A program made the translations under genes and the position numbers. A stretch of DNA of 64,000 nucleotides from Brachyspira innocens ATCC 29796 (GTDB lineage: Bacteria; Spirochaetota; Brachyspiria; Brachyspirales; Brachyspiraceae): contig NZ_ARQI01000122.1 of assembly GCF_000384655.1 (NCBI RefSeq), positions 1 to 64,000 on the forward strand, in the 5' to 3' direction. Below, piece by piece: positions 1 through 64,000 of the stretch; the first letter of the stretch is position 1, and each line of letters starts with the position of its first letter. Under the pieces are notes generated by a model. That model was not told where the DNA came from. It worked only from the letters and a program-made list of their open reading frames with translations, and did no database searches.

Positions 1-28
1 TTATATCATAAAATCAAAATAGTTCGCT

Positions 29-60
29 AAAAAACCCGTAGCAACTAAAGTTACTACGGG
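29..60 (-). terminator. Intrinsic terminator of pgk
   Basis: A 12-bp stem (35-46 pairing with 49-60, arms beginning CCCGTAG) is followed on the minus strand by six T residues (29-34). The one non-Watson-Crick position is a G-U pair only in the minus-strand RNA, so it serves pgk, whose stop codon lies 41 bases upstream. Confidence 0.85.
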
Positions 61-100
61 CTCACTATTTTGATTTATTGAAATCTAACTATATACAATA

Positions 101-1300
101 TTATTTATCCTGTAATACTGCGATACCTGGAAGTTCTATTCCTTCTAGGAACTCTAAAGAAGCTCCGCCGCCTGTAGATACATGTGTCATCTTATCAGCA
201 ACACCTGATTTATTAACAGCAGATACACTATCCCCTCCTCCAATAATGCTTACACAGTTAGAATTAGCTATAAATTTAGCTACTTCAAATGTACCTTTAG
301 CAAAATTAGACATCTCAAATACACCTAATGGTCCGTTCCAAACAACTGTTTTAGCATTTTTAAGTATGTCTTCAAGTTCTTTCAAAGTTTTAGGTCCAAC
401 GTCCATACCCATCCAACCAGCAGGTATAGCATTAGAATCTACTGTTTTTATATTAGCATCATTATCAAATTTATCAGCTATAACATTATCAACAGGCAAG
501 TATAAAGTTTTGTTCAATTCTTTTGCCTTTTCCATAATTTCTTTAGCAGTGGCAATATAATCATCTTCGCATAAAGAAGCACCTATTTCTAATCCTTTAG
601 CTTTAAGGAAAGTATAAGCCATACCGCCTACAACTATTAAAGTATCAACTTTGTTAAGTAAGTTTTTAAGTACAGAAATTTTTGAAGAAACTTTAGCTCC
701 GCCTATTATAGCTACAAATGGACGAGCAGGATTAGCAACAGCATCACCCAAATATTTAATTTCTTTTTCCATTAAGAAACCAGCAACAGCAGGCATACCA
801 GCTTTAGCAGATACTATTCCAGCTGTAGAAGCATGAGCTCTGTGAGCTGTACCAAAAGCATCATTAACATAAACATCAGCCAAATCAGCTAATTGTTTTG
901 AGAATGCTGGATCATTTTTCTCTTCTTCTGCATGGTATCTTAAGTTTTCAAGTAAAAGTACATCTCCTGCTTTAAGTTCAGAAGCCTGTTTTTTAACTTC
1001 ATCTCCTATACAGTCTTTAGCAAATTCCACTTTATTATTAGGAAGTTTAGTTTTCAAATAATCATAAACAGGTTTAAGAGAATATTTAGGATTAGGTTCA
1101 CCTTTAGGTCTTCCTAAATGGCTCATAAGTATAAGGCATGCACCTTGAGAAAGTATATATTCTATAGTAGGCATAGCAGCATCTACTCTTGTAGTATCTG
1201 TAATTTTTGAACTAGTTTCTTTATCAAGAGGTACATTAAAGTCCACTCTCATTATTACTTTTTTACCTTTAATATCAATATCTTTTACTGTTTTTTTCAT
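101..1300 (-). CDS. pgk: Phosphoglycerate kinase
   Basis: Converts 1,3-bisphosphoglycerate and ADP to 3-phosphoglycerate and ATP in the cytosol, the first substrate-level ATP step of glycolysis. The 399-residue length is normal for the family. Visible family signatures are RVDFNVP near residue 19, the SHLGRPKG substrate loop near residue 60, GTAHRAHAS near 150, and the C-terminal nucleotide-binding GGGDSVSAV and STGGGASLEFLEG. The start is preceded by AAGGATT. It lies downstream of gap in the same direction, but a hairpin between the two genes makes separate or attenuated transcription likely. A strong terminator follows the stop codon. Confidence 0.98.
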   Translation of the reverse strand: MKKTVKDIDIKGKKVIMRVDFNVPLDKETSSKITDTTRVDAAMPTIEYILSQGACLILMSHLGRPKGEPNPKYSLKPVYDYLKTKLPNNKVEFAKDCIGDEVKKQASELKAGDVLLLENLRYHAEEEKNDPAFSKQLADLADVYVNDAFGTAHRAHASTAGIVSAKAGMPAVAGFLMEKEIKYLGDAVANPARPFVAIIGGAKVSSKISVLKNLLNKVDTLIVVGGMAYTFLKAKGLEIGASLCEDDYIATAKEIMEKAKELNKTLYLPVDNVIADKFDNDANIKTVDSNAIPAGWMGMDVGPKTLKELEDILKNAKTVVWNGPLGVFEMSNFAKGTFEVAKFIANSNCVSIIGGGDSVSAVNKSGVADKMTHVSTGGGASLEFLEGIELPGIAVLQDK

Positions 1301-1384
1301 TTTTTTAATCCTTATATTATTATTGCTTATAAATATATAACAAGTACAAAAAATATTTAGTGTTATATATTTATAAAAATTTAA

Positions 1385-1412
1385 AGGGTGCTATAATTAA
1401 ATATAACACCCT
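1385..1412 (-). terminator. Hairpin between gap and pgk
   Basis: Arms of 11 bases (1385-1395 and 1402-1412, AGGGTG type) pair fully in the minus-strand RNA with one G-U pair and are followed by an A/T-rich run ending in five T residues. It probably terminates or attenuates gap transcription before pgk. Confidence 0.65.
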
Positions 1413-1451
1413 CCTTATAGCCTAATAAATTAATTATTATAACTTATATAA

Positions 1452-2516
<1,065 letters not shown>

Positions 2517-2560
2517 TTAAAATAATATTCTATAATGCGAACATATAAAATATGTCTATT

Positions 2561-2589
2561 ATGCTACCATAAATAAAAGATTAAGTCAA
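2561..2589 (-). promoter_or_regulatory. Probable sigma-70 promoter of gap
   Basis: On the minus strand TTGACT (2584-2589) and TAGCAT (2561-2566) are separated by 17 bases, giving a leader of roughly 50 bases to the gap start codon. The -35 box is near-consensus and the -10 matches 4 of 6. The rest of the 336-base gap 2502-2837 is AT-rich and shows no gene; the DUF4132 promoter probably lies at its right end. Confidence 0.55.
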
Positions 2590-2837
2590 GATTTTATTCA
2601 TTATTATTGCATATATACTGAAAATTTTTAAGTTTGTGTATATTATATTTTTCAATTTTACATGGCTTATATGCAAAGAACAAAGCATACTGTAATTTAA
2701 GATAAGCTATTTTTACCATAACACAAAAATAATGTGCTTTCATATCCTAATCAAGATATATTACTTAATTTATTTTGATTATATTGATTTTTTATTTAAA
2801 TTAATATAATTTGTTTAAATAAAAAGGCTTTATCATT

Positions 2838-4235
2838 ATGAATAATATACTTTCATTAGATGAAATTAACAGCATAACAGATAAAAATTATAATAAGAAA
2901 TTTGATAAACTTACTTCATTTGCAGATGATTCTATTATATCAAATGTACTCACTAAAGATAAAAAATCGTATGTTTCAAGTAAGGTAATAAGATATATAT
3001 TAGGAGAATATATAGACATAAAAGAGCCTTACAGATTAAGAAATCCAGACTTGATATGTTTTTCTTTGGACACTGAAAGTTTAAGAGAGGCTTTTGAAAA
3101 TGTGTATAATGCTTGGAAAGAAGATAATAAAACTAAAGGCATACTTTATCCATACTGTATATTCGCTAATAATATTCAGCTTGACAAACTTTATCAAAGG
3201 GCTAAAGATATTGCAAGCAGCAGATTTAAAATGGCATGCTTTATTTTGGAGGCAATAGCTTTAAGCGGAAGTAAAAGAGGTTTAGGTTTAGTTTATGAGG
3301 CTTCAAGAAAGTTTAAACAAGCTAGTGTGAGAAATACTTGTTCTAATATATTAGACTATATTACAAAAAAATTGGGTATAGGTAAAGAGGCTTTTGCTGA
3401 TAAAATTATACCAGATTTTGATTTTGATAAAAACGGAATTAGAATTATAGAAAGTGAAGGTAAAAGATTCAAAGTAACTTTAAATTATGATTTTACTATA
3501 TCAATATTCGATGAAATAAAAAATAAAGAGTACAAAACTCTGCCTAAAGATTTTCCAGAAGTACCAAAAAAGGAATTATCAAAATTAAAAAGCGAAATAA
3601 ACAAAGTATTAAAACTTCAGACAGAACGTTTGCAGTTAGTTTTTATGGACGGTAGGAAATGGGCATTAAATGAATGGAAAGAGATATTTTTTGAAAATCC
3701 TATTATGAAAGTATTTGCTGTAAAACTTATTTGGGGCATTTATGATAATAACAATAAACTTCTAAACACCTTCAGGTATATGGAAGACGGTTCTTTTAAT
3801 AATGCCTATGATGAGGAGATAACTATAGAAGGAGATGTTTTTATAACTTTGATAAGCCCCATAGAAATAGAAAAAAGTTTAATAGAAAAATGGAAAAATC
3901 AGCTTGCAGATTATGATATAATTCAGCCTTTTACTCAATTATCTTTAGAAAATAAAGATGATCTTATAGCAAAAATACCTAAAACTATAACTGTTGGGGC
4001 TATGAAATCTTTAGTTTCAAAGTTTAGTATGGAGAAAAATGACGGTGATGGCGGATTTATTTATAGTTATTTTATTTATGATACATATAAAGATGCTTAT
4101 ATTATAATTGAGCCTTCAAATGTTTATTATGGCTCTTCAAACAGTGATGAAACTGATATAAAAATAAAATTTAAAAATACTGATGAAAGATTTGAATACG
4201 GTGCTTATTTAATGCTTTCAGAGAGTATTAAATAA
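2838..4235 (+). CDS. DUF4132 domain protein
   Basis: A 465-residue protein of unknown function. The C-terminal half has the DUF4132 pattern: RKWALNEWKEIFFENPIM near 270-290, KLIWGIYD, LLNTFRYMEDGSF and DYDIIQPFTQLS near 360-380. The N-terminal half is predicted helical. Many DUF4132 (MolR-like) proteins are 700-1200 residues, so this is a short form. No signal peptide or membrane segment is visible. No clear Shine-Dalgarno is seen before the ATG. It is followed at once by the remnant of an Rpn-type gene, so the right border of this locus has been rearranged. I infer no function. Confidence 0.75.
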   Translation: MNNILSLDEINSITDKNYNKKFDKLTSFADDSIISNVLTKDKKSYVSSKVIRYILGEYIDIKEPYRLRNPDLICFSLDTESLREAFENVYNAWKEDNKTKGILYPYCIFANNIQLDKLYQRAKDIASSRFKMACFILEAIALSGSKRGLGLVYEASRKFKQASVRNTCSNILDYITKKLGIGKEAFADKIIPDFDFDKNGIRIIESEGKRFKVTLNYDFTISIFDEIKNKEYKTLPKDFPEVPKKELSKLKSEINKVLKLQTERLQLVFMDGRKWALNEWKEIFFENPIMKVFAVKLIWGIYDNNNKLLNTFRYMEDGSFNNAYDEEITIEGDVFITLISPIEIEKSLIEKWKNQLADYDIIQPFTQLSLENKDDLIAKIPKTITVGAMKSLVSKFSMEKNDGDGGFIYSYFIYDTYKDAYIIIEPSNVYYGSSNSDETDIKIKFKNTDERFEYGAYLMLSESIK

Positions 4236-4618
4236 AAATGCTAAAGATTTTGATAAGGTTAAAGATAAATTATTTGATAAGGTTAAAGATAAATTAAAGG
4301 AGGTAAATAATATCATGCCTAAAGTAATTAATAAATATGAGCGTTTTATATCTAGTGAAGATGAAATAAAGGTTTATAATACGAGCTTTTTTATATGGTC
4401 AAACATTAATGTTAAGAAGAGAGCGTGAAGAAGGTTTACAGGAAGGTAGAAAAGAAGGTTTGCAAGAAGGAATGGAAAGAGGTATAGAAAAAGGTATACA
4501 AGAGGGTAGAAGAGAAGAGCAGATTGCTATAGCTAGAAGTTTAAAAAATGCTGGTATAGATATAAAAATTATCAGTGATAATACTGGGCTTAGTGTAGAA
4601 GAAGTATTAAAATTATAA
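4236..4618 (+). pseudogene. 3' remnant of Rpn-family PD-(D/E)XK nuclease/transposase gene
   Basis: From 4238 one frame reads NAKDFDKVKDKLFDKVKDKL, then MPKVINKYERFISSEDEIKVYN (ATG at 4315), before losing frame near 4380. The C-terminal tail resumes in another frame at 4409-4618 as 69 residues with repeated EGxxxGxxxG and EEQIAIARSLKNAGIDIKIISDNTGLS. That tail is typical of Rpn/YhgA-like recombination-promoting nucleases, which are usually about 300 residues. The catalytic PD-(D/E)XK core is missing and the start abuts the DUF4132 stop codon, so this is a truncated, frameshifted copy. A tandem 21-base repeat (about 4253-4294) encodes FDKVKDKL twice. The 69-residue piece could still be translated, but I see no reason to think it acts. 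Confidence 0.75.
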
Positions 4619-4650
4619 ATTCGAGTATATGTATACTTTTAATTTAAAAA

Positions 4651-4679
4651 TAATAAATCCCTATAATAGGGACTTATTA
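4651..4679. terminator. Bidirectional terminator between Rpn remnant and flgD
   Basis: A near-perfect 12-bp stem (TAATAAATCCCT / AGGGACTTATTA) has T-rich tracts on both strands and lies between two convergent units. Confidence 0.75.
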
Positions 4680-4718
4680 TTTTATCAACAATTATATTTC
4701 TATTTTTAAAGTATTCAA

Positions 4719-5516
4719 TTATTTTTTGATTGCTTTATTTCCGCTTTCTTTAGCATTCATCAATGCTTCTTCTGCTTTCATCATACCAGCAGTTTTCTCT
4801 GTTTTATTTAAGTTAGCATTATCTGTTTTAGAAACTTCACTTTGTGTAGCTGTATTTATTTGAGATTCACTTGCAGCTCTCAAATCTCCAAATTCATTAT
4901 TTACACTGCCATTTCCATCATCATCAGCAGAAGGTCTTGTAATAATTTGGGCTTTATCAGCTAAAGAAGATTGAAATACTTTTGTAGCTTCATCTTCGCT
5001 TTGAGCTTCTCTCACTTGTGAAACAGCAGCAGCTTCAGAAGCCATTAAATTGCCGCTTGAATGTACTATCATAACATCTTCTGGACGTACAGTAATAAGT
5101 CCGCTTTCTGTTCTTACAGCAAGCGCCACTCCAGTGTCATTTTCCATAACCATTTCAACTGGTCCCAAAAATCTATTTCCAGCCTCGTCCATAACTTCAA
5201 CGCTCTTTCCAAGCATAGAATATCCTGTTTGGCTTGAATAAAATGTTTTCATAGAGTCAAGATTTTTATTAACCTCAGTCATTTGTTCAACAGATGAGAA
5301 TTGTGCTAACTGAGCTATCATATCTCTGTTGTCCATAGGAGAAAGAGGGTCCTGATGGCTCATTTGTACTGTAAGGAGTTTTAAAAATGCATCTTTACCC
5401 AAAGAGTTTTGAGTAGGATCTCTTTGGAAATTATTCTGTAAGTTATAAGCTCCTACCTCTTGTTTTAAGATTTTTATTTCTCTCTCTGACATTTTTAATG
5501 CGTCTGCTGATATCAT
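4719..5516 (-). CDS. flgD: Flagellar hook-capping protein FlgD
   Basis: FlgD caps the growing flagellar hook and scaffolds FlgE addition. In spirochaetes this takes place in the periplasm, since the flagella are internal. Of 265 residues, the FlgD N-terminal signature is clear at about 33-85: SLGKDAFLKLLTVQM, then SHQDPLSPMDNRDMIAQLAQFSSVEQM. A shorter beta-rich part (about 95-155, LGKSVEVMDEAGNRFLGPVE) follows. The last 100 residues are low-complexity, rich in Ala, Ser, Asn and Glu. It follows fliK by 57 bases in the same direction, so the two are probably cotranscribed and coordinate hook assembly and length. Confidence 0.93.
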   Translation of the reverse strand: MISADALKMSEREIKILKQEVGAYNLQNNFQRDPTQNSLGKDAFLKLLTVQMSHQDPLSPMDNRDMIAQLAQFSSVEQMTEVNKNLDSMKTFYSSQTGYSMLGKSVEVMDEAGNRFLGPVEMVMENDTGVALAVRTESGLITVRPEDVMIVHSSGNLMASEAAAVSQVREAQSEDEATKVFQSSLADKAQIITRPSADDDGNGSVNNEFGDLRAASESQINTATQSEVSKTDNANLNKTEKTAGMMKAEEALMNAKESGNKAIKK

Positions 5517-5573
5517 CTATTCATCTCCTTAAAAAATTATATCTAAAAACTACCCTATTTTTTTGAATAATAC

Positions 5574-7169
5574 TTATATAAGCAAATTCAATTTTCTTTC
5601 TGGAACTATATATGCTTTTATATCGGCTTTTACTTCCTCTACATTATCAATATTTTCAGAAGCAAATCTGTTTCCAATATTATCTAATTCCTCACCAAAA
5701 CCCCCATCATTATTAGGCATATCCTGTCTTAACATTACATCAAAACCTTCTATATTAATTCCTATCTCATTTAATGAAGTTATAACAGTGTCCAAATTTT
5801 TAGTAAATATATCTTTAACATCAGCATTATCAACAAATATTTTTCCTATTAAATTGTCTCCGTCCATACTTATTTTTAATCTTACTTTTCCTAAATATTC
5901 TGGATTAAGACTCATTAATACTTCACTTTTTCCATTATTAACAGCAACCTGAGCTTTTTCTACAAGTTTGCCCATTAAGTCTTGGAATTTTATCATGCTG
6001 TCTGTAAGGTTGGTACTATTATGTGTTTTTGATACATTATTATTGTAATGATTGTATCCTTTTAAATTAGTACCTTCTGCAGAATCTTTCATATTTATTA
6101 TTGTGAGTTCTGCACCTTTATCATCTGAAATAGTATTGTTTACAGTGCTGTTATTATTTTTTACTTCAGAATTATCTTTTTTATCTGCATATTTGCTTTC
6201 TACATTGTCTGCATTATTAGCAATATTAATATCTGAAATACTGCTGTCAAAATCTATAGCAGTCTCTTCTGTATTAATATTTTCTATTTTTTTATCATTA
6301 TCTTTATTTGAAGCAATTTTTATTTCTTTATCAGATTCTTTTACTTCAATTTTTTCTTTAATATCATCAGTCAATACTTCTTTTTTGTCTTCTTCATTAT
6401 CACTGCTATCTATCATAGCTTTAATACTTTCTAATGATGCTATTAAATCTTCTAATTCTTTTTTATCTTCTTCATCTAAATCTTCTAAATTTAATGCTTC
6501 TATTTGTTTTTTTATACTCTCTATATCCTGAGTATTTTTAGCATTTTCTTTTTTATCTGATTTATCAGTTTTAGAGACAGCAGCTTCCTTGTCAGCATTT
6601 TCTTTACTGTTTACTAAAACTTTTTTTTCATCATTATTATTATTGGAAGCATTTTGGATTATTAGTTTAGCTTTTTCTTTTGTTATTGCTAATTTTTCTT
6701 TTACGGATATGTTTTCAGAATTAGTTTTATCAGTTTTTTCCTGAGCATTATTATCAGCTTTTATTTCATCTTTGTTTTCTTTTACAGTTTTATCTTCTGT
6801 ATTGTCAGAAACTTTATTTTCTTCATTACCAGCATTTTCTGAAATTTTATTTGTATTGTTTTCAGAATTATTTTCTTTAGACGATATTTTCTCATCTGCT
6901 GAAGAGTTTGCAGCATTATCACTGTCATAATTATTATAATCATTATATTCTTCATAATCATTATAATTTTTATAATCTTCAGTATTATTTCTTTCTACCA
7001 TCTTATTTGAAACACTTGAAGGAGCTGAATAAATATCTTCAGTTTGTGTTTTATTAAGCATATTAGCAAAAGAATCATCATAGCTGTAATTGTTCAAACT
7101 GTATGTATTATTGTTAGATGAAACATTAGTATCAACAAAAGATAATAAATTTCCTAATCCGTTTATCAT
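5574..7169 (-). CDS. fliK: Flagellar hook-length control protein FliK
   Basis: FliK measures hook length and switches export specificity from hook to filament subunits. The protein has 531 residues. Residues 1 to about 370 are a very low-complexity Asn/Asp/Glu/Lys/Ser-rich stretch with predicted coil, expected for the ruler region. The folded C-terminal Flg_hook domain (about 395-490) carries the recognisable pattern LMSLNPEYLGKVRLKISMDG, then IGINIEGFDVML. It lies just upstream of flgD. Assignment rests on the C-terminal domain and the neighbour. Confidence 0.88.
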   Translation of the reverse strand: MINGLGNLLSFVDTNVSSNNNTYSLNNYSYDDSFANMLNKTQTEDIYSAPSSVSNKMVERNNTEDYKNYNDYEEYNDYNNYDSDNAANSSADEKISSKENNSENNTNKISENAGNEENKVSDNTEDKTVKENKDEIKADNNAQEKTDKTNSENISVKEKLAITKEKAKLIIQNASNNNNDEKKVLVNSKENADKEAAVSKTDKSDKKENAKNTQDIESIKKQIEALNLEDLDEEDKKELEDLIASLESIKAMIDSSDNEEDKKEVLTDDIKEKIEVKESDKEIKIASNKDNDKKIENINTEETAIDFDSSISDINIANNADNVESKYADKKDNSEVKNNNSTVNNTISDDKGAELTIINMKDSAEGTNLKGYNHYNNNVSKTHNSTNLTDSMIKFQDLMGKLVEKAQVAVNNGKSEVLMSLNPEYLGKVRLKISMDGDNLIGKIFVDNADVKDIFTKNLDTVITSLNEIGINIEGFDVMLRQDMPNNDGGFGEELDNIGNRFASENIDNVEEVKADIKAYIVPERKLNLLI

Positions 7170-7514
7170 AATTTACTTCCTAATTATTAGTTTATTACTA
7201 TTATGTTAATATTCGGAAGTATAAAAATTTACTTTACAAAAATATACATTATGTTTATAAAAAATTATAATAATATAAGAGGCTCTTTTTGATACTTTCT
7301 GATATTATTCTATATAATATGCCTAAACAAATATAATTTATCAACTATGATATATTAGTTCTGGCACCTTCCATAATAGTATTGCTTATTATTATTAAAT
7401 ATCAACTTTTTTTCATAACTAAGTATTGTATATTTTTTATTCTATAATAAAACTAATTGATAATAAACTGAATTAGATGTATGATATATCATATTTTAAA
7501 TTGGGAAAGCGTTT
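7170..7514. other. Gene-free interval with a dispersed motif
   Basis: A 345-base AT-rich divergent region between fliK and the lipoprotein gene; both promoters must lie here, but I cannot assign boxes with confidence. It holds one copy (7318-7344) of a 27-base motif that recurs with four changes at 28105-28131. Confidence 0.4.
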
Positions 7515-7907
7515 ATGAAAAAGAAAATTATAATTTTATCATCTTTTATTGCTATCTTTATATTAAGTTGTTTTAATAACGATTCTATAGTAAAATTAAA
7601 TAAATATGCAGGAAGATATGAAGGAACTATGAATACTGAAGCAAATGTAAGACAGCTTACTACCAATAAATGCACATTAATAGTTAATGAAGACAGCTCA
7701 ATAGAAATTACTATTGAAGGCGGAAATATATATGATAAAAGACTTACAATATCAAAAGAAGAATTAACAAAAACAGATGATACTTCATATAATACATCTA
7801 AAGACGGTAATAATTACACTTTTATTTTTAATAATACATATATGACATTAAAAATAGAAAATACAGATAATACTGTAAGTGAAGGTAAACTCTCAAAAAT
7901 TGGATAA
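7515..7907 (+). CDS. Small putative lipoprotein
   Basis: A 130-residue exported protein. Residues 1-18 form a type II signal peptide (MKKK, hydrophobic core, then FILSC), with the lipidated cysteine at about residue 19. The mature part is predicted beta-rich and hydrophilic (AGRYEGTMN, then CTLIVNEDSSIEITIEGG), resembling small beta-barrel or lipocalin-like surface lipoproteins, but I recognise no named family. It stands alone, with a terminator just after the stop codon. Probable location is the periplasmic face of the inner membrane or the outer membrane. Function unknown. Confidence 0.75.
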   Translation: MKKKIIILSSFIAIFILSCFNNDSIVKLNKYAGRYEGTMNTEANVRQLTTNKCTLIVNEDSSIEITIEGGNIYDKRLTISKEELTKTDDTSYNTSKDGNNYTFIFNNTYMTLKIENTDNTVSEGKLSKIG

Positions 7908-7920
7908 TAATAAATAAAAA

Positions 7921-7950
7921 ATCCCTGACATTATATAAAATGACAGGGAT
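7921..7950. terminator. Bidirectional terminator after lipoprotein gene
   Basis: ATCCCTGACAT (7921-7931) pairs with ATGACAGGGAT (7940-7950) with one internal mismatch and is followed by T-rich sequence. It separates the convergent lipoprotein and symporter genes. Confidence 0.7.
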
Positions 7951-7968
7951 TATATTTTAATTTTTTAT

Positions 7969-9144
7969 TTATTCATTCTTTTTAAATATTCCCTGAAGCA
8001 TTAAAGCCAAAGCTCCGTCTCCTGTTACATTGCATGCTGTACCGAAACTGTCCTGCAAAGCAAATACAGCAAGTATCAAAGCTGTTCCGTCATTATTAAA
8101 GCCCAAAACAGAAATAATTATACCCAAAGAAGCAACAACAGTTCCACCAGGTACACCAGGAGCACCTACGGCAAATATACCAAGAAGTACTACAAATAAT
8201 ATCATAGTTCCTACAGCAGGCAAATGTCCGTATAATATTTTTGATATAGTCATAACAAAGAAAGTTTCTGTAAGTACAGAACCGCATAAATGTATAGTTG
8301 AACCCATAGGTATAGCAAAGTTTACTATGTCTTTATCTAAAGCATCAGATTTATTTGCACATTTTAATGCCACTGGCAAAGTAGCAGCTGATGACATTGT
8401 ACCTACTGCTGTAAGATATGCAGGTCCGTAATGCTTGAATACTCTTGCAGGATTTTTTTTGGATATTATTCCAGCTATAGAATATAATATAGTAAGCCAT
8501 ATAAAATGTCCTACTATAGCTATCAATATTACTATCAAAAATACAGGCACGCTTTTTATAATAGTTCCTTCATATGCTAAAGTAGCAAAAGTAGTTCCTA
8601 TATAAAATGGTAGTATAGGAACTACAACTTTATTTACCAAAAATAACATTATATTATTAAGTTCATCTAATAGGTTCTCAAAATATTTTGACTTAGTCTT
8701 TACAACAGCAACACCTCCGCATATAGCCAAAAACAATGCTGTGATTACTGGAAATACTGGATTAATGTCTAATTTAAATATTATTTCAGGCAATTCTCTT
8801 AATCCCTCAACATTTGAAGGTATATTCAAATTAGGAATGATAATATATCCAGCTATAGTAGAAAATAAAGCAGCACCTACTGATGAAGTATAGGCAAGAG
8901 CAAGCATGACACCAAGCATTTTATTGGCCTCACTTCCCATTCTAGTAATAGCAGGAGCAATAAAACCTAATACTATCAAAGGAACCATAAATGATATTAC
9001 CTGATTAAGCACATACTTAATAGACTGTATAACATTAATAACAGGAGCATTAGAATATGTACCTATTATAATACCAATTACTATACCTATAAACAGTTTA
9101 ATTAAAAGATAATCTTTTTTTGATTTTTGTTCTAACTCTTCCAT
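7969..9144 (-). CDS. Dicarboxylate/amino acid:cation symporter (DAACS family)
   Basis: An inner-membrane secondary transporter of the GltP/SstT superfamily that takes up glutamate/aspartate-like, dicarboxylate or neutral amino-acid substrates with Na+ or H+. It has 391 residues and many hydrophobic segments. Visible family elements are the serine-rich hairpin-1 tip (GTMSSAATLPVAL, about 265), a variant of the TM7 NMDGT motif (IPMGSTIHLCGS), the hairpin-2 motif GAPGVPGG (about 340) and the TM8 motif CNVTGDGALALM near the C-terminus. The TM7 variant means the substrate cannot be named. It is monocistronic. Confidence 0.9.
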   Translation of the reverse strand: MEELEQKSKKDYLLIKLFIGIVIGIIIGTYSNAPVINVIQSIKYVLNQVISFMVPLIVLGFIAPAITRMGSEANKMLGVMLALAYTSSVGAALFSTIAGYIIIPNLNIPSNVEGLRELPEIIFKLDINPVFPVITALFLAICGGVAVVKTKSKYFENLLDELNNIMLFLVNKVVVPILPFYIGTTFATLAYEGTIIKSVPVFLIVILIAIVGHFIWLTILYSIAGIISKKNPARVFKHYGPAYLTAVGTMSSAATLPVALKCANKSDALDKDIVNFAIPMGSTIHLCGSVLTETFFVMTISKILYGHLPAVGTMILFVVLLGIFAVGAPGVPGGTVVASLGIIISVLGFNNDGTALILAVFALQDSFGTACNVTGDGALALMLQGIFKKNE

Positions 9145-9242
9145 AAAATATTTGTCCTTGAATTTATTTTATAATATATAGTATATGCAATTTGAAAGAG
9201 CTTTGCAAAGATATAGTGATAATTTTATTAATTTTACAGAAA

Positions 9243-10361
9243 TTAGAATCTGGCACTCAAATAAGGCATAGGGTTTTTATGATCTCCCCCTACTCTAACC
9301 TCAAAATGGCAGTGTATACCAGTAGTACGTCCAGTATTTCCTATTAGGGCTATTTTCTGACCGCGTTTAACTTTCTCGCCGTAATCTACTAACAATTTGG
9401 AATTGTGTCCGTAAGCCGTCTGAAATCCATTAGCATGCGTAATAAGTACAAACCAGCCGTAGCCGTTTCTCCAGCCTGAAAAAGTAACAGTTCCATCAGC
9501 AACTGCTAATATAGGAGTTCCATAAGGACCTGCTATATCTACACCATAGTGATAGCTTTTCTCCTGATTAAAAGGAGAAAGTCTGGCTCCAAAACCGCTT
9601 GAAATACGTCCGCCTCCTGCAACTGGCCAGCCTAATGGTATTTCTTTATGTATTTTAGGAGATACTTCCATAAATGCCAAAATATTTTTCTGATAGGCAT
9701 TCACTTCAGCAAGCATTTTATTTATATTGGCAGATTCTGTATAATTAATATTATTGTTGTTATTAAATGTAGCTGTATCATTATAATCTATTGCATAAGA
9801 TATAGTTCTCATAATATTATTATAGTCGGCTAATGCCTTTGAAAATCTGGTTAATGACTTTTTATAATCTTCTATAAGGGTATAAGTTTTAGCCTCTCTT
9901 GCAGAAAGAGTATTATAAAACTCTCTAGCTTCTTTCTGTTTATTATAGGCATCATACCCTGTATATACTAATGAAGAAAATACCAAAAGTAAGAAGATTA
10001 TCATAAAATTATTGATAGGAAGCCTTACAGCATGTTCCTCATCATCATAGAATATAAGTATGCTTCTCTCATGATTACCTTTTCTTTTTACTGCTTCTAT
10101 AATTGAAGAAAAGAAATGCCTTATACCGTATGTAGAATTATATATTTTTTGAAAAATTTTTTTACTTCTATTAAACTTTACTTTAGATCTAGGTGCTTTA
10201 TATCTTTTTATTTTTAATTTAGTATTTTTTTTATAGCTTATATCAAAACGGGAAGTTTTATCGTCTATAGAATCATTAGATGTAGTTTTAAAATTACTGA
10301 CAAACTTATTTGCAAGAGTTTTTACATCTTTTGAAGTTTCTTCTAAATAGTATTTATCCAA
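9243..10361 (-). CDS. M23-family (LytM) metallopeptidase, membrane-anchored
   Basis: A probable peptidoglycan endopeptidase or a regulator of cell-wall hydrolysis. Of 372 residues, a basic cytoplasmic N-terminus (about 1-120) is followed by one transmembrane segment (FMIIFLLLVFSSLVY, about 123-140) and a coiled-coil periplasmic stretch. The C-terminal M23 domain (about 255-365) has HYGVDIAG with the zinc ligands His and Asp, YGH in the core, and the HCHFEVR ligand motif. All catalytic ligands appear intact. It follows ruvB by 62 bases on the same strand, so the two may be cotranscribed. Confidence 0.9.
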   Translation of the reverse strand: MDKYYLEETSKDVKTLANKFVSNFKTTSNDSIDDKTSRFDISYKKNTKLKIKRYKAPRSKVKFNRSKKIFQKIYNSTYGIRHFFSSIIEAVKRKGNHERSILIFYDDEEHAVRLPINNFMIIFLLLVFSSLVYTGYDAYNKQKEAREFYNTLSAREAKTYTLIEDYKKSLTRFSKALADYNNIMRTISYAIDYNDTATFNNNNNINYTESANINKMLAEVNAYQKNILAFMEVSPKIHKEIPLGWPVAGGGRISSGFGARLSPFNQEKSYHYGVDIAGPYGTPILAVADGTVTFSGWRNGYGWFVLITHANGFQTAYGHNSKLLVDYGEKVKRGQKIALIGNTGRTTGIHCHFEVRVGGDHKNPMPYLSARF

Positions 10362-10423
10362 CTGAGCATTAGATTTTTTTTCTTTTGTTATATTATCATC
10401 TGTTATTAAAATAATACTACTCC

Positions 10424-11464
10424 TTAAAAGTCATCAAATAATCCCTTATCTAAATTATCGTCAAGTCTTGATGAAATATTTAAATACGAATAAGCCTTAT
10501 TAGTTGCCACTCTCCCTTTAGGGGTTCTTTTTATAAAGCCAGACTGTATCAAATAAGGCTCTATAACGTCCTCTATAGTTTCTATCTGCTCGGATAAAGA
10601 AACTGAAAGAGTGTCAACTCCTACAGGTCCGCCGTTATAGTGTTTAATAATAGTATTTAAATAAAGTTTGTCAAGTGCTTCAAAACCGTTTTTATCTATA
10701 CCCAATTTCTCTAAAGAATCACTTGCAAAATCTTCATCTATTTTAAAAACATCATGTACAGTGGCAAAGTCAAAAACACGCCTTAAAAGCCTATTAACTA
10801 TTCTAGGAGTACCCCTTGACCTTGAAGCTATTGAAAGAGCCGCAGAATCCGTTATATCTATATCCAAGAATTTGGAGCTTCTCTTTACTATATTTGCCAA
10901 ATCTTCATTAGTATAAAACTCAAGACGCTCTACTATTCCAAATCTGTCATAAAGAGGCGTACTTAATAGGCCGCTTCTAGTTGTAGCACCTATCAAAGTA
11001 AAATGAGGAAGTTTTACCCTAAAACTTTTGGCACTTGTACCCTCTCCAACCTTTATATCTACAAAAAAATCCTCCATAGCAGAGTAAAGCACCTCTTCTA
11101 CAACCGTTCTAAGGCGGTGTATCTCATCTATAAAAAGTATATCCTTCTCACCCAAAGTTGTAAGTATAGAAGCCAAATCACCAGGGCGTTCTATTATAGG
11201 GGCTGATGTTGCTTTGATACTGCTTCCCATCTCATTTGCTATTATTTGTGCAAGTGTTGTTTTTCCAAGCCCAGGCGGACCGTAAAATAATATATGATCC
11301 AAAGAAACATCTCTTTTTAAAGCACTCTTTATAAAAACTTTTAATTTTGATTTTATATTATTCTGTCCCAAAAAATCATCAAAACCTTTGGGTCTTATAG
11401 AGTTATTATTATCTTCCTTATCATAAGAAGTCTCTTCAGCATTAACTATACTTTCTTTATCCAT
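10424..11464 (-). CDS. ruvB: Holliday junction branch-migration ATPase RuvB
   Basis: The hexameric AAA+ motor that, with RuvA, drives branch migration of Holliday junctions in recombinational repair. The length of 346 residues is typical. Visible features are the [12 protein letters not shown] start of the AAA domain, Walker A GPPGLGKT (about 66-73), Walker [10 protein letters not shown], sensor region [18 protein letters not shown] with the arginine-containing tail, and the C-terminal winged-helix [10 protein letters not shown] and RTPKGRVAT. The first 22 residues are a variable acidic leader. ruvA and ruvC are not in the window. Confidence 0.97.
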
Positions 11465-11833
11465 AACTTTTTATAATTTTACAATACAAAAATATAGCAT
11501 ATATTATATACTAAAACTTATTAAATAACAAATTTATTTTATTTATGATTTTCAAAATATTCTTATAAAATATTTACACCATTTTATTATTAGTATTTAT
11601 AATAAAATTAAACAGATTAATATAATGAAAATTTGTAAGTTTGACAAAAATATATTTTTTAGTTGTTTATGGATATATCAGGAAATTTATAGAAAACTAG
11701 TATAAATATTATCATTAGAATACTGATATAATTATAAAATAATATGCAGCTTATAATTTTATTAATCAGTTATAAACTGCATATTAATAGATTTATAAAT
11801 TTAATAAAATTATTAATGCTAAAAAAATTAGTA
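11465..11833. other. Gene-free interval between the esterase gene and ruvB
   Basis: A 369-base AT-rich stretch with no coding potential that I can see. It should hold the ruvB promoter on the right-hand side of that gene. The only clear element is the hairpin listed at 11741-11785. Confidence 0.4.
11741..11785 (-). terminator. Long hairpin downstream of the esterase gene
   Basis: AATATGCAGCTTATAA (11741-11756) pairs with TTATAAACTGCATATT (11770-11785), a 16-bp stem with one G-U pair in the minus-strand RNA. The T-run is weak, so it may act as a 3'-end stabiliser or processing site rather than a strong terminator. Confidence 0.5.
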
Positions 11834-12814
11834 CTAAAGATTTAGAGAGCTTAAAAACTCCAATTTTCTCTCGCTCTGTTCATTATCTCCACCCTCATGA
11901 CCATTAAATGTATAAACATTAATAGATTTATCTCCAGCATAATTATTATACGCAGCAAATACAGTTGAAGGAGGGCATATAATATCCATAAGGCCAACTG
12001 AAAATAATGCTTTAACTTTAGATCTTTTAGCAAATAAAGCTCCGTCAAAATATGATAAAGTGTTAAAAGCAGTTTTTTCATGCATCCTGTTTGTTTTGCA
12101 AAATCTTGCTATTTCATTATAAGGCAAAGTATCAGTAATAGTACATGCTCTTTTATAGTCGCATAAAAAAGGAACATCTATCATAGCAGCTTCAATTTTT
12201 TCTTTAGTAAGAGATGATAAACCCAAAAGAGCAAGAGATATACCGCCGCCCTGACTTGTACCATTTATAGCTATTTTTCCAGTCAAAGAATGTTCTTTTG
12301 CAGCCTCTACGGATTTAACAGCATCAATAAATACTCTTTTATAATAATAATCTTTTTTATCGAGTATACCCATAGTAAGAAAGCCGTCAGCATGAGGCGT
12401 AGAACCTATAGGGTCTGGAGTTAATGCACCATTTCCGCCTTCTGCTCCCTGACCTCTTACCTCCATTACAAATACACTGTATCCTGCTGAAGGAAAAAGC
12501 AAATGTTTAATAGGATAGTCTCTTCCTCCGCCGTATCCTGGATAGCACATTATGCATGTTAACTTTTTATTGTTTTCTGAAGCATATTTAGGTGCTATAT
12601 ACCAGCCGTTTATTTTATGCTTTAAATACCCATTAAAACTTACACTCCAAACATCAAATAATTTTAAATGTGTATCTATTAATGTATATTTAGCCTCTGT
12701 ACTATGATTGTTTTCTTTTAAAGTATTATCCCAAAACTCATCAAAGTCTTTAGGCTCTTCAGATACACCTTTATATTTATAAAGTTCTTCCAAACTTAAA
12801 TCAAAAAAAGCCAT
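11834..12814 (-). CDS. Acetyl xylan esterase / cephalosporin-C deacetylase family hydrolase
   Basis: A 326-residue alpha/beta hydrolase of the AXE1 family that removes acetyl groups from acetylated sugars or oligosaccharides. The catalytic triad can be read: serine in NGTSQGGG (about 185), aspartate in GLMDIICPPST (about 273) and histidine in NGHEGG near the C-terminus. The oxyanion-side motif EVRGQG is present. No signal peptide is seen, so it acts in the cytoplasm on imported substrates. AGGAAGG precedes the ATG. Repeated AGTATAGTA motifs overlap the likely promoter and suggest repression. It stands divergent from an MFS transporter pair that may supply substrate (inference). Confidence 0.88.
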   Translation of the reverse strand: MAFFDLSLEELYKYKGVSEEPKDFDEFWDNTLKENNHSTEAKYTLIDTHLKLFDVWSVSFNGYLKHKINGWYIAPKYASENNKKLTCIMCYPGYGGGRDYPIKHLLFPSAGYSVFVMEVRGQGAEGGNGALTPDPIGSTPHADGFLTMGILDKKDYYYKRVFIDAVKSVEAAKEHSLTGKIAINGTSQGGGISLALLGLSSLTKEKIEAAMIDVPFLCDYKRACTITDTLPYNEIARFCKTNRMHEKTAFNTLSYFDGALFAKRSKVKALFSVGLMDIICPPSTVFAAYNNYAGDKSINVYTFNGHEGGDNEQSERKLEFLSSLNL

Positions 12815-12852
12815 AATTAAAAATCCTTCCTAATTTTTAAATAATTAATTTT

Positions 12853-12931
12853 TAGTATAGTATAATTTCTTTTTTTTTCAATTATCTTTTAAGTATAGTA
12901 AAATACCTTTTTATATATTTTTACTATACTA
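12853..12931. promoter_or_regulatory. Esterase promoter with three AGTATAGTA motifs (candidate operator)
   Basis: On the minus strand TTGAAA (12876-12881) and TATACT (12854-12859) are spaced 16 bases and fit a promoter for the esterase gene. The sequence AGTATAGTA occurs at 12854-12862 and 12892-12900 and inverted at 12922-12930. The latter two are the arms of a hairpin-like inverted repeat of about 14 bp. The first copy overlaps the -10 box. A regulator site is plausible, but no regulator gene is adjacent. Confidence 0.4.
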
Positions 12932-13072
12932 AATTGTGAAAAATCAATTATAAAAAACATGTTAAACAAAAAATTATTTTTTATATGAATTAGTAAATAA
13001 AATATTACAAAAAAATAAAAAAATTAAAAATAGCTATATCAATTTTTTTTAAAAGATATATATTATTTCACA

Positions 13073-13107
13073 AAAGGGACGCTATAAAAAGTGTCCCTTT
13101 TTTTACT
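13073..13107 (+). terminator. Orphan plus-strand terminator in the MFS leader
   Basis: AAAAGGGACGCT (about 13072-13083) pairs with AGTGTCCCTTTT with one G-U pair on the plus strand, followed by a run of T residues (to about 13104). No plus-strand gene lies upstream in this interval, and the MFS start codon is only about 45 bases further on. It therefore ends either a small RNA or an attenuated leader. The interval 12815-13151 otherwise holds only the motifs listed at 12853-12931. Confidence 0.6.
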
Positions 13108-13151
13108 TTTAAAAAACTATGATAAAAAATAATATTTGTTAGGGTGTAAAA

Positions 13152-14351
13152 ATGATAATTTTAATTTATTCTATGCCGTTTTTAATCTATTTGTGTTCAA
13201 GTATATTCAGCACTGTTTTAGTTATTAATGCCTCAAAGATGGGAGCTACTCCTTTTTTTATATCTATGCTTGGAGTCTCTTACGGTATGGGTATGATGAT
13301 TACAGCTGGAATATTTTCTAAAATAAAAATACCAAAAAAATACTATACCAACTTAATATATATAGAAGCTGTAATGCAGATGATAATATCTGCTTTATGC
13401 CTTATATTTATGCCTATGGAAATGTCTGTTTTTTATTCATTTCTCTACGGATGCAGTACTACAATATTTTTTGTATGTTTTCAGTCATCGCTTGATATAG
13501 TTTCAAAGGATATGCCTATAAGATTAAGCGGAGCATTATTTATATTTTCTTGGTCTTTGGGTTTTGCTGTCGGACCTTCTATTACTGGACTTATATACGA
13601 TATAAATTATAAAATAGGTTTTTATATTGTTATAGCTATGAGCTTTATTATTTTTATTTTCTTTTATCTATCTAGGCACTTGAGATTTAAAGCAAACAGA
13701 ATAAAAAAATTCGACGAACCATTTATGAGAGCCCCAAGATATAAAGTATATATAGGCTGGCTTATAATATTTGTAGGCGCTTTGGTACTTCATACTTTAA
13801 GATTTATGTTTCTTGATTATGGTATAAAAGAGGCTGGGCTTTCTGAGGCTAAAGCTGCAATGCTTGTAGGAAGTTTATCGGCTTTTATGGCTGTTGGTAC
13901 TTTAGTAGGATCTTTTTATTTAAGATTTTTAGAGAAAAAAAGAGTATTTACAATAGTAGGTCTTCTCACTCCTATAGCTTTAACATTAATTTTAATAAGC
14001 AAAAATTTTTATGTATTTATAATAGCGTTTATGTTTTTAGGACTTGTAAGCGGATTCGGATATTTCTTCGGGCTTTACTATGCTTTGGCTGATCAGGAAA
14101 ACTCATCTTCAAATGTTGCTGTAAATGAAGCATTAACAGGGGTTGCGGCTTTATTTATACCTTTTAGTGTAGGATATTTAGCTTCGCATTATTCCTACTT
14201 TGTGGGATTTTTATTTATGATGATAGTATCTTTAATATGCTACATTATAGCAATAGTAATAATGTATAAGAAAAGACTATCTTCATATAAAGAAAAATTA
14301 AATGATGAAAAAATAGAAAACAGAATAATAAAACAATCAAATATGCAGTAA
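13152..14351 (+). CDS. MFS transporter, tandem copy 1
   Basis: A 399-residue polytopic inner-membrane protein with about 12 hydrophobic segments and a central basic loop (about residues 180-195), the usual major facilitator layout. Substrate unknown. Segments such as FFGLYYALADQENSSSNVAVNEALTG near residue 310 are shared almost exactly with the next gene. By eye about two thirds of residues match that gene, more in the C-terminal half, so the pair arose by tandem duplication. Initiation follows AGGGTG. A plus-strand terminator in its leader hints at attenuation. Confidence 0.85.
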   Translation: MIILIYSMPFLIYLCSSIFSTVLVINASKMGATPFFISMLGVSYGMGMMITAGIFSKIKIPKKYYTNLIYIEAVMQMIISALCLIFMPMEMSVFYSFLYGCSTTIFFVCFQSSLDIVSKDMPIRLSGALFIFSWSLGFAVGPSITGLIYDINYKIGFYIVIAMSFIIFIFFYLSRHLRFKANRIKKFDEPFMRAPRYKVYIGWLIIFVGALVLHTLRFMFLDYGIKEAGLSEAKAAMLVGSLSAFMAVGTLVGSFYLRFLEKKRVFTIVGLLTPIALTLILISKNFYVFIIAFMFLGLVSGFGYFFGLYYALADQENSSSNVAVNEALTGVAALFIPFSVGYLASHYSYFVGFLFMMIVSLICYIIAIVIMYKKRLSSYKEKLNDEKIENRIIKQSNMQ

Positions 14352-14395
14352 TATTCACTGCTTAAAAAACAATTATTAATCAGAGGTTAAATAAA

Positions 14396-15586
14396 ATGAT
14401 TATTTTAGTTTATTCAATGCCTTTTCTAATTTACTTATGCTCAAGTATATTCAGTACAGTTTTGGTTATCAATGCTTCCAAAGCAATGGCAACACCATTT
14501 TTTATATCATTAATAGGTGTTTCATACGGTACTGGTATGATGATAAGTGCAAGTATATTTTCAAAGTTTAAAATACCAAAGAGAATATATCCTCAAATAT
14601 TGTACGCAGAAGCATGCTCTCAAATAATAATATCTGTATTATGTTTGATATATTTAAAAAACGAGATGGTGCTTTTATATTCATTTTTATTTGGAGCTAA
14701 TGTAACAGCATTTTTTGTATGTTTTCAGTCTTTACTTGATTCTGTTTCCAAAGATTTGCCTATAAGAATAAGCAGCGGGCTTTTTATATTCTCTTGGACT
14801 TTGGGGCTTGCCGTAGGACCTATTGTTACTGGTTTTATATATAAACTCAATCCTAATATAGGTTTTATTATTGTTATAGCTATGAGTATTTTAATATTTA
14901 CTTTTTTCTATATGTCAAGGCATCTTCATTTGAAGGACAATCATCATAAATGGGAAGAGCCTTTTATGAGAGCTCCAAGGTACAAGGTATATATAGGCTG
15001 GCTTATAATATTTGTAGGTGCTGCTGTACTTCATACTTTAAGATTTATGTTTCTTGATTATGGTATTAAAGAGGCTGGACTTTCAGAATCTAAAGCTGCA
15101 ATGCTTGTAGGAAGTTTATCGGCTTTTATGGCTATAGGGGCATTATTTTCTGCATTTTATTTAAGGTCTTTAGAAACAAAAAGAGTATTTACTGTGGTAG
15201 GATTATTAACTCCTGCTGCACTTACATTAATACTTATTACTAAAAATTTTTGGATATTTTTAATAGCATTTGTATTTTTAGGTTTTGTAAGCGGATTCGG
15301 ATATTTCTTCGGGCTTTACTATGCTTTGGCCGACCAAGAAAACTCTACTGCAAATGTAGCTGTTAATGAGGCTCTTACTGGAATAGCTGCTTTAATAATA
15401 CCTTTTGCTGTTGGGTATTTAGCTTCTAACTTTTCATATTTCATAGCATTTTTATTTATGATGATAGTATCTTTAATATGCTACTCTATAGCTATATATA
15501 TAATGTGGCAGAAAAAAAGAACTGCTCTTCTTAAAGAGAAGTTTAAAAAAATTATAGAAGAAGCAGATGAACAGTATGAAAAATAA
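14396..15586 (+). CDS. MFS transporter, tandem copy 2
   Basis: A 396-residue paralogue of the preceding transporter with the same start (MIILVYSMPFLIYLCSS), the same membrane layout and the same conserved central segment MRAPRYKVYIGWLIIFVGA. The genes are 44 bases apart with no terminator between, so they are probably one transcript. Divergence concentrates in the second to fifth membrane segments and the C-terminal tail, which may mean different substrate preference (inference). AGAGG precedes the ATG. Confidence 0.85.
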   Translation: MIILVYSMPFLIYLCSSIFSTVLVINASKAMATPFFISLIGVSYGTGMMISASIFSKFKIPKRIYPQILYAEACSQIIISVLCLIYLKNEMVLLYSFLFGANVTAFFVCFQSLLDSVSKDLPIRISSGLFIFSWTLGLAVGPIVTGFIYKLNPNIGFIIVIAMSILIFTFFYMSRHLHLKDNHHKWEEPFMRAPRYKVYIGWLIIFVGAAVLHTLRFMFLDYGIKEAGLSESKAAMLVGSLSAFMAIGALFSAFYLRSLETKRVFTVVGLLTPAALTLILITKNFWIFLIAFVFLGFVSGFGYFFGLYYALADQENSTANVAVNEALTGIAALIIPFAVGYLASNFSYFIAFLFMMIVSLICYSIAIYIMWQKKRTALLKEKFKKIIEEADEQYEK

Positions 15587-15610
15587 AATTTTATTAATAC
15601 TATAATAAAA

Positions 15611-15649
15611 AATATAATACTCATTTATTAATAAAATGAGTATTATATT
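15611..15649. terminator. Bidirectional terminator between MFS pair and glycerol operon
   Basis: A stem of about 17 bp (AATATAATACTCATTTA and its complement) with a 4-5 base loop lies between convergent genes. Flanking A/T runs serve both strands. Confidence 0.75.
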
Positions 15650-15664
15650 AATAAATAAAAAAAA

Positions 15665-16024
15665 TTAAATAGCTTCTATATTTCTAGTAGCTACTATGTC
15701 CGCACCAGCAGCATTATGAAGCACAACATCTCCAATATGAATAGGAGCCTGAACTTCTACAGTTTTTAAAGCCTCTAAACATTCATTAATTCTTGATTTA
15801 TCTATAGGCTCTTTAGTTTTTACTGGAAGCATTTTTAATTTTCCATTTTTTATTTTTACTATAGAAGTAACCATTCTCACTGGACGAACAACCTCATCTC
15901 TGGCATAAGTGTCTCCTCTTTTGCAGGTATTACCGCTTACACTCATAACCTGATTTCCGTCCATCTCCACAGACAAAGCACAGCCCATAGGGCAGCATAT
16001 ACAAGTTAATTCTTTTTTTTCCAT
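15665..16024 (-). CDS. DUF1667 protein, glycerol operon
   Basis: A 119-residue protein of the DUF1667 family, commonly found next to FAD oxidoreductases in glycerol clusters of anaerobes. The N-terminus has ELTCICCPMGCAL, and another cysteine occurs in NTCKRGDTYA, so a metal or Fe-S site is likely. A GTG codon 21 bases upstream is also open. The ATG at 16024 is preferred because AAGGA stands 8 bases before it and the cysteine motif follows directly. It is the last gene of the operon, 30 bases after the oxidoreductase. It probably helps electron transfer from the dehydrogenase pair (inference). Confidence 0.85.
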   Translation of the reverse strand: MEKKELTCICCPMGCALSVEMDGNQVMSVSGNTCKRGDTYARDEVVRPVRMVTSIVKIKNGKLKMLPVKTKEPIDKSRINECLEALKTVEVQAPIHIGDVVLHNAAGADIVATRNIEAI

Positions 16025-16054
16025 ATAATAATCCTTGAATAACACTTAATATTA

Positions 16055-17329
16055 TTAATTGTCTTCTATCTTAAACTCAATATTTTTAAGACCTTCTTTT
16101 GAAAGCATAGCCTTATCTAATTTAACACTTTCCATTTCACCGGGAGCAAATATCAAATGCTTTTTATGTATTACTCTCTCACCGTCAAAATATACATTTA
16201 AGAATTTGTTTTGGAATATAGCACTTACTCTAAATCTTACCATAACATGATCATCTACATTATGAGCATTAATCATAGAAGGCACAGTATATCTCACACC
16301 ATTAGAGCCTTTTAGAGATATAGAATTTGTGTTATCTCTTCTTTTGTTTTTAAGTACATACTCAGCAGCACTTTTTCCAGCAGTTTCAGCCTCTTCAGAA
16401 ACAAAATCTACCAAGTCATGAACATGAAGAACATTACCGCAGGAGAATACTCCGTCAATATTAGTCTCCAAACTTTCATTAACTATAGCACCAGATGTTA
16501 TAGGGTTAATCTCAACACCAATCTCTTTTGAAAGCTCATTTTCTGGTATAAGCCCAACAGACAAAAGCAAAGTATCGCATGAATAATATTCTTCAGTGCC
16601 TTTTATAGGCTTCATATTCTCATCAACTTTAGCTATTGTAACTCCTTCAAGTCTGTCCTTACCTTTTATGTCTATAACAGTATGACTTAATTTAAGAGGT
16701 ATATTAAAATCGTCCAAACACTGAACTATATTTCTTTTAAGCCCTCCAGAAAAAGGAAGTATCTCAGCAACCACTTTAACTTTAGCTCCCTCAAAAGTCA
16801 TTCTCCTAGCCATAATAAGACCAATATCCCCAGAACCAAGTATAACAACTTCCTTGCCAGGCATATATCCTTCTATATTTACTAAATGCTGAGCAGCACC
16901 AGCAGAAAATATTCCAGCAGGTCTAAATCCAGGTATATTCAAAGCCCCTCTTGAACGCTCACGGCAGCCCATAGCAAGTATCACAGCTTTGGCATTAATC
17001 TCAACTAAACCTTCTTCTTTATTTATATAAATAATTTTTTTAGTTTTATCATTATTGAGTACAATATCCAAAACCATAGTATTGAGTTTATAATTAATAT
17101 TTAAATCATAAACTTTTTCTATAAATCTGTAAGCATATTCAGGACCTGTAAGCTCTTCACCAAATCTATGAAGCCCAAAACCATTATGTATGCATTGATT
17201 GAGTATGCCTCCAAGCACCTCATCGCGTTCCAACATAAGTAAATTATCTATGCCGTTTTCTTTAGCAGAAACAGCAGCAGCAAGCCCAGCAGGACCTCCG
17301 CCTATAACAACAACATCATAAGACTGCAT
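16055..17329 (-). CDS. NAD(P)/FAD-dependent oxidoreductase, glycerol operon
   Basis: A 424-residue pyridine nucleotide-disulfide-type oxidoreductase. The N-terminal FAD-binding motif is GGGPAGLAAAVSA (about 9-21), the second dinucleotide motif is ILGSGDIGLIMARRM (about 158), and the late FAD contact is DGVFSCGNVLHVHD (about 290). CIHNGFG near residue 47 resembles the conserved segment of proteins in this cluster. It lies between the glycerol-3-phosphate dehydrogenase-like gene and DUF1667, an arrangement typical of anaerobic glycerol oxidation. It probably passes electrons from the dehydrogenase to NAD(P) or another acceptor. The exact acceptor is unknown. Confidence 0.88.
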   Translation of the reverse strand: MQSYDVVVIGGGPAGLAAAVSAKENGIDNLLMLERDEVLGGILNQCIHNGFGLHRFGEELTGPEYAYRFIEKVYDLNINYKLNTMVLDIVLNNDKTKKIIYINKEEGLVEINAKAVILAMGCRERSRGALNIPGFRPAGIFSAGAAQHLVNIEGYMPGKEVVILGSGDIGLIMARRMTFEGAKVKVVAEILPFSGGLKRNIVQCLDDFNIPLKLSHTVIDIKGKDRLEGVTIAKVDENMKPIKGTEEYYSCDTLLLSVGLIPENELSKEIGVEINPITSGAIVNESLETNIDGVFSCGNVLHVHDLVDFVSEEAETAGKSAAEYVLKNKRRDNTNSISLKGSNGVRYTVPSMINAHNVDDHVMVRFRVSAIFQNKFLNVYFDGERVIHKKHLIFAPGEMESVKLDKAMLSKEGLKNIEFKIEDN

Positions 17330-17393
17330 TTTTACTCCTTAAATAAAAACAAATGATTATATTGTTTTTAATTAAATACTAATAATCTCTAAA

Positions 17394-18833
17394 TCAAAAA
17401 GTTTCCTTATCATATCCGACAACTATTTCAGAGCCTTTGCCGCATTTAGTAATAGTTATAGGAGAAACATTAAGTTCTCTTGCTAATATCTCTATTATCT
17501 TAGGAGAACAGAAACCGCCCTGACATCTTCCAAGACCAGCACGTACTCTTCTTTTTACTCCGTCAAGAGATTTGGCTCCTATAGGACTTTTTATAGCTTC
17601 TACAATCTCACCCTCAGTTACCTTTTCACATCTGCATATTATATGTCCGTATAAAGGATTTTCTTTTATGAGTTTATTTTTCTCTTCATTAGAAAGTTTA
17701 TTAAAATGAGTTATTCCCTTTCTTTTTTCTATAAAGTTTTCTTTTTTCTCGAAGTTTCCTTTTTTGCTTACGATGTCTGCCACCATTAAACCAATAGCAG
17801 GAGAAGAAACAAGACCAGGGGATTCTATACCAGCACAGTCGAAAAATCCTTCGCAGTCTTCAAGCTCTTTTATGATAAACTCATGATTATCTTCATGAGG
17901 ACGAAGCCCGCAGAATGAAGTTATAACTTTATTATATGGTATATTTTTTACTGTGAGTTTTGACTTTTCTATAATCTGAGCAAGTCCTTCAGCTGTGGTA
18001 TTTAATCCCTCTTTATCTTCTATATCAATAGCTGTAGGTCCAAGCATTATATTGCCATGAGCTGTAGGAGTAACTAATATACCTTTACCCAATTTTGTAG
18101 GAAGTGCAAATATTGTAGAAGTTACTAGATTATCAACTTCTTTGTCAAGCAATATATAGTCTCCTCTTCTTGGAGTAATATGTATTTTGTTTTGGCTCAT
18201 CATATTATGAAACTTATCAGCATAAACTCCAGCAGCATTAACAATATATTTAGCTTTTATAGGTCCGTTATTAGTTTCAGCTTCAAAAGTGCCGTCATCA
18301 AGTTTTTTGATATTTATAACTTCAGTATAGAACTTAAATTCGACTCCGTTAGCATGAGCATTTTCAGCATAAGCAATATTTAATATAAAAGGATCAACTA
18401 TACCTCCAGTAGGAGCATACAAAGCAGCACATACATTGTCGTTTAGATTAGGCTCTTTTTTATGAACTTCTTCTCTGTTTAATATTTGAAGTCCTTCAAC
18501 TCCGTTTTTTATTCCTCTTTCATATATAGCTTTAAGATTAGGAATATCCTCTTCATTAGTACATACTACAAGTGAACCATTCTGTTTAAAAGGCACATCA
18601 AGGTCTTCGGCTATTTTTTTCATCATCTTATTGCCAAGAACATTTAACTTTGCCATAAGAGAACCATTTGCCGCATCAAAACCTGCATGCACTATTCCAC
18701 TGTTGGATTTTGAAGTGCCTGAACAAACATCTTCGCCTCTTTCAACAACACATATACTAGCCTTATACCTAGATAGTTCGCGTGCTGAAGAAGTACCAGA
18801 CACACCAGCACCAATAATTAATATATCATACAT
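17394..18833 (-). CDS. FAD-dependent glycerol-3-phosphate dehydrogenase-like protein with BFD domain
   Basis: Oxidises glycerol-3-phosphate to dihydroxyacetone phosphate with FAD, judged by family and context. The 479 residues begin MYDILIIGAGVSGTSSARELSRY, the FAD-binding fold. A DAO domain extends to about residue 355 (GLRPHEDNHEF). The C-terminal BFD-like [2Fe-2S] domain has CRC near 410 and CQGGFC about 35 residues later. An in-frame extension 26 codons upstream exists, but GAGGGA before the ATG at 18833 and the fold decide this start. It follows glpK. A hydrogen-peroxide-forming GlpO oxidase is an alternative, though the Fe-S domain favours a dehydrogenase. Confidence 0.87.
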   Translation of the reverse strand: MYDILIIGAGVSGTSSARELSRYKASICVVERGEDVCSGTSKSNSGIVHAGFDAANGSLMAKLNVLGNKMMKKIAEDLDVPFKQNGSLVVCTNEEDIPNLKAIYERGIKNGVEGLQILNREEVHKKEPNLNDNVCAALYAPTGGIVDPFILNIAYAENAHANGVEFKFYTEVINIKKLDDGTFEAETNNGPIKAKYIVNAAGVYADKFHNMMSQNKIHITPRRGDYILLDKEVDNLVTSTIFALPTKLGKGILVTPTAHGNIMLGPTAIDIEDKEGLNTTAEGLAQIIEKSKLTVKNIPYNKVITSFCGLRPHEDNHEFIIKELEDCEGFFDCAGIESPGLVSSPAIGLMVADIVSKKGNFEKKENFIEKRKGITHFNKLSNEEKNKLIKENPLYGHIICRCEKVTEGEIVEAIKSPIGAKSLDGVKRRVRAGLGRCQGGFCSPKIIEILARELNVSPITITKCGKGSEIVVGYDKETF

Positions 18834-18894
18834 TATATATCCCTCGTAAATTATATTAGATGTTATTAATTGAAATAAATAATTAAGAACTAAA

Positions 18895-18937
18895 TGCATA
18901 TTAATATTCAATTATTACAGATGAATATTAATATGCA
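18895..18937. repeat. Perfect 16-bp inverted repeat between glpK and the dehydrogenase gene
   Basis: TGCATATTAATATTCA (18895-18910) is exactly repeated in inverse orientation at 18922-18937 around an 11-base loop. No T-run follows on the minus strand, so simple termination is unlikely. It could set the mRNA ratio or stability within the glycerol operon, or be an operator for a secondary promoter. Confidence 0.7.
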
Positions 18938-18956
18938 AGATAATGACAATAAGAAA

Positions 18957-20480
<1,524 letters not shown>

Positions 20481-21224
20481 TTATTGTTTTTTAGCAAATA
20501 CTTTTCCAACAGTAAAATCATATATAATAGCACCTAAAACTCCGCCTACTATAGGTCCTACAATTGGAACTATCCATATATTACTTCCGTCAGTAAGTCC
20601 GTTATTTTTAAATCCTGCAGCAACAGCAAAAAGTCTAGGTCCTAAATCTCTTGCTGGATTGATAGCATAACCATGCATAAAACCAAATGAAAGTCCTATA
20701 GCAACTATTATAAGCCCAACTACTATAGGTCCTAAATTAGAGCCTGCAGGAGTATTATTAGCATCTCCTGTAGCAAGAATTAAAAATACTAAAAGAAATG
20801 TTCCTACTACTTGGTCTATAAATCCAGGCCAAAATCCAGGTACTGCAGGAAAAGTAGCAAAAACACCTGTAGTGCTTGAAAATGTAGGATCAACTTCTAT
20901 CCACTTTCCATAATAAACAGCAAATACTATAGCAGCCCCTATAAAACAGCCTATCATCTGTGCTATAACATAATACCAAACTTTAGACCACTGAAAACGT
21001 CCTGTAGTGGCTAATGTTAAAGTAACAGCTGGATTAAGATGAGCACCGCTTATCTTTCCAGATGCATATATACCAAAAGTAACGGCAAGTCCCCAAGCTA
21101 TGTGTATATTAATAGCTGCCCCATTATTACATACATTAACTGCTGCAACTACACCGCATCCAAATAAAATTAAAATCATAGACCCCATCAATTCAGCTAA
21201 AAATTCTGCTTTCTTACTATACAT
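20481..21224 (-). CDS. glpF: Glycerol uptake facilitator (aquaglyceroporin)
   Basis: A passive inner-membrane channel for glycerol. The protein has 247 residues with six membrane segments and the two half-helix NPA motifs HLNPAVTLTLA (about 66) and AINPARDLGPRLF (about 187). The Asp after the second NPA (NPARD) is typical of glycerol facilitators rather than pure water channels. ATGGAGGT precedes the start. It lies between rubrerythrin and glpK with no terminator on either side. Confidence 0.96.
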   Translation of the reverse strand: MYSKKAEFLAELMGSMILILFGCGVVAAVNVCNNGAAINIHIAWGLAVTFGIYASGKISGAHLNPAVTLTLATTGRFQWSKVWYYVIAQMIGCFIGAAIVFAVYYGKWIEVDPTFSSTTGVFATFPAVPGFWPGFIDQVVGTFLLVFLILATGDANNTPAGSNLGPIVVGLIIVAIGLSFGFMHGYAINPARDLGPRLFAVAAGFKNNGLTDGSNIWIVPIVGPIVGGVLGAIIYDFTVGKVFAKKQ

Positions 21225-21275
21225 ACTTTAACCTCCATAAATAATAGTTTTTTAATAATATGTGTTTTTAATTAA

Positions 21276-21773
21276 TTAATTTATTCCGCCTACTCTATAC
21301 TGCTCGCATACTGGACATCTTTTTGGGGCAGATGCCTCATTATGCACATAACCGCATTTGCTGCATTGCCATTTCTTTATGCTTTCAACATTTTCTCCCA
21401 AATATTTTTCAAACATCTTTTTGTGTTCTTCTTCTATCTTTCCTACATGCTCAAAAAGTATGGCTATATCATTAAAGCCTTCCTCTCTTGCAGTTTCAGC
21501 AAATTTTAAATACATATCTGTAGATTCGTAAGTCTCCCCTGCTATAGCGTCTTTTAGATTTTCATCTTTTGAAAGTATTCCATGATAGCGTTCAAACCAT
21601 AATTTACCATGTTCCTGCTCATTTCTGGAGGCTTTCTCATAGGCTAATGCCAAATTTTCCATTCCTTCTTCCCTAGCTTTTTCGGCATAGTACATATATT
21701 TGCACCTCGCCATCGCTTCCCCTATAAAAGCAGTCTTTAAATTCTCAGCTGTTTTTGATTTTTTTAAATCCAT
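21276..21773 (-). CDS. rbr: Rubrerythrin
   Basis: A non-haem di-iron protein that reduces hydrogen peroxide in anaerobes. It has 165 residues. The N-terminal four-helix ferritin-like domain carries the ExxH-type ligands (AFIGEAMARCKYMYYAEKA, NEQEHGKLWF, EEEHKKMFEKYL). A C-terminal rubredoxin-like domain has CSKCGYVH and CPVCEQYRV binding one iron. Two adjacent ATGs (21776 and 21773) follow GGAGGT; the second gives the usual MDLKK start and better spacing. Only about 50 bases separate it from glpF with no terminator, so peroxide detoxification may be coexpressed with glycerol oxidation. Confidence 0.94.
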   Translation of the reverse strand: MDLKKSKTAENLKTAFIGEAMARCKYMYYAEKAREEGMENLALAYEKASRNEQEHGKLWFERYHGILSKDENLKDAIAGETYESTDMYLKFAETAREEGFNDIAILFEHVGKIEEEHKKMFEKYLGENVESIKKWQCSKCGYVHNEASAPKRCPVCEQYRVGGIN

Positions 21774-21800
21774 CATTACCTCCAATCTTTTAATTATTTG

Positions 21801-21870
21801 TTCTATATTAATTAGTATAGAAATTTTATTAATGAAATATATATGAATGCTTAAAAAAAACGTTTTTTTT
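21801..21870. promoter_or_regulatory. Palindromes upstream of rubrerythrin
   Basis: TTCTATA and TATAGAA form a 7+7 inverted repeat at 21801-21822, about 30 bases from the start codon. A perfect 18-base palindrome of eight A, CG and eight T lies at 21853-21870. Either could be an operator of a peroxide or iron regulator, but neither matches a consensus I can name. The rest of 21786-22066 is AT-rich and holds two ATACCATGT motifs (about 21938 and 22022). Confidence 0.3.
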
Positions 21871-22066
21871 CATGTTTTCAAGATAAAAAATAATAGAAAT
21901 ATAATAAAAATTATTTGATTTGTGTAAATTATACATATACCATGTTATAGTATAATTTATATTGCTTTTAATGTGAATTACGCTAACTTTAATAAATCAT
22001 TAATATACCTAAAAATATACCTATACCATGTACATGTATATTAACAGAAAAATCAAAAATATTATT

Positions 22067-23287
22067 TTATACATTTTCTACATTGCTGCTAGGTTTATTT
22101 TTATTATAAAGCATAACCACACAAAGAAAAGCAAGAACTGATAATACAGCCCCACCAAAACCCACAAACCTAACTCCAAAATTATCAAATATACTGCTTC
22201 CTACAAATGAACCCAAAGCTATACCGAAATTAAATGAAAATGAATTATTTGATGAAGCTAATGTAAGACATGATGGATACTCTTTTTCTGTAAAATCAAG
22301 TATGTTAAGCTGAACAGGAGAGTTCATTAAGTACATTAAAAAGCCTATAACAAGTATTACAATAGCTGCACTTACATAATTAAGCAAAGCAAAAGGAAGT
22401 ATTATCATACACAAAAACTGCATTATAAAAATAAATCTTAATCTATAAACTCCATTATGCTCGGCGAGTTTACCAGAAAGTAAATTGCTAAAAAGAACCG
22501 TAATACCAAAAACAAGTAATGCTGCACTGATATATTTATTTGGTATATGAACATAATCAAGAAAAATAGGTTTCAAATAAGTGTATAGCACATATGAGGA
22601 TGCTGCTCCAAAAAGTATTGTAAAAGTACTTAGTATAAATCTTATATCTTTAAATAAGACAAACTGGCTTAATAATTTTACTTTATGACTTACTGTATTT
22701 CTCGGAAGAGTTATAAACATTAAAACAGTCATAACGGCACTAAAAATAGAGATGAATATAAAAGAAGAACGCCAGCCAAAATTGTAGCTTAAAGTTGTTC
22801 CTATAGGCACTCCGAAAATAGAGGCTATACTAAATCCAGAGTAAATACAAGCTACTACCATAGGTCTTTTTTCTTTTGATGATACATACGGACTAAAAGA
22901 TATTGAAACCGATATCAGAGAACCTGAAATTACAGCAATAAGCATTCTTAAAATAAGGAGGAATGTATAATTATAAGCTAATGAACATAAAAAGTTAAGA
23001 ATGATAAATATTATGCTAGCAAATATTATAAAATGGAATCTGTTAAACTTACCTGCTATAGCAGCTGAAAAAGGCGTACATACAGAATAAGCTAAAGCAA
23101 ACATAGAAACGAGACCTCCAGCTTTAACTTCTGTAATATTAAAACTCTCAGCTATTTCTGTTAAAACACCTATGACTATAAACTCGCTTGTACCTAAAGC
23201 AAAACTTAAAAGCACCAATGCTATTATAGCCAATAATTTATTTTCTTCTTTTTTTACTTCTGATATACTATCTTCTAACACTGACAT
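22067..23287 (-). CDS. MFS transporter, AraJ-like DHA1 efflux family
   Basis: A 406-residue inner-membrane protein with about 12 hydrophobic segments. The N-terminal motif LLSFALGTSEFIVIGVLTEIAESFNI and the loop SKEKRPMVV are typical of the AraJ/NepI/SotB-type DHA1 drug or sugar efflux permeases. The substrate cannot be deduced. It is monocistronic with its stop codon about 280 bases from the rubrerythrin start. GWRSSFIFISI after the fifth segment is a family-type feature. It is distinct from the tandem MFS pair. Confidence 0.87.
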   Translation of the reverse strand: MSVLEDSISEVKKEENKLLAIIALVLLSFALGTSEFIVIGVLTEIAESFNITEVKAGGLVSMFALAYSVCTPFSAAIAGKFNRFHFIIFASIIFIILNFLCSLAYNYTFLLILRMLIAVISGSLISVSISFSPYVSSKEKRPMVVACIYSGFSIASIFGVPIGTTLSYNFGWRSSFIFISIFSAVMTVLMFITLPRNTVSHKVKLLSQFVLFKDIRFILSTFTILFGAASSYVLYTYLKPIFLDYVHIPNKYISAALLVFGITVLFSNLLSGKLAEHNGVYRLRFIFIMQFLCMIILPFALLNYVSAAIVILVIGFLMYLMNSPVQLNILDFTEKEYPSCLTLASSNNSFSFNFGIALGSFVGSSIFDNFGVRFVGFGGAVLSVLAFLCVVMLYNKNKPSSNVENV

Positions 23288-23405
23288 AATTTTTTCTCTA
23301 AAAAATTACTGTTAATGATATATTATGTTCAAAAAAATTCAATTAAGATATATAATTTTTTTAATAATTTTGATATTTTTTTATATTAATTTATAGGATA
23401 CTTGT

Positions 23406-23657
23406 ATGAAATATACAAATAAATCATATTTTGACAAAGCAAAAGAGAAAGAAGAAGAAGGTAATTATGATGAGGCATTAGAATATTATGAAAAAGCATT
23501 AGAAGAAGATGATGAAAATATTGAGGCCTACTTTAGTATTAACCTTATAAAATCCTACATCGAAATTGAGAAAAACACTCAAGATAAAGAAAAACCAAAC
23601 AAACATACTAAACTTTTTAATGTATTAAATGATTTTTTAGATAATGATAGAAAATAA
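23406..23657 (+). CDS. Small tetratricopeptide-repeat protein
   Basis: An 83-residue acidic protein. Residues 7-55 form one TPR motif plus part of another (AKEKEEEGNYDEALEYYEKALEEDDENIEAY pattern, W/Y-G-A-P type spacing). Likely a protein-protein adaptor; partner unknown. No signal peptide. The gene stands alone, convergent with the SGNH esterase gene 13 bases away. Confidence 0.7.
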   Translation: MKYTNKSYFDKAKEKEEEGNYDEALEYYEKALEEDDENIEAYFSINLIKSYIEIEKNTQDKEKPNKHTKLFNVLNDFLDNDRK

Positions 23658-23670
23658 TAAGTGATAATTA

Positions 23671-24261
23671 CTATAAAATATCATTAATATAATTATAAAT
23701 CTCAGAGGCAAATACATTATGTCCGTTTTCGCTTAAATGAACCCCATCAAAAAATATATCATAATAATGATTTTCTTTTAATATTTTATTTACGAATAAA
23801 TTATAAACATCTATGCTTTTTATGTTATTTGTTTTTGTATATTGATTGATAAAATTAACATACTCTTTTAAAATATTATCAAACTCTTCTATGTTATTTG
23901 ATTCAAAAAAAGCAAATGCCTCCTTAATAAAAGCAATAGGAGTAAATACTATTATATCAATATTATTTTCCAAAGATTTATTAACTATGCTTATTAAATT
24001 ATTTTCTATTTTTTTTACATGTTTGCAGGTAAATATATCATTAACTCCTCCCATCAAAATAACAGTATCAGCATTTACACAGTCTCTGTCAAAACGAGCA
24101 AGCATACCAGATATCATATCACCGTTAATGCCTTTATTAATAAAAGTAAAGTCTTTGTTATCATTACTAAATTTATCATTTAATATTTCAGTCCACACTT
24201 TATCCCTTGACACCATATATCCGTAAGTGGTGCTGTCACCCAAACAAACTATTTTTTTCAT
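23671..24261 (-). CDS. SGNH/GDSL-family esterase or lipase
   Basis: A 196-residue hydrolase without signal peptide. The four SGNH blocks can be read: nucleophile serine in CLGDSTTYGY (about 6-15), glycine in the second block (NKGINGDM), asparagine in GGVNDIF (about 70) and the DGVHLSENGH block with Asp and His near residue 170. TesA-like lysophospholipase or sugar-O-deacetylase activities occur in this family; I cannot tell which applies. Confidence 0.88.
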   Translation of the reverse strand: MKKIVCLGDSTTYGYMVSRDKVWTEILNDKFSNDNKDFTFINKGINGDMISGMLARFDRDCVNADTVILMGGVNDIFTCKHVKKIENNLISIVNKSLENNIDIIVFTPIAFIKEAFAFFESNNIEEFDNILKEYVNFINQYTKTNNIKSIDVYNLFVNKILKENHYYDIFFDGVHLSENGHNVFASEIYNYINDIL

Positions 24262-24344
24262 AGCATTATTTTCCTAAAATTTGTATTATATTATATAATA
24301 ACAATATAAATATTTAAATAAAAAATTATTACGGAGCATATATA

Positions 24345-25201
24345 ATGAACGATTTTAAAAGCCTAAAAGATACATTCACATTAAGTAATGGATATAAAAT
24401 TCCATGCATAGGATTTGGTACTTGGCAGACACCAGACGGAGAAACTGCTGTAAATGCTGTAAAAGAGGCCATAAAATTAGGATACAAACATATTGATACA
24501 GCAGCAATTTACGGAAATGAAAAAAGTATTGGAAAAGCAATCAAAGAAAGCGGTATTAATAGAGATGAACTTTTTATCACAAGCAAAGTTTGGAATAAAG
24601 AGCGAGGATATAAAACAACACTAAAAGCTTTTGAAAAAACTCTTAATGATTTGTCTCTTGATTATCTTGACTTATATCTTATTCACTGGCCTGCCTCTGT
24701 AAATCAATTTAAAGATTGGGATAATATTAATTTGGAAACTTGGAGAGCTATGACTGAACTTTATAAAGCAGGAAAAATAAAATCAATAGGCGTATCTAAC
24801 TTCATGCCTCATCATTTAAAATCATTAATGGAAACAGAAATTAAGCCTATGGTTAATCAGATAGAGTTTCATGTTGGATTTATGCAGGAAGAAACTTTTA
24901 AATACTGCAATGATAATAATATATTAATAGAAGCTTGGAGTCCTTTGGGTACTGGAAAAATGCTTGATAATAATACATTAAAAGAAATAGCTAACAAATA
25001 TAATAAATCTATAGCTCAGCTTTGCATAAGATGGTGTCTTCAAAATAATACTTTGCCTTTACCAAAATCTGTAACTCCATCACGAATAAAGAAAATACAG
25101 AAATATTTGATTTTGTCATAAGCGATGAAGATATGAAAAAAATAAATAGTATGCCTTATTTCGGAGGATCAGGACATCACCCAGATAAAGTAAATTTCTA
25201 A
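24345..25201 (+). pseudogene. Aldo/keto reductase with C-terminal frameshift
   Basis: An NADPH-dependent aldo/keto reductase of the AKR5 type. The intact frame runs 24345-25121 (258 residues) with GFGTWQTPDGE near 25, the catalytic region DTAAIYGNE (Asp, Tyr), KVWNKERG, LIHWPAS and NQIEFHVG. After SVTPSRIK (about 25091) the frame changes to a short nonsense tail. The +1 frame continues ENTEIFDFVISDEDM and ends GGSGHHPDKVNF at 25201, the expected family C-terminus. One missing A in the AAA at 25088-25090 explains it. It may be a true mutation, phase variation in a short A-run, or a sequencing error. The active-site core is untouched. Confidence 0.85.
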
Positions 25202-25220
25202 AATGGTTTAATAGAAAAGT

Positions 25221-25250
25221 AAAGCTATAGATTAAAATCTGTAGCTTTTT
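25221..25250 (+). terminator. Terminator of the aldo/keto reductase gene
   Basis: AAAGCTATAGATT (25221-25233) pairs with AATCTGTAGCTTT (25236-25248), one G-U pair on the plus strand, then T residues. It overlaps the ftsQ stop region on the other strand. Confidence 0.75.
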
Positions 25251-26013
25251 AATTAATAATAGCCTCTTTAAATCTGAAATCAATTCTTTTTGTCTGATTG
25301 CCCTGATACTGTACGGTCTTTAATACAGCAGCCAAATCAACAAACTTTTCAGCTTTTACATACTTTTCTAATATCACCTGCACCTGATAGCCCCTAGGAT
25401 AAAGTATAAGATCATCTCCATAAGCATTAATTTCGGATATTAAATTGTATATTTCATTATGATTTTTTTTAAGCTCATAAATTACAGAGGCTAAATACTT
25501 GGCATACTCATCTTCTACTTTATCGCTGTTTTGAGTAATGCTTAAACCAGTAATATAAGGCACATCATAATTATAAATATTTCCGTTTTTTATAATATAT
25601 CCGTCATCGGTTATCTCGTATATTCCTCTGCTTGATTCAAGTAAAAATAAAGTGTCTCTCTCATCTACATTGATAATAAGCAAATCTGGAAATGAGGCTC
25701 TTATATTTTCTACTTTAATTCTTACATTTTTTTCTATATCAGAAGTTATATCTTTTTTTGGTATATTGAATAGGCTTGTATTATTGTATTTTGATAATTC
25801 AGCCTCTTCCATTATATCCATGGCATTTAATCTTTTTAAGCCTCTTATCTCTACACGAAGGATTCTAGCCTTATTTACAATAAGAACTAAAACTAATATT
25901 ATAATGATAAGTACAAAAATAGCTATTAATCTTTTTAATAAAGATCTCTGCTTATCGGTAAGCTTATTTTTTTTTAACTTTCTTTTAAGTCTGCTTTCTT
26001 TAGTATCTTTCAT
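25249..26013 (-). CDS. ftsQ: Cell division protein FtsQ/DivIB
   Basis: A bitopic divisome protein linking early and late division proteins. Of 254 residues, a strongly basic cytoplasmic tail (1-27) is followed by one transmembrane segment (about 29-47, IAIFVLIIIILVLVLIV). The POTRA domain follows (about 50-115, ILRVEIRGLKRLNAMDIME), then the FtsQ beta domain with ASFPDLLIINVDERDTLFLLE. It follows metG by 19 bases in the same direction, so the two are probably cotranscribed. Other division genes are not nearby. Confidence 0.85.
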   Translation of the reverse strand: MKDTKESRLKRKLKKNKLTDKQRSLLKRLIAIFVLIIIILVLVLIVNKARILRVEIRGLKRLNAMDIMEEAELSKYNNTSLFNIPKKDITSDIEKNVRIKVENIRASFPDLLIINVDERDTLFLLESSRGIYEITDDGYIIKNGNIYNYDVPYITGLSITQNSDKVEDEYAKYLASVIYELKKNHNEIYNLISEINAYGDDLILYPRGYQVQVILEKYVKAEKFVDLAAVLKTVQYQGNQTKRIDFRFKEAIIN

Positions 26014-26032
26014 TATAATATTATTTTAATAA

Positions 26033-27988
26033 TTAATTAACTGAACAGCCTGCACCAAAATCTTTTTCTGGCTTCATAAGAGAAAGAGTCTCTCCATTAT
26101 CAGCCAAAAGAAGCATACCATGAGAAGTAACACCTCTAAACTTTTTAGGCTTTAAATTTGCCAAATAAAGAACTGTTTTACCAACCATCTCTTCAGGCTT
26201 ATAATACTCTGCTATAGAAGATACGACTACCCTCTGTTCCCCTCCGCCAATATCAAGTACAAATTTTAAAAGTTTATCAGCATTTTCTACCTTTTCTGCA
26301 ACTAATATTTTAGCTGTAAGAAGTTCAAGTTTTTCAAAATCTTCTTTTTCTATATTGGCTTTATGTTTATCTTCTTTAGGAGGATTAACCTGTTTTTTAT
26401 TATCTTCCATACTTGCACCTATTTCTTTTTCTATGTCGTATCTATTAAATAAAGGCTCTCCCTTTTCTATTTTTATTCCAGATTTTAAAGAACCCCATTG
26501 TTTAGCACTTTCCAAAGAAACACTATCTCCCAAACCTAATCTGTTAAATACTTTTTTAGGAGTTTCTACAAAGAATATTTGTAAATAAGCTGTTACTATA
26601 TAGTATACTTGGAAAGATATATACATTACATTAGCTAAATGATCTTTTTTAGTTTCATCTTTAGCTAAATTCCAAGGAGCACTCTCTTCTACATATTTGT
26701 TGGTCATTCTTATAACCTCCCAAATATATGATAATGCCTCATTAAATTTAAAACTATCTAATGCCGACTCTACATTGGCATCAAGTGTAAGAACCATTTT
26801 TTTAAGTTCTTTTTCTTTATCTCCAAATACACTTTCAGCCTCATCTGGAAGTACCCCATTAAAATATTTTCCAAGCATAGTAGTTATTCTATGCCATAAA
26901 TTACCATAATCATTAGCTAAATCGCTGTTTATTCTCTTTAAGAAAAGCTCCTGAGAATAATATCCGTCAGAACCGAAATTAATCTCTCTCATAAGAAAAT
27001 ATCTTAAAGCATCAACACCGTATTTATCTATCAAAGTATTAGGATCAACAACATTTCCCCTGCTTTTACTCATTTTCTTACCATCATCAAAAAGCACCCA
27101 GCCATGACCAAATACTTTTTTAGGAAGCGGTATATCAAGCATTTTAAGCATTATAGGCCATATAATAGCATGAAAACGCACTATCTCCTTACCTACAAAA
27201 TGAACATCACAAGGCCAGTATTTTTTATATAATTCATCTTCTCCATCTTCTGGATAGCCTAAAGCAGTAATATAATTTGATAAAGCATCAATCCATACAT
27301 ATATACTATGCTCACTGTCAACAGGACAAGGTATACCCCATTGCAATCCCTTACGGCTTACTGCTAAATCTTCAAGACCAGGTAAAAGAAAGTTTTTAAG
27401 CATTTCATTTTGTCTTTCTTTAGGCTCTAAAAACTCAGGGTGATCTTTATAATAATCTATTAACCATTGTCCATATTCTGAAAGTTTAAGATAGTAGCAT
27501 TCCTCTTCTTTATACTCTAATTCTTTTTCGCAGTCTGGACAATAGAACTTACCGTCATCTTTTTTTACTACCTGACTTTCTGTGAAAAATGCCTCGTCAC
27601 TTACACAATAAAGACCTTTATAAGCACCTTTATAAATATACCCTTTATCATAAAGTATTTTAAATATTTTCTGTACTCTTCTTTCATGATAGTCATCAGT
27701 AGTTCTTATATAATGACTGTAATTAATATGAAGTCTTTTCCATAACTCTTTGGTGGCATTAACAATATTATCAACATAAGCTTTAGGAGTAGTGCCTGCT
27801 GCTTCAGCTTTTCTTGCAATTTTCTCACCATGCTCATCTGTACCTGTTAAAAAATAAACATCATACCCCATTATTTTTTTGTATCTAGCCATGGTGTCTG
27901 CTGCTATAGTACAGTAGCAATGGCCAATATGCAAATAATCTGAAGGATAGTATATAGGAGTTGTAATATAAAACTTTTTATCTGTCAT
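26033..27988 (-). CDS. metG: Methionyl-tRNA synthetase
   Basis: Charges tRNA-Met with methionine. It has 651 residues with the full bacterial architecture: HIGH-type motif YLHIGHCYC (about 18-26), GTDEHGEK, a zinc-knuckle region with CVSD and CPDCEKEL (about 126-150), KMSKSRGNVVDPN (about 300), an anticodon-binding helical domain, and a C-terminal EMAP-like tRNA-binding domain (about 545-651, LLTAKILVAEKVENADKLL). It is the long form with a fused tRNA-binding domain. The upstream region carries one copy of a 26-bp direct repeat. Confidence 0.97.
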   Translation of the reverse strand: MTDKKFYITTPIYYPSDYLHIGHCYCTIAADTMARYKKIMGYDVYFLTGTDEHGEKIARKAEAAGTTPKAYVDNIVNATKELWKRLHINYSHYIRTTDDYHERRVQKIFKILYDKGYIYKGAYKGLYCVSDEAFFTESQVVKKDDGKFYCPDCEKELEYKEEECYYLKLSEYGQWLIDYYKDHPEFLEPKERQNEMLKNFLLPGLEDLAVSRKGLQWGIPCPVDSEHSIYVWIDALSNYITALGYPEDGEDELYKKYWPCDVHFVGKEIVRFHAIIWPIMLKMLDIPLPKKVFGHGWVLFDDGKKMSKSRGNVVDPNTLIDKYGVDALRYFLMREINFGSDGYYSQELFLKRINSDLANDYGNLWHRITTMLGKYFNGVLPDEAESVFGDKEKELKKMVLTLDANVESALDSFKFNEALSYIWEVIRMTNKYVEESAPWNLAKDETKKDHLANVMYISFQVYYIVTAYLQIFFVETPKKVFNRLGLGDSVSLESAKQWGSLKSGIKIEKGEPLFNRYDIEKEIGASMEDNKKQVNPPKEDKHKANIEKEDFEKLELLTAKILVAEKVENADKLLKFVLDIGGGEQRVVVSSIAEYYKPEEMVGKTVLYLANLKPKKFRGVTSHGMLLLADNGETLSLMKPEKDFGAGCSVN

Positions 27989-28048
27989 CTGTATGCCTCC
28001 ATTTTTAAGTTATGTATTTTTAATATTTTAAAAACAGATTAATTATAC

Positions 28049-28074
28049 TAAAATTAATGGTTTTTGTAAAGCTA
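28049..28074. repeat. 26-bp direct repeat, copy 1 (left of glycosyltransferase)
   Basis: A 26-base sequence starting TAAAATTAATGG is identical to 29340-29365. The two copies lie 1291 bases apart and bracket the glycosyltransferase gene, with copy 1 upstream of metG. Confidence 0.85.
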
Positions 28075-28104
28075 TTTTTAATGCTGAATTATGAACCTTT
28101 AATA

Positions 28105-28131
28105 TATACCTAAACAACTACAATTTGTCAA
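28105..28131. repeat. Dispersed 27-base intergenic motif, second copy
   Basis: Matches 7318-7344 at 23 of 27 positions (core CCTAAACAA, then AATTT and TCAA). Both copies are in AT-rich gaps in the same orientation. Confidence 0.5.
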
Positions 28132-28176
28132 TTTTTAGTTATTTATTAATGTTATTATATATTAATTAATAATACT

Positions 28177-28229
28177 GTGCGGTGATGTGCCCGTGAAACA
28201 TCACGAACGAAGATGAGTGAAAGCTCCTG
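28177..28229. other. GC-rich structured islet between glycosyltransferase and metG
   Basis: About 53 bases with 28 G or C in surroundings far below that. It contains the perfect 7-bp hairpin GTGATGT / ACATCAC (28183-28205). It is on no recognisable gene and matches no riboswitch or tRNA I can identify. It could be the remnant of foreign DNA, a small RNA or a repeat element. Confidence 0.45.
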
Positions 28230-28249
28230 ATTAACAAACTTAAAAATTT

Positions 28250-29305
28250 TTAATATATTCTAGGTATTATATCATGTTTTCTTAGATAAGTTAAAACAAA
28301 GGGCGGCATATATTTTCGTATGCTATTCAATATAAAGTTATATAATTTATATTTTTTAAATCCTTCTTCTTCATCATCAAAATAAACAGATAAGCATATT
28401 TTCTTTAAATATACATTTTTTATATTTTCAGAAATATTATAGTCAAATTTATTTAAATATGATTTTAGATTTAAAAAATTGTTTTTATATCTAAAATCTC
28501 CTTTACAGTCCTCGTATATATTATTAAAAATATATGTAAGTAGTGAATTAGAAAATTCACTACTATTAATGTATACTAGTAAATCTTTATAAATATAAAT
28601 GTGGTCTAATGTCCTTCTTTCTATATTTAATTTTCTTACCATTTGTCCTTCTCGGCTTCTATAATAATATATTGCATTATTATTACGATAAAAAGTTGGA
28701 TTATATGTTGTAGTTTTTATAAAGAAATGCAAATCTTCACCAAAAAATATTTTCTCAGAAAAATATATATTATTTTTTATAAGAAAATTTTTGTTATATA
28801 ATTTGCATACACTATAACATAAAGATTGAAATTTACTGCCTGAAAATCTCCTTATAGTATCTATATATTCCTGTTTATTAAAATTATATTCACCAAAAGT
28901 TCTATCATATTTTATTAATATATCATTATCTATAGTTGTATTTTTAAAAGTAGAAGTAAAAACTATATCATATTTATTTTTATATATTGGTAAATATAAG
29001 CACTCCAAATAATCATTATTTACATAATCATCACTATCTACAAAAGTAATATATTCAGAGCTAGATTTTTTTATACCAATATTTCTAGAATATGAAGCTC
29101 CTTTATTAATTTCATTTTTTATCAATATTATTCTATCATCTTTTTTTTGATAATTTTCTATTAAATGTACACTATTATCTGTACTGCCATCATCTATACA
29201 AATTATCTCTATATCACTAAAAGTTTGATTTGATATGCTATCTAAACATCTTATTATGTATTTTTCAACATTATAAACTGGTATAATAACACTTATTTTA
29301 GACAT
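28250..29305 (-). CDS. Family 2 glycosyltransferase
   Basis: A 351-residue GT-A fold glycosyltransferase that transfers a sugar from a nucleotide donor, probably for surface glycan or lipooligosaccharide. The N-terminal GT2 core shows SVIIPVYNVEKYI (about 5-17), CIDDGSTDNS (about 36-45), GASYSRNIGI and the metal-binding VDSDDYV (DXD type, about 90). The C-terminal part (about 220-351) is very rich in Asn, Lys, Tyr and Phe and conserves little. No membrane segment. The gene sits alone between two 26-bp direct repeats, which suggests insertion. Confidence 0.9.
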   Translation of the reverse strand: MSKISVIIPVYNVEKYIIRCLDSISNQTFSDIEIICIDDGSTDNSVHLIENYQKKDDRIILIKNEINKGASYSRNIGIKKSSSEYITFVDSDDYVNNDYLECLYLPIYKNKYDIVFTSTFKNTTIDNDILIKYDRTFGEYNFNKQEYIDTIRRFSGSKFQSLCYSVCKLYNKNFLIKNNIYFSEKIFFGEDLHFFIKTTTYNPTFYRNNNAIYYYRSREGQMVRKLNIERRTLDHIYIYKDLLVYINSSEFSNSLLTYIFNNIYEDCKGDFRYKNNFLNLKSYLNKFDYNISENIKNVYLKKICLSVYFDDEEEGFKKYKLYNFILNSIRKYMPPFVLTYLRKHDIIPRIY

Positions 29306-29648
29306 ATAAAATTGTCTCCTATTTTACAATGCATTATAATAAAATTAATGGTTTTTGTAAAGCTAAAAAATTAATATGATATTTTATTATTATTCTTTCA
29401 TTTTAAAATTATATTTTACAATACATAAGAAACATTGATACATATTTACAAAATACATTGTATATAAATTTTTTGTAAACAAATAGGAATATTTTATTAC
29501 ATTAAACGATATATTATAGAATAATAAATATTAATTAATATTACAAAATGTTGATTAATATAGTTTTTATTTAAACAATAGGAAAACATGGAAAAATATA
29601 TTAGTTTATACATTACATAATTTTTATTTTGAAGGAGCAACAATTTTT
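29306..29648. other. Gene-free interval upstream of the chemoreceptor
   Basis: 343 bases, very AT-rich, between divergent glycosyltransferase and chemoreceptor genes. It holds the second 26-bp repeat (29340-29365) and the ribosome-binding site GAAGGAG (11-12 bases before the ATG, rather long spacing). No promoter could be assigned with confidence. Confidence 0.4.
29340..29365. repeat. 26-bp direct repeat, copy 2 (right of glycosyltransferase)
   Basis: Identical to 28049-28074 in the same orientation. It lies 35 bases upstream of the glycosyltransferase start codon. Confidence 0.85.
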
Positions 29649-31487
29649 ATGAAGAGGAGACATTCTATAAGGTTTAAAATGCCGCTTATGATAAGTATAA
29701 TAACTACTATATTTTTAATTATTACTATTACAATACTATCATACAAATCATTCAATACAGTAAGCAAATCTACTTTTTCTGGTTTTGAAAACACATTAGA
29801 AGGATATAAGTCTATGCTTGATTCTTGGTTTTCAGAAAATAAGACACTAATAAAAACTTATGCCATAACACCAGCTATAATAAGCTATTTATCTGGAAAT
29901 ATAAGAGAAGACTATCAATTAGCAAAAACATTGGACCATTTTGAATCAATTAATAAATTTTCTTTGAATATAGGAGTAACAGATACAAATGGTACTATAT
30001 TTGACAATGCCAAGAAAGTTGAAATAGGAAATAATATACAGGATTTAAGACCTGGTATATGGGACAATTTTGTGCAAAGCGGATACGATGCTGCATACGG
30101 AACAAAAATAATAAAATCAAGTGCAGACGGTAAATTATCATTAGCATTGATAGCAGGAGTAAGAGATGCTAATAACAAATTGATAGGCTCTATTTATATG
30201 ATAATTAATTGGGAAGAAGTTGTAAACAGCTTAAAAAAATTAAAACTTGATGAGACTGGAAGATTATTCGCATTAGATGATGACGGAATTATAGTAGCTG
30301 ACACATATGATTATATAAATGAAAAAGCAGGATCATATTTTGACCTTATAAAAAATGATAATAAACAAAAAGGTGTAATAAATTATAAATTAAATAATAA
30401 ATCAAGAACAGCAGTATATACCAAAATGGAAGAGCTTCCTTGGACTTTAACTATGGCTATGGATAATAATATTATATACAAAGAAAATATTAATATGCTA
30501 AAAATAGCCTTATTAGTATGTATAATTTCTATAATATGTATTAATGCTTTTGCACTTTCTTATATAAAAAGAACTATGTCCCCATTAGACAGCCTAATGA
30601 AGCAGGCACAAAAAATATCTGAAGGACATATAGAAATAAATAATTCAAAGAATACCAAAAAAGAAAGAAAAGATGAATTTGGAAGATTAGAATCTGCATT
30701 TAATATAATGAGCAAAAAACTTTCAGAAGTTATAAATGAGGTAAATGAAGCTGCAAAAGAAATTATACTTTCATCAGAAAATATGATGGAAAGCAGCGGC
30801 GAATTATCATTAAGAGCAGAATCTCAGGCTTCAAGTTTGGAAGAAACTGCAGCAAGTATAGAAGAAATAGTATCAACTATACAGTCATCAACTGAAAATG
30901 CTGTAAGCGGAAAAGATATTATGAATGAATCAATAAACTATATAGGAGAGGCTGATAATATTATAAGGCAAACATCTGCAAATATAGAAGAGGTTTATCA
31001 GTCAAGCGAAAAAATAAAAGATATAACTAAAATGATAGAAGACATAGCCTTTCAAACAAATATACTTGCTCTTAATGCCTCTGTAGAAGCTGCACGTGCA
31101 GGAGAACAGGGTAAAGGTTTTGCTGTTGTAGCAAGCGAGGTTAGAAATTTGGCACAAACTACTCAGTCATCAGTTAAAGATATAGCAAGCCTTATAGATA
31201 ATACAGCCAAAAGAATAAATAATGCCACACAAACTGCAAGAAAATCTCAGGAACTGTTTTCAGAACTTCAGCATAAAGTAAAGGATACTTCATATTTGAT
31301 GGAAAATATAGCCTCTACTGCTTTAGAACAGCAATCTGGAGTAAATCAGATAAGCACGGCTATAAGCAGTATGGAAAGTCTCACTACACAAAATGCCGCT
31401 TTAGCTAATGAATCAAGCAGTATTTCTAAGAACTTACTAAGCAGAGCTAAAAAACTAGAGAAATGCATACTGTTTTTTAAATTTTAA
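29649..31487 (+). CDS. Methyl-accepting chemotaxis protein
   Basis: A 612-residue transmembrane chemoreceptor. It has a first membrane segment (about 10-32), a periplasmic Cache-type sensor domain (about 35-275), a second membrane segment (about 280-303, [20 protein letters not shown]), a HAMP linker (about 305-360) and a cytoplasmic signalling domain. The hairpin tip [31 protein letters not shown] (about 465-495) is diagnostic for CheA/CheW binding. It lacks the C-terminal CheR pentapeptide. The ligand is unknown. It is monocistronic with a strong terminator. Confidence 0.96.
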
Positions 31488-31528
31488 GTTTATTTTATAA
31501 AATATATAAATGGCATTTAATAATAAAA

Positions 31529-31563
31529 AAACAATGGACATCATTTATTATAGTCCATTGTTT
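31529..31563. terminator. Bidirectional terminator after the chemoreceptor gene
   Basis: AAACAATGGAC (31529-31539) and GTCCATTGTTT (31553-31563) are perfect complements with T-rich tracts on both strands, between convergent genes. Confidence 0.85.
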
Positions 31564-31595
31564 TTATTAAATATATATATTTAATTTTATAATTA

Positions 31596-32480
31596 TTATA
31601 TATTAATATAAGAACCCTCTTTAGCGAATGCCAGCTGCAAATCTATTTCTTCTTTTTTTAAGAAAGCAAGAAGTTTATTATATATAAGGTCTATCTGAGC
31701 ATCAGTTCTTTCCTGATTATGATGATGAAGTATAACATAAGGAACATTAGCATCAAGTCCCACTTGTATAGCATCATTCAAAGTAGAATGTCCCCAGCCT
31801 ACATGTCCGTTATAATATTCGCTTTTTGTGTATTCTCCCTCTATAATAAGTACATTAGCTCCGCGTACAAAATCTATTAATCTCGCATGAAGCAAATCAG
31901 CATTATGATTATAATGCGAAAGCGATGGGTGCTGTGCATGAAGACGTTTTTTATAAGGTTCATGGTCTGTTAGGTACACTACCGTTTTATTTCCCGATGT
32001 TATCTTATATGAAAGTGTATGGCAAGGGTGATTAACCCATATACTTTCTATAGTCATATTTCCAAAAGTAATTTTCTTTCCTTCGTAAAAAGCCTCAAAC
32101 TTTAAATTAGCCGCAAACTGCTCTAAGTTTACAGGGAAATAATCTTTTGCAAGTATATTATTGATAGTATCATACATCTCTGTAGAAGAATCTTTAGGAC
32201 CATATATTGTAAAGCTGTATTTATTTGAGAAAAAAGGTGCGAAGAAAGGTATTCCTATAATATGATCCCAATGGAAATGAGTTAATAGTATAATACTTTC
32301 AGTTTTATCAGATTTTAAGGCATAATAACTTGCATTTTTAAGTCCGCTTCCTGCATCTAATATTATATAATTGCCGTCATCATCAATAACCTGAAGGCAT
32401 GATGTATTGCCGCCATATTCACTGAAACTATTACCGGGGGTTGGTATAGAACCTCTGCTTCCAAGAAATCTTACTTTCAC
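31596..32480 (-). CDS. Metallo-beta-lactamase-fold hydrolase
   Basis: A 294-residue cytoplasmic protein of the MBL superfamily. The start MKVRFLGSRGSIPTPG and YGGNTSCLQV are typical of the phosphodiesterase/RNase-Z-like branch. The metal-binding HxHxDH motif is THFHWDHIIG (about 85-94), followed by further ligands HPCHTLSY, LTDHEPY and a C-terminal HHHNQERTD. Substrate unknown; related proteins hydrolyse cyclic nucleotides or act on RNA. Single gene. Confidence 0.87.
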   Translation of the reverse strand: MKVRFLGSRGSIPTPGNSFSEYGGNTSCLQVIDDDGNYIILDAGSGLKNASYYALKSDKTESIILLTHFHWDHIIGIPFFAPFFSNKYSFTIYGPKDSSTEMYDTINNILAKDYFPVNLEQFAANLKFEAFYEGKKITFGNMTIESIWVNHPCHTLSYKITSGNKTVVYLTDHEPYKKRLHAQHPSLSHYNHNADLLHARLIDFVRGANVLIIEGEYTKSEYYNGHVGWGHSTLNDAIQVGLDANVPYVILHHHNQERTDAQIDLIYNKLLAFLKKEEIDLQLAFAKEGSYINI

Positions 32481-32665
32481 AATTTAGCCTTAAATTATTT
32501 TTTATACGTTTATATCATAATACAATAATAAAAAAAAATCAATCTGCTTCTTATTTATTTATAATATTTTTTAATTTTAGATAATTTTTATATAGTTGTA
32601 TTATTATTATATAGAGTTTATAATAAATACCACATATAACTATAATAAAAAAGGCTGATTAATTA

Positions 32666-33439
32666 ATGAAAATAATATCTTGGAATGTAAACGGCATAAG
32701 AGCTGCATATAAAAAAGGTTTGGTTGATTTTATAAAAAAAGAAAACCCTGATATAATATGCCTTCAGGAAACTAAAGCCTTTGAGGAACAGCTGCCTGAA
32801 GATTTAAGAAATATAGAAGGCTATGAACTTTTTATCAATCCTGCTGACCCTGAAGTAAAAAAAGGATACAGCGGAGTTGCAATATACACTAAATTAAAAC
32901 CCAATAAAGTAATTAAAAACAAATTAGGAAATAAATTTTCAGACAATGAGGGAAGAATATTATCATTAGAGTTTGATGATTTCACTATATTTAATGTTTA
33001 TTTCCCAAATGGCGGAAAATCTCAAGAACATTTCAATTATAAACTTTCTTTTTATGATGAGATTACAAAACATCTAACTAAATTAAAAAGCAAAACTAAT
33101 GTTATATTATGCGGCGATATGAATATTGCACATGAAGCTATAGATTTGGCAAGACCTAAAGAAAATGAAAAAAGTATTGGTTTCTTACCAGAAGAACGCG
33201 AAAAAATAACAGAGTTTTTAAATAAAGGATTTACTGATACATTTAGAATGTTTACAAAAGAAGGCGGACATTATAGCTGGTGGGATATGAAAACTAGGTC
33301 AAGAGAAAAGAATGTGGGCTGGAGAATAGATTACTTCTTTGTTAATAATGAAATAGCTAATAATATAAAAAGAGCTGATATTATGACTGATGTTATGGGA
33401 AGCGATCACTGCCCTATACTTATAGAATGGGATAAATAA
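32666..33439 (+). CDS. xth: Exodeoxyribonuclease III / AP endonuclease
   Basis: A Mg-dependent AP endonuclease and 3'-5' exonuclease in base-excision repair. The length of 257 residues is normal for ExoA/XthA. Visible are SWNVNGIRAAYKKG (5-18), CLQETKA with the metal-binding Glu (about 34), GYSGVAIY, GDMNIAHEAIDLA (about 150) and the terminal catalytic motif GSDHCPILIEW. All active-site elements are intact. Confidence 0.96.
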   Translation: MKIISWNVNGIRAAYKKGLVDFIKKENPDIICLQETKAFEEQLPEDLRNIEGYELFINPADPEVKKGYSGVAIYTKLKPNKVIKNKLGNKFSDNEGRILSLEFDDFTIFNVYFPNGGKSQEHFNYKLSFYDEITKHLTKLKSKTNVILCGDMNIAHEAIDLARPKENEKSIGFLPEEREKITEFLNKGFTDTFRMFTKEGGHYSWWDMKTRSREKNVGWRIDYFFVNNEIANNIKRADIMTDVMGSDHCPILIEWDK

Positions 33440-33519
33440 AAAACTGCTTGATTTTTTGACTTTTTATAATAATATATAAAATAGTTTGCTTTTTTACTTT
33501 TTTATTTAAAGGAGTTATC

Positions 33520-33852
33520 ATGGTTCGTACGATCATTGAGGATAAAACAGCCATAATCAATATAGAAAAAAATATTATATCTGAAAATGTTGATATATTA
33601 GAAGAAAAATTAAATTATGCTAAAAATGCAGGAGCTTTAAACTTTATATTTGACTTTCATAATATAGAATATATGTGTTCTTCTGCATTAGGACTCATAG
33701 CATCTGCTTTAAGAGTATCAGGCGAAAACGGCGGTACTGTTTATTTCTGTTCTTTAAGTAAAAAGTTAAAAGCATTATTCGAGGCTACTAAGTTTTTAAC
33801 TATAGTAAATACTGCAAGCAATGTAGATGAAGCACTTAATAAAATTAAATAA
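33520..33852 (+). CDS. STAS-domain anti-sigma factor antagonist
   Basis: A 110-residue single STAS domain of the SpoIIAA/RsbV type. The signature FDFHNIEYMCSSALGLIASALRV (about 43-65) contains the serine pair normally phosphorylated by the partner anti-sigma kinase. A strong AAAGGAG precedes the ATG. A cognate kinase or phosphatase is not in the window. It is followed by yggT at 17 bases, so the next two genes are probably in the same transcript. Confidence 0.9.
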   Translation: MVRTIIEDKTAIINIEKNIISENVDILEEKLNYAKNAGALNFIFDFHNIEYMCSSALGLIASALRVSGENGGTVYFCSLSKKLKALFEATKFLTIVNTASNVDEALNKIK

Positions 33853-33869
33853 TTTTTTATAGGAATTTT

Positions 33870-34190
33870 ATGCTGGTAGAAATTATAAGATTTATATATG
33901 TAGTATGTATGCAGGCTTTGAGACTGTATTCTTTTATATGGTTCGTATGGATTATATTAAGCTGGCTTCAGGCTTTTGGAGCTATGCATTTAGACTATTA
34001 TAATCCTATAGTAAACTTTTTTTATAAAATAACAGACGGAGTTATAGATAAAATTTTTGCAGGAAGAAGACTTATTGTAGGAGTGCTTGACTTATCTCCT
34101 TTAATATTTCTTTTAGTTCTTCAAATGGCAGCACCTATAATATTAAAAATAATATTTCAGTTCTTGCTAAACCTTGCTGTTAGGATATAG
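33870..34190 (+). CDS. YggT-family membrane protein
   Basis: A 106-residue inner-membrane protein with two hydrophobic hairpins. The YggT repeat YSFIWFVWIILSWLQAFG (about 21-38), then PIVNFFYKITDGVIDKI and the C-terminal PLIFLLVLQM, match the family (YlmG in Gram-positives), linked to division or osmotic shock in other bacteria. Function here unknown. Two bases separate its stop codon from the next gene. Confidence 0.85.
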   Translation: MLVEIIRFIYVVCMQALRLYSFIWFVWIILSWLQAFGAMHLDYYNPIVNFFYKITDGVIDKIFAGRRLIVGVLDLSPLIFLLVLQMAAPIILKIIFQFLLNLAVRI

Positions 34191-34192
34191 TT

Positions 34193-36322
34193 ATGAGTTC
34201 ATTAGATGATATAAGTAAGTACATTGATGACGGAGATTATAAAAAAGCCATAGAAGAGCTTGACATTCTTATATCTAAAGAACCTGATAATGCCAAAGCA
34301 TTTTATATGCGTGGGAAATATGCCTTTATAGAACTTCAGCAGGAAGAGTTTGACAATACTAAATATGATGCAAGAAGGGCATTAATATATTCCTCAATAG
34401 AATATGACTTAAATAGATCTATAGATATTGATCCTAATATAGCGGATGCATACAGAGGTCTTATGTATTTAAATAGAGATTTAAAAAACATAGACAAAGA
34501 AAGAGAGTATGCTCAAATACTTTTTGATAAAGATAATACTGCATATGATGCCTTATTAATACTTGCAAGTAGCTATCTTAATAACGGAGAAAATGAAGCC
34601 GACTTTCATCAGGCTATAGGCTACTATGATGACTTTATCAAAAATGCTGAAGACAACAGAATAGCAAGATTTGAAAGAGGACTTTGCTACTACAATCTTA
34701 ATATACTTCCCAAAGCAGATATTGAAGCTAATAAACTTATTTATGATTTTCCTTTTTATGATGATGCATATTTTCTTAAAGGAATTATACTAGCAAAAAA
34801 CGGTATAAAGTCAGAGTTTTATGAGGATGCTGTATTCTTCTTTGACAGAGCAATAGAACTCAACAGCCTAAACTTTAATGCTATATATGAAAGAGGAGAA
34901 TGGTATTTTAATAAGGGTAATTACAGAAAGGCCATAGAAAATTATAATGAACTTCTAAAATATAATAATAAATACCGATTAAATGCTTTACTTGGTAAGA
35001 TTCAGGCACTGCATGATCTTATTATAGAAAATGAAGATAAGTTCTATCCAGACAGTCAGGAAGAGGGAAAAGACCTTAAAGAAGTTTTTTATTTGCTTGA
35101 TAAAGTTATAAATGTACTTGGAATAAACAGCATGCAGTACAGATACTATAGGGCTAATTTGTATGCATATCAGGGCGAGATAAAAAAAGCTATAGCTGAG
35201 TTAAAAAAAATACTAAATGAAAATGATGAGGCTTGGATCTATGAAAAAATAGCAGAGCTTTATCATAATTATGCTCAAAGCGATGATGATTATAGAGAAG
35301 CATTAAAATATTTATATCATATTGATAAAAGTGAATACAAATACTCAACATACTATATAATGATATTCTCTAATTATGAGCTTAAAAATTATGAGAAAAC
35401 TGCTGAATTATGCAAAGAGCTTTTTCAATATCTTTATGAAGACGATGATGAAGAAATATCTTATATAAGATTTATATATGCTCATTCACTTCAAATGATA
35501 GGCTCTAATGATTATGAGCTTATATTAAATAATCTTCAAAGATGTTTAAACAGCAAATTAGATAAAGCCACTATATACCGTTCTATAGCGAAGATAATGC
35601 TTTATAATATGCCAAATAAATATAATAATGACGGAATAGATATGTTAAAAAAAGCTATAGGTTTAAATGATGCTTTATCATATTTTATGTACGCCAAAGA
35701 ATTATTTTACGGCGATATTATAATACCGTATCCAGAACTCGCTATATCTATGGCTGATATGTCTTTTAATATAGATAATACATTAGAATGTGCTTTAACT
35801 ATCATAGGAAAAGGATATGAATTAGGACGCGGAATCGAAAAAAATCCTAATAAAGCATTTGAAATGTACTATAAAGCATGTGAACTTTCTGATATAAACA
35901 ATTCAAAATGTTCATGTGCTAAAGGGCTTACTGCTCATTGTTATTATAAAGGAATAGGCGTTGAAAAAAATGAGAGCATAGCCTTTGATATAGTTAATAA
36001 AACGGTGATGAGTAAAGGTAAAGATTCGCATGATCATATAGCACTGCTTTATTCATACTTTGCTCTTAATAATATAAAAGGCTTTGATTTGATTACAGCA
36101 TTATCATTATTTGACAGTATAGAATCTCATGCCAATAATCTCTATATAATAATGACTTTAAAAAGAATATATAAAAAACTAGGAAGAAAATATGATGTTA
36201 AAAGAATGGAGAAAATGGAGAAAAATGCTGTAATGGTAACTGGTGAATTAAATATGTCATATCTAAGAAAATACATAAAAAAGTTTAATGACTTCTATCC
36301 TATTTTAACTTTTACACTTTGA
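34193..36322 (+). CDS. Large TPR/Sel1-repeat protein
   Basis: A 709-residue protein made of tandem tetratricopeptide motifs (for example DGDYKKAIEELDILISKEPDNAKAFYMRGKYAF near residue 11, and NFNAIYERGEWYFNKGNYRKAIENYNELL near 230). Two Sel1-type repeats follow in the C-terminal part (GKGYELGRGIEKNPNKAFEMYYKACE and AHCYYKGIGVEKNESIAFDIV, about 540-610). No signal peptide, so probably a cytoplasmic scaffold. The start follows YggT by two bases; translation is probably coupled. Spirochaetes carry many such proteins; the partner is unknown. Confidence 0.85.
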   Translation: MSSLDDISKYIDDGDYKKAIEELDILISKEPDNAKAFYMRGKYAFIELQQEEFDNTKYDARRALIYSSIEYDLNRSIDIDPNIADAYRGLMYLNRDLKNIDKEREYAQILFDKDNTAYDALLILASSYLNNGENEADFHQAIGYYDDFIKNAEDNRIARFERGLCYYNLNILPKADIEANKLIYDFPFYDDAYFLKGIILAKNGIKSEFYEDAVFFFDRAIELNSLNFNAIYERGEWYFNKGNYRKAIENYNELLKYNNKYRLNALLGKIQALHDLIIENEDKFYPDSQEEGKDLKEVFYLLDKVINVLGINSMQYRYYRANLYAYQGEIKKAIAELKKILNENDEAWIYEKIAELYHNYAQSDDDYREALKYLYHIDKSEYKYSTYYIMIFSNYELKNYEKTAELCKELFQYLYEDDDEEISYIRFIYAHSLQMIGSNDYELILNNLQRCLNSKLDKATIYRSIAKIMLYNMPNKYNNDGIDMLKKAIGLNDALSYFMYAKELFYGDIIIPYPELAISMADMSFNIDNTLECALTIIGKGYELGRGIEKNPNKAFEMYYKACELSDINNSKCSCAKGLTAHCYYKGIGVEKNESIAFDIVNKTVMSKGKDSHDHIALLYSYFALNNIKGFDLITALSLFDSIESHANNLYIIMTLKRIYKKLGRKYDVKRMEKMEKNAVMVTGELNMSYLRKYIKKFNDFYPILTFTL

Positions 36323-36377
36323 CAAAAAAATCATTTATATATATATTATAATATAAAATAAACAAGAGGTAACTATT

Positions 36378-36587
36378 ATGATAAACAAAACTATGAGTAT
36401 AGGTGAAATAATACAGATCTTTCCAGATTCTGTAGAGATAATGATGAGTCATGGACTTCATTGCGTAGGCTGTCATGTGGCAAGCTGGGAAAGTTTGGAA
36501 GAAGGATGCCGCGGTCATGGAATGAATGATGATATGATAGATAACTTAGTAAAAGAGATTAACAATAAATATGAGGCAAGCAAATAA
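36378..36587 (+). CDS. DUF1858 small CxxC protein
   Basis: A 69-residue protein of the DUF1858 / hybrid-cluster-associated disulfide family. The pattern MSIGEIIQIFPDSVEIMMSHGLHCVGCHVA has the typical CxxC (about residues 30-33) after the helix. Such proteins are thought to have redox roles next to Fe-S proteins, but nothing nearby indicates a partner. AAGAGG precedes the ATG. Confidence 0.87.
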   Translation: MINKTMSIGEIIQIFPDSVEIMMSHGLHCVGCHVASWESLEEGCRGHGMNDDMIDNLVKEINNKYEASK

Positions 36588-36615
36588 TTTTGTTTTTTAG
36601 CTTTATATAACTCTT

Positions 36616-36650
36616 AAAAAAGACAGCATATATTTTATACGCTGTCTTTT
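36616..36650. terminator. Bidirectional terminator between DUF1858 and DUF3108 genes
   Basis: AAAAGACAGC and GCTGTCTTTT arms enclose a short AT loop. T-runs occur on both strands and the best pairing is on the minus strand, where a G-U pair extends the stem. Confidence 0.8.
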
Positions 36651-36675
36651 ATTTTTATAAATAAAAAATAAAGTA

Positions 36676-37422
36676 TTATTTTCCGTCTTTGTATTCTCTT
36701 ATTATTCCTCTTACCCTTATTGTAAGTCCGTAAACTTTCTGCTCTGCTATGATTACATCAAGAGGCACCTGATTATATTTATCTTTAGAAATCAATGCAT
36801 CTGTTCCGTATTTATCTTTTTCATAAACTCTTACAGTAGTAAGCTTATCTCTTTGAAGTTTAGTTTTTAAATCTTCTCCATTTTCTATAGTAAATCTTAT
36901 ATCTCTTTTTATATTCTTTCCTTCAAGCCAATTAACTTTAAATGTGCCTATATTTTTATCAACAAAACGCATGAAAAATACTAAAGACAAAGCATCATAA
37001 GCCATTCCGCTAAACTCTATCTTTTCATCAGTTGTTCTTTTATCATTAAATAGATAATAATTTTTATAAAAAGTTAAAGTTTCATTATTTGTCCATTCGC
37101 CTTCGGAAGTATCTTTTTTGAGAACTAAAGGACTAAAATCATTTGTAGAAACCCAAGCCTCAAATACATCGCTTACTTTATAAACCCAATTGGCAGCACC
37201 AGTAGTATAAACATGAGCATAAAGATGATAGGCTGGTATTCCGTTTACATTGCTTATTGCTAGAACTTTAGCCTCAAGTGTTCCTACCTTGCCGCTTATA
37301 TTAAACTCTGGAACCTGTGCTAAAACATCATACTTTATATATTCACCTACTTTAAATGTTTGATTGTATCCAAATATCATATTTGAAATCAAAAGTGTAA
37401 TTATAAAAACATATTTTTTCAT
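36676..37422 (-). CDS. Exported DUF3108 protein
   Basis: A 248-residue protein with a signal peptide (MKKYVFIITLLISNMIFG, cleavage about 18). The mature part is beta-rich and matches DUF3108: FKVGEYIKYDVLAQVPEF, then AYHLYAHVYTTG and the terminal VYGLTIRVRGIIREY. Such proteins are periplasmic or outer-membrane associated and uncharacterised. It follows dnaX by about 127 bases on the same strand, and could be cotranscribed or have its own promoter. Confidence 0.75.
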   Translation of the reverse strand: MKKYVFIITLLISNMIFGYNQTFKVGEYIKYDVLAQVPEFNISGKVGTLEAKVLAISNVNGIPAYHLYAHVYTTGAANWVYKVSDVFEAWVSTNDFSPLVLKKDTSEGEWTNNETLTFYKNYYLFNDKRTTDEKIEFSGMAYDALSLVFFMRFVDKNIGTFKVNWLEGKNIKRDIRFTIENGEDLKTKLQRDKLTTVRVYEKDKYGTDALISKDKYNQVPLDVIIAEQKVYGLTIRVRGIIREYKDGK

Positions 37423-37549
37423 AAAAATACAATCTCCTTTATAAAGATAAAAATAAAGATAAAATCACTATCTTTATATTATTATATATACTGAAAAAAA
37501 TAAATTTTGTCAAAGATTTATTTAAACTTTTTTTACAATTTTATAATTA

Positions 37550-39118
37550 TTATAGAGAACCTTCGTCTACTTCTGTGGCCTGAAGACGGCTTTTTAATTT
37601 ATCTATCATATTGCCTTCAACAGCCCTCTGAAACTGTATAGCCACATCCTTATTCTTTGTAAACTTAGGTATAGCCTTTGATATCAAATCATTTATTCTT
37701 TTATCGGTCTGCGTCATTTCAAATATATTGTCTGGAAGTGCTACTATTAATGTTGCACCTTTGCTTTCTATAGGATTACCCTGCGATAAGAGTGAATATA
37801 TAGTAGGGCTTTCTGTTTCTATAAAAGAGAGTATTTTATTGTAGAATATGCGTCTTTTATCGGTTGGATTTAGAGGTACATCATACTGAGGTTTAGGCTG
37901 ATTTGATTGTGAAACTGCATTATTATTAGCATTTTCAAATCCGTAATCTTCATTAAGAGACGAAACAGAAGAAGAAGCCTGCATATTGGAAGCTATTATA
38001 TCAACAGGACGTATTAAATTGTCAGTATTAAGCAAAAGAAGCATACGCATTTCAAATATAGTCCTAGGATTAGATGCACTTCTTATACGCTCTTCTGCAA
38101 GCAATATATAATCAAGTATTCTCTCTATCTCATCATCACTGTAATGATTAGCAAATACTTTTAAATCGTCTCTCTCATTTTCAGTAATCTCTAATAATTT
38201 TATATCATCAATACCGCTTTTTATCATAAGAACTACACGCATATACTCTATTACGCTGTTTATAAATGTTCTAGGGTCTACTGCATCTTCAAATAATTTC
38301 TTCACAAACTCAAAATAAGATTTTTTATTTTCAGACATTATAATATCAAAAAACTCTTTAACAAAAGAAAAGTTATTCCCTCCCACAACAGCATTAACAT
38401 CAGCACTTGTTATATACTTTTTATCAGTAGTATAAGCTATCATCTTCTCAAGTATAGTTTCACTGTCTCGTACAGAACCTCTTGCCTGCTTTGCTATTAA
38501 AAATATTGCCTCTTCATCATATTTAATATTTTCTTTATCAAGTATGCCTTTTAATATTTTCTCTAAATCTTCTATACCTAATGACTTAAAAGTATACTGC
38601 TGACATCGGCTTCTTATAGTAGGAAGTACTCTGTCTGCTTCAGTAGTGGCAAGTATAAACACAACATGAGCAGGAGGCTCTTCTAAAGTTTTAAGAAGTG
38701 CATTAAAAGCCTCATTAGTTATCTGATGCACCTCATCTATAATATATACTTTATATTTTCCAGCTACAGGTGATATACGCACATTTTCTATAATAGTTCT
38801 GATATTTTCTATACCTCTATTGCTTGCACCGTCAATTTCTATAACATCAAGAGGAGTTCCATTTTCTATTTGAGTACATGATGGACAAACTCCGCATGGC
38901 TTATCAGTAGGACCATTAACACAGTTTAAGGCTTTGGCTATAATTCTAGCAAGAGAAGTTTTACCCACACCATGAGCCCCTGAAAACAGATATGCATGTG
39001 CTATCTTTTTTTGGGCTATACTTTTTGATATAGTCTTTGTGATATGCTCCTGACCTATAACTTCTTCAAAGGTTTGAGGGCGGTATTTTCTTGCTATTAC
39101 TTTATAGTTTTCTGCCAT
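37550..39118 (-). CDS. dnaX: DNA polymerase III subunit gamma/tau
   Basis: The clamp-loader ATPase of the replisome. It has 522 residues, with the AAA+ domain at 1-220: KYRPQTFEEVIGQEH (about 11), Walker A GAHGVGKTSLARII (about 46), a zinc module CxxxxxxxxCxxCxxC (CVNGPTDKPCGVCPSC, about 66-81), Walker B VYIIDEVHQ and SRC sensor (IRSRCQQYTF). The tau-specific C-terminal part is shorter and variable. No slippery A-run frameshift signal was obvious, so a separate gamma form is not predicted. Confidence 0.96.
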   Translation of the reverse strand: MAENYKVIARKYRPQTFEEVIGQEHITKTISKSIAQKKIAHAYLFSGAHGVGKTSLARIIAKALNCVNGPTDKPCGVCPSCTQIENGTPLDVIEIDGASNRGIENIRTIIENVRISPVAGKYKVYIIDEVHQITNEAFNALLKTLEEPPAHVVFILATTEADRVLPTIRSRCQQYTFKSLGIEDLEKILKGILDKENIKYDEEAIFLIAKQARGSVRDSETILEKMIAYTTDKKYITSADVNAVVGGNNFSFVKEFFDIIMSENKKSYFEFVKKLFEDAVDPRTFINSVIEYMRVVLMIKSGIDDIKLLEITENERDDLKVFANHYSDDEIERILDYILLAEERIRSASNPRTIFEMRMLLLLNTDNLIRPVDIIASNMQASSSVSSLNEDYGFENANNNAVSQSNQPKPQYDVPLNPTDKRRIFYNKILSFIETESPTIYSLLSQGNPIESKGATLIVALPDNIFEMTQTDKRINDLISKAIPKFTKNKDVAIQFQRAVEGNMIDKLKSRLQATEVDEGSL

Positions 39119-39197
39119 ATTTATAGTGTTCCATTAATTTATTTTTGTATTGTTTTTAATTAATTTATTTTAACAGACTATATTTATTTGTCAATTT

Positions 39198-39791
39198 TTA
39201 TTTATGCTCCTGCCATTTACACTCTGTTATATACATATCACTAAATACCGCCTTAAAATATGACTCTTCTGGACTGCATGCATATATTCCGAAACTTATT
39301 TCATCATCTGCTTTAAATAAATGAAATATTCTCATCTGTTTAAAATTTTCTCCGTCTTCGCTGTATTCTATTAAAAAATCGCTTTCCCTTCTGCTTAATC
39401 TATAATGCATCTCTTTTATAGAAGCCGATATATCCTGAGTAGCCCAGTCAGAATATCCATTATTTGTAACAACACTACCCAAACGCTGATAATTTTCATT
39501 TTCGTATTCTATAGAAGCCTTAAACCAATTTTCACTGTCTATATAAATAGCAACTCCGCATTGGTCAAAACGGCATTTACTTTCAAATACAGTTTTTACT
39601 GTGAAAGAAAAATATTTATCTTTTGTCTTTGTCTGAAGTATTGGGGCATTGTCATTTCTAAAACCATAATATGTTCTCTGCCATAAGTCGGTATTAGGTT
39701 CCGTATATATTTCTATTTTTTTATCATCTATAATAACATTTTTAGGTTTTCTAATCCAAAATAGTTCTTCTTTTAAAAATTCCTTATACAT
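39198..39791 (-). CDS. DUF1349 (YesU-like) protein
   Basis: A 197-residue cytoplasmic protein with the concanavalin-like DUF1349 fold: ELFWIRKPKNVIIDDKKIEIYTEPNTDLWQRTYYG (about 9-43), then CGVAIYIDSENWFKASIEYEN and FGIYACSP near the end. Family members are probably carbohydrate-binding or modifying, but unproven. It lies 79 bases upstream of dnaX on the same strand, without terminator. Confidence 0.8.
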   Translation of the reverse strand: MYKEFLKEELFWIRKPKNVIIDDKKIEIYTEPNTDLWQRTYYGFRNDNAPILQTKTKDKYFSFTVKTVFESKCRFDQCGVAIYIDSENWFKASIEYENENYQRLGSVVTNNGYSDWATQDISASIKEMHYRLSRRESDFLIEYSEDGENFKQMRIFHLFKADDEISFGIYACSPEESYFKAVFSDMYITECKWQEHK

Positions 39792-39892
39792 ACTTTCCTC
39801 TAATAAAAAAAAATAAAATACATATCAATTATACATCTTATTTGGTATCAATTCAATAATTAATAATAATCAAATATTTTTTATATTTAGTA

Positions 39893-39921
39893 TTGACTAA
39901 ATATATATAAATTTATATAAT
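39893..39921 (+). promoter_or_regulatory. Near-consensus sigma-70 promoter
   Basis: TTGACT (39893-39898), a 17-base spacer and TATAAT (39916-39921) form a strong promoter on the plus strand. It serves the hypothetical gene at 40006, with a leader of about 78 bases. Confidence 0.75.
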
Positions 39922-40005
39922 AAGTAAGGATTAGTTTTATTATTAGATAATCGGCTTTTCATATAAAATTGCAATCACCAAAATGCAAAGGCGGTATTTA
40001 ACAGT

Positions 40006-40422
40006 ATGGAAAACTCATATAAAGATATGTATGACAATATCTTAAATAACTATGAAGAATACCTAAAAGTTGTTGATATATGTCATAATCTCTCCTCAAT
40101 TAGAATTAATAATCTTATTAAAACTTTCGGCGGAAATAATTATGAAAATGAATGTTTTTATAAAGAAATAAAAAATGATAATATATCATATGCTATTGAT
40201 ATATACTGTGATAAAATAGATTCTACTTCTTTAATACTTCATTCAAGCAAAGGTTCTGATGATTTGGAGAGAATACTTTCAGAAAATGAATGTATGTATG
40301 GTTTTTCTAAGTCTGAAGATGAAGATACATTATACAGAAAATTTGCGTTTCCTAAAGATGAAAAAAAACTATTATATATAACAGAAAAAATAATAGATTT
40401 ATTTAAAAAAGAAATTGAATAA
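40006..40422 (+). CDS. Hypothetical protein, 138 residues
   Basis: I do not recognise a family. It is a soluble acidic protein with predicted alpha/beta content, without signal peptide or membrane segment. The gene has a strong promoter and an AAAGGCGG ribosome-binding site about 10 bases before the ATG, and ends in its own terminator, so it is probably expressed. It lies at the left border of the accessory cassette but in the opposite direction and outside the repeat, so it is probably resident chromosome. Confidence 0.65.
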   Translation: MENSYKDMYDNILNNYEEYLKVVDICHNLSSIRINNLIKTFGGNNYENECFYKEIKNDNISYAIDIYCDKIDSTSLILHSSKGSDDLERILSENECMYGFSKSEDEDTLYRKFAFPKDEKKLLYITEKIIDLFKKEIE

Positions 40423-40486
40423 TATTATTTAGTTTTTAAGTATTGTGTTTTATATATACTTGCTTCATAATATTAATTGTTTTAAC

Positions 40487-40538
40487 TTTATAGCTGGGAT
40501 TTTTTATAATAAAAGTCTCGGCTATAAATTTATTTTGC
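40487..40538 (+). terminator. Terminator of the hypothetical gene
   Basis: A stem of about 17 bp formed by 40487-40505 and 40511-40528 pairs without mismatch if three G-U pairs are allowed on the plus strand, followed by TTATTTT. Confidence 0.7.
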
Positions 40539-40604
40539 CTGCATATAATTAGTTTAATTTAATACTTACTTTAAGATTTATTTTAATAAAATATAGAGCA
40601 AATA

Positions 40605-40642
40605 AAAAAATCCGTAAGAGTAATTATTACTCCTATGGATTT
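40605..40642 (-). terminator. Terminator/direct repeat, left copy, ending the dynamin cassette
   Basis: A hairpin with 14-base arms (about 40611-40624 and 40626-40639) followed on the minus strand by six T residues, 16 bases after the last cassette gene. The 38 bases match 50975-51012 except at 40636 (T for C). That change turns one G-C pair into an A-C mismatch, so this is the weaker, probably derived copy. Confidence 0.85.
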
Positions 40643-40657
40643 TATAAAACAAATTAA

Positions 40658-40960
40658 TTATTTAGAAAAATCTTCATAATATTTATCTAATAATTTTTCA
40701 TCTTCTTTAATACCATATTGAGTATTTTTAATGTATTCATCATAATATTTTTCTAAAAACTTTAACGCCTTTTCATTAACCATTTTCTCATTTAAAGAAA
40801 TACTGGAATCAATGCCTATATCTAGTATTTCTTTTCCATCAGCACTTAGCAAATTATTTTTTTCAAGCCATTTAAAAATAAATTTAAAATGTTCAATAAC
40901 ATTCTTTTGATTAGCAGCATTATCTATATGCCATAATGCTTTATCAATAATTTTTGCCAT
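40658..40960 (-). CDS. Probable immunity protein for the adjacent nuclease toxin
   Basis: A 100-residue soluble helical protein without recognisable family (sequence features: ALWHIDNAANQ, FIFKWLEKNNLL, FLEKYYDEYI). Its size, acidic character, position directly after a toxin-domain gene (2-base gap) and strong GGAGAG site fit an antidote. This is inference from gene order: polymorphic toxin genes are almost always followed by a small immunity gene. No direct sequence evidence for binding. It is the last gene before the cassette terminator. Confidence 0.6.
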   Translation of the reverse strand: MAKIIDKALWHIDNAANQKNVIEHFKFIFKWLEKNNLLSADGKEILDIGIDSSISLNEKMVNEKALKFLEKYYDEYIKNTQYGIKEDEKLLDKYYEDFSK

Positions 40961-40962
40961 AA

Positions 40963-41466
40963 TTAATCTCTCCTTTCTATTCTAGTTTGTACATCTTTTG
41001 GAATTTCTATTAAATCTCCATTAGAATCTTTTATATAATTTCCTCCTTTTTCTCTAATCCTCTCTTCTTTAGCCAACTGATCAGTTTTATCTGCTGTTTG
41101 TGAAGTAACCTCAATAGAATCAACAGCTTTACCATCTTTTGTAACAACAAAATCTATTCTTCTTGCTTCACCTGTTTTATCATCTTTTACAATATTACCA
41201 TCTTTATCTCTTAGATAAGCCTCTGATTCTATTTTATATCCTTCACTTTCAGGATATTTCTCTTTCAATTCATTTTCAACTTCATTTTCTCTACGAAGAC
41301 CTTCTGCTTTGTTTTCTATAATGTTCTCATTAAACTTTTCAAATTTAGGAGTAAAATCCCTATTATTTCCTCCATAAACTTCATTTTTATTCCCAAAATT
41401 TGGAGTTAAATCTTTAGTACTATTTGAAAAATTATTATTTAAATTTTCAGAATTTTTTTCAATCAT
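40963..41466 (-). CDS. Nuclease-toxin protein (restriction-endonuclease-fold effector)
   Basis: A 167-residue protein. Residues 1-55 are Asn-rich with two similar motifs, DLTPNF (19-24) and DFTPKF (37-42), perhaps a delivery signal. Residues 57-167 resemble C-terminal toxin domains of polymorphic/contact-dependent toxins: GLRRENEVENELKEKYP, AYLRDKDG, TGEARRIDFVV, SIEVTS and the closing GGNYIKD with IEIPKDVQTRIERRD. Asp105, Glu119 and the upstream Glu would be the PD-(D/E)XK-type metal ligands. The ATG overlaps the stop codon of the ATPase gene (ATGA), and the ATPase's last codons supply GGAGG. A plausible effector of the cassette; DNase or RNase activity is inferred. Confidence 0.7.
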   Translation of the reverse strand: MIEKNSENLNNNFSNSTKDLTPNFGNKNEVYGGNNRDFTPKFEKFNENIIENKAEGLRRENEVENELKEKYPESEGYKIESEAYLRDKDGNIVKDDKTGEARRIDFVVTKDGKAVDSIEVTSQTADKTDQLAKEERIREKGGNYIKDSNGDLIEIPKDVQTRIERRD

Positions 41467-44400
41467 AATATACCTCCTTTATGAAATTTCTCAACCCAAT
41501 TATTATATGCATCTATTCTAAAAAAACCTATAAAACTAGCATGTATTAGCATTAAATTCATAGCCTCTAAAGCATATTTACTATCAAGTTCATTATTCAT
41601 ATTTGTAATATCTCTAAAAATATTATTATGCCAAATTTCAAAATCTGTATAAACTTTATTAGATGCCAATAAATCAGCACCATTTAGTATATCATATACA
41701 GCCAATGAGAGTTTTGACTTATCAGTATTTTCATTACTTAATATTTCTCTTATATTAATTTTGGCAGATTCAGCTATATTAATATCATCTAAAGAATCAA
41801 TAATATTCTTATCAATATTCTCATTAAATGATTTTTGTACTAAACACTTGAGTATATTACCCTTAGTAGATTTATTTTCTATAAAGTTTTTATCTTCTCT
41901 TTTATATGATTTTCCATCTTCGATAACATTATAATAACCAACCTTACACAAAACACTATCAGTCCAATTATTCTGATAAACTGCTGCAACTCCTGTATGA
42001 AGTCTGGATAATTCATCTATCTTATCCTCATCTAAGCCAGCCGCTTTTCCTACAGCTTCCCTATCTGAATACTCGGGAAGTCTTAGAATAATTTTCGTAT
42101 TAGTATTTCTTATGGCTGACATATCCACTGCTGAAGGTGATTGATCCGATATAATAAAACCTTCTCCATAAGTACGCATTTCAGCAATAGAGTTTGAAAG
42201 CATCTCAACTGATTTTCCTACTAAATTGGCACTTTCACTTACCTGCTCAGTAGAAGTTCTTTTTAATATATTATGAGCTTCTTCTAATATGGTAACATGT
42301 TTTAATTCTTGATTCATTTTTTGAGATGATGTTCTGTATTCAGAAAGCTTCATTATAAGTATACCCATTATCATTGATTTAGTTTCTAATGAACCTATTC
42401 TACTTAAATCAACTATAGCATTTTCATCAAACAATATTTCATTTTCTATTTCTTTAGACGAAAATATTCTTCCTATTATACCATTAGTAAGAGATTTTAC
42501 CCTTGTAACCAATGAGCCTGTATAATTACTTTTTACTTCCTGAGAATAATCAGAAGAGTCTATAACATTTTTTAAATTATTCAAAACATCTATAAAATTA
42601 GGAAATATATTGTTTCCATATTTATTAACAGATGTATCTAAATCCCAGCCCGTATCAATATAAGATTTTTCAACAGCTTCTTTTAAAACAGCAGGCATAG
42701 CAGCATACATAGGCCAGCAAACATTGAATATATCTATAAGTCTGTCAATATGTTCAAGTACATGTATACTTTCATGAAAACTAAAAGGATTAATTCTTAA
42801 AAGCTCAGTATAGTATGGATTAGTACCAAATACATGAACATCATTTCTATGACCAAATACATTTTTATATTCACCCTTAGCAGGCTCTATTACAAGAAAT
42901 TTAACATTTTTAGCATAAAATCCTTCTATGATTTTATAAACAGCATTACTTTTTCCTGCTCCTGTTGAACCTGTTATGAATGTATGCGAAGCTAAACTTT
43001 TCACATTAAGATTAACTTCTGTATTTTCTTCTTCTCCCAAATGAAATACTTTTCCTAAATTGATGCTGTTGGAATTATCTATATTGTCATAAGAAACTAT
43101 TTCTCTAGCAAAAGGAGTATATTTAATAACGGGAACGCCAGCAACACTTTTTTGAGGAAGCCCAGCCTGTATAGCCATTTCAAGACTGCTAACTGTAACA
43201 GCAGGAGAAATTAAAGGCAAATCATCTGTAAGCTTAAAAAGAGGATGATGCATCTTTGCTACATAGTTCAAAACCTCTTTTTTATTAGTATTATCATTAT
43301 TCCATAAATTAATTGCTCCTGTTTCAACAGAAGAACCCTCACCTCTTACTAAAGACTGATACATACTTGAAACAACTCTGTTAGTCTGAGCATTTCCAGT
43401 GATAAAATAAGCAGAACTTTTCCAAACACCCACATCTTCGCATTCATTAAGACGCTCTAATTGTTTGTCTATCTCTGCTAATATATTAGTTATCATCTTA
43501 TTTTCAGAAGTAATTTGTAAAGTTTTACCAGAGCCTATAGTTTTTGTAGTGCCTTCTGAAGTAGAAGAACTTGTAGTGTCAGTATCGCTATGTCCTGTAG
43601 TATCAGATTTAGATTTTCCAAAAGACTGTGCTAATCCAAAATTCAAAGCACCAAATAAACCCGCACTTAATCCGCCTGATAAAAAAGTACTAGCAGAAAC
43701 AATATAAGATATACCGGCACTAACACCTGCACTAATAAAAGCCCCTACATTACCTCCAATAGAAGTACCTGCAGAAAAAGTTGTTGTTCTTGATTTAGTT
43801 TCTGTATGAGATACACTTTCTGATACAGAATGAGAAATACCCTCTGTAAGAGTTTTTGTTACAGCATCGCTTTCATTGCTTGAAAAACTTAATTGTGTTG
43901 TTCTAAAAGGAGATAATTGACTGTAAATACTTTCATAACCATTTCTTATAATCGATATTTCATTAGGGCTTACAGGATCGGATATAATAATAACAGAATA
44001 TTTTTCCCCTTTCATCGCATCTATGAGCTTTTCTATACCTTGAGCAAAATCATTTTTTCCGTCTTCATAATCGCTCTTTTTTACTCCTGCAATAGATGAA
44101 CATGAAGAAATTATTTTATTATCCCCGTAATATTTATCAGTTAATTCTTTTATCCTAGTATTGTCAAGATTTTCTATATCACTTCCAAAGAAATTACCTT
44201 TTATAGATCTTTCTAATACTTTGCTTGAACTTGATAAAGTTTTTTCAAATGATTTTACCCCAATATAAAAATCTGTTTTCTCACCATCACTTTCTATAAT
44301 AGTAATAACAGATGAATTTGTATTATAAATAGAATGAAATACCGAAGATAATTTTACTTGATTATTTTCTTTATTTTCAAACACAATGCTGTTAATTTTA

Positions 44401-44591
44401 TAAAATCTTAAATATTCTCCTGCTTCTTTTCTGCTTATATTGTTATCCAAAGGAACAACATTTAAAGCTGTTAAATTAGGCAAATACTTTTTCATTACAA
44501 CGGTATCAACCTTTGCTAAAGCCTCTATAAGCTCTGTTTGATTTCTATTATCAAGCATCTCTGTTTTATTTTGAGTTATTATATCAGACAT
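41463..44591 (-). CDS. HerA/VirB4-like ATPase with embedded glycine-zipper hydrophobic region
   Basis: A 1042-residue P-loop ATPase of the HerA-FtsK superfamily (DUF87-type). The N-terminal part (1-235) is unrecognised. Residues 238-272 and 327-350 are Ser/Thr/His-rich and frame a hydrophobic, glycine/alanine-rich stretch (about 273-324, GTSIGGNVGAFISAGV pattern) that could span or insert in a membrane. The ATPase core has Walker A GSTGAGKS (541-548), Walker B TILEEAHN (767-774) and the late motif RNTNTKIILRLPEYSDREAVG (about 845). Residues 930-1042 are helical. Relatives pump DNA or protein (T4SS VirB4, HerA helicases). Its neighbours suggest it drives effector export or DNA targeting (inference). 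Confidence 0.82.
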   Translation of the reverse strand: MSDIITQNKTEMLDNRNQTELIEALAKVDTVVMKKYLPNLTALNVVPLDNNISRKEAGEYLRFYKINSIVFENKENNQVKLSSVFHSIYNTNSSVITIIESDGEKTDFYIGVKSFEKTLSSSSKVLERSIKGNFFGSDIENLDNTRIKELTDKYYGDNKIISSCSSIAGVKKSDYEDGKNDFAQGIEKLIDAMKGEKYSVIIISDPVSPNEISIIRNGYESIYSQLSPFRTTQLSFSSNESDAVTKTLTEGISHSVSESVSHTETKSRTTTFSAGTSIGGNVGAFISAGVSAGISYIVSASTFLSGGLSAGLFGALNFGLAQSFGKSKSDTTGHSDTDTTSSSTSEGTTKTIGSGKTLQITSENKMITNILAEIDKQLERLNECEDVGVWKSSAYFITGNAQTNRVVSSMYQSLVRGEGSSVETGAINLWNNDNTNKKEVLNYVAKMHHPLFKLTDDLPLISPAVTVSSLEMAIQAGLPQKSVAGVPVIKYTPFAREIVSYDNIDNSNSINLGKVFHLGEEENTEVNLNVKSLASHTFITGSTGAGKSNAVYKIIEGFYAKNVKFLVIEPAKGEYKNVFGHRNDVHVFGTNPYYTELLRINPFSFHESIHVLEHIDRLIDIFNVCWPMYAAMPAVLKEAVEKSYIDTGWDLDTSVNKYGNNIFPNFIDVLNNLKNVIDSSDYSQEVKSNYTGSLVTRVKSLTNGIIGRIFSSKEIENEILFDENAIVDLSRIGSLETKSMIMGILIMKLSEYRTSSQKMNQELKHVTILEEAHNILKRTSTEQVSESANLVGKSVEMLSNSIAEMRTYGEGFIISDQSPSAVDMSAIRNTNTKIILRLPEYSDREAVGKAAGLDEDKIDELSRLHTGVAAVYQNNWTDSVLCKVGYYNVIEDGKSYKREDKNFIENKSTKGNILKCLVQKSFNENIDKNIIDSLDDINIAESAKINIREILSNENTDKSKLSLAVYDILNGADLLASNKVYTDFEIWHNNIFRDITNMNNELDSKYALEAMNLMLIHASFIGFFRIDAYNNWVEKFHKGGIL

Positions 44592-44593
44592 TA

Positions 44594-44770
44594 TTAATCC
44601 TTTTTACTAAAACTATTTTTGCGGATTTCATTCACCTCATGAATATATTTTCCTGTGGCTTTAACAAACCCTTTTCCAAATTCTTCAAGCCCTTCAAAAA
44701 AATCACCAAATGAATTGAAAACATTTTCTACTGCCGACTTTCCTTTTTTCTCATAATCTTCCCTATTCAT
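44594..44770 (-). CDS. Small 58-residue protein
   Basis: A short open frame reading MNREDYEKKGKSAVENVF and ending NSFSKKD. Its ATG overlaps the stop codon of the preceding gene in an ATGA, and it ends two bases before the next ATG, so it fills the space between two cassette genes exactly. The middle (FGDFFEGLEEFGKGFVKATG) is an aromatic and Gly-rich amphipathic helix. No known family. A partner of the ATPase or the dynamins is possible (inference). Confidence 0.7.
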   Translation of the reverse strand: MNREDYEKKGKSAVENVFNSFGDFFEGLEEFGKGFVKATGKYIHEVNEIRKNSFSKKD

Positions 44771-45201
44771 TTTCCAGCGGCTATTGCTATAATTATACCT
44801 ATCACCACTACCGCCCCCACTGCTATAGCGATAGGACTTATCTTTGGGGACTCGGTGCTTCCCTCTGTATTTTTATATGATGAAGTTCTAGGAGGATAAA
44901 GTTTTGCACTCATTTTTTTTAATTGTCTTACTTTTTCCATAGTGAATTCATTTCTTAAACTTACAGCCAATTCTGTCCAATAGCTTTCAGTCCATTCGCT
45001 TTCAGGCTTAAATGTCTCGCCTTTATCTGCTGATATAAATTCAGGAACTCTTTCTTTAGCATAATTTAATATATTATCAAAATTATCTATAGAAAAAGAT
45101 CTGTCTGTATTTAATGCTATATACAATGCATTCTTTATTCCTTCTACATCCCTTTTTGCTATAAATTCATTTAAAGTATCACTAGGTTTAAAATTACTCA
45201 T
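44767..45201 (-). CDS. Tail-anchored protein of the dynamin cassette
   Basis: A 144-residue protein with a soluble helical N-terminal domain (1-95), a short Ser/Thr/Pro linker (about 104-122) and a C-terminal transmembrane segment (about 123-142, IAIAVGAVVVIGIIIAIAAG). This topology places the domain in the cytoplasm, anchored at the inner membrane. Unknown family. GGAGG precedes the ATG, 20 bases after the first dynamin gene. It may recruit the GTPases or ATPase to the membrane (inference). Confidence 0.75.
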   Translation of the reverse strand: MSNFKPSDTLNEFIAKRDVEGIKNALYIALNTDRSFSIDNFDNILNYAKERVPEFISADKGETFKPESEWTESYWTELAVSLRNEFTMEKVRQLKKMSAKLYPPRTSSYKNTEGSTESPKISPIAIAVGAVVVIGIIIAIAAGK

Positions 45202-45221
45202 ATTTATTTCCTCCTTAATTT

Positions 45222-47618
45222 TTATAATTCTATTACAGAATTTAATTTATTAATAAAATATTCAAGCCATAATTTATTCTTCTTGTTTTCAGCTATAAAT
45301 TTTTCTACCTGTTCCTTTGAAGAAGTCATATTTTTCAAGGAATTTATCTTATTTGAAACTACAATTTCAAGCTCATCAATCTGAGATAAAAACTTTTCCT
45401 TTATTCCTTTTATAAGTTCTTCATTTGCATATTTCTCTATTCTAACACATTCTTTCTGTACATTATCAAATATTTTTGTTAATATATCATTATTATACTC
45501 TAATATATCAAATTTATCAGTAATATTTATATTAATAAAAGGAATTATACCAAATTTTTTGAAACTTACACCCTTGCCTTTGATATGCTTATCCATACCA
45601 GAACGAATATCATTAATTGAAGAATCAAATAAATCATTAAACTGGAAATCAGATTTATCTCTTTCAAATCCATCTATATCGATTTCTTCTAATAAAGAAT
45701 TTATTTCTTTTCTGTATTCATCTATCATAGTATTTGAAAATTCTATTATATCAGAATATATTTGAGATTCAATTTCTGCAGAAAAACTTATTAATATCTC
45801 TTTTACTATTTCTTCAAATCTTCTTATATATTCTTCCCCTTTTGACTTACTTACAATATATGGATCATTATTTCCTGCCAAAGCCCCAAAAATACCGCCT
45901 ATACCTAATGCTGCTCCCACTACTGCTAATGGAGCAAAGGCAAGTGCAGCAGGTATAGCAGCTAAAGCCGGTATGGCAGCTGCTGCTTTAGCTAAAGTAG
46001 GTAAAGGTTTACCAACAATAGATTCAACAATATAATTAACTTCATTATACAATCTATCTCCAACATCTCCAACTATTATATTTAGTTCATTATCTATTTT
46101 TTTAGATATATCAAGTTCCTCTATCCTTTTTTTATATTCTTTTCCTCTATTGCCGTCTGCTATCTGCTTATTTATATATGCTATTTTTTCATTAAACTCT
46201 TTAAGTTTAGCCTCATTACCTGAAAGAGCATCAGCAATATTATTTTCCATATTTCTTTCTTTAATATAACCAATAAAAGTATTTACACCTTTTGTTATTT
46301 TCTCAGCCATTGCATACTTTTCCAAATAATCATTTATAGCAATCTCTACTGCAGGTATGCCTGAATGAACTAGTAAAGTATCAAGCTCATCTTCTGCATT
46401 GTTTAACATTGCATTTATTTTATCATGTCCGCTCTTTGAAAGTGATGCATATTTGGAAAGATGAAGTTCATCAAACTTTTCAAATAATGATTTTATAGTT
46501 TCAAAATCCCCTTCTTGTTTTATGCTAAGTTTATCATTCTTTTTTTTAAGTTTTGTAATCAAAGCTGCCTGAGCCGATACTAAATATATATTAGGTTTTT
46601 CTATTCTGTGTGATTTTAAATATGAAACAACATCATTATATACTTCTTTGATAGAATCTCCAGCTTCTAAATCAAATGTATCTAATTTATTTACTACAAA
46701 TAAAAATCTGTCTTTGGCCTGTTTGCCTGCCTTCTCCATTGCTTTTGAAACTGAAGATAAAAGCAAATTATCATCATTAGTAGAAAGCTGCGTAGCATTA
46801 AGTACATATAATACTAAAGGCTCTGATTCATTTATAACTTTATATGTTTTTTCTTTATGTCTTTCATCTCTTGAATTATTTGGTCCTGGTGTATCAAGTA
46901 AAACAAGCTCCAAATTATGAGATGATACAAATGGAATATCTGTTTTTATATCTATATATGAAACTTTTTCATTATCATTAAACTCTCTCATATCTTTTAC
47001 TGTAACATTAGAAACTTCATCAATTACAATATTTTCATTGGCATCTCTACATATAACAGAAGTACCTTCCATACCGTCTACATCTCTAATTCTTGCTATT
47101 GTAGCAGTACAAGCCTTATTTTTTGAAGGCATTAATTCTCTGCCTAAAAATGAATTTAAAAGTGTGGATTTTCCGCTGCTCATAGTGGCTATTACAGCAA
47201 GTTCAAATTCCTTTCCTATAGCTTCATTGAACTGCTCAGTAACTTTTTCTTCTTTTAATTCTTCAAAAGGACTAGTAGTTATCATGTAGCCAAATAGTTC
47301 TTTTAACTCTTTTAATCTGTCATCTACAGAACGCACTTGTTGATGTACTATAGTAATATTTGTATTATTAACTTTATTAAAATTATCAACCTCAAGCTGT
47401 AAATCCTCATAATCAAGTACAGTACCTTTAAAAGTTAAATTAAAGTTATCATTTATATTTTCATAAAGTATGGTAATTAATTGATCAAGCCAAAACTGAA
47501 GTCTTTTTCTGCTGTTTATATATTCATAAATTTTAGACTCAGTATCAAACTTTTCTCCGTCTTCTTTTACTATAAACTCTAATGTGAAAGGATTATATTC
47601 TATATATATTTCTTTCAT
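45222..47618 (-). CDS. Dynamin-like GTPase A, with membrane segment
   Basis: A 798-residue bacterial dynamin-like protein. An N-terminal helical domain of about 120 residues precedes the GTPase domain: G1 ATMSSGKST (about 144-152), G2 threonine in ACTATI (about 171), G3 LDTPGPNNSRDERHK (about 241), G4 FVVNKLDTF (about 307-315). Helical stalk regions surround a hydrophobic Ala/Gly-rich segment (about 540-582, AIPALAAIPAALAFAPLAVVG), the expected membrane paddle. Bacterial dynamins remodel or fuse membranes by GTP-driven assembly. Its start codon overlaps the stop codon of dynamin B (TAATG). Confidence 0.9.
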   Translation of the reverse strand: MKEIYIEYNPFTLEFIVKEDGEKFDTESKIYEYINSRKRLQFWLDQLITILYENINDNFNLTFKGTVLDYEDLQLEVDNFNKVNNTNITIVHQQVRSVDDRLKELKELFGYMITTSPFEELKEEKVTEQFNEAIGKEFELAVIATMSSGKSTLLNSFLGRELMPSKNKACTATIARIRDVDGMEGTSVICRDANENIVIDEVSNVTVKDMREFNDNEKVSYIDIKTDIPFVSSHNLELVLLDTPGPNNSRDERHKEKTYKVINESEPLVLYVLNATQLSTNDDNLLLSSVSKAMEKAGKQAKDRFLFVVNKLDTFDLEAGDSIKEVYNDVVSYLKSHRIEKPNIYLVSAQAALITKLKKKNDKLSIKQEGDFETIKSLFEKFDELHLSKYASLSKSGHDKINAMLNNAEDELDTLLVHSGIPAVEIAINDYLEKYAMAEKITKGVNTFIGYIKERNMENNIADALSGNEAKLKEFNEKIAYINKQIADGNRGKEYKKRIEELDISKKIDNELNIIVGDVGDRLYNEVNYIVESIVGKPLPTLAKAAAAIPALAAIPAALAFAPLAVVGAALGIGGIFGALAGNNDPYIVSKSKGEEYIRRFEEIVKEILISFSAEIESQIYSDIIEFSNTMIDEYRKEINSLLEEIDIDGFERDKSDFQFNDLFDSSINDIRSGMDKHIKGKGVSFKKFGIIPFININITDKFDILEYNNDILTKIFDNVQKECVRIEKYANEELIKGIKEKFLSQIDELEIVVSNKINSLKNMTSSKEQVEKFIAENKKNKLWLEYFINKLNSVIEL

Positions 47619-49192
47619 TATTCACTCCCATTTATTTCTTTATTTATTATATTTCTAATTAAATTAATAGATGTCTTATTAAGCATATCATTTATTTTTT
47701 TTGTGCTGTATTTATTATTTTTCATAATAATATATTCTTCTTCAGTATTTATACTATTATCAATATTATCATATAATTTATAATCTTTATAATATGAAGG
47801 AAGATTCATTCTATCATCTTCAAAAATATTATAAAATGTATTAAAAGATCCTCTCTCTTTAATAGTAAGCTCTTCAGATTTCAATATTTTTCTAAACACT
47901 CTTGCAGCATCAGCTGATAAAGGTATTATTATAGGAGAAGTAAAACCAACATTTTCAATATCTTTTTTTACAGTATCAATTATTTCTTCTATAGTTTCTC
48001 CGCTTTCAAAATCGCAGTCATCAATTTTATTTATCAAAAATAATATTTTAGCATTCTTGTTTTTATTATATGCTTCATACACATTATTCATCATAGCATA
48101 ATTATCATTTGTGGTAGGATTATGAGCATTAATTAAATATATAAATAAATCTATTTTACTGTTTTCTAAAAACTGATTTGTTATATTCCCATGCTTTTCA
48201 TTTCTAGAATTATTAGCTCCCGGAGTATCATGAATAACTAATATTCCTTTTTTTGAATGTATATATTTAATATCTGTTTCTAAAAATATATGATCCACAT
48301 CATCATTATTATTCCATTCTTCTATTACTTGTTTTGTTATCTCATTTGAAAATATATAAGACTTATTATCATCTAATGAGCAGCCGCCAAATATTTTATC
48401 TTCCATATTATCATTGTCGCTTATAGAAGTTATTTTAGCAGTACATGCTTCATTTTTTGAAGGTATAAAATCTTTATTTAGAATAGCATTTATAAAAGTT
48501 GATTTTCCTGCACTCATAGTTGCAAATACACCTACATTATAGACTGGAAGCGATATATAGTTAGTTATTATCTTCACATTCTTAAGCAAATCATCAGACA
48601 ATTCTATCAAATTTTTATTATTAGAGCTTACTATCAAATTTTCTAATTGAGTTCCTAGTTCTTTAAAATTACATGTGCATAAAATATCTTTTAATTTTTC
48701 AAATAGTATATTTTCTTCTTTATTTAATTTGAAATAAGTAATAAGTTTATTAATGTCTTCATTTACAATATGATTTTTAATATTTTTCCTATCATCAATA
48801 GCTATAATCAAATACCTTATAAATAATAATTCAAATAAGAAGAATATTCTAAAATTATACTTTTTTATCCCTAAAAACGGAATTATATCAATAAAAAAAT
48901 TACCAGTTTTTAATTTCTCTTTATAACCATTCAAAATAGTATTTATATCATTATCAATCTGATTATCATTAGGAAAATTATAATCTTTAAAATTCAAATG
49001 ATTAGCATAAGAATGAAGAAACAAATATAATGAACTATCCTCTGAAATATCCATATCTTTCAAATAGTATGAAAGTAAATTAATAAAAGAAAATCTTATA
49101 TTATCATTAAAATATAATAATTTTAAATTTTTAAGTGATATTCTAAAAAGCATAAGCTTATTATTAAGCATAATTGAATTAATTTTATTCAT
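47618..49192 (-). CDS. Dynamin-like GTPase B
   Basis: A 524-residue dynamin-family GTPase with a long N-terminal extension of about 210 residues that includes one hydrophobic stretch (about 112-132, YNFRIFFLFELLFIRYLIIAI type). GTPase motifs: G1 ATMSAGKST (about 224-232), G2 ACTAKI, G3 HDTPGANNSRNEKHG (about 321), G4 LFLINKIDD (about 384-392). No C-terminal stalk or paddle follows, so it probably works as the partner of GTPase A. Bacterial dynamins commonly occur as unequal pairs (LeoB/LeoC of E. coli, Cj-DLP1/2). Its sequence is clearly divergent from A and C. Confidence 0.88.
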   Translation of the reverse strand: MNKINSIMLNNKLMLFRISLKNLKLLYFNDNIRFSFINLLSYYLKDMDISEDSSLYLFLHSYANHLNFKDYNFPNDNQIDNDINTILNGYKEKLKTGNFFIDIIPFLGIKKYNFRIFFLFELLFIRYLIIAIDDRKNIKNHIVNEDINKLITYFKLNKEENILFEKLKDILCTCNFKELGTQLENLIVSSNNKNLIELSDDLLKNVKIITNYISLPVYNVGVFATMSAGKSTFINAILNKDFIPSKNEACTAKITSISDNDNMEDKIFGGCSLDDNKSYIFSNEITKQVIEEWNNNDDVDHIFLETDIKYIHSKKGILVIHDTPGANNSRNEKHGNITNQFLENSKIDLFIYLINAHNPTTNDNYAMMNNVYEAYNKNKNAKILFLINKIDDCDFESGETIEEIIDTVKKDIENVGFTSPIIIPLSADAARVFRKILKSEELTIKERGSFNTFYNIFEDDRMNLPSYYKDYKLYDNIDNSINTEEEYIIMKNNKYSTKKINDMLNKTSINLIRNIINKEINGSE

Positions 49193-49277
49193 AACTTACT
49201 CTAAAATAAATATTGTATTATAATAACATAAAACATAAATAATACAAGTAGTTTTATATATTTTTACATATAAAAGG

Positions 49278-50888
49278 TTATAATTCTATTATATTTATAA
49301 CTTTATCAATAAAATCATCGAGCCAAATTTTATTAATTTTAATTTCTTTTACACGGTTTTCTATACTTTCTGCATTTCTGATAATACCTCTAAGGACATT
49401 AAGTTTTTCATAAATACCGTCATATTTGTCTACTAGCTTAACCTCATCTGATATTCTTCTATTAAACTTTTTAAGTTTCATCTCATTTTCTAGAAGAGCT
49501 GCAGCAATATTATTTTCAATGTTCTTCTCTTTGATATAGCCAATAAAAATGTTTACACCTTTTCTTATTTTTTCAGTAATTACATACTTTTCTAAATAGT
49601 CATTTATAGCAATTTCTACTGCAGGTACACCTGAATGGACTAGTAAAGTATCAAGCTCATCTTCTGCATGTTTTAACATTTCATTTATTTTATCATGTCC
49701 TCTATTTGAAAGAGATGCATATTTGGAAAGATGAAGTTCATCAAACTCTTCAAATAATGATTTTATAATTTCAAAATCCCCTTCTTGTTTTATGCTAAGT
49801 TTATCATTCTTTTTTTTAAGTTTTGTAATCAAAGCTGTCTGAGCTGATACTAAATATATATTAGGATTTACTATTCCATGACTTTTTAAATATGAAATAA
49901 CATCTTCGCGTACTTTCTCTATAGAATCTCCTGCCTCTAAATCGAAAGCATCTATCTTATTTACTACAAATAAAAACCTGTCTTTAGCCTGTTTGCCTGC
50001 CTTTTCCATTGCTCTTAAAACTGAAGATAAAAGTAAATTATCATCATTTGTAGAAAGCTGTGTAGCATTAAGTACATATAATACTAAAGCATTCGATTCA
50101 TTTATAACTTTATATGTTTTTTCTTTATGTCTTTCATCTCTTGAGTTATTTGGTCCTGGGGTATCAATTAAAACAACATCAAAATTATGAGATGATACAA
50201 ATGGAATATCTGTTTTTATATCTATATATGATACTTTTTCATTATCATTAAACTCTTTCATATTTTCTACAGTTATATCTGTAACTTCATTTATTACTAC
50301 ATTTTCTTTATCATCTAAACATATAGCAGAAGCCCCTTCCATACCGTCTACATCTCTAATTCTTACTATTGTAGCAGTACAAGCCTGATTCTTTGAAGGC
50401 ATTAATTCTCTGCCCAAAAATGCATTTAAAAGAGTAGATTTTCCGCTGCTCATAGTAGCTACTACAGCAAGTTCAAATTCTTTTCCTATATCTTCATTGA
50501 ACTGCTCAATAATTTTTTCTTCTTTTAATTCTTCAAAAGGAGCTGTATCTATCATATAGCTAAATAAATATTTTAATTCCTTTAATCTGTCATATACAGA
50601 ACGCACCTGTTCATGTACTAAAGTTATATTTGTATTATTAACTTTATTAAAATGCTCAACCTCAAGCTGTAAATCTTCATAATCTAGTATAGTACCTTTA
50701 AAAGTTATATTAAAGGTATCATTAATATTTTCATAAAGTATAATAATTAATTTGTCAAGCCAAAACTGAAGTCTTTTTCTGCTGTTTATATATTCATAAA
50801 TTTTAGACTCAGTATCAAATTTTTCTCCGTCTTCTTTTACTATAAGCTCTAATGTAAAAGGATTATATTCTATATATATTTCTTTCAT
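49278..50888 (-). CDS. Dynamin-like GTPase C, paddle-less paralogue of A
   Basis: A 536-residue protein nearly identical to GTPase A over the first 470 residues (only 4 changes in the first 60), with the same G1 ATMSSGKST, G3 IDTPGPNNSRDERHK and G4 FVVNKIDAF. It then jumps to a short coiled stretch and a tail (NKIWLDDFIDKVINIIEL) resembling the extreme C-terminus of A, omitting about 260 residues including the membrane paddle. It is the first gene of the cassette; no strong ribosome-binding site is visible before the ATG. It is either a functional soluble variant or a decaying duplicate. Confidence 0.85.
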   Translation of the reverse strand: MKEIYIEYNPFTLELIVKEDGEKFDTESKIYEYINSRKRLQFWLDKLIIILYENINDTFNITFKGTILDYEDLQLEVEHFNKVNNTNITLVHEQVRSVYDRLKELKYLFSYMIDTAPFEELKEEKIIEQFNEDIGKEFELAVVATMSSGKSTLLNAFLGRELMPSKNQACTATIVRIRDVDGMEGASAICLDDKENVVINEVTDITVENMKEFNDNEKVSYIDIKTDIPFVSSHNFDVVLIDTPGPNNSRDERHKEKTYKVINESNALVLYVLNATQLSTNDDNLLLSSVLRAMEKAGKQAKDRFLFVVNKIDAFDLEAGDSIEKVREDVISYLKSHGIVNPNIYLVSAQTALITKLKKKNDKLSIKQEGDFEIIKSLFEEFDELHLSKYASLSNRGHDKINEMLKHAEDELDTLLVHSGVPAVEIAINDYLEKYVITEKIRKGVNIFIGYIKEKNIENNIAAALLENEMKLKKFNRRISDEVKLVDKYDGIYEKLNVLRGIIRNAESIENRVKEIKINKIWLDDFIDKVINIIEL

Positions 50889-50974
50889 TATTCATACTCA
50901 CAATAAAATAGTCAAAATATAGTTCAAATATTATACAATATATACATAAAAAATCAAATAAAAACACTAAAAAC
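50889..50974 (-). promoter_or_regulatory. Upstream region of the dynamin cassette
   Basis: Only 86 very AT-rich bases separate the cassette from the V-ATPase terminator, so the cassette promoter should lie here. A TATATTG/TATAAT-like box is seen (about 50930-50940), but no clear -35. Read-through from atpK is an alternative source of transcription. Confidence 0.35.
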
Positions 50975-51012
50975 AAAAAATCCGTAAGAGTAATTATTAC
51001 TCCTACGGATTT
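50975..51012 (-). terminator. V-ATPase operon terminator / right copy of the 38-bp repeat
   Basis: A hairpin with 14-base arms that pairs completely in the minus-strand RNA (one G-U), followed by six T residues, 29 bases after the atpK stop codon. The plus-strand RNA would carry an A-C mismatch, so the minus strand is the functional one. Nearly identical to 40605-40642 (37 of 38 bases). Confidence 0.88.
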
Positions 51013-51040
51013 CTATTTATTCACTTTTATTATTACTTAA

Positions 51041-51529
<489 letters not shown>

Positions 51530-51584
51530 TTAATGAAATATAATTTTTATATTAATTTTTATTTATAAAAAACTTAAAACTAAA

Positions 51585-53453
51585 TTAAGCCGCTTTTTTA
51601 AGAGGCTTATACTCTTTACCGCCGCCTTCAAAACCAACGTTATTGTAGAACTCTACAAATGTTAATCTCAAAGGGTGTACCAAAGCACCAAGTATGTTTA
51701 GTAAGAATATAGCAATATGACCTACTACAAGGAATACTACCATTATTACAACACCAACACCAGGTATAGCTTTGAAACTCATACCTATTTGGTTTATTAC
51801 CAATGCTAATATAGAACCAGAAGCACCTAAAGCAAACAAACGTATGTATGAAAGTGTATCACCCATTATACCAGTAGCAGCGAAGTACACACCAAGTATA
51901 GAGTTTAATACATCTGGTTTTTTACCAACATTAGAAAGTATTACTAAGAATACCAAACCAACAACTATTAAAGCATAATATATAGTGCTGAATTGTTTAA
52001 TAACTTCCATTTTCTGCATATCGCCCAAGAACCATAAAACAAGTCCTGGTATAAATAGAAGCTTACCAACAGCAGCAAATATATCGCCTATAGAGCTGGT
52101 TTTAATTCTGTCTACAACACCAACAACCAAAGCAAAACATATATGAAGTACGCCTATAAGCAATGCAGTATTAAATGGAGTTAAGAACCAATTTTCTTTA
52201 GTATCAGTAATAATCAAATATTTACTTAAAGCAGCAAATAAAGGTATTTGAGTGTTGGAAGGTATGCTGACACCGAATACGCTTCCTCCATTAATGATAC
52301 CCATAATAGTAGTACATATACCCAATGTTAGGGCAAGTATACCTACTCCTCTTAAACTTCCCTTTAATACAGTGAATAAGCCTATCAAAGCAACTATAGT
52401 TAATACTACACCATAACCAGAATCGCCGAAACAATAAGCAAAGAATAACGGATAGAAAACAGCTATCATAGGAGTTAAATCTATCTCGAAATAATTCGGC
52501 AATTGGAATAATTTAGTAATAAGCTCATAAGCACCTGAATATTTATTGTTTTTAAGTTCAACAGGTACTTTATCATCTTTACTAGGGTCTTCCAATATAT
52601 AAGCTATATTTTTAGCATCTAATAAAGATTTTACTTCACTTTCTTTATCTTTAGGTACATAAGCTTCTACATAAAGTATTTTGCCTTCAGTACCTTCGCT
52701 AGCCACAAAACTTTCTTTAGCCTCTTCAAAGTGATTAGATATATTAAGAGTGTCTATCTCTTTATTAATAGCTTCTATATATACTTGATTTTTAATAATC
52801 TCTGTTTCATTATTTTCGATTTCTTTATCAAGTTCAGCTATTCTTGCATTTATATCATTATAAGATTTAGAAGGCATATTGATAATATCAAAAGGAAGTG
52901 TTTCTTCAGTACCTTCTTTTTTGAAAGCAACAAAATAAACTTTTCCAGCCTCTTCTTTGATAGTGCAAGTAAATATATCTTTAAGCTCTGAGAAGTTATA
53001 ATCATTATATTCTTTAGCATTAGCACTATAGAATAAAGTATTATATCCAGTTTTTTCTTTTAAGTCATTCAATTTGTCAAAGCTAAAATTACCGAAAGGA
53101 GCCACTACTGATAATTCTTTTTTAAGCGTATCTCTTTCAGTTTTTAATTTATCAGAAGCCTGAGAAGTATTAATAACATTTTCTATTACTTCAGATGCTT
53201 TTTTAGAAGTATTTTCAGCTTTAACATTAGAAACATCTTTTTTAGCTTTTTTAGCATCAGACAAAGCATTATTAATAATAGCTTTAGCCCTTGAAGCATC
53301 ATGTTTTTTAGCAGCGATATTATCTATCTCTTCACTAGAAACACCGTTTGCAATTTCTATATGCACAAGCCCAAGAGATGCTAAATCATTTAAAGTTTTT
53401 TCCTTATCCTCATGAAAGACAAAGAGAGAGAGTTTCTTCATTTTTCTAATCAT
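51585..53453 (-). CDS. atpI: V-type ATPase subunit I
   Basis: The membrane stator subunit (a-subunit homologue) that forms the ion half-channels. Of 622 residues, a cytoplasmic helical N-terminal half (1-310) is followed by about seven membrane segments. The family signature SYIRLFALGASGSILALVINQIG (about 530-552) contains the essential arginine, and YCFGDSGYG and GNAL-like HPLRLTFVEFYNNVGFEGGGKEY mark the C-terminus. The start overlaps the stop codon of subunit D (ATGA). Confidence 0.96.
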   Translation of the reverse strand: MIRKMKKLSLFVFHEDKEKTLNDLASLGLVHIEIANGVSSEEIDNIAAKKHDASRAKAIINNALSDAKKAKKDVSNVKAENTSKKASEVIENVINTSQASDKLKTERDTLKKELSVVAPFGNFSFDKLNDLKEKTGYNTLFYSANAKEYNDYNFSELKDIFTCTIKEEAGKVYFVAFKKEGTEETLPFDIINMPSKSYNDINARIAELDKEIENNETEIIKNQVYIEAINKEIDTLNISNHFEEAKESFVASEGTEGKILYVEAYVPKDKESEVKSLLDAKNIAYILEDPSKDDKVPVELKNNKYSGAYELITKLFQLPNYFEIDLTPMIAVFYPLFFAYCFGDSGYGVVLTIVALIGLFTVLKGSLRGVGILALTLGICTTIMGIINGGSVFGVSIPSNTQIPLFAALSKYLIITDTKENWFLTPFNTALLIGVLHICFALVVGVVDRIKTSSIGDIFAAVGKLLFIPGLVLWFLGDMQKMEVIKQFSTIYYALIVVGLVFLVILSNVGKKPDVLNSILGVYFAATGIMGDTLSYIRLFALGASGSILALVINQIGMSFKAIPGVGVVIMVVFLVVGHIAIFLLNILGALVHPLRLTFVEFYNNVGFEGGGKEYKPLKKAA

Positions 53454-54049
53454 AAAGACGCCTCCTTAGCTCTGTTTCTTTCTTTAACTATTTTTTGAGA
53501 AGACTTACTTAAATTGTCTTCGTCTTCCATATACCTTTTAATCTTGATTATAGCAGTTTTATATTCTGGGATTTGAACTTTCTCATAGAGGTTAACTTTC
53601 TGAGTAGTTTTTTTCCTAGCATAAGCCAAAGCATTAAGTCTAGCCTCAGTCATTTCAATTTTTACCTGAATAGTCATAAGGCGTTCAAACATGCTGATAG
53701 CAAGTCTAATCCAAGAAGGCATATTAAAAAGGCTGACATTTTCAATAGCGAAGTCTATATCAGATAGTATAGAAACTTTAACACCTGCAATGTTTTTTAA
53801 TTCTGAATTGATTTTTTTGATTTTTACTATTTCTGGGAAATCAGTCCAAAATCCATTGTAGTTTTGATTTTCTTTAACTAATTTTTGATATTCTTCTTTA
53901 AGTAATTCAATCTCAGCGGTAATCTTTCTCACCTCAAGACGTAAAGCTGCCTCTTTACTTTTCAAAGTAGGAAGAGCTTTCTCACGAATAGTAAGCTGGC
54001 GTCTTAGGTTTTGAAGAGCCGTTTTATTGTATTGAAACTTTAATGCCAT
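53450..54049 (-). CDS. atpD: V-type ATPase subunit D
   Basis: The central rotor stalk subunit of the V-ATPase, 199 residues, long N- and C-terminal coiled coils. The start MALKFQYNKTALQNLRRQLTIREKALPTLKSKE and the terminal KKTTQKVNLYEKVQIPEYKTAI match subunit D. It overlaps subunit I by four bases and follows subunit B by 21 bases. Confidence 0.95.
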   Translation of the reverse strand: MALKFQYNKTALQNLRRQLTIREKALPTLKSKEAALRLEVRKITAEIELLKEEYQKLVKENQNYNGFWTDFPEIVKIKKINSELKNIAGVKVSILSDIDFAIENVSLFNMPSWIRLAISMFERLMTIQVKIEMTEARLNALAYARKKTTQKVNLYEKVQIPEYKTAIIKIKRYMEDEDNLSKSSQKIVKERNRAKEASL

Positions 54050-54070
54050 ATTTTTACCTACTTTTTTAAA

Positions 54071-55393
54071 TTAGTTTGACCATTTGCCGTATTTTTCTAC
54101 CAATGATTCTTTTACACCCACTTCTGCTTTACTGAAATACTTACCCATCAATTCCCAGCCTGTTTCCAACATCTCATCAATTTTTATGTTAATATCTATA
54201 GCAAGTAATCTTTCAGAATATTCAGCAGCATATTTCAAACATCTTTCATCGTATTCTGTCAAGTCGAAACCGTTTTCTTTTTTCATTTTAGCATTAGCAG
54301 CATCTGAATAAAGACGAACCAAAGTGTTCATTACAGCAGGGTGATCTTCTCTAGTTTTTTTACCTATAACCAACTGTTTCAAACGTGAAAGACTTCTGAA
54401 TGGGTCGATGATTGTTTTACCTATATCAGAGTCACGTCTTAAATAAAGCTGACCTTCAGTGATGTAACCAGTGTTATCTGGTACAGCGTGAGTAATATCA
54501 CCTTCGTTAAGAGTAGTAACAGCAATAATAGTGATAGAACCTCCGTCTGGGAACTGAGCTGCTTTTTCGTATATTTTAGCAAGGTCAGAATATAGTGAAC
54601 CCGGCATAGAGTCTTTAGAAGGAATTTGATCCATTTTGTTTGATACTATAGCCAAAGCATCGGCATAAAGAGTCATGTCTGTAAGAAGAACAAGCACTTT
54701 CTCTTTTTTCTCAACTGCGAAATATTCAGCAGCTGTACAAGCCATATCTGGAATCAAAAGTCTTTCTACTGGAGGGTCATCAGTAGTATTGATGAAACAT
54801 ATAATTTTATCCAAAGCACCAGCTTCAGTAAATGTATTTTTAAATGATAAGTAGTCATCGTTAGAAAGTCCCATACCGCCAAGTATGATTTTATCAGCTT
54901 CAGCTCTTAATGCTACCTGAGCAAGAACTGCGTTGTAAGGCTGGTCTGGGTCTGCGAAGAACGGTATTTTCTGTCCAGTAACAAGAGTATTGTTAAGGTC
55001 AATACCAGCAATACCAGTAGCAATAAGTTCAGAAGGCTGTTTTCTTCTTACAGGGTTTACAGAAGGACCTCCGATTTCTACCTCTTTACCTTCAACTTCA
55101 GCACCGCCGTCAATAGGCTCACCGTAAGCATTAAAGAATCTTCCAGCAAGAAGCTCGCTTACTTTAAGTCTAGGAGGTCTGCCTAAGAATACTACTTCAG
55201 CGTTAGTAGGTATACCTTCAGTACCTTGGAAAACCTGAAGTGTAACAATATCTCCAATCATTTTTACAACCTGAGCAGGTCTTCCTGCTACAAGAGCCAT
55301 TTCATCGTTACCGACATTTTCTGCTCTTAAAGATACAGTTGCTTTAGTAATCTGTACTAATTTTGTATATACTTTTTGAAATGCTTTAGGCAT
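54071..55393 (-). CDS. atpB: V-type ATPase subunit B
   Basis: The regulatory, non-catalytic nucleotide-binding subunit of V1. It has 440 residues, typical length. Signatures: VSLRAENVGNDEMALVAGRPAQVVKMIG (about 19), IDLNNTLVTGQKIPFFADPD (about 130), DMTLYADALAIVSNKMDQIPSKDSMPGSLYSDLA (about 240-275). It lacks a proper Walker A P-loop, as expected for subunit B. Start overlaps the stop codon of subunit A by 8 bases. Confidence 0.97.
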   Translation of the reverse strand: MPKAFQKVYTKLVQITKATVSLRAENVGNDEMALVAGRPAQVVKMIGDIVTLQVFQGTEGIPTNAEVVFLGRPPRLKVSELLAGRFFNAYGEPIDGGAEVEGKEVEIGGPSVNPVRRKQPSELIATGIAGIDLNNTLVTGQKIPFFADPDQPYNAVLAQVALRAEADKIILGGMGLSNDDYLSFKNTFTEAGALDKIICFINTTDDPPVERLLIPDMACTAAEYFAVEKKEKVLVLLTDMTLYADALAIVSNKMDQIPSKDSMPGSLYSDLAKIYEKAAQFPDGGSITIIAVTTLNEGDITHAVPDNTGYITEGQLYLRRDSDIGKTIIDPFRSLSRLKQLVIGKKTREDHPAVMNTLVRLYSDAANAKMKKENGFDLTEYDERCLKYAAEYSERLLAIDINIKIDEMLETGWELMGKYFSKAEVGVKESLVEKYGKWSN

Positions 55394-57149
55394 GTGTTAT
55401 ACTCCTTTCAGCAAATATTGATTCCATCTCAGCTGTGTATTTTTTGTGATCATCAGACTGATATACAGAATAGTTCATCTGTTTGAATGCGTTGATAAGT
55501 CTTTTGAAATAAGTACCTACTTCGCTGTAATCATCAAATCTGTAATCAGCTTCTACAACTTTCATAACTTGATTTAATAATTCTTTTTGTCTTTCTATAG
55601 GACAGTTTTTATCTACTTTATCGAAAGCATCTTGCTGTAAGATAACGAAGTCTATAAGCTCAGCTTTCCATAAACGCTGATGGTATTCAAGAGGTACTGC
55701 GTCATCACCAAGAATGCTTATTTGGTCATTAGCTTCCTGTCCTCTTCTGGCAATATCTTTAGCTTTAATAACTTTTTCTGACCAGCCTTTTTCTATATTA
55801 GTATCAGAGAATTCTATGAACTCTGGATATTCAATATATTTAGAATAAGAATCTAATGGGTCAACAGCAGGATATCTTTTACTGTCGGCACGTTTTTGTG
55901 ATAAAGCGTAGAAACATCTAGCTGCTTTACGAGTAGATTCAGTTACTGGCTCTTTCAAGTTACCACCTGCAGGAGATACTGTACCTATGAATGTAATAGA
56001 ACCTGTTTCTCCGTTATTTAAGTATACGAAACCTGATCTAGCATAGAAACTAGAAATAATAGCAGGCAAGTCAATAGGGAACGCGTCCGGACCAGGTAAT
56101 TCCTCAAGACGGTTAGACATCTCTCTTAAAGCCTGAGCCCAACGAGAAGTAGAGTCAGCAAGAAGAAGAACTTTAAGTCCCATTGATCTGTAATATTCAG
56201 CAATAGTCATACCTACATAAACTGAAGCTTCACGGGCAGCTACTGGCATGTTTGAAGTGTTACAGATGATAGTAGTTCTTTCCATCAAACTTCTTCCAGT
56301 TCTTGGGTCTATAAGTTCTGGGAACTCAGTAAATATTTCTACTACCTCATTAGCCCTTTCACCACATGCTGTCATTATAATCAAGTCAGCATTTGCATTA
56401 GTAGCCAAAGCGTGCTGTAATACTGTTTTACCTGCTCCGAATGGTCCAGGGATAAATCCAGTACCGCCTTCAGTTATAGGGTTGAATGTATCTATAGTTC
56501 TAACACCAGTTTCCAACAATTTAAATGGTCTTGGTTTTTCTTTATAAGCTTTAATAGTAAGTTTTACAGGCCAAGTTTGTATCATAGTTACATTAACTTT
56601 TTCACCGTTAGAAGTTTTGATAACAGCTAATGTGTCTTGTAAATGATAAGTACCAGCTGATGCTACGCTTTCAACAACGCCTTTTCCTTGAAACTTGAAA
56701 GGAACCATTATTTTATGGTCGATCCAACCTTCTTTTACAGCACCTATCCAGTCGCCTGCAGCTACTTCATCTCCAGCTTTAGCTATTGGAGTAAAGTTGT
56801 AAGTTGATTCTTTGTCTTCAGAAAGATTGTTATATTTACCTCTTTCCAAGAATACACCTTGTAATTTATCAAGGTCATTTTGAAGTCCGTCAAAGTTTTT
56901 ACCTAGAAGTCCAGGTCCTAATTCAATTTCCAACATTGAACCAGTAAACTCTACGGCATCACCTAATTTTACACCCCTAGTAGATTCAAATACCTGAGCA
57001 CTAGCACTAGTACCAGATATTTTAATTACCTCAGCCATAAGTTTCGCATTACCGCAAGATACATAACATATCTCGTTTTGTGAAACAGGACCGTCTACCT
57101 CTATTGAAATTAGGTTTGATATAATAGCAGTTACATTACCTTTAGTCAT
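55386..57149 (-). CDS. atpA: V-type ATPase catalytic subunit A
   Basis: The catalytic ATPase of V1. It has 587 residues with the non-homologous insert typical of A subunits. Visible are Walker A GPFGAGKTVLQHALA (about 237), the GERANEV and ERTT segments, and the catalytic region SRWAQALREMSNRLEELPGPDAFP with SFYARSGFVY. It follows the DUF2764 gene by 13 bases. In spirochaetes this enzyme is thought to work mainly as an ATP-driven ion pump (family knowledge). Confidence 0.97.
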   Translation of the reverse strand: MTKGNVTAIISNLISIEVDGPVSQNEICYVSCGNAKLMAEVIKISGTSASAQVFESTRGVKLGDAVEFTGSMLEIELGPGLLGKNFDGLQNDLDKLQGVFLERGKYNNLSEDKESTYNFTPIAKAGDEVAAGDWIGAVKEGWIDHKIMVPFKFQGKGVVESVASAGTYHLQDTLAVIKTSNGEKVNVTMIQTWPVKLTIKAYKEKPRPFKLLETGVRTIDTFNPITEGGTGFIPGPFGAGKTVLQHALATNANADLIIMTACGERANEVVEIFTEFPELIDPRTGRSLMERTTIICNTSNMPVAAREASVYVGMTIAEYYRSMGLKVLLLADSTSRWAQALREMSNRLEELPGPDAFPIDLPAIISSFYARSGFVYLNNGETGSITFIGTVSPAGGNLKEPVTESTRKAARCFYALSQKRADSKRYPAVDPLDSYSKYIEYPEFIEFSDTNIEKGWSEKVIKAKDIARRGQEANDQISILGDDAVPLEYHQRLWKAELIDFVILQQDAFDKVDKNCPIERQKELLNQVMKVVEADYRFDDYSEVGTYFKRLINAFKQMNYSVYQSDDHKKYTAEMESIFAERSITHA

Positions 57150-57162
57150 TTCTATCTCCTAA

Positions 57163-58002
57163 TTAATTATACACAGACGCTTTTGATTTTAAAGAACTAA
57201 TTAGCGTCTCCAAATGCTTTTTACCTTCCTCTTCATTCCTTCCATTTATACTAACAGCATAAGTAAGATTTATATAGTAAGCAAAAACATTATCTGTGGT
57301 AAAAGATTTTATAGATGTAGCTCTATCCAAAAACTCTTTTACTAAAGAACATTCAATATTTTCCATATTGTATGGGTCTGCTTTATCTGAAGAATTGAAT
57401 GTGTCAATAATACTGTTTATATAAGGCATATCCTTACCTACTCCGAAATCTGAAGCGGTAGATTTAGTTAAAGCGGATATTAATGAATAGTCGCCTATTA
57501 ACTCTTTTGATATTTCTTCACTTGAAAACCCTAAAGCTCTTCCATTTAAAGCTACCAATATATTTTTCAAATCACGCATAAATGAAGCATAACTTCTTAT
57601 AAATGAATTGCCGCTTTTTATCATCTCTTCATAATACAAAGCAAGTAAAGCATTTTCTATATGTCTTACATTTTCCCATTCAACATTTTTATTATCTTCT
57701 AGAAATTTATTCATATATGACGGCAAATTAGAAATTGTACTGTATTTCTGAATCTCTTCTTTACTGAATATTGAAGGTTCTATATGCTCTATATAAGGAC
57801 TGAATAAACCTTTTTGCTTAGCTATAGCACTTACTAGATTTTTATTATCATTTTGATAAATAAGATAACTAAAAGATTTAGCATCTTTGGCACTTAAACT
57901 AGATAATATGCTTTGAGTAATTTCATTAATATCATACTTAGCCTTAGCATCAGAAAGTTTAACTTCGGGAAGACCTGAGATAAGATAATAATATGATCCC
58001 AT
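57163..58002 (-). CDS. DUF2764 V-ATPase-associated protein
   Basis: A 279-residue helical protein in the place occupied by an unnamed gene in spirochaete and Bacteroidetes V-ATPase operons (in Borrelia between E and A). The start MGSYYYLISGLPEV and ALNGRALGF match DUF2764. No subunit C is seen in the operon, so it may replace C/d as coupler between V1 and Vo (inference). A GTG six bases upstream is open, but GAGGGG lies correctly for the ATG at 58002. Confidence 0.9.
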   Translation of the reverse strand: MGSYYYLISGLPEVKLSDAKAKYDINEITQSILSSLSAKDAKSFSYLIYQNDNKNLVSAIAKQKGLFSPYIEHIEPSIFSKEEIQKYSTISNLPSYMNKFLEDNKNVEWENVRHIENALLALYYEEMIKSGNSFIRSYASFMRDLKNILVALNGRALGFSSEEISKELIGDYSLISALTKSTASDFGVGKDMPYINSIIDTFNSSDKADPYNMENIECSLVKEFLDRATSIKSFTTDNVFAYYINLTYAVSINGRNEEEGKKHLETLISSLKSKASVYN

Positions 58003-58013
58003 ACTCACCCCTC

Positions 58014-58628
58014 TTATTTACTAAAAATTACTTCTTCCGTTTTTGCTTTTATATAATCACTGAAAAACTCTACAAAATCCTCATCTGTAAACTGAAGCTG
58101 ATAATTTCCGCCTTCAGGTACGATTTTAAAACCATTAGATAATTTTTTATCAAAGTTGATAGTAGCATTTTTTATAGCTGCTTTTATAGATTTTTCAAAT
58201 GCTGAATCTATATCAGCTTTTTTTGATTCTGGGAAATACACTGTTACATCTGAATTAGTAGAAGATATATCCCATTTTTTTACTACTTCAAGAATTAAGT
58301 CTTTTAAAAAGCTAGTATCTGCAAAAGCTCCTTTCAAGCCTTCTTCGAGTACTTTAGCTGTTACCAATTCTTTTACTCTTTGTTTTAAAGCACTAATTGA
58401 TTGCTCGCCTGCCATACGTACATCTGTTATTGTATTTTTCTTTAGCTCTTCTGACTTTCTTTCGGCTTCTTTAACAATTTCTTCGGACTTAGCTTCTGCT
58501 TCTTTTATTATTCTGTCAGCTTCGCTTTTAGCATTTGAGATTATTTCATCAGCTTTTTTGTTGGATTTTTCAACACCATCTTGATATATACGTTCAAGAA
58601 GGGAGTCTAATTTTTTCTCTTCAGCCAT
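58014..58628 (-). CDS. atpE: V-type ATPase subunit E
   Basis: A peripheral stalk subunit that links V1 to the stator. It has 204 residues, with an N-terminal coiled coil rich in Lys, Glu, Ala (DGVEKSNKKADEIISNAKSEADRIIKEAE) and a globular C-terminus (about 100-204, KAKTEEVIFSK). First gene of the operon, with AAGGAGTT before the ATG. No G/H partner gene is seen beside it; the coil may pair with a distant gene product. Confidence 0.93.
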   Translation of the reverse strand: MAEEKKLDSLLERIYQDGVEKSNKKADEIISNAKSEADRIIKEAEAKSEEIVKEAERKSEELKKNTITDVRMAGEQSISALKQRVKELVTAKVLEEGLKGAFADTSFLKDLILEVVKKWDISSTNSDVTVYFPESKKADIDSAFEKSIKAAIKNATINFDKKLSNGFKIVPEGGNYQLQFTDEDFVEFFSDYIKAKTEEVIFSK

Positions 58629-59241
58629 AATAACTCCTTAACGTTTTTTATAAATTGATTTATAGAAATTTTAAAATTTTCTCCAAAAAGACACCATCTT
58701 TATAGTTTACCAGTATTTTGAAAAAAATCAAGCAAAATAAAAAAAATATTGCTTACAGTATTAATTTTCATAATGCTCTAACAATTTTTAATAAATGTAA
58801 AACTTTTAAAGGCATATTGTATAAATATAATAAAAATATAAAACTATTTAAAAAATAAATTTAAATAAATATAAAATAAAAATTAAAAATATAAAAAATA
58901 AATATTAATAACAGACTTTTATATACAATAATAAACTACATTAAAAAAGCATAAAGTTTATTAAAATATAATGTCTATAACTTTCTAATAATTCTTAATT
59001 TAAATTATAATACATATTATTATAGCAAAAAAAATTAAGTAATACTTAAACACAATATCTTTTTCTTCTATATATTATTACTCTTAATACTAAAGAAAAA
59101 GTTATTTTTTATCATATTATAATATACTATATTAATCATTATCATTTGATTTTTAATAAAAAATATATTATATTTTAACATAAAAAGATAATATTTTAAA
59201 TTCAAAAATTTGCTTTTGAAGATTATTAGGAGGATTAGATA
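58629..59241. other. Gene-free divergent region, V-ATPase / bcd
   Basis: 613 bases of extremely AT-rich DNA between the divergent V-ATPase operon and the bcd operon. The promoters of both must lie here, and TTGATT-like and TATAAA/TATATT-like boxes occur, but in such sequence they are not distinctive. No coding sequence, RNA gene or clear hairpin is evident. Confidence 0.5.
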
Positions 59242-60387
59242 ATGGAATTTAATTTGTCTAAAACACATGAACTTTTCAGACAAATGATCAGAGAATTTGC
59301 TGAAAAAGAGGTAAAACCTTTAGCTGCAGAAGTTGACGAGGAAGAAAGATTCCCTGTTGAAACTGTAAAAAAAATGGCTGAAATAGGACTTATGGGTATA
59401 CCTATTCCTAAAGAATACGGCGGAGCTGGCGGAGACAATTTAATGTATGCTATGGCTGTTGAAGAATTATCAAGAGTTTGCGGTACTACTGGTGTTATCC
59501 TTTCTGCTCATACTTCTCTTGGTACTTGGCCTATATTACAATTTGGTACAGACGCTCAAAAACAAAAATATATTCCTAAACTAGCTAGCGGAGAATGGCT
59601 CGGTGCTTTCGGGCTTACAGAACCAAATGCTGGTACTGATGCAGCAGGTCAGCAAACTACTGCTGTATTAGATGAAGCTACTCAAGAATGGGTTCTTAAT
59701 GGTTCTAAAATATTCATCACAAACTCTGGTTATGCTAATGTATATGTTATATTTGCTATGACTGATAAATCAAAAGGATTAAAAGGTATTTCTGCTTTCA
59801 TCGTAGAATCAACTGCTCCTGGATTTTCTATAGGTAAAAAAGAAAAAAAATTAGGTATCAGAGGTTCTGCTACTTGCGAATTAATATTTGAAAATGCAAG
59901 AATACCAAAAGACAACCTATTAGGAGAATTAGGCAAAGGATTTAAAATTGCTATGATGACTCTTGACGGAGGAAGAATAGGTATTGCTTCTCAGGCTTTA
60001 GGTATTGCTCAAGGTGCTCTTGATGAAACTGTAGCTTATGTAAAAGAAAGAAAACAATTCGGAAGAACTATCGCTAATTTCCAAAACACTCAATTCCAAT
60101 TAGCTAACCTCGAAGTAAAAGTAGAAGCTTCAAGACTTCTAGTTTATAAAGCTGCTTGGAGAGAAAGCAATCATCTTCCATACTCTGTAGATGCAGCAAG
60201 AGCTAAACTATTCGCTGCTGAAACTGCAATGGAAGTTACAACTAAAGCTGTTCAGCTTCATGGCGGATACGGATATACTAGAGAATATCCTGTTGAAAGA
60301 ATGATGAGAGATGCTAAGATTACAGAAATCTATGAAGGTACTTCAGAAGTTCAAAGAATGGTAATCGCTGGAAGCCTTTTAAAATAA
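59242..60387 (+). CDS. bcd: Short-chain acyl-CoA dehydrogenase (butyryl-CoA dehydrogenase)
   Basis: The FAD enzyme that reduces crotonyl-CoA to butyryl-CoA in butyrate formation (or the reverse). The 381 residues match the family: GIPIPKEYGGAGGDNLMYAM (about 51), the FAD contact GAFGLTEPNAGTDA (about 122), KEKKLGIRGSATCELIFENARIP, KQFGRTIANFQNTQF (about 270), and the terminal IYEGTSEVQRMVIA with the catalytic Glu (about 365). Good AGGAGGAT before the ATG. Followed by etfB at 36 bases and etfA, with which it can form a bifurcating complex (inference from the operon). Confidence 0.95.
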   Translation: MEFNLSKTHELFRQMIREFAEKEVKPLAAEVDEEERFPVETVKKMAEIGLMGIPIPKEYGGAGGDNLMYAMAVEELSRVCGTTGVILSAHTSLGTWPILQFGTDAQKQKYIPKLASGEWLGAFGLTEPNAGTDAAGQQTTAVLDEATQEWVLNGSKIFITNSGYANVYVIFAMTDKSKGLKGISAFIVESTAPGFSIGKKEKKLGIRGSATCELIFENARIPKDNLLGELGKGFKIAMMTLDGGRIGIASQALGIAQGALDETVAYVKERKQFGRTIANFQNTQFQLANLEVKVEASRLLVYKAAWRESNHLPYSVDAARAKLFAAETAMEVTTKAVQLHGGYGYTREYPVERMMRDAKITEIYEGTSEVQRMVIAGSLLK

Positions 60388-60423
60388 TATAATTAGTAAA
60401 TAAACATTTATGGAGGAATAGAA

Positions 60424-61209
60424 ATGAAAATAGTAGTTTGTGTAAAACAGGTGCCAGATACAACTGAAATTAGATTAGACCCTGTTAAAGGTACATTAAT
60501 AAGAGATGGTGTTCCTAGTATAATGAACCCTGATGATAAAAGCGGATTAGAAGAAGCTTTAAAATTAAAAGATAAATACGGTGCTCATGTTACAGTAATA
60601 ACAATGGGACCTCCTCAAGCTGAAGCTATATTAAGAGAAGCTTTTGCTATGGGAGCTGACAGAGCTATTCTTATAACTGATAGAAAATTCGGAGGTGCTG
60701 ATACTCTAGCTACTTCTAATACTTTAGCTGCAGCTTTAAGAACTTTAGAATATGATCTTATTATCTCTGGAAGACAAGCTATAGACGGTGATACTGCTCA
60801 AGTTGGTCCGCAAACAGCTGAACACTTACAAATACCTCAAATTTCTTATGCTAAAGAAATTCAGTATAATGAAGCTGATAAATCATTAACTGTAAAAAGA
60901 GTAATAGAAGACGGATACTATCTATTAAATGTTCAATTACCTGCTCTAGTAACAGTATTATCAGAAGCTAACAGCCCTAGATACATGAGAGTTAAAGGAA
61001 TAGTGGAAGCATATGATAAAGAAGTTGAAATATGGACATCAGAAACTATTAAAATAGACCCTTCATTGATAGGTCTTACTGGTTCTCCTACTAAAGTAAA
61101 AAAAGCATTTACTAAAGGAGCTAAACAAGCTGGTAAAGTATTTGAAGTTGATACTAAAGAAGCTGTTAATATCATAATTGAAAAATTAAAAGAAAAATTT
61201 GTTATCTAA
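60424..61209 (+). CDS. etfB: Electron transfer flavoprotein subunit beta
   Basis: Small subunit of EtfAB, carrying electrons to or from acyl-CoA dehydrogenase. It has 261 residues. Signatures: KIVVCVKQVPDTTEIRLDP (2-20), VTVITMGPPQAEAILREAFAMGADRAILI (about 59), SGRQAIDGDTAQVGPQTAE (about 118-136) and VTVLSEANSPRYMRVKG (about 175). GGAGGAAT precedes the ATG. Part of bcd-etfB-etfA. Confidence 0.97.
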   Translation: MKIVVCVKQVPDTTEIRLDPVKGTLIRDGVPSIMNPDDKSGLEEALKLKDKYGAHVTVITMGPPQAEAILREAFAMGADRAILITDRKFGGADTLATSNTLAAALRTLEYDLIISGRQAIDGDTAQVGPQTAEHLQIPQISYAKEIQYNEADKSLTVKRVIEDGYYLLNVQLPALVTVLSEANSPRYMRVKGIVEAYDKEVEIWTSETIKIDPSLIGLTGSPTKVKKAFTKGAKQAGKVFEVDTKEAVNIIIEKLKEKFVI

Positions 61210-61241
61210 TAACAAATAACCTTAAATAAAGGAGATGAATA

Positions 61242-62261
61242 ATGAATTTAAGTGATTATAAAGGAATATTAGTATTTGCTGAACAAAGAGATGGTGTACT
61301 TCAAAACGTAGGTTTAGAATTAATCGGAGAAGCAAAAAAACTCGCAGCTCAATTAAAAACACCTGTAACAGCTGTTTTAATGGGACATAATATACAAAAT
61401 TTAGCTCAAACTTTAATAGAATATGGTGCTGATATAGTATTAGTAGTAGATAATGAACATCTAAAACTATATGATACTGAAGCATATGCCCAAGTATTTA
61501 AAGCAGTAATAGATGCGAAAAAACCTGAAATCGTACTATTAGGTGCAACTACTTTAGGAAGAGATTTAGCTCCTAGAGTATCTTCAAGAATGAATACTGG
61601 ACTTACAGCAGACTGTACAAAATTAGACATAGACGAAGCTACAAATGTTTTCGGTATGACTAGACCTGCATTCGGCGGTAACTTAATGGCTACAATCGTA
61701 TGTCCAGATCATAGACCTCAAATGGCTACTGTAAGACCTGGTGTTATGCAGAAAATGCCTAGAGAAGAAGGAAGAAAAGGTGAAATTGAAGTATTCCCTG
61801 TAAATATAGATACTTCTAAAATGAAAGTAAAAATCCTAGATATAGTAAAAGAAACTTCTAAAAAAGTTGACATTACAGAAGCTAAAATATTAGTATCTGG
61901 AGGAAGAGGCGTAGGTTCTAAAGAAAACTTCAAAAACCTTGAGGCTGTAGCTTCAAAAATAGGAGCAACAGTTTCTGGTTCAAGAGCAGCAGTAGACGCT
62001 GGATTTATAGAACAAGCAAGACAAGTTGGACAAACTGGTAAAACTGTAAGACCAAATATATATTTCGCTTGCGGTATATCTGGTGCTATTCAGCACATGG
62101 CTGGTATGGAAGAATCAGAATACATTATTGCTATAAACAAAGATAAAGACGCTCCAATGTTTGGCATTGCTGATTTAGGTATAGTAGGAGATGTAAACAA
62201 AGTACTTCCTCTATTAGCTGAAGAATTAGCAAAAGCAATAGAAGCTAAAAAAGCTAAGTAA
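61242..62261 (+). CDS. etfA: Electron transfer flavoprotein subunit alpha
   Basis: Large Etf subunit, 339 residues. The N-terminal part LVFAEQRDG is of the EtfA type, and the C-terminal FAD-binding region has SGGRGVGSKENF (about 214), SRAAVDAGF, GQTGKTVRPNIYFACGISGAIQHMAGM (about 265-291) and INKDKDAPMFGIADLGIVGD. AGGAGATG precedes the ATG. It pairs with EtfB and Bcd. Confidence 0.97.
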   Translation: MNLSDYKGILVFAEQRDGVLQNVGLELIGEAKKLAAQLKTPVTAVLMGHNIQNLAQTLIEYGADIVLVVDNEHLKLYDTEAYAQVFKAVIDAKKPEIVLLGATTLGRDLAPRVSSRMNTGLTADCTKLDIDEATNVFGMTRPAFGGNLMATIVCPDHRPQMATVRPGVMQKMPREEGRKGEIEVFPVNIDTSKMKVKILDIVKETSKKVDITEAKILVSGGRGVGSKENFKNLEAVASKIGATVSGSRAAVDAGFIEQARQVGQTGKTVRPNIYFACGISGAIQHMAGMEESEYIIAINKDKDAPMFGIADLGIVGDVNKVLPLLAEELAKAIEAKKAK

Positions 62262-62293
62262 TAAAATTATTTAGAAATATTTTTTAATAAACA

Positions 62294-62340
62294 AGAGCAG
62301 GTACTGAAAATAAAATTTCTATACCTGCTCTATTTTTATT
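62294..62340 (+). terminator. Terminator of the bcd-etfBA operon
   Basis: AGAGCAGGTA (62294-62303) and TACCTGCTCT (62322-62331) are perfect complements followed by ATTTTTATT, 32 bases after the etfA stop codon. Confidence 0.88.
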
Positions 62341-62479
62341 TAAATAAAAATATTATTAAAAACTATACTACGCTTCCATAATCGACTTCTTTTTTTATCA
62401 TCTAATTAAATCATTATTTGTATACGATAATATATAACAAATATACAATAAAATTTAAATAACAATTAAGGAATAATTT

Positions 62480-63010
62480 ATGAATAAATACGAGCATATA
62501 TCAAAGATACTTATCTCAGAAGAAGATATAAATAATAAAGTTAAAGAATTAGCAGAAGAAATCTCTAATGATCTTAAAGATAAAGAAAATATACCCTGCA
62601 TTATAGGACTTCTTAAAGGCTCATTTATGTTTATTGCAGACCTCACAAGATATATTGATGTGCCTGTAGAAATTGATTTTATGATAGTATCAAGCTATGG
62701 AAACAATAAAATAGGTTCTGAAATTAAAATACTAAAAGATGTTGATGTACCTCTTACTGGAAGAGATGTAATAATAGTAGAAGATATTATTGACACAGGC
62801 TGTACTTTAGAAAAAATATGCGAAGTATTAAAAACTAGAAATCCAGCCTCTCTTAAAATATGCACACTTCTAAACAAGCCTTCAAGAAGAAAAGTTGATA
62901 TAAAAATAGACTATAATGGTTTTGATATAGAAGATGAGTTTGTAGTAGGCTACGGAATTGACTATGCTCAGAAATATAGAAACCTTCCTTATATCGGTGT
63001 TGTTGAATAA
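62480..63010 (+). CDS. hpt: Hypoxanthine phosphoribosyltransferase
   Basis: Purine salvage: joins hypoxanthine or guanine to PRPP to give IMP or GMP. The length of 176 residues is normal. Visible are ILISEEDINNKVKELAEEI (about 8-26), IGLLKGSFMFIADLTRYI (about 42), SSYGN, the PRPP-binding VIIVEDIIDTGCTL (about 95-108) and DEFVVGYGIDYAQKYRNLPYIG near the C-terminus. Single gene. Confidence 0.95.
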   Translation: MNKYEHISKILISEEDINNKVKELAEEISNDLKDKENIPCIIGLLKGSFMFIADLTRYIDVPVEIDFMIVSSYGNNKIGSEIKILKDVDVPLTGRDVIIVEDIIDTGCTLEKICEVLKTRNPASLKICTLLNKPSRRKVDIKIDYNGFDIEDEFVVGYGIDYAQKYRNLPYIGVVE

Positions 63011-63353
63011 ATAAACAATTATAACTCTACGCACGCAGAATAAACTTTTTATAAAAAATAGATTTAAACATTCTAATCTCACAATATGAAAATACAAAAT
63101 TATACGTGCGTAAAATAAAATTCAAAATTTAAAAGGCGCTTGGGTGGGCTTTAAAATATAAAAATTACATATTTAATCTAAATAATATATACAAATAAAA
63201 AAGAAGTAAACAAGTCTTAAAGGGCGGGGATGTAAATAAAGTTAAAAATAGAACTAATTTAAATAAAATTATAAAAAATAAAATCCTTGTATAATAAATA
63301 AAAAAAATATATACTATAATCCTTATTTATATATTTTTGGGTTGGAAATATAA
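63011..63353. repeat. Intergenic region with inverted ACGCACG/CGTGCGT and GC-rich islets
   Basis: 343 bases without coding potential. ACGCACG (63029-63035) and CGTGCGT (63105-63111) are complementary and frame a 69-base interval. Two GC-rich islets, AAAGGCGCTTGGGTGGGCTTT (near 63131-63151) and AAAGGGCGGGGATGTAAA (about 63220-63237), stand out from A/T-only surroundings. They may be remnants of a dispersed repeat or an RNA; not identified. Confidence 0.45.
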
Positions 63354-64000
63354 ATGAACAAAAAAAATATAGTAATAATTGGGGCTGGAAATGCAGGAGA
63401 AACTCTTGCATATGAAATACTCACTTCTGATGATAATAATGAATATAATATATTATGCTTTTTAGATGATGATATAAATAAAAAAGAAATTAATATCAAA
63501 AATCACTCTATAAAAGTTAAAGGCAAAGTAAAAGACATAGAGAATATAATAAAAGAATACAAAAATGATAATACCAATATAGAAGAGATTATTATTGCAA
63601 TACCAACTCTCAAACAAAAAGAACTTCTTGAAATACTTGATATAATATATCCTACTGGAATAAGATATAAAATACTGCCAGGATTTTTTGAAATAATAAA
63701 AGGCAATGCCTCTATAAAAGATATAAGAAATCTTGAACCTTCAGACTTGCTCGGAAGAGAAGAGATTGGTTTTGATGAAAAAGAAATATCAGCATACTAT
63801 AAAGATAAAACAATATTAGTTACAGGAGGAGGAGGATCTATTGGAAGCGAACTTGTAAGACAGTTAATTACACTTCCTGTAAAAAAAGTTATGGCTTTGG
63901 ATAATTCTGAAAGTGCTGTTCATAATCTTATAATGTCTTTAAATGATAGAAACAATGAAAAACATAAACACAAATTTATGTATATAATATCAAATGTACG
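63354..64000 (+). CDS. CapD/FlaA1-like nucleotide-sugar 4,6-dehydratase (5' part)
   Basis: The first 215 codons of a polysaccharide-biosynthesis protein running off the window. It starts MNKKNIVIIGAGNAGETLAYE, a first Rossmann-like domain (about 4-130, CoA-binding-like) of the type found before the dehydratase in WbpM/CapD-family proteins. The catalytic domain begins with ILVTGGGGSIGSELVRQL (about 155), the NAD-binding motif of UDP-GlcNAc 4,6-dehydratases. The membrane-spanning N-terminus of full-length WbpM is absent, so this is the soluble or short form. Probably surface glycan synthesis. Confidence 0.85.
   Translation, partial: MNKKNIVIIGAGNAGETLAYEILTSDDNNEYNILCFLDDDINKKEINIKNHSIKVKGKVKDIENIIKEYKNDNTNIEEIIIAIPTLKQKELLEILDIIYPTGIRYKILPGFFEIIKGNASIKDIRNLEPSDLLGREEIGFDEKEISAYYKDKTILVTGGGGSIGSELVRQLITLPVKKVMALDNSESAVHNLIMSLNDRNNEKHKHKFMYIISNV

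Follow-up and report, generated by a model that had tools for sequence, protein, structure and literature searches.

Most bacterial dynamins are encoded as operon pairs, and their roles are poorly known. The dynamin-like GTPases Cj-DLP1 and Cj-DLP2 of Campylobacter jejuni are paired in this way; according to the accessible part of the report, paired bacterial dynamins co-assemble, both Cj proteins have trunks, and the longer one bears a globular domain of roughly 120 aa N-terminal to the G domain (PMC6104087). In enterotoxigenic E. coli, the LeoABC island encodes several dynamin-like proteins together, LeoBC being one dynamin split in two, and its authors link the system to vesicle release (PMC4159319, from the sections available). 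Dynamins reduced to the G domain and the neck exist as laboratory truncations of mitofusin and SynDLP, the minimal GTPase domain constructs (PDB 5gom, 5yew, 9em9). Polymorphic toxins have interchangeable LHH, WHH and NucA nucleases beside cognate immunity genes, including SUKH immunity; the survey of these systems never mentions dynamin, and its HerA/FtsK ATPase belongs to type VII secretion (PMC3482391). A HerA-superfamily ATPase is also encoded with a nuclease in the two-component HerA-DUF4297 defence complex (PMC11291478, in the part accessible).

The window, a stretch of 64,000 nucleotides from the gut spirochaete Brachyspira innocens ATCC 29796, contains three dynamin-like GTPase genes on the minus strand. 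All three reading frames are intact and their coordinates correct. GTPase A (45222-47618, 798 aa) is long, with a trunk and an Ala-rich hydrophobic segment. GTPase B (47618-49192, 524 aa) is short and divergent, and does lie between the other two as first reported. GTPase C (49278-50888, 536 aa) is a short paralogue of A consisting of an N-terminal adaptor domain, a dynamin G domain and neck helices. Pfam Dynamin_N matches all of them above the gathering score (C, E=4e-21; A, E=5e-19; B, E=3e-17), and the G1, G3 and G4 motifs (ATMSSGKST, DTPGPNN, NKxD) are intact in both A and C. The stop codon of B shares bases with the ATG of A (TAATG); like the Cj proteins, B and A are thus operon-paired, non-identical dynamins, and a short-long pair is also found in Treponema, Lactococcus and E. 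coli. C ends 56 residues past the neck helix, and neither a trunk or stalk nor a membrane-binding tip or hydrophobic segment was found in it. Since the trunk and membrane tip of dynamin-like GTPases are present only in A among the three, C is called a trunkless dynamin paralogue.

The homology between A and C starts 6 nt before both ATGs and continues ungapped for 1449 nt at 89.4% nucleotide identity, with the copies 3.27 kb apart, in agreement with the direct repeats of about 1.4 kb, some 3.3 kb apart, noticed earlier. The two genes had been called nearly identical to about residue 470. The ungapped homology indeed reaches codon 480 or so, and identity falls to background at about codon 477-480, but over codons 1-480/481 it amounts to only 89.3% at the nucleotide and 83.8% at the amino acid level, with 154 nucleotide differences (NG86 dN 0.084, dS 0.26). 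Beyond this point C is without about 262 codons of A (residues 481-742, trunk and hydrophobic tip; 45393-46178, minus strand), close to the 260 first estimated. The C-terminal tail said to be similar in both genes is recognizable, but weakly so: a 57-nt match is 77% identical, and the 56 residues are 36% identical. The tail of C (residues 481-536; 49281-49448, minus strand) shares 93% of its amino acids with the C tail of Brachyspira hampsonii and 33-37% with the A tails. The likeness of A and C is far beyond chance, yet it is not that of a fresh copy.

C had been thought to have arisen by precise loss of the membrane paddle. What is missing is the whole 262-residue trunk, of which the hydrophobic Ala-rich paddle (residues about 545-600; 45819-45986, minus strand; Kyte-Doolittle 2.17 at residues 549-567) is only a part. 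A paddle-like segment is seen only in A of the window genome and of B. hampsonii, and a comparable hydrophobic trunk segment is absent from all eight other A-type proteins examined. The paddle therefore looks like a gain in A, and an ancestral paddle lost in C is unsupported.

An orthologue of C is found in B. hampsonii 30446 at the same site, in the same C-B-A order and with the same breakpoint and tail. The C tails of the two genomes are 92-93% identical (dN 0.028, dS 0.166, dN/dS about 0.17); for the bodies, dN is 0.104 and dS 0.29 (dN/dS about 0.36). The B proteins share 95% of their amino acids, with a dN/dS of about 0.08. When A and C of the window genome are compared site by site with A and C of B. 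hampsonii 30446, 62 sites unite A with C of the same genome, 45 unite the two A genes and the two C genes, and two show the third pattern. These patterns form 10 runs where 53 would be expected (minimum 34 in 20,000 permutations). The tracts reach permutation P<=1e-4 and are significant at third positions too. The strongest tract closely follows the G5 motif and comprises gene nt 1048-1143 in both A (46476-46571, minus strand) and C (49746-49841, minus strand); here A and C of the window show 2-3 differences per 90 nt, as against 21-24 between the A genes of the two species (permutation P<=1e-4). In trees, both C genes group at 100% in the like-with-like tracts and the tail, while the tracts of the opposite kind split A and C of the window from A and C of B. 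hampsonii at 81%. The bodies of A and C thus alternate between tracts of opposite ancestry, and repeated gene conversion homogenises the first 477 codons, which is why the two genes look alike. The repeats had been proposed to recombine with loss of B or fusion of A and C; they have recombined, but by conversion and not by deletion of B. The tail and neck helices of C have diverged from those of A and are themselves conserved: 26 of the 45 fixed A/C differences lie in the predicted neck helices, as against 2 of the 62 species-shared sites, which fall in the adaptor and the post-G5 segment. The distribution hints at which dynamin surfaces have to match and which can specialise.

Judged from the sequences, A and C are an old pair, in which the short paralogue C is established and kept under selection. 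The preliminary description proposed instead that A was duplicated recently and that the copy then lost its trunk. The ungapped body, 84% identical in amino acids and 89% in nucleotides over 480 codons, fits this proposal. It is contradicted, and made very improbable, by the presence in B. hampsonii of a C that breaks off at the same point and ends in the same tail, by the tail identity of only 36% beside a body of 84%, and by the alternating tracts within the body. C-type genes in distant strains had been named as what would speak for an old paralogue, and the gene of B. hampsonii is such a case in part. Decay of C, also considered at the time, can be dismissed, given an unbroken frame, preserved GTPase motifs and a tail that evolves at the low dN/dS given above. 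An assembly artefact is unlikely, since the C-B-A order is present in two independent assemblies and the longest identical runs are only 69 (in the window) and 142 nt. C might also be a passive by-product without a function, left by partial duplication of A, that stays similar through conversion because it lies close to A. Conversion can indeed be a passive outcome of close, similar repeats; of 26 Brachyspira genomes only two have C, so that the module works without it, and the body of C has a higher dN/dS than B. The intact frame and motifs in two lineages, the constrained tail and the clustering of fixed differences in the neck instead of a scatter speak against such a by-product, which we consider unlikely, and favour a maintained C.

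The AF2 models of A and C, built from six sequences, are weak, their mean pLDDT being 55.6 and 57.6 and TM not exceeding 0.4. The best PDB neighbours of the C model in Foldseek are mitofusin truncations, BDLP, Cj-DLP1/2 and the SynDLP MGD (E 1e-8 to 3e-7), while for the A model no full-length match was reliable. As far as sequence and this weak model can tell, C looks like a minimal GTPase domain dynamin of natural origin, with adaptor, G domain and neck, but without trunk or tip. C would thereby be the natural counterpart of what crystallographers have built by truncation, with an additional N-terminal adaptor domain. No trunkless third copy and no gene conversion are described for the Cj proteins in the accessible part of that report (PMC6104087). 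By analogy with these structural neighbours, and given the homogenised surfaces, co-assembly of C with A is plausible.

As gene neighbourhoods in several phyla show, the three GTPases are part of a mobile module that combines dynamin(s) with a membrane protein, a HerA/DUF87 ATPase, an effector nuclease and an immunity protein; the effector and immunity protein of the window are assigned by position. The order dynamin-dynamin-hypothetical-HerA-nuclease-immunity recurs on plasmids of Treponema, Lactococcus and E. coli, the Lactococcus copy lying on pF27B of a dairy strain and the E. coli version in 1 of 5426 genomes. A orthologues adjoin HerA in Brachyspira, Treponema, Lactococcus and E. coli, and all complete A-type genes in 393 spirochaete genomes do so. 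Because the operon pair keeps company with a motor ATPase and a cassette of nuclease and immunity genes in spirochaetes, in Firmicutes and on a proteobacterial plasmid, these dynamins can be given a concrete, testable job. Downstream of A on the minus strand are a 144-aa conserved module member with a C-terminal transmembrane helix (44767-45201; KD 3.07 at residue 124; EssA match below cut-off, E=0.02; similar proteins in other modules), a small ORF of 58 aa (44594-44770), and the HerA/DUF87 ATPase (41463-44591; DUF87 E=2e-14), which has relatives on plasmids and contains a Ser-rich, Gly-rich hydrophobic insertion. Its NF033849 match is below cut-off and its HerA profile matches are far below the family cut-offs, which sets it apart from the HerA-DUF4297 complex as far as that is described; the module further adds dynamins, a membrane protein and an immunity gene to such a two-component system (PMC11291478). 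LRR proteins can stand in for the dynamin beside HerA, and WYL regulators, an Abi gene and McrC are found near plasmid copies.

The candidate effector (40963-41466, minus strand) has an N-terminal DLTPNF-type motif and is PD-(D/E)XK-like by a weak match only (PDDEXK_4 E=0.1, below cut-off), and the candidate immunity protein of 100 aa (40658-40960, minus strand) matches DUF7832 below cut-off (E=0.001). In other modules the effector position is occupied by LHH, WHH/colicin-DNase or Endonuclea_NS_2 proteins, and SUKH proteins stand next to several of them. The effectors carry repeated short N-terminal motifs, and their type differs between species while HerA is constant. As in polymorphic toxins, interchangeable toxin domains with cognate immunity genes thus stand behind the same HerA. 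Pfam scans found no secretion or trafficking domain on the effectors, and in contrast to the type VII systems of the survey no WXG/LXG protein was identified among those scanned, the ATPase matching DUF87/HerA and not the EccC/YukB type.

Our main reading, to which we assign a probability of roughly 0.45, is that a maintained C, under conversion, serves as a trunkless assembly partner of A in a mobile effector-delivery module. A HerA hexamer would move the nuclease effector across or along a membrane, recognising it by the repeated N-terminal linear motif, and an adaptor-dynamin complex of B and A would position or remodel that membrane. C may pair with A via the shared G-domain and adaptor surfaces and, being without a membrane tip, limit or tune its assembly, with conversion keeping the two compatible. 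The module could alternatively be an intracellular anti-phage or anti-plasmid system, in which disturbance of membrane or DNA would be detected by HerA and the adaptor-dynamins, a nuclease otherwise held in check by its immunity protein would be set free, and C would act as a regulatory subunit. Known defence complexes do combine HerA with nucleases (PMC11291478), and B. subtilis DynA gives population-level phage resistance (PMC8844932), both as given in the accessible portions. The module has weak PADLOC matches to LeoA, mad8 and HerA, and the interchangeable LRR proteins and the regulators, Abi gene and McrC near plasmid copies point the same way. However, the colicin-type, LHH and Endonuclea_NS_2 effectors, several with SUKH, have the pairing of exported polymorphic toxins (PMC3482391), and the effector varies behind a constant HerA; a defence role is possible but doubtful. 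LeoABC is no close model either: sequence similarity to the module is low, PADLOC gave no full-length LeoA or LeoBC match but only partial LeoA ones (119 residues in C, 97 in B), and the available text mentions no HerA ATPase or nuclease/immunity pair (PMC4159319), as is also true of the Cj report (PMC6104087).

No description linking dynamin with HerA, SUKH or polymorphic toxins was found in the literature covered, many subscription papers lying outside it, and the module appears to be undescribed. Only tentatively might one go further than effector delivery with C as a partner, and propose a new kind of mobile machine in which a HerA motor and a constant N-terminal adaptor domain, carried by dynamins or LRR proteins, deliver colicin-type nucleases that bear a repeated short linear tag, joined in two Brachyspira lineages by a natural minimal dynamin that conversion keeps locked to A at its mating surfaces.

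No relatives indicating a phage origin were found in IMG/VR scans, one of which relied on patterns specific to Brachyspira. HerA has matches in two scaffolds labelled 'Bacteriophage sp.' that carry no annotation. The module is flanked by two copies of the V-ATPase operon terminator hairpin, on the left at 50976-51014 and on the right at 40605-40645 (both minus strand, 37/38 identical), and the 3.28 Mb genome has this hairpin nowhere else.

GTPase C is an old paralogue of GTPase A that has undergone conversion with it, is constrained, lacks the trunk and belongs to a larger gene module. The three neighbouring dynamin-like genes, A (45222-47618), B (47618-49192) and C (49278-50888), lie on the minus strand of this Brachyspira contig (29% G+C in the window), and each is an intact ORF with a Dynamin_N domain. 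A and C align without gaps over 1449 nt (89.4%), starting 6 nt 5' of the ATG. The identity breaks off abruptly at codon 477-480; C lacks about 262 codons of A, and its last 56 residues are 36% identical to the A C-terminus (57 nt at 77%). The preliminary description gave this anatomy correctly, but "nearly identical" was too strong, as codons 1-481 show 89.3% nucleotide and 83.8% amino acid identity (dN 0.084, dS 0.26, NG86).

The duplication was also described as recent, which is not borne out by a comparison of 26 Brachyspira genomes. B. hampsonii 30446 (G006) has the same C-B-A order at the same site, and its C tail is 92-93% identical to that of the window. The C tails are only 33-37% identical to the A tails of these two, and 22-24% to those of three further genomes, of which G022 encodes B-A, and G014 and G016 A alone. 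In G023 and G024 the V-ATPase genes are followed immediately by a B-type gene of the window kind, and no C precedes it. The origin of C, or its loss elsewhere, therefore predates the split between the modules of the window and B. hampsonii. C is under purifying selection, with dN/dS of about 0.17 in the tail and 0.36 in the body.

In codons 1-477 the four-way informative sites divide into 45 that group A with A and C with C, 62 that group A with C within each genome, and two that support the third grouping. These classes form only 10 runs, while 53 are expected and the minimum in 20,000 permutations was 34. At nt 1021-1170, A and C of the same genome differ by 2-3 per 90 nt in both cases; the counts across genomes are 21-25 for A-A and C-C. 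Longest-run tests gave P<=1e-4 for both within-genome pairs. The trees of the two site classes conflict as expected from gene conversion; one class and the tail unite the two C genes at 100%, while the other places A and C of the window against those of G006 at 81%. Collapse of reads is unlikely to have caused the likeness, since the longest identical A/C runs are short (69 nt in the window, 142 nt in G006). Between the window and B. hampsonii, dS is 0.079 in the 3' half of A (45222-46178), against 0.26-0.46 in HerA, B and most genes of the flanks, which points to a probable recent exchange of part of A between lineages. The modules may have been inherited vertically or transferred: the window flanks are nearer to Brachyspira sp. 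G79 than to B. hampsonii (V-ATPase subunit I 98% vs 90%), and all that remains in G79 is a decayed A of a different type (~50%).

The neck (residues 98-136 and 395-477, helices taken from weak models) contains 26/45 fixed A/C differences and 2/62 species-shared sites; the Fisher value of 1e-10 overstates the evidence because the sites are clustered in ten tracts. None of the 45 falls in the N-terminal domain or the post-G5 segment. This pattern fits proteins that have an adaptor and G-domain surface in common and necks that are specialised. The AlphaFold2 models, built from six sequences, are weak (pLDDT 55.6 for C, 57.6 for A), and the best PDB neighbours of the C model are truncated mitofusins, BDLP, Cj-DLP1/2 and the SynDLP minimal GTPase domain (E 1e-8 to 3e-7, TM at most 0.4). 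The predicted layout of C, a G domain and neck with a short closing C-terminal helix, resembles that of the minimal mitofusin and SynDLP constructs. C had been thought to have lost precisely the paddle; it lacks the entire trunk. Only the A proteins of the window and B. hampsonii have the paddle (hydrophobic peak at residues 549-567, KD 2.17); it is missing from A of G014, G016, G022, Treponema, Lactococcus, E. coli and two other spirochaetes. It looks to have been gained in the A lineage of the window and B. hampsonii.

The region 3' of A contains a gene for a tail-anchored membrane protein, a small ORF, a HerA/DUF87 ATPase gene and two candidate genes, for an effector and an immunity protein. 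Close relatives of the ATPase are found on plasmids, where HerA follows a short dynamin, a long dynamin and a hypothetical protein, in that order, and precedes an HNH-type nuclease and then an immunity candidate; module copies are carried by Treponema saccharophilum pTS2, the conjugative Lactococcus cremoris pF27B and E. coli IncI pTW10590_133. HerA of the module type occurs in 10 of 393 spirochaete genomes, among which a complete A-type gene adjoins HerA in every genome having one. The dynamin part looks interchangeable: in Exiguobacterium and Ruminococcus its slot holds a protein sharing only the N-terminal domain of A, and one spirochaete has the domain fused to leucine-rich repeats (LRR_5) and a zinc ribbon. 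GTPase-less proteins beside HerA (L046:194-1582 and 5923-7305; L048:11161-12999; L042:7049-9025; L043:7339-8970) have the domain fused to LRR_5/zinc ribbon, a coiled coil or unknown regions.

Module effectors are of the Endonuclea_NS_2, LHH or WHH/colicin-DNase types, several with SUKH neighbours. The window's own pair has family matches below threshold only, so its assignment as nuclease and immunity candidates rests on position and context. Several effectors (window 40963-41466; L016:4189-5187; L017:13907-14452; L046:2065-2739; L049:7002-7700) begin with tandem short motifs (DLTPNF, KGLGPN, F-[DN]-P-D-A-[KR], DTSKPLDFS) that differ among lineages but are alike in layout, possibly a recognition or export tag. 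The ATPase (41463-44591) has at residues ~235-360 a Ser-rich insertion with Gly-rich hydrophobic stretches, very variable in length across species and unusual for a HerA-type ATPase; it is possibly membrane-inserting.

The module may serve delivery (probability about 0.45); a function in intracellular defence is somewhat less likely. For delivery, the tagged nuclease would be moved by HerA, the adaptor-dynamins would act at the membrane, and C would pair with A and tune its assembly. The pairing idea draws on heterotypic bacterial dynamins (PMC6104087); secretion is suggested in part by LeoABC, which has been linked to vesicle release (PMC4159319). Dynamin pairs are known, as are nuclease/SUKH cassettes and, separately, HerA-nuclease complexes; the combination of the three was not found in the literature searched, itself only part of the whole.

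The module is flanked on both sides by a copy of the terminator hairpin of the V-ATPase operon (40605-40645 and 50976-51014; 37/38 identical), and the window genome has no others. B. hampsonii also has two, with a shared variant of their own. The pair could act as recombination or integration borders. G004 and G005 have empty sites, in which a single hairpin leads straight into DUF1349 and dnaX, so the whole module could in principle be lost between the flanking repeats; no case of B deleted between A and C was seen. Broken remnants of A-type and B-type genes lie at the module site in Brachyspira sp. G79 (L020:8295-9080) and G024 (L021:3902-5370), and the module decays there repeatedly. At the same V-ATPase hotspot, 3' of atpK, another Brachyspira genome, G018 (L076), has a dynamin-like gene of a different kind, with a C-terminal stretch that is hydrophobic.
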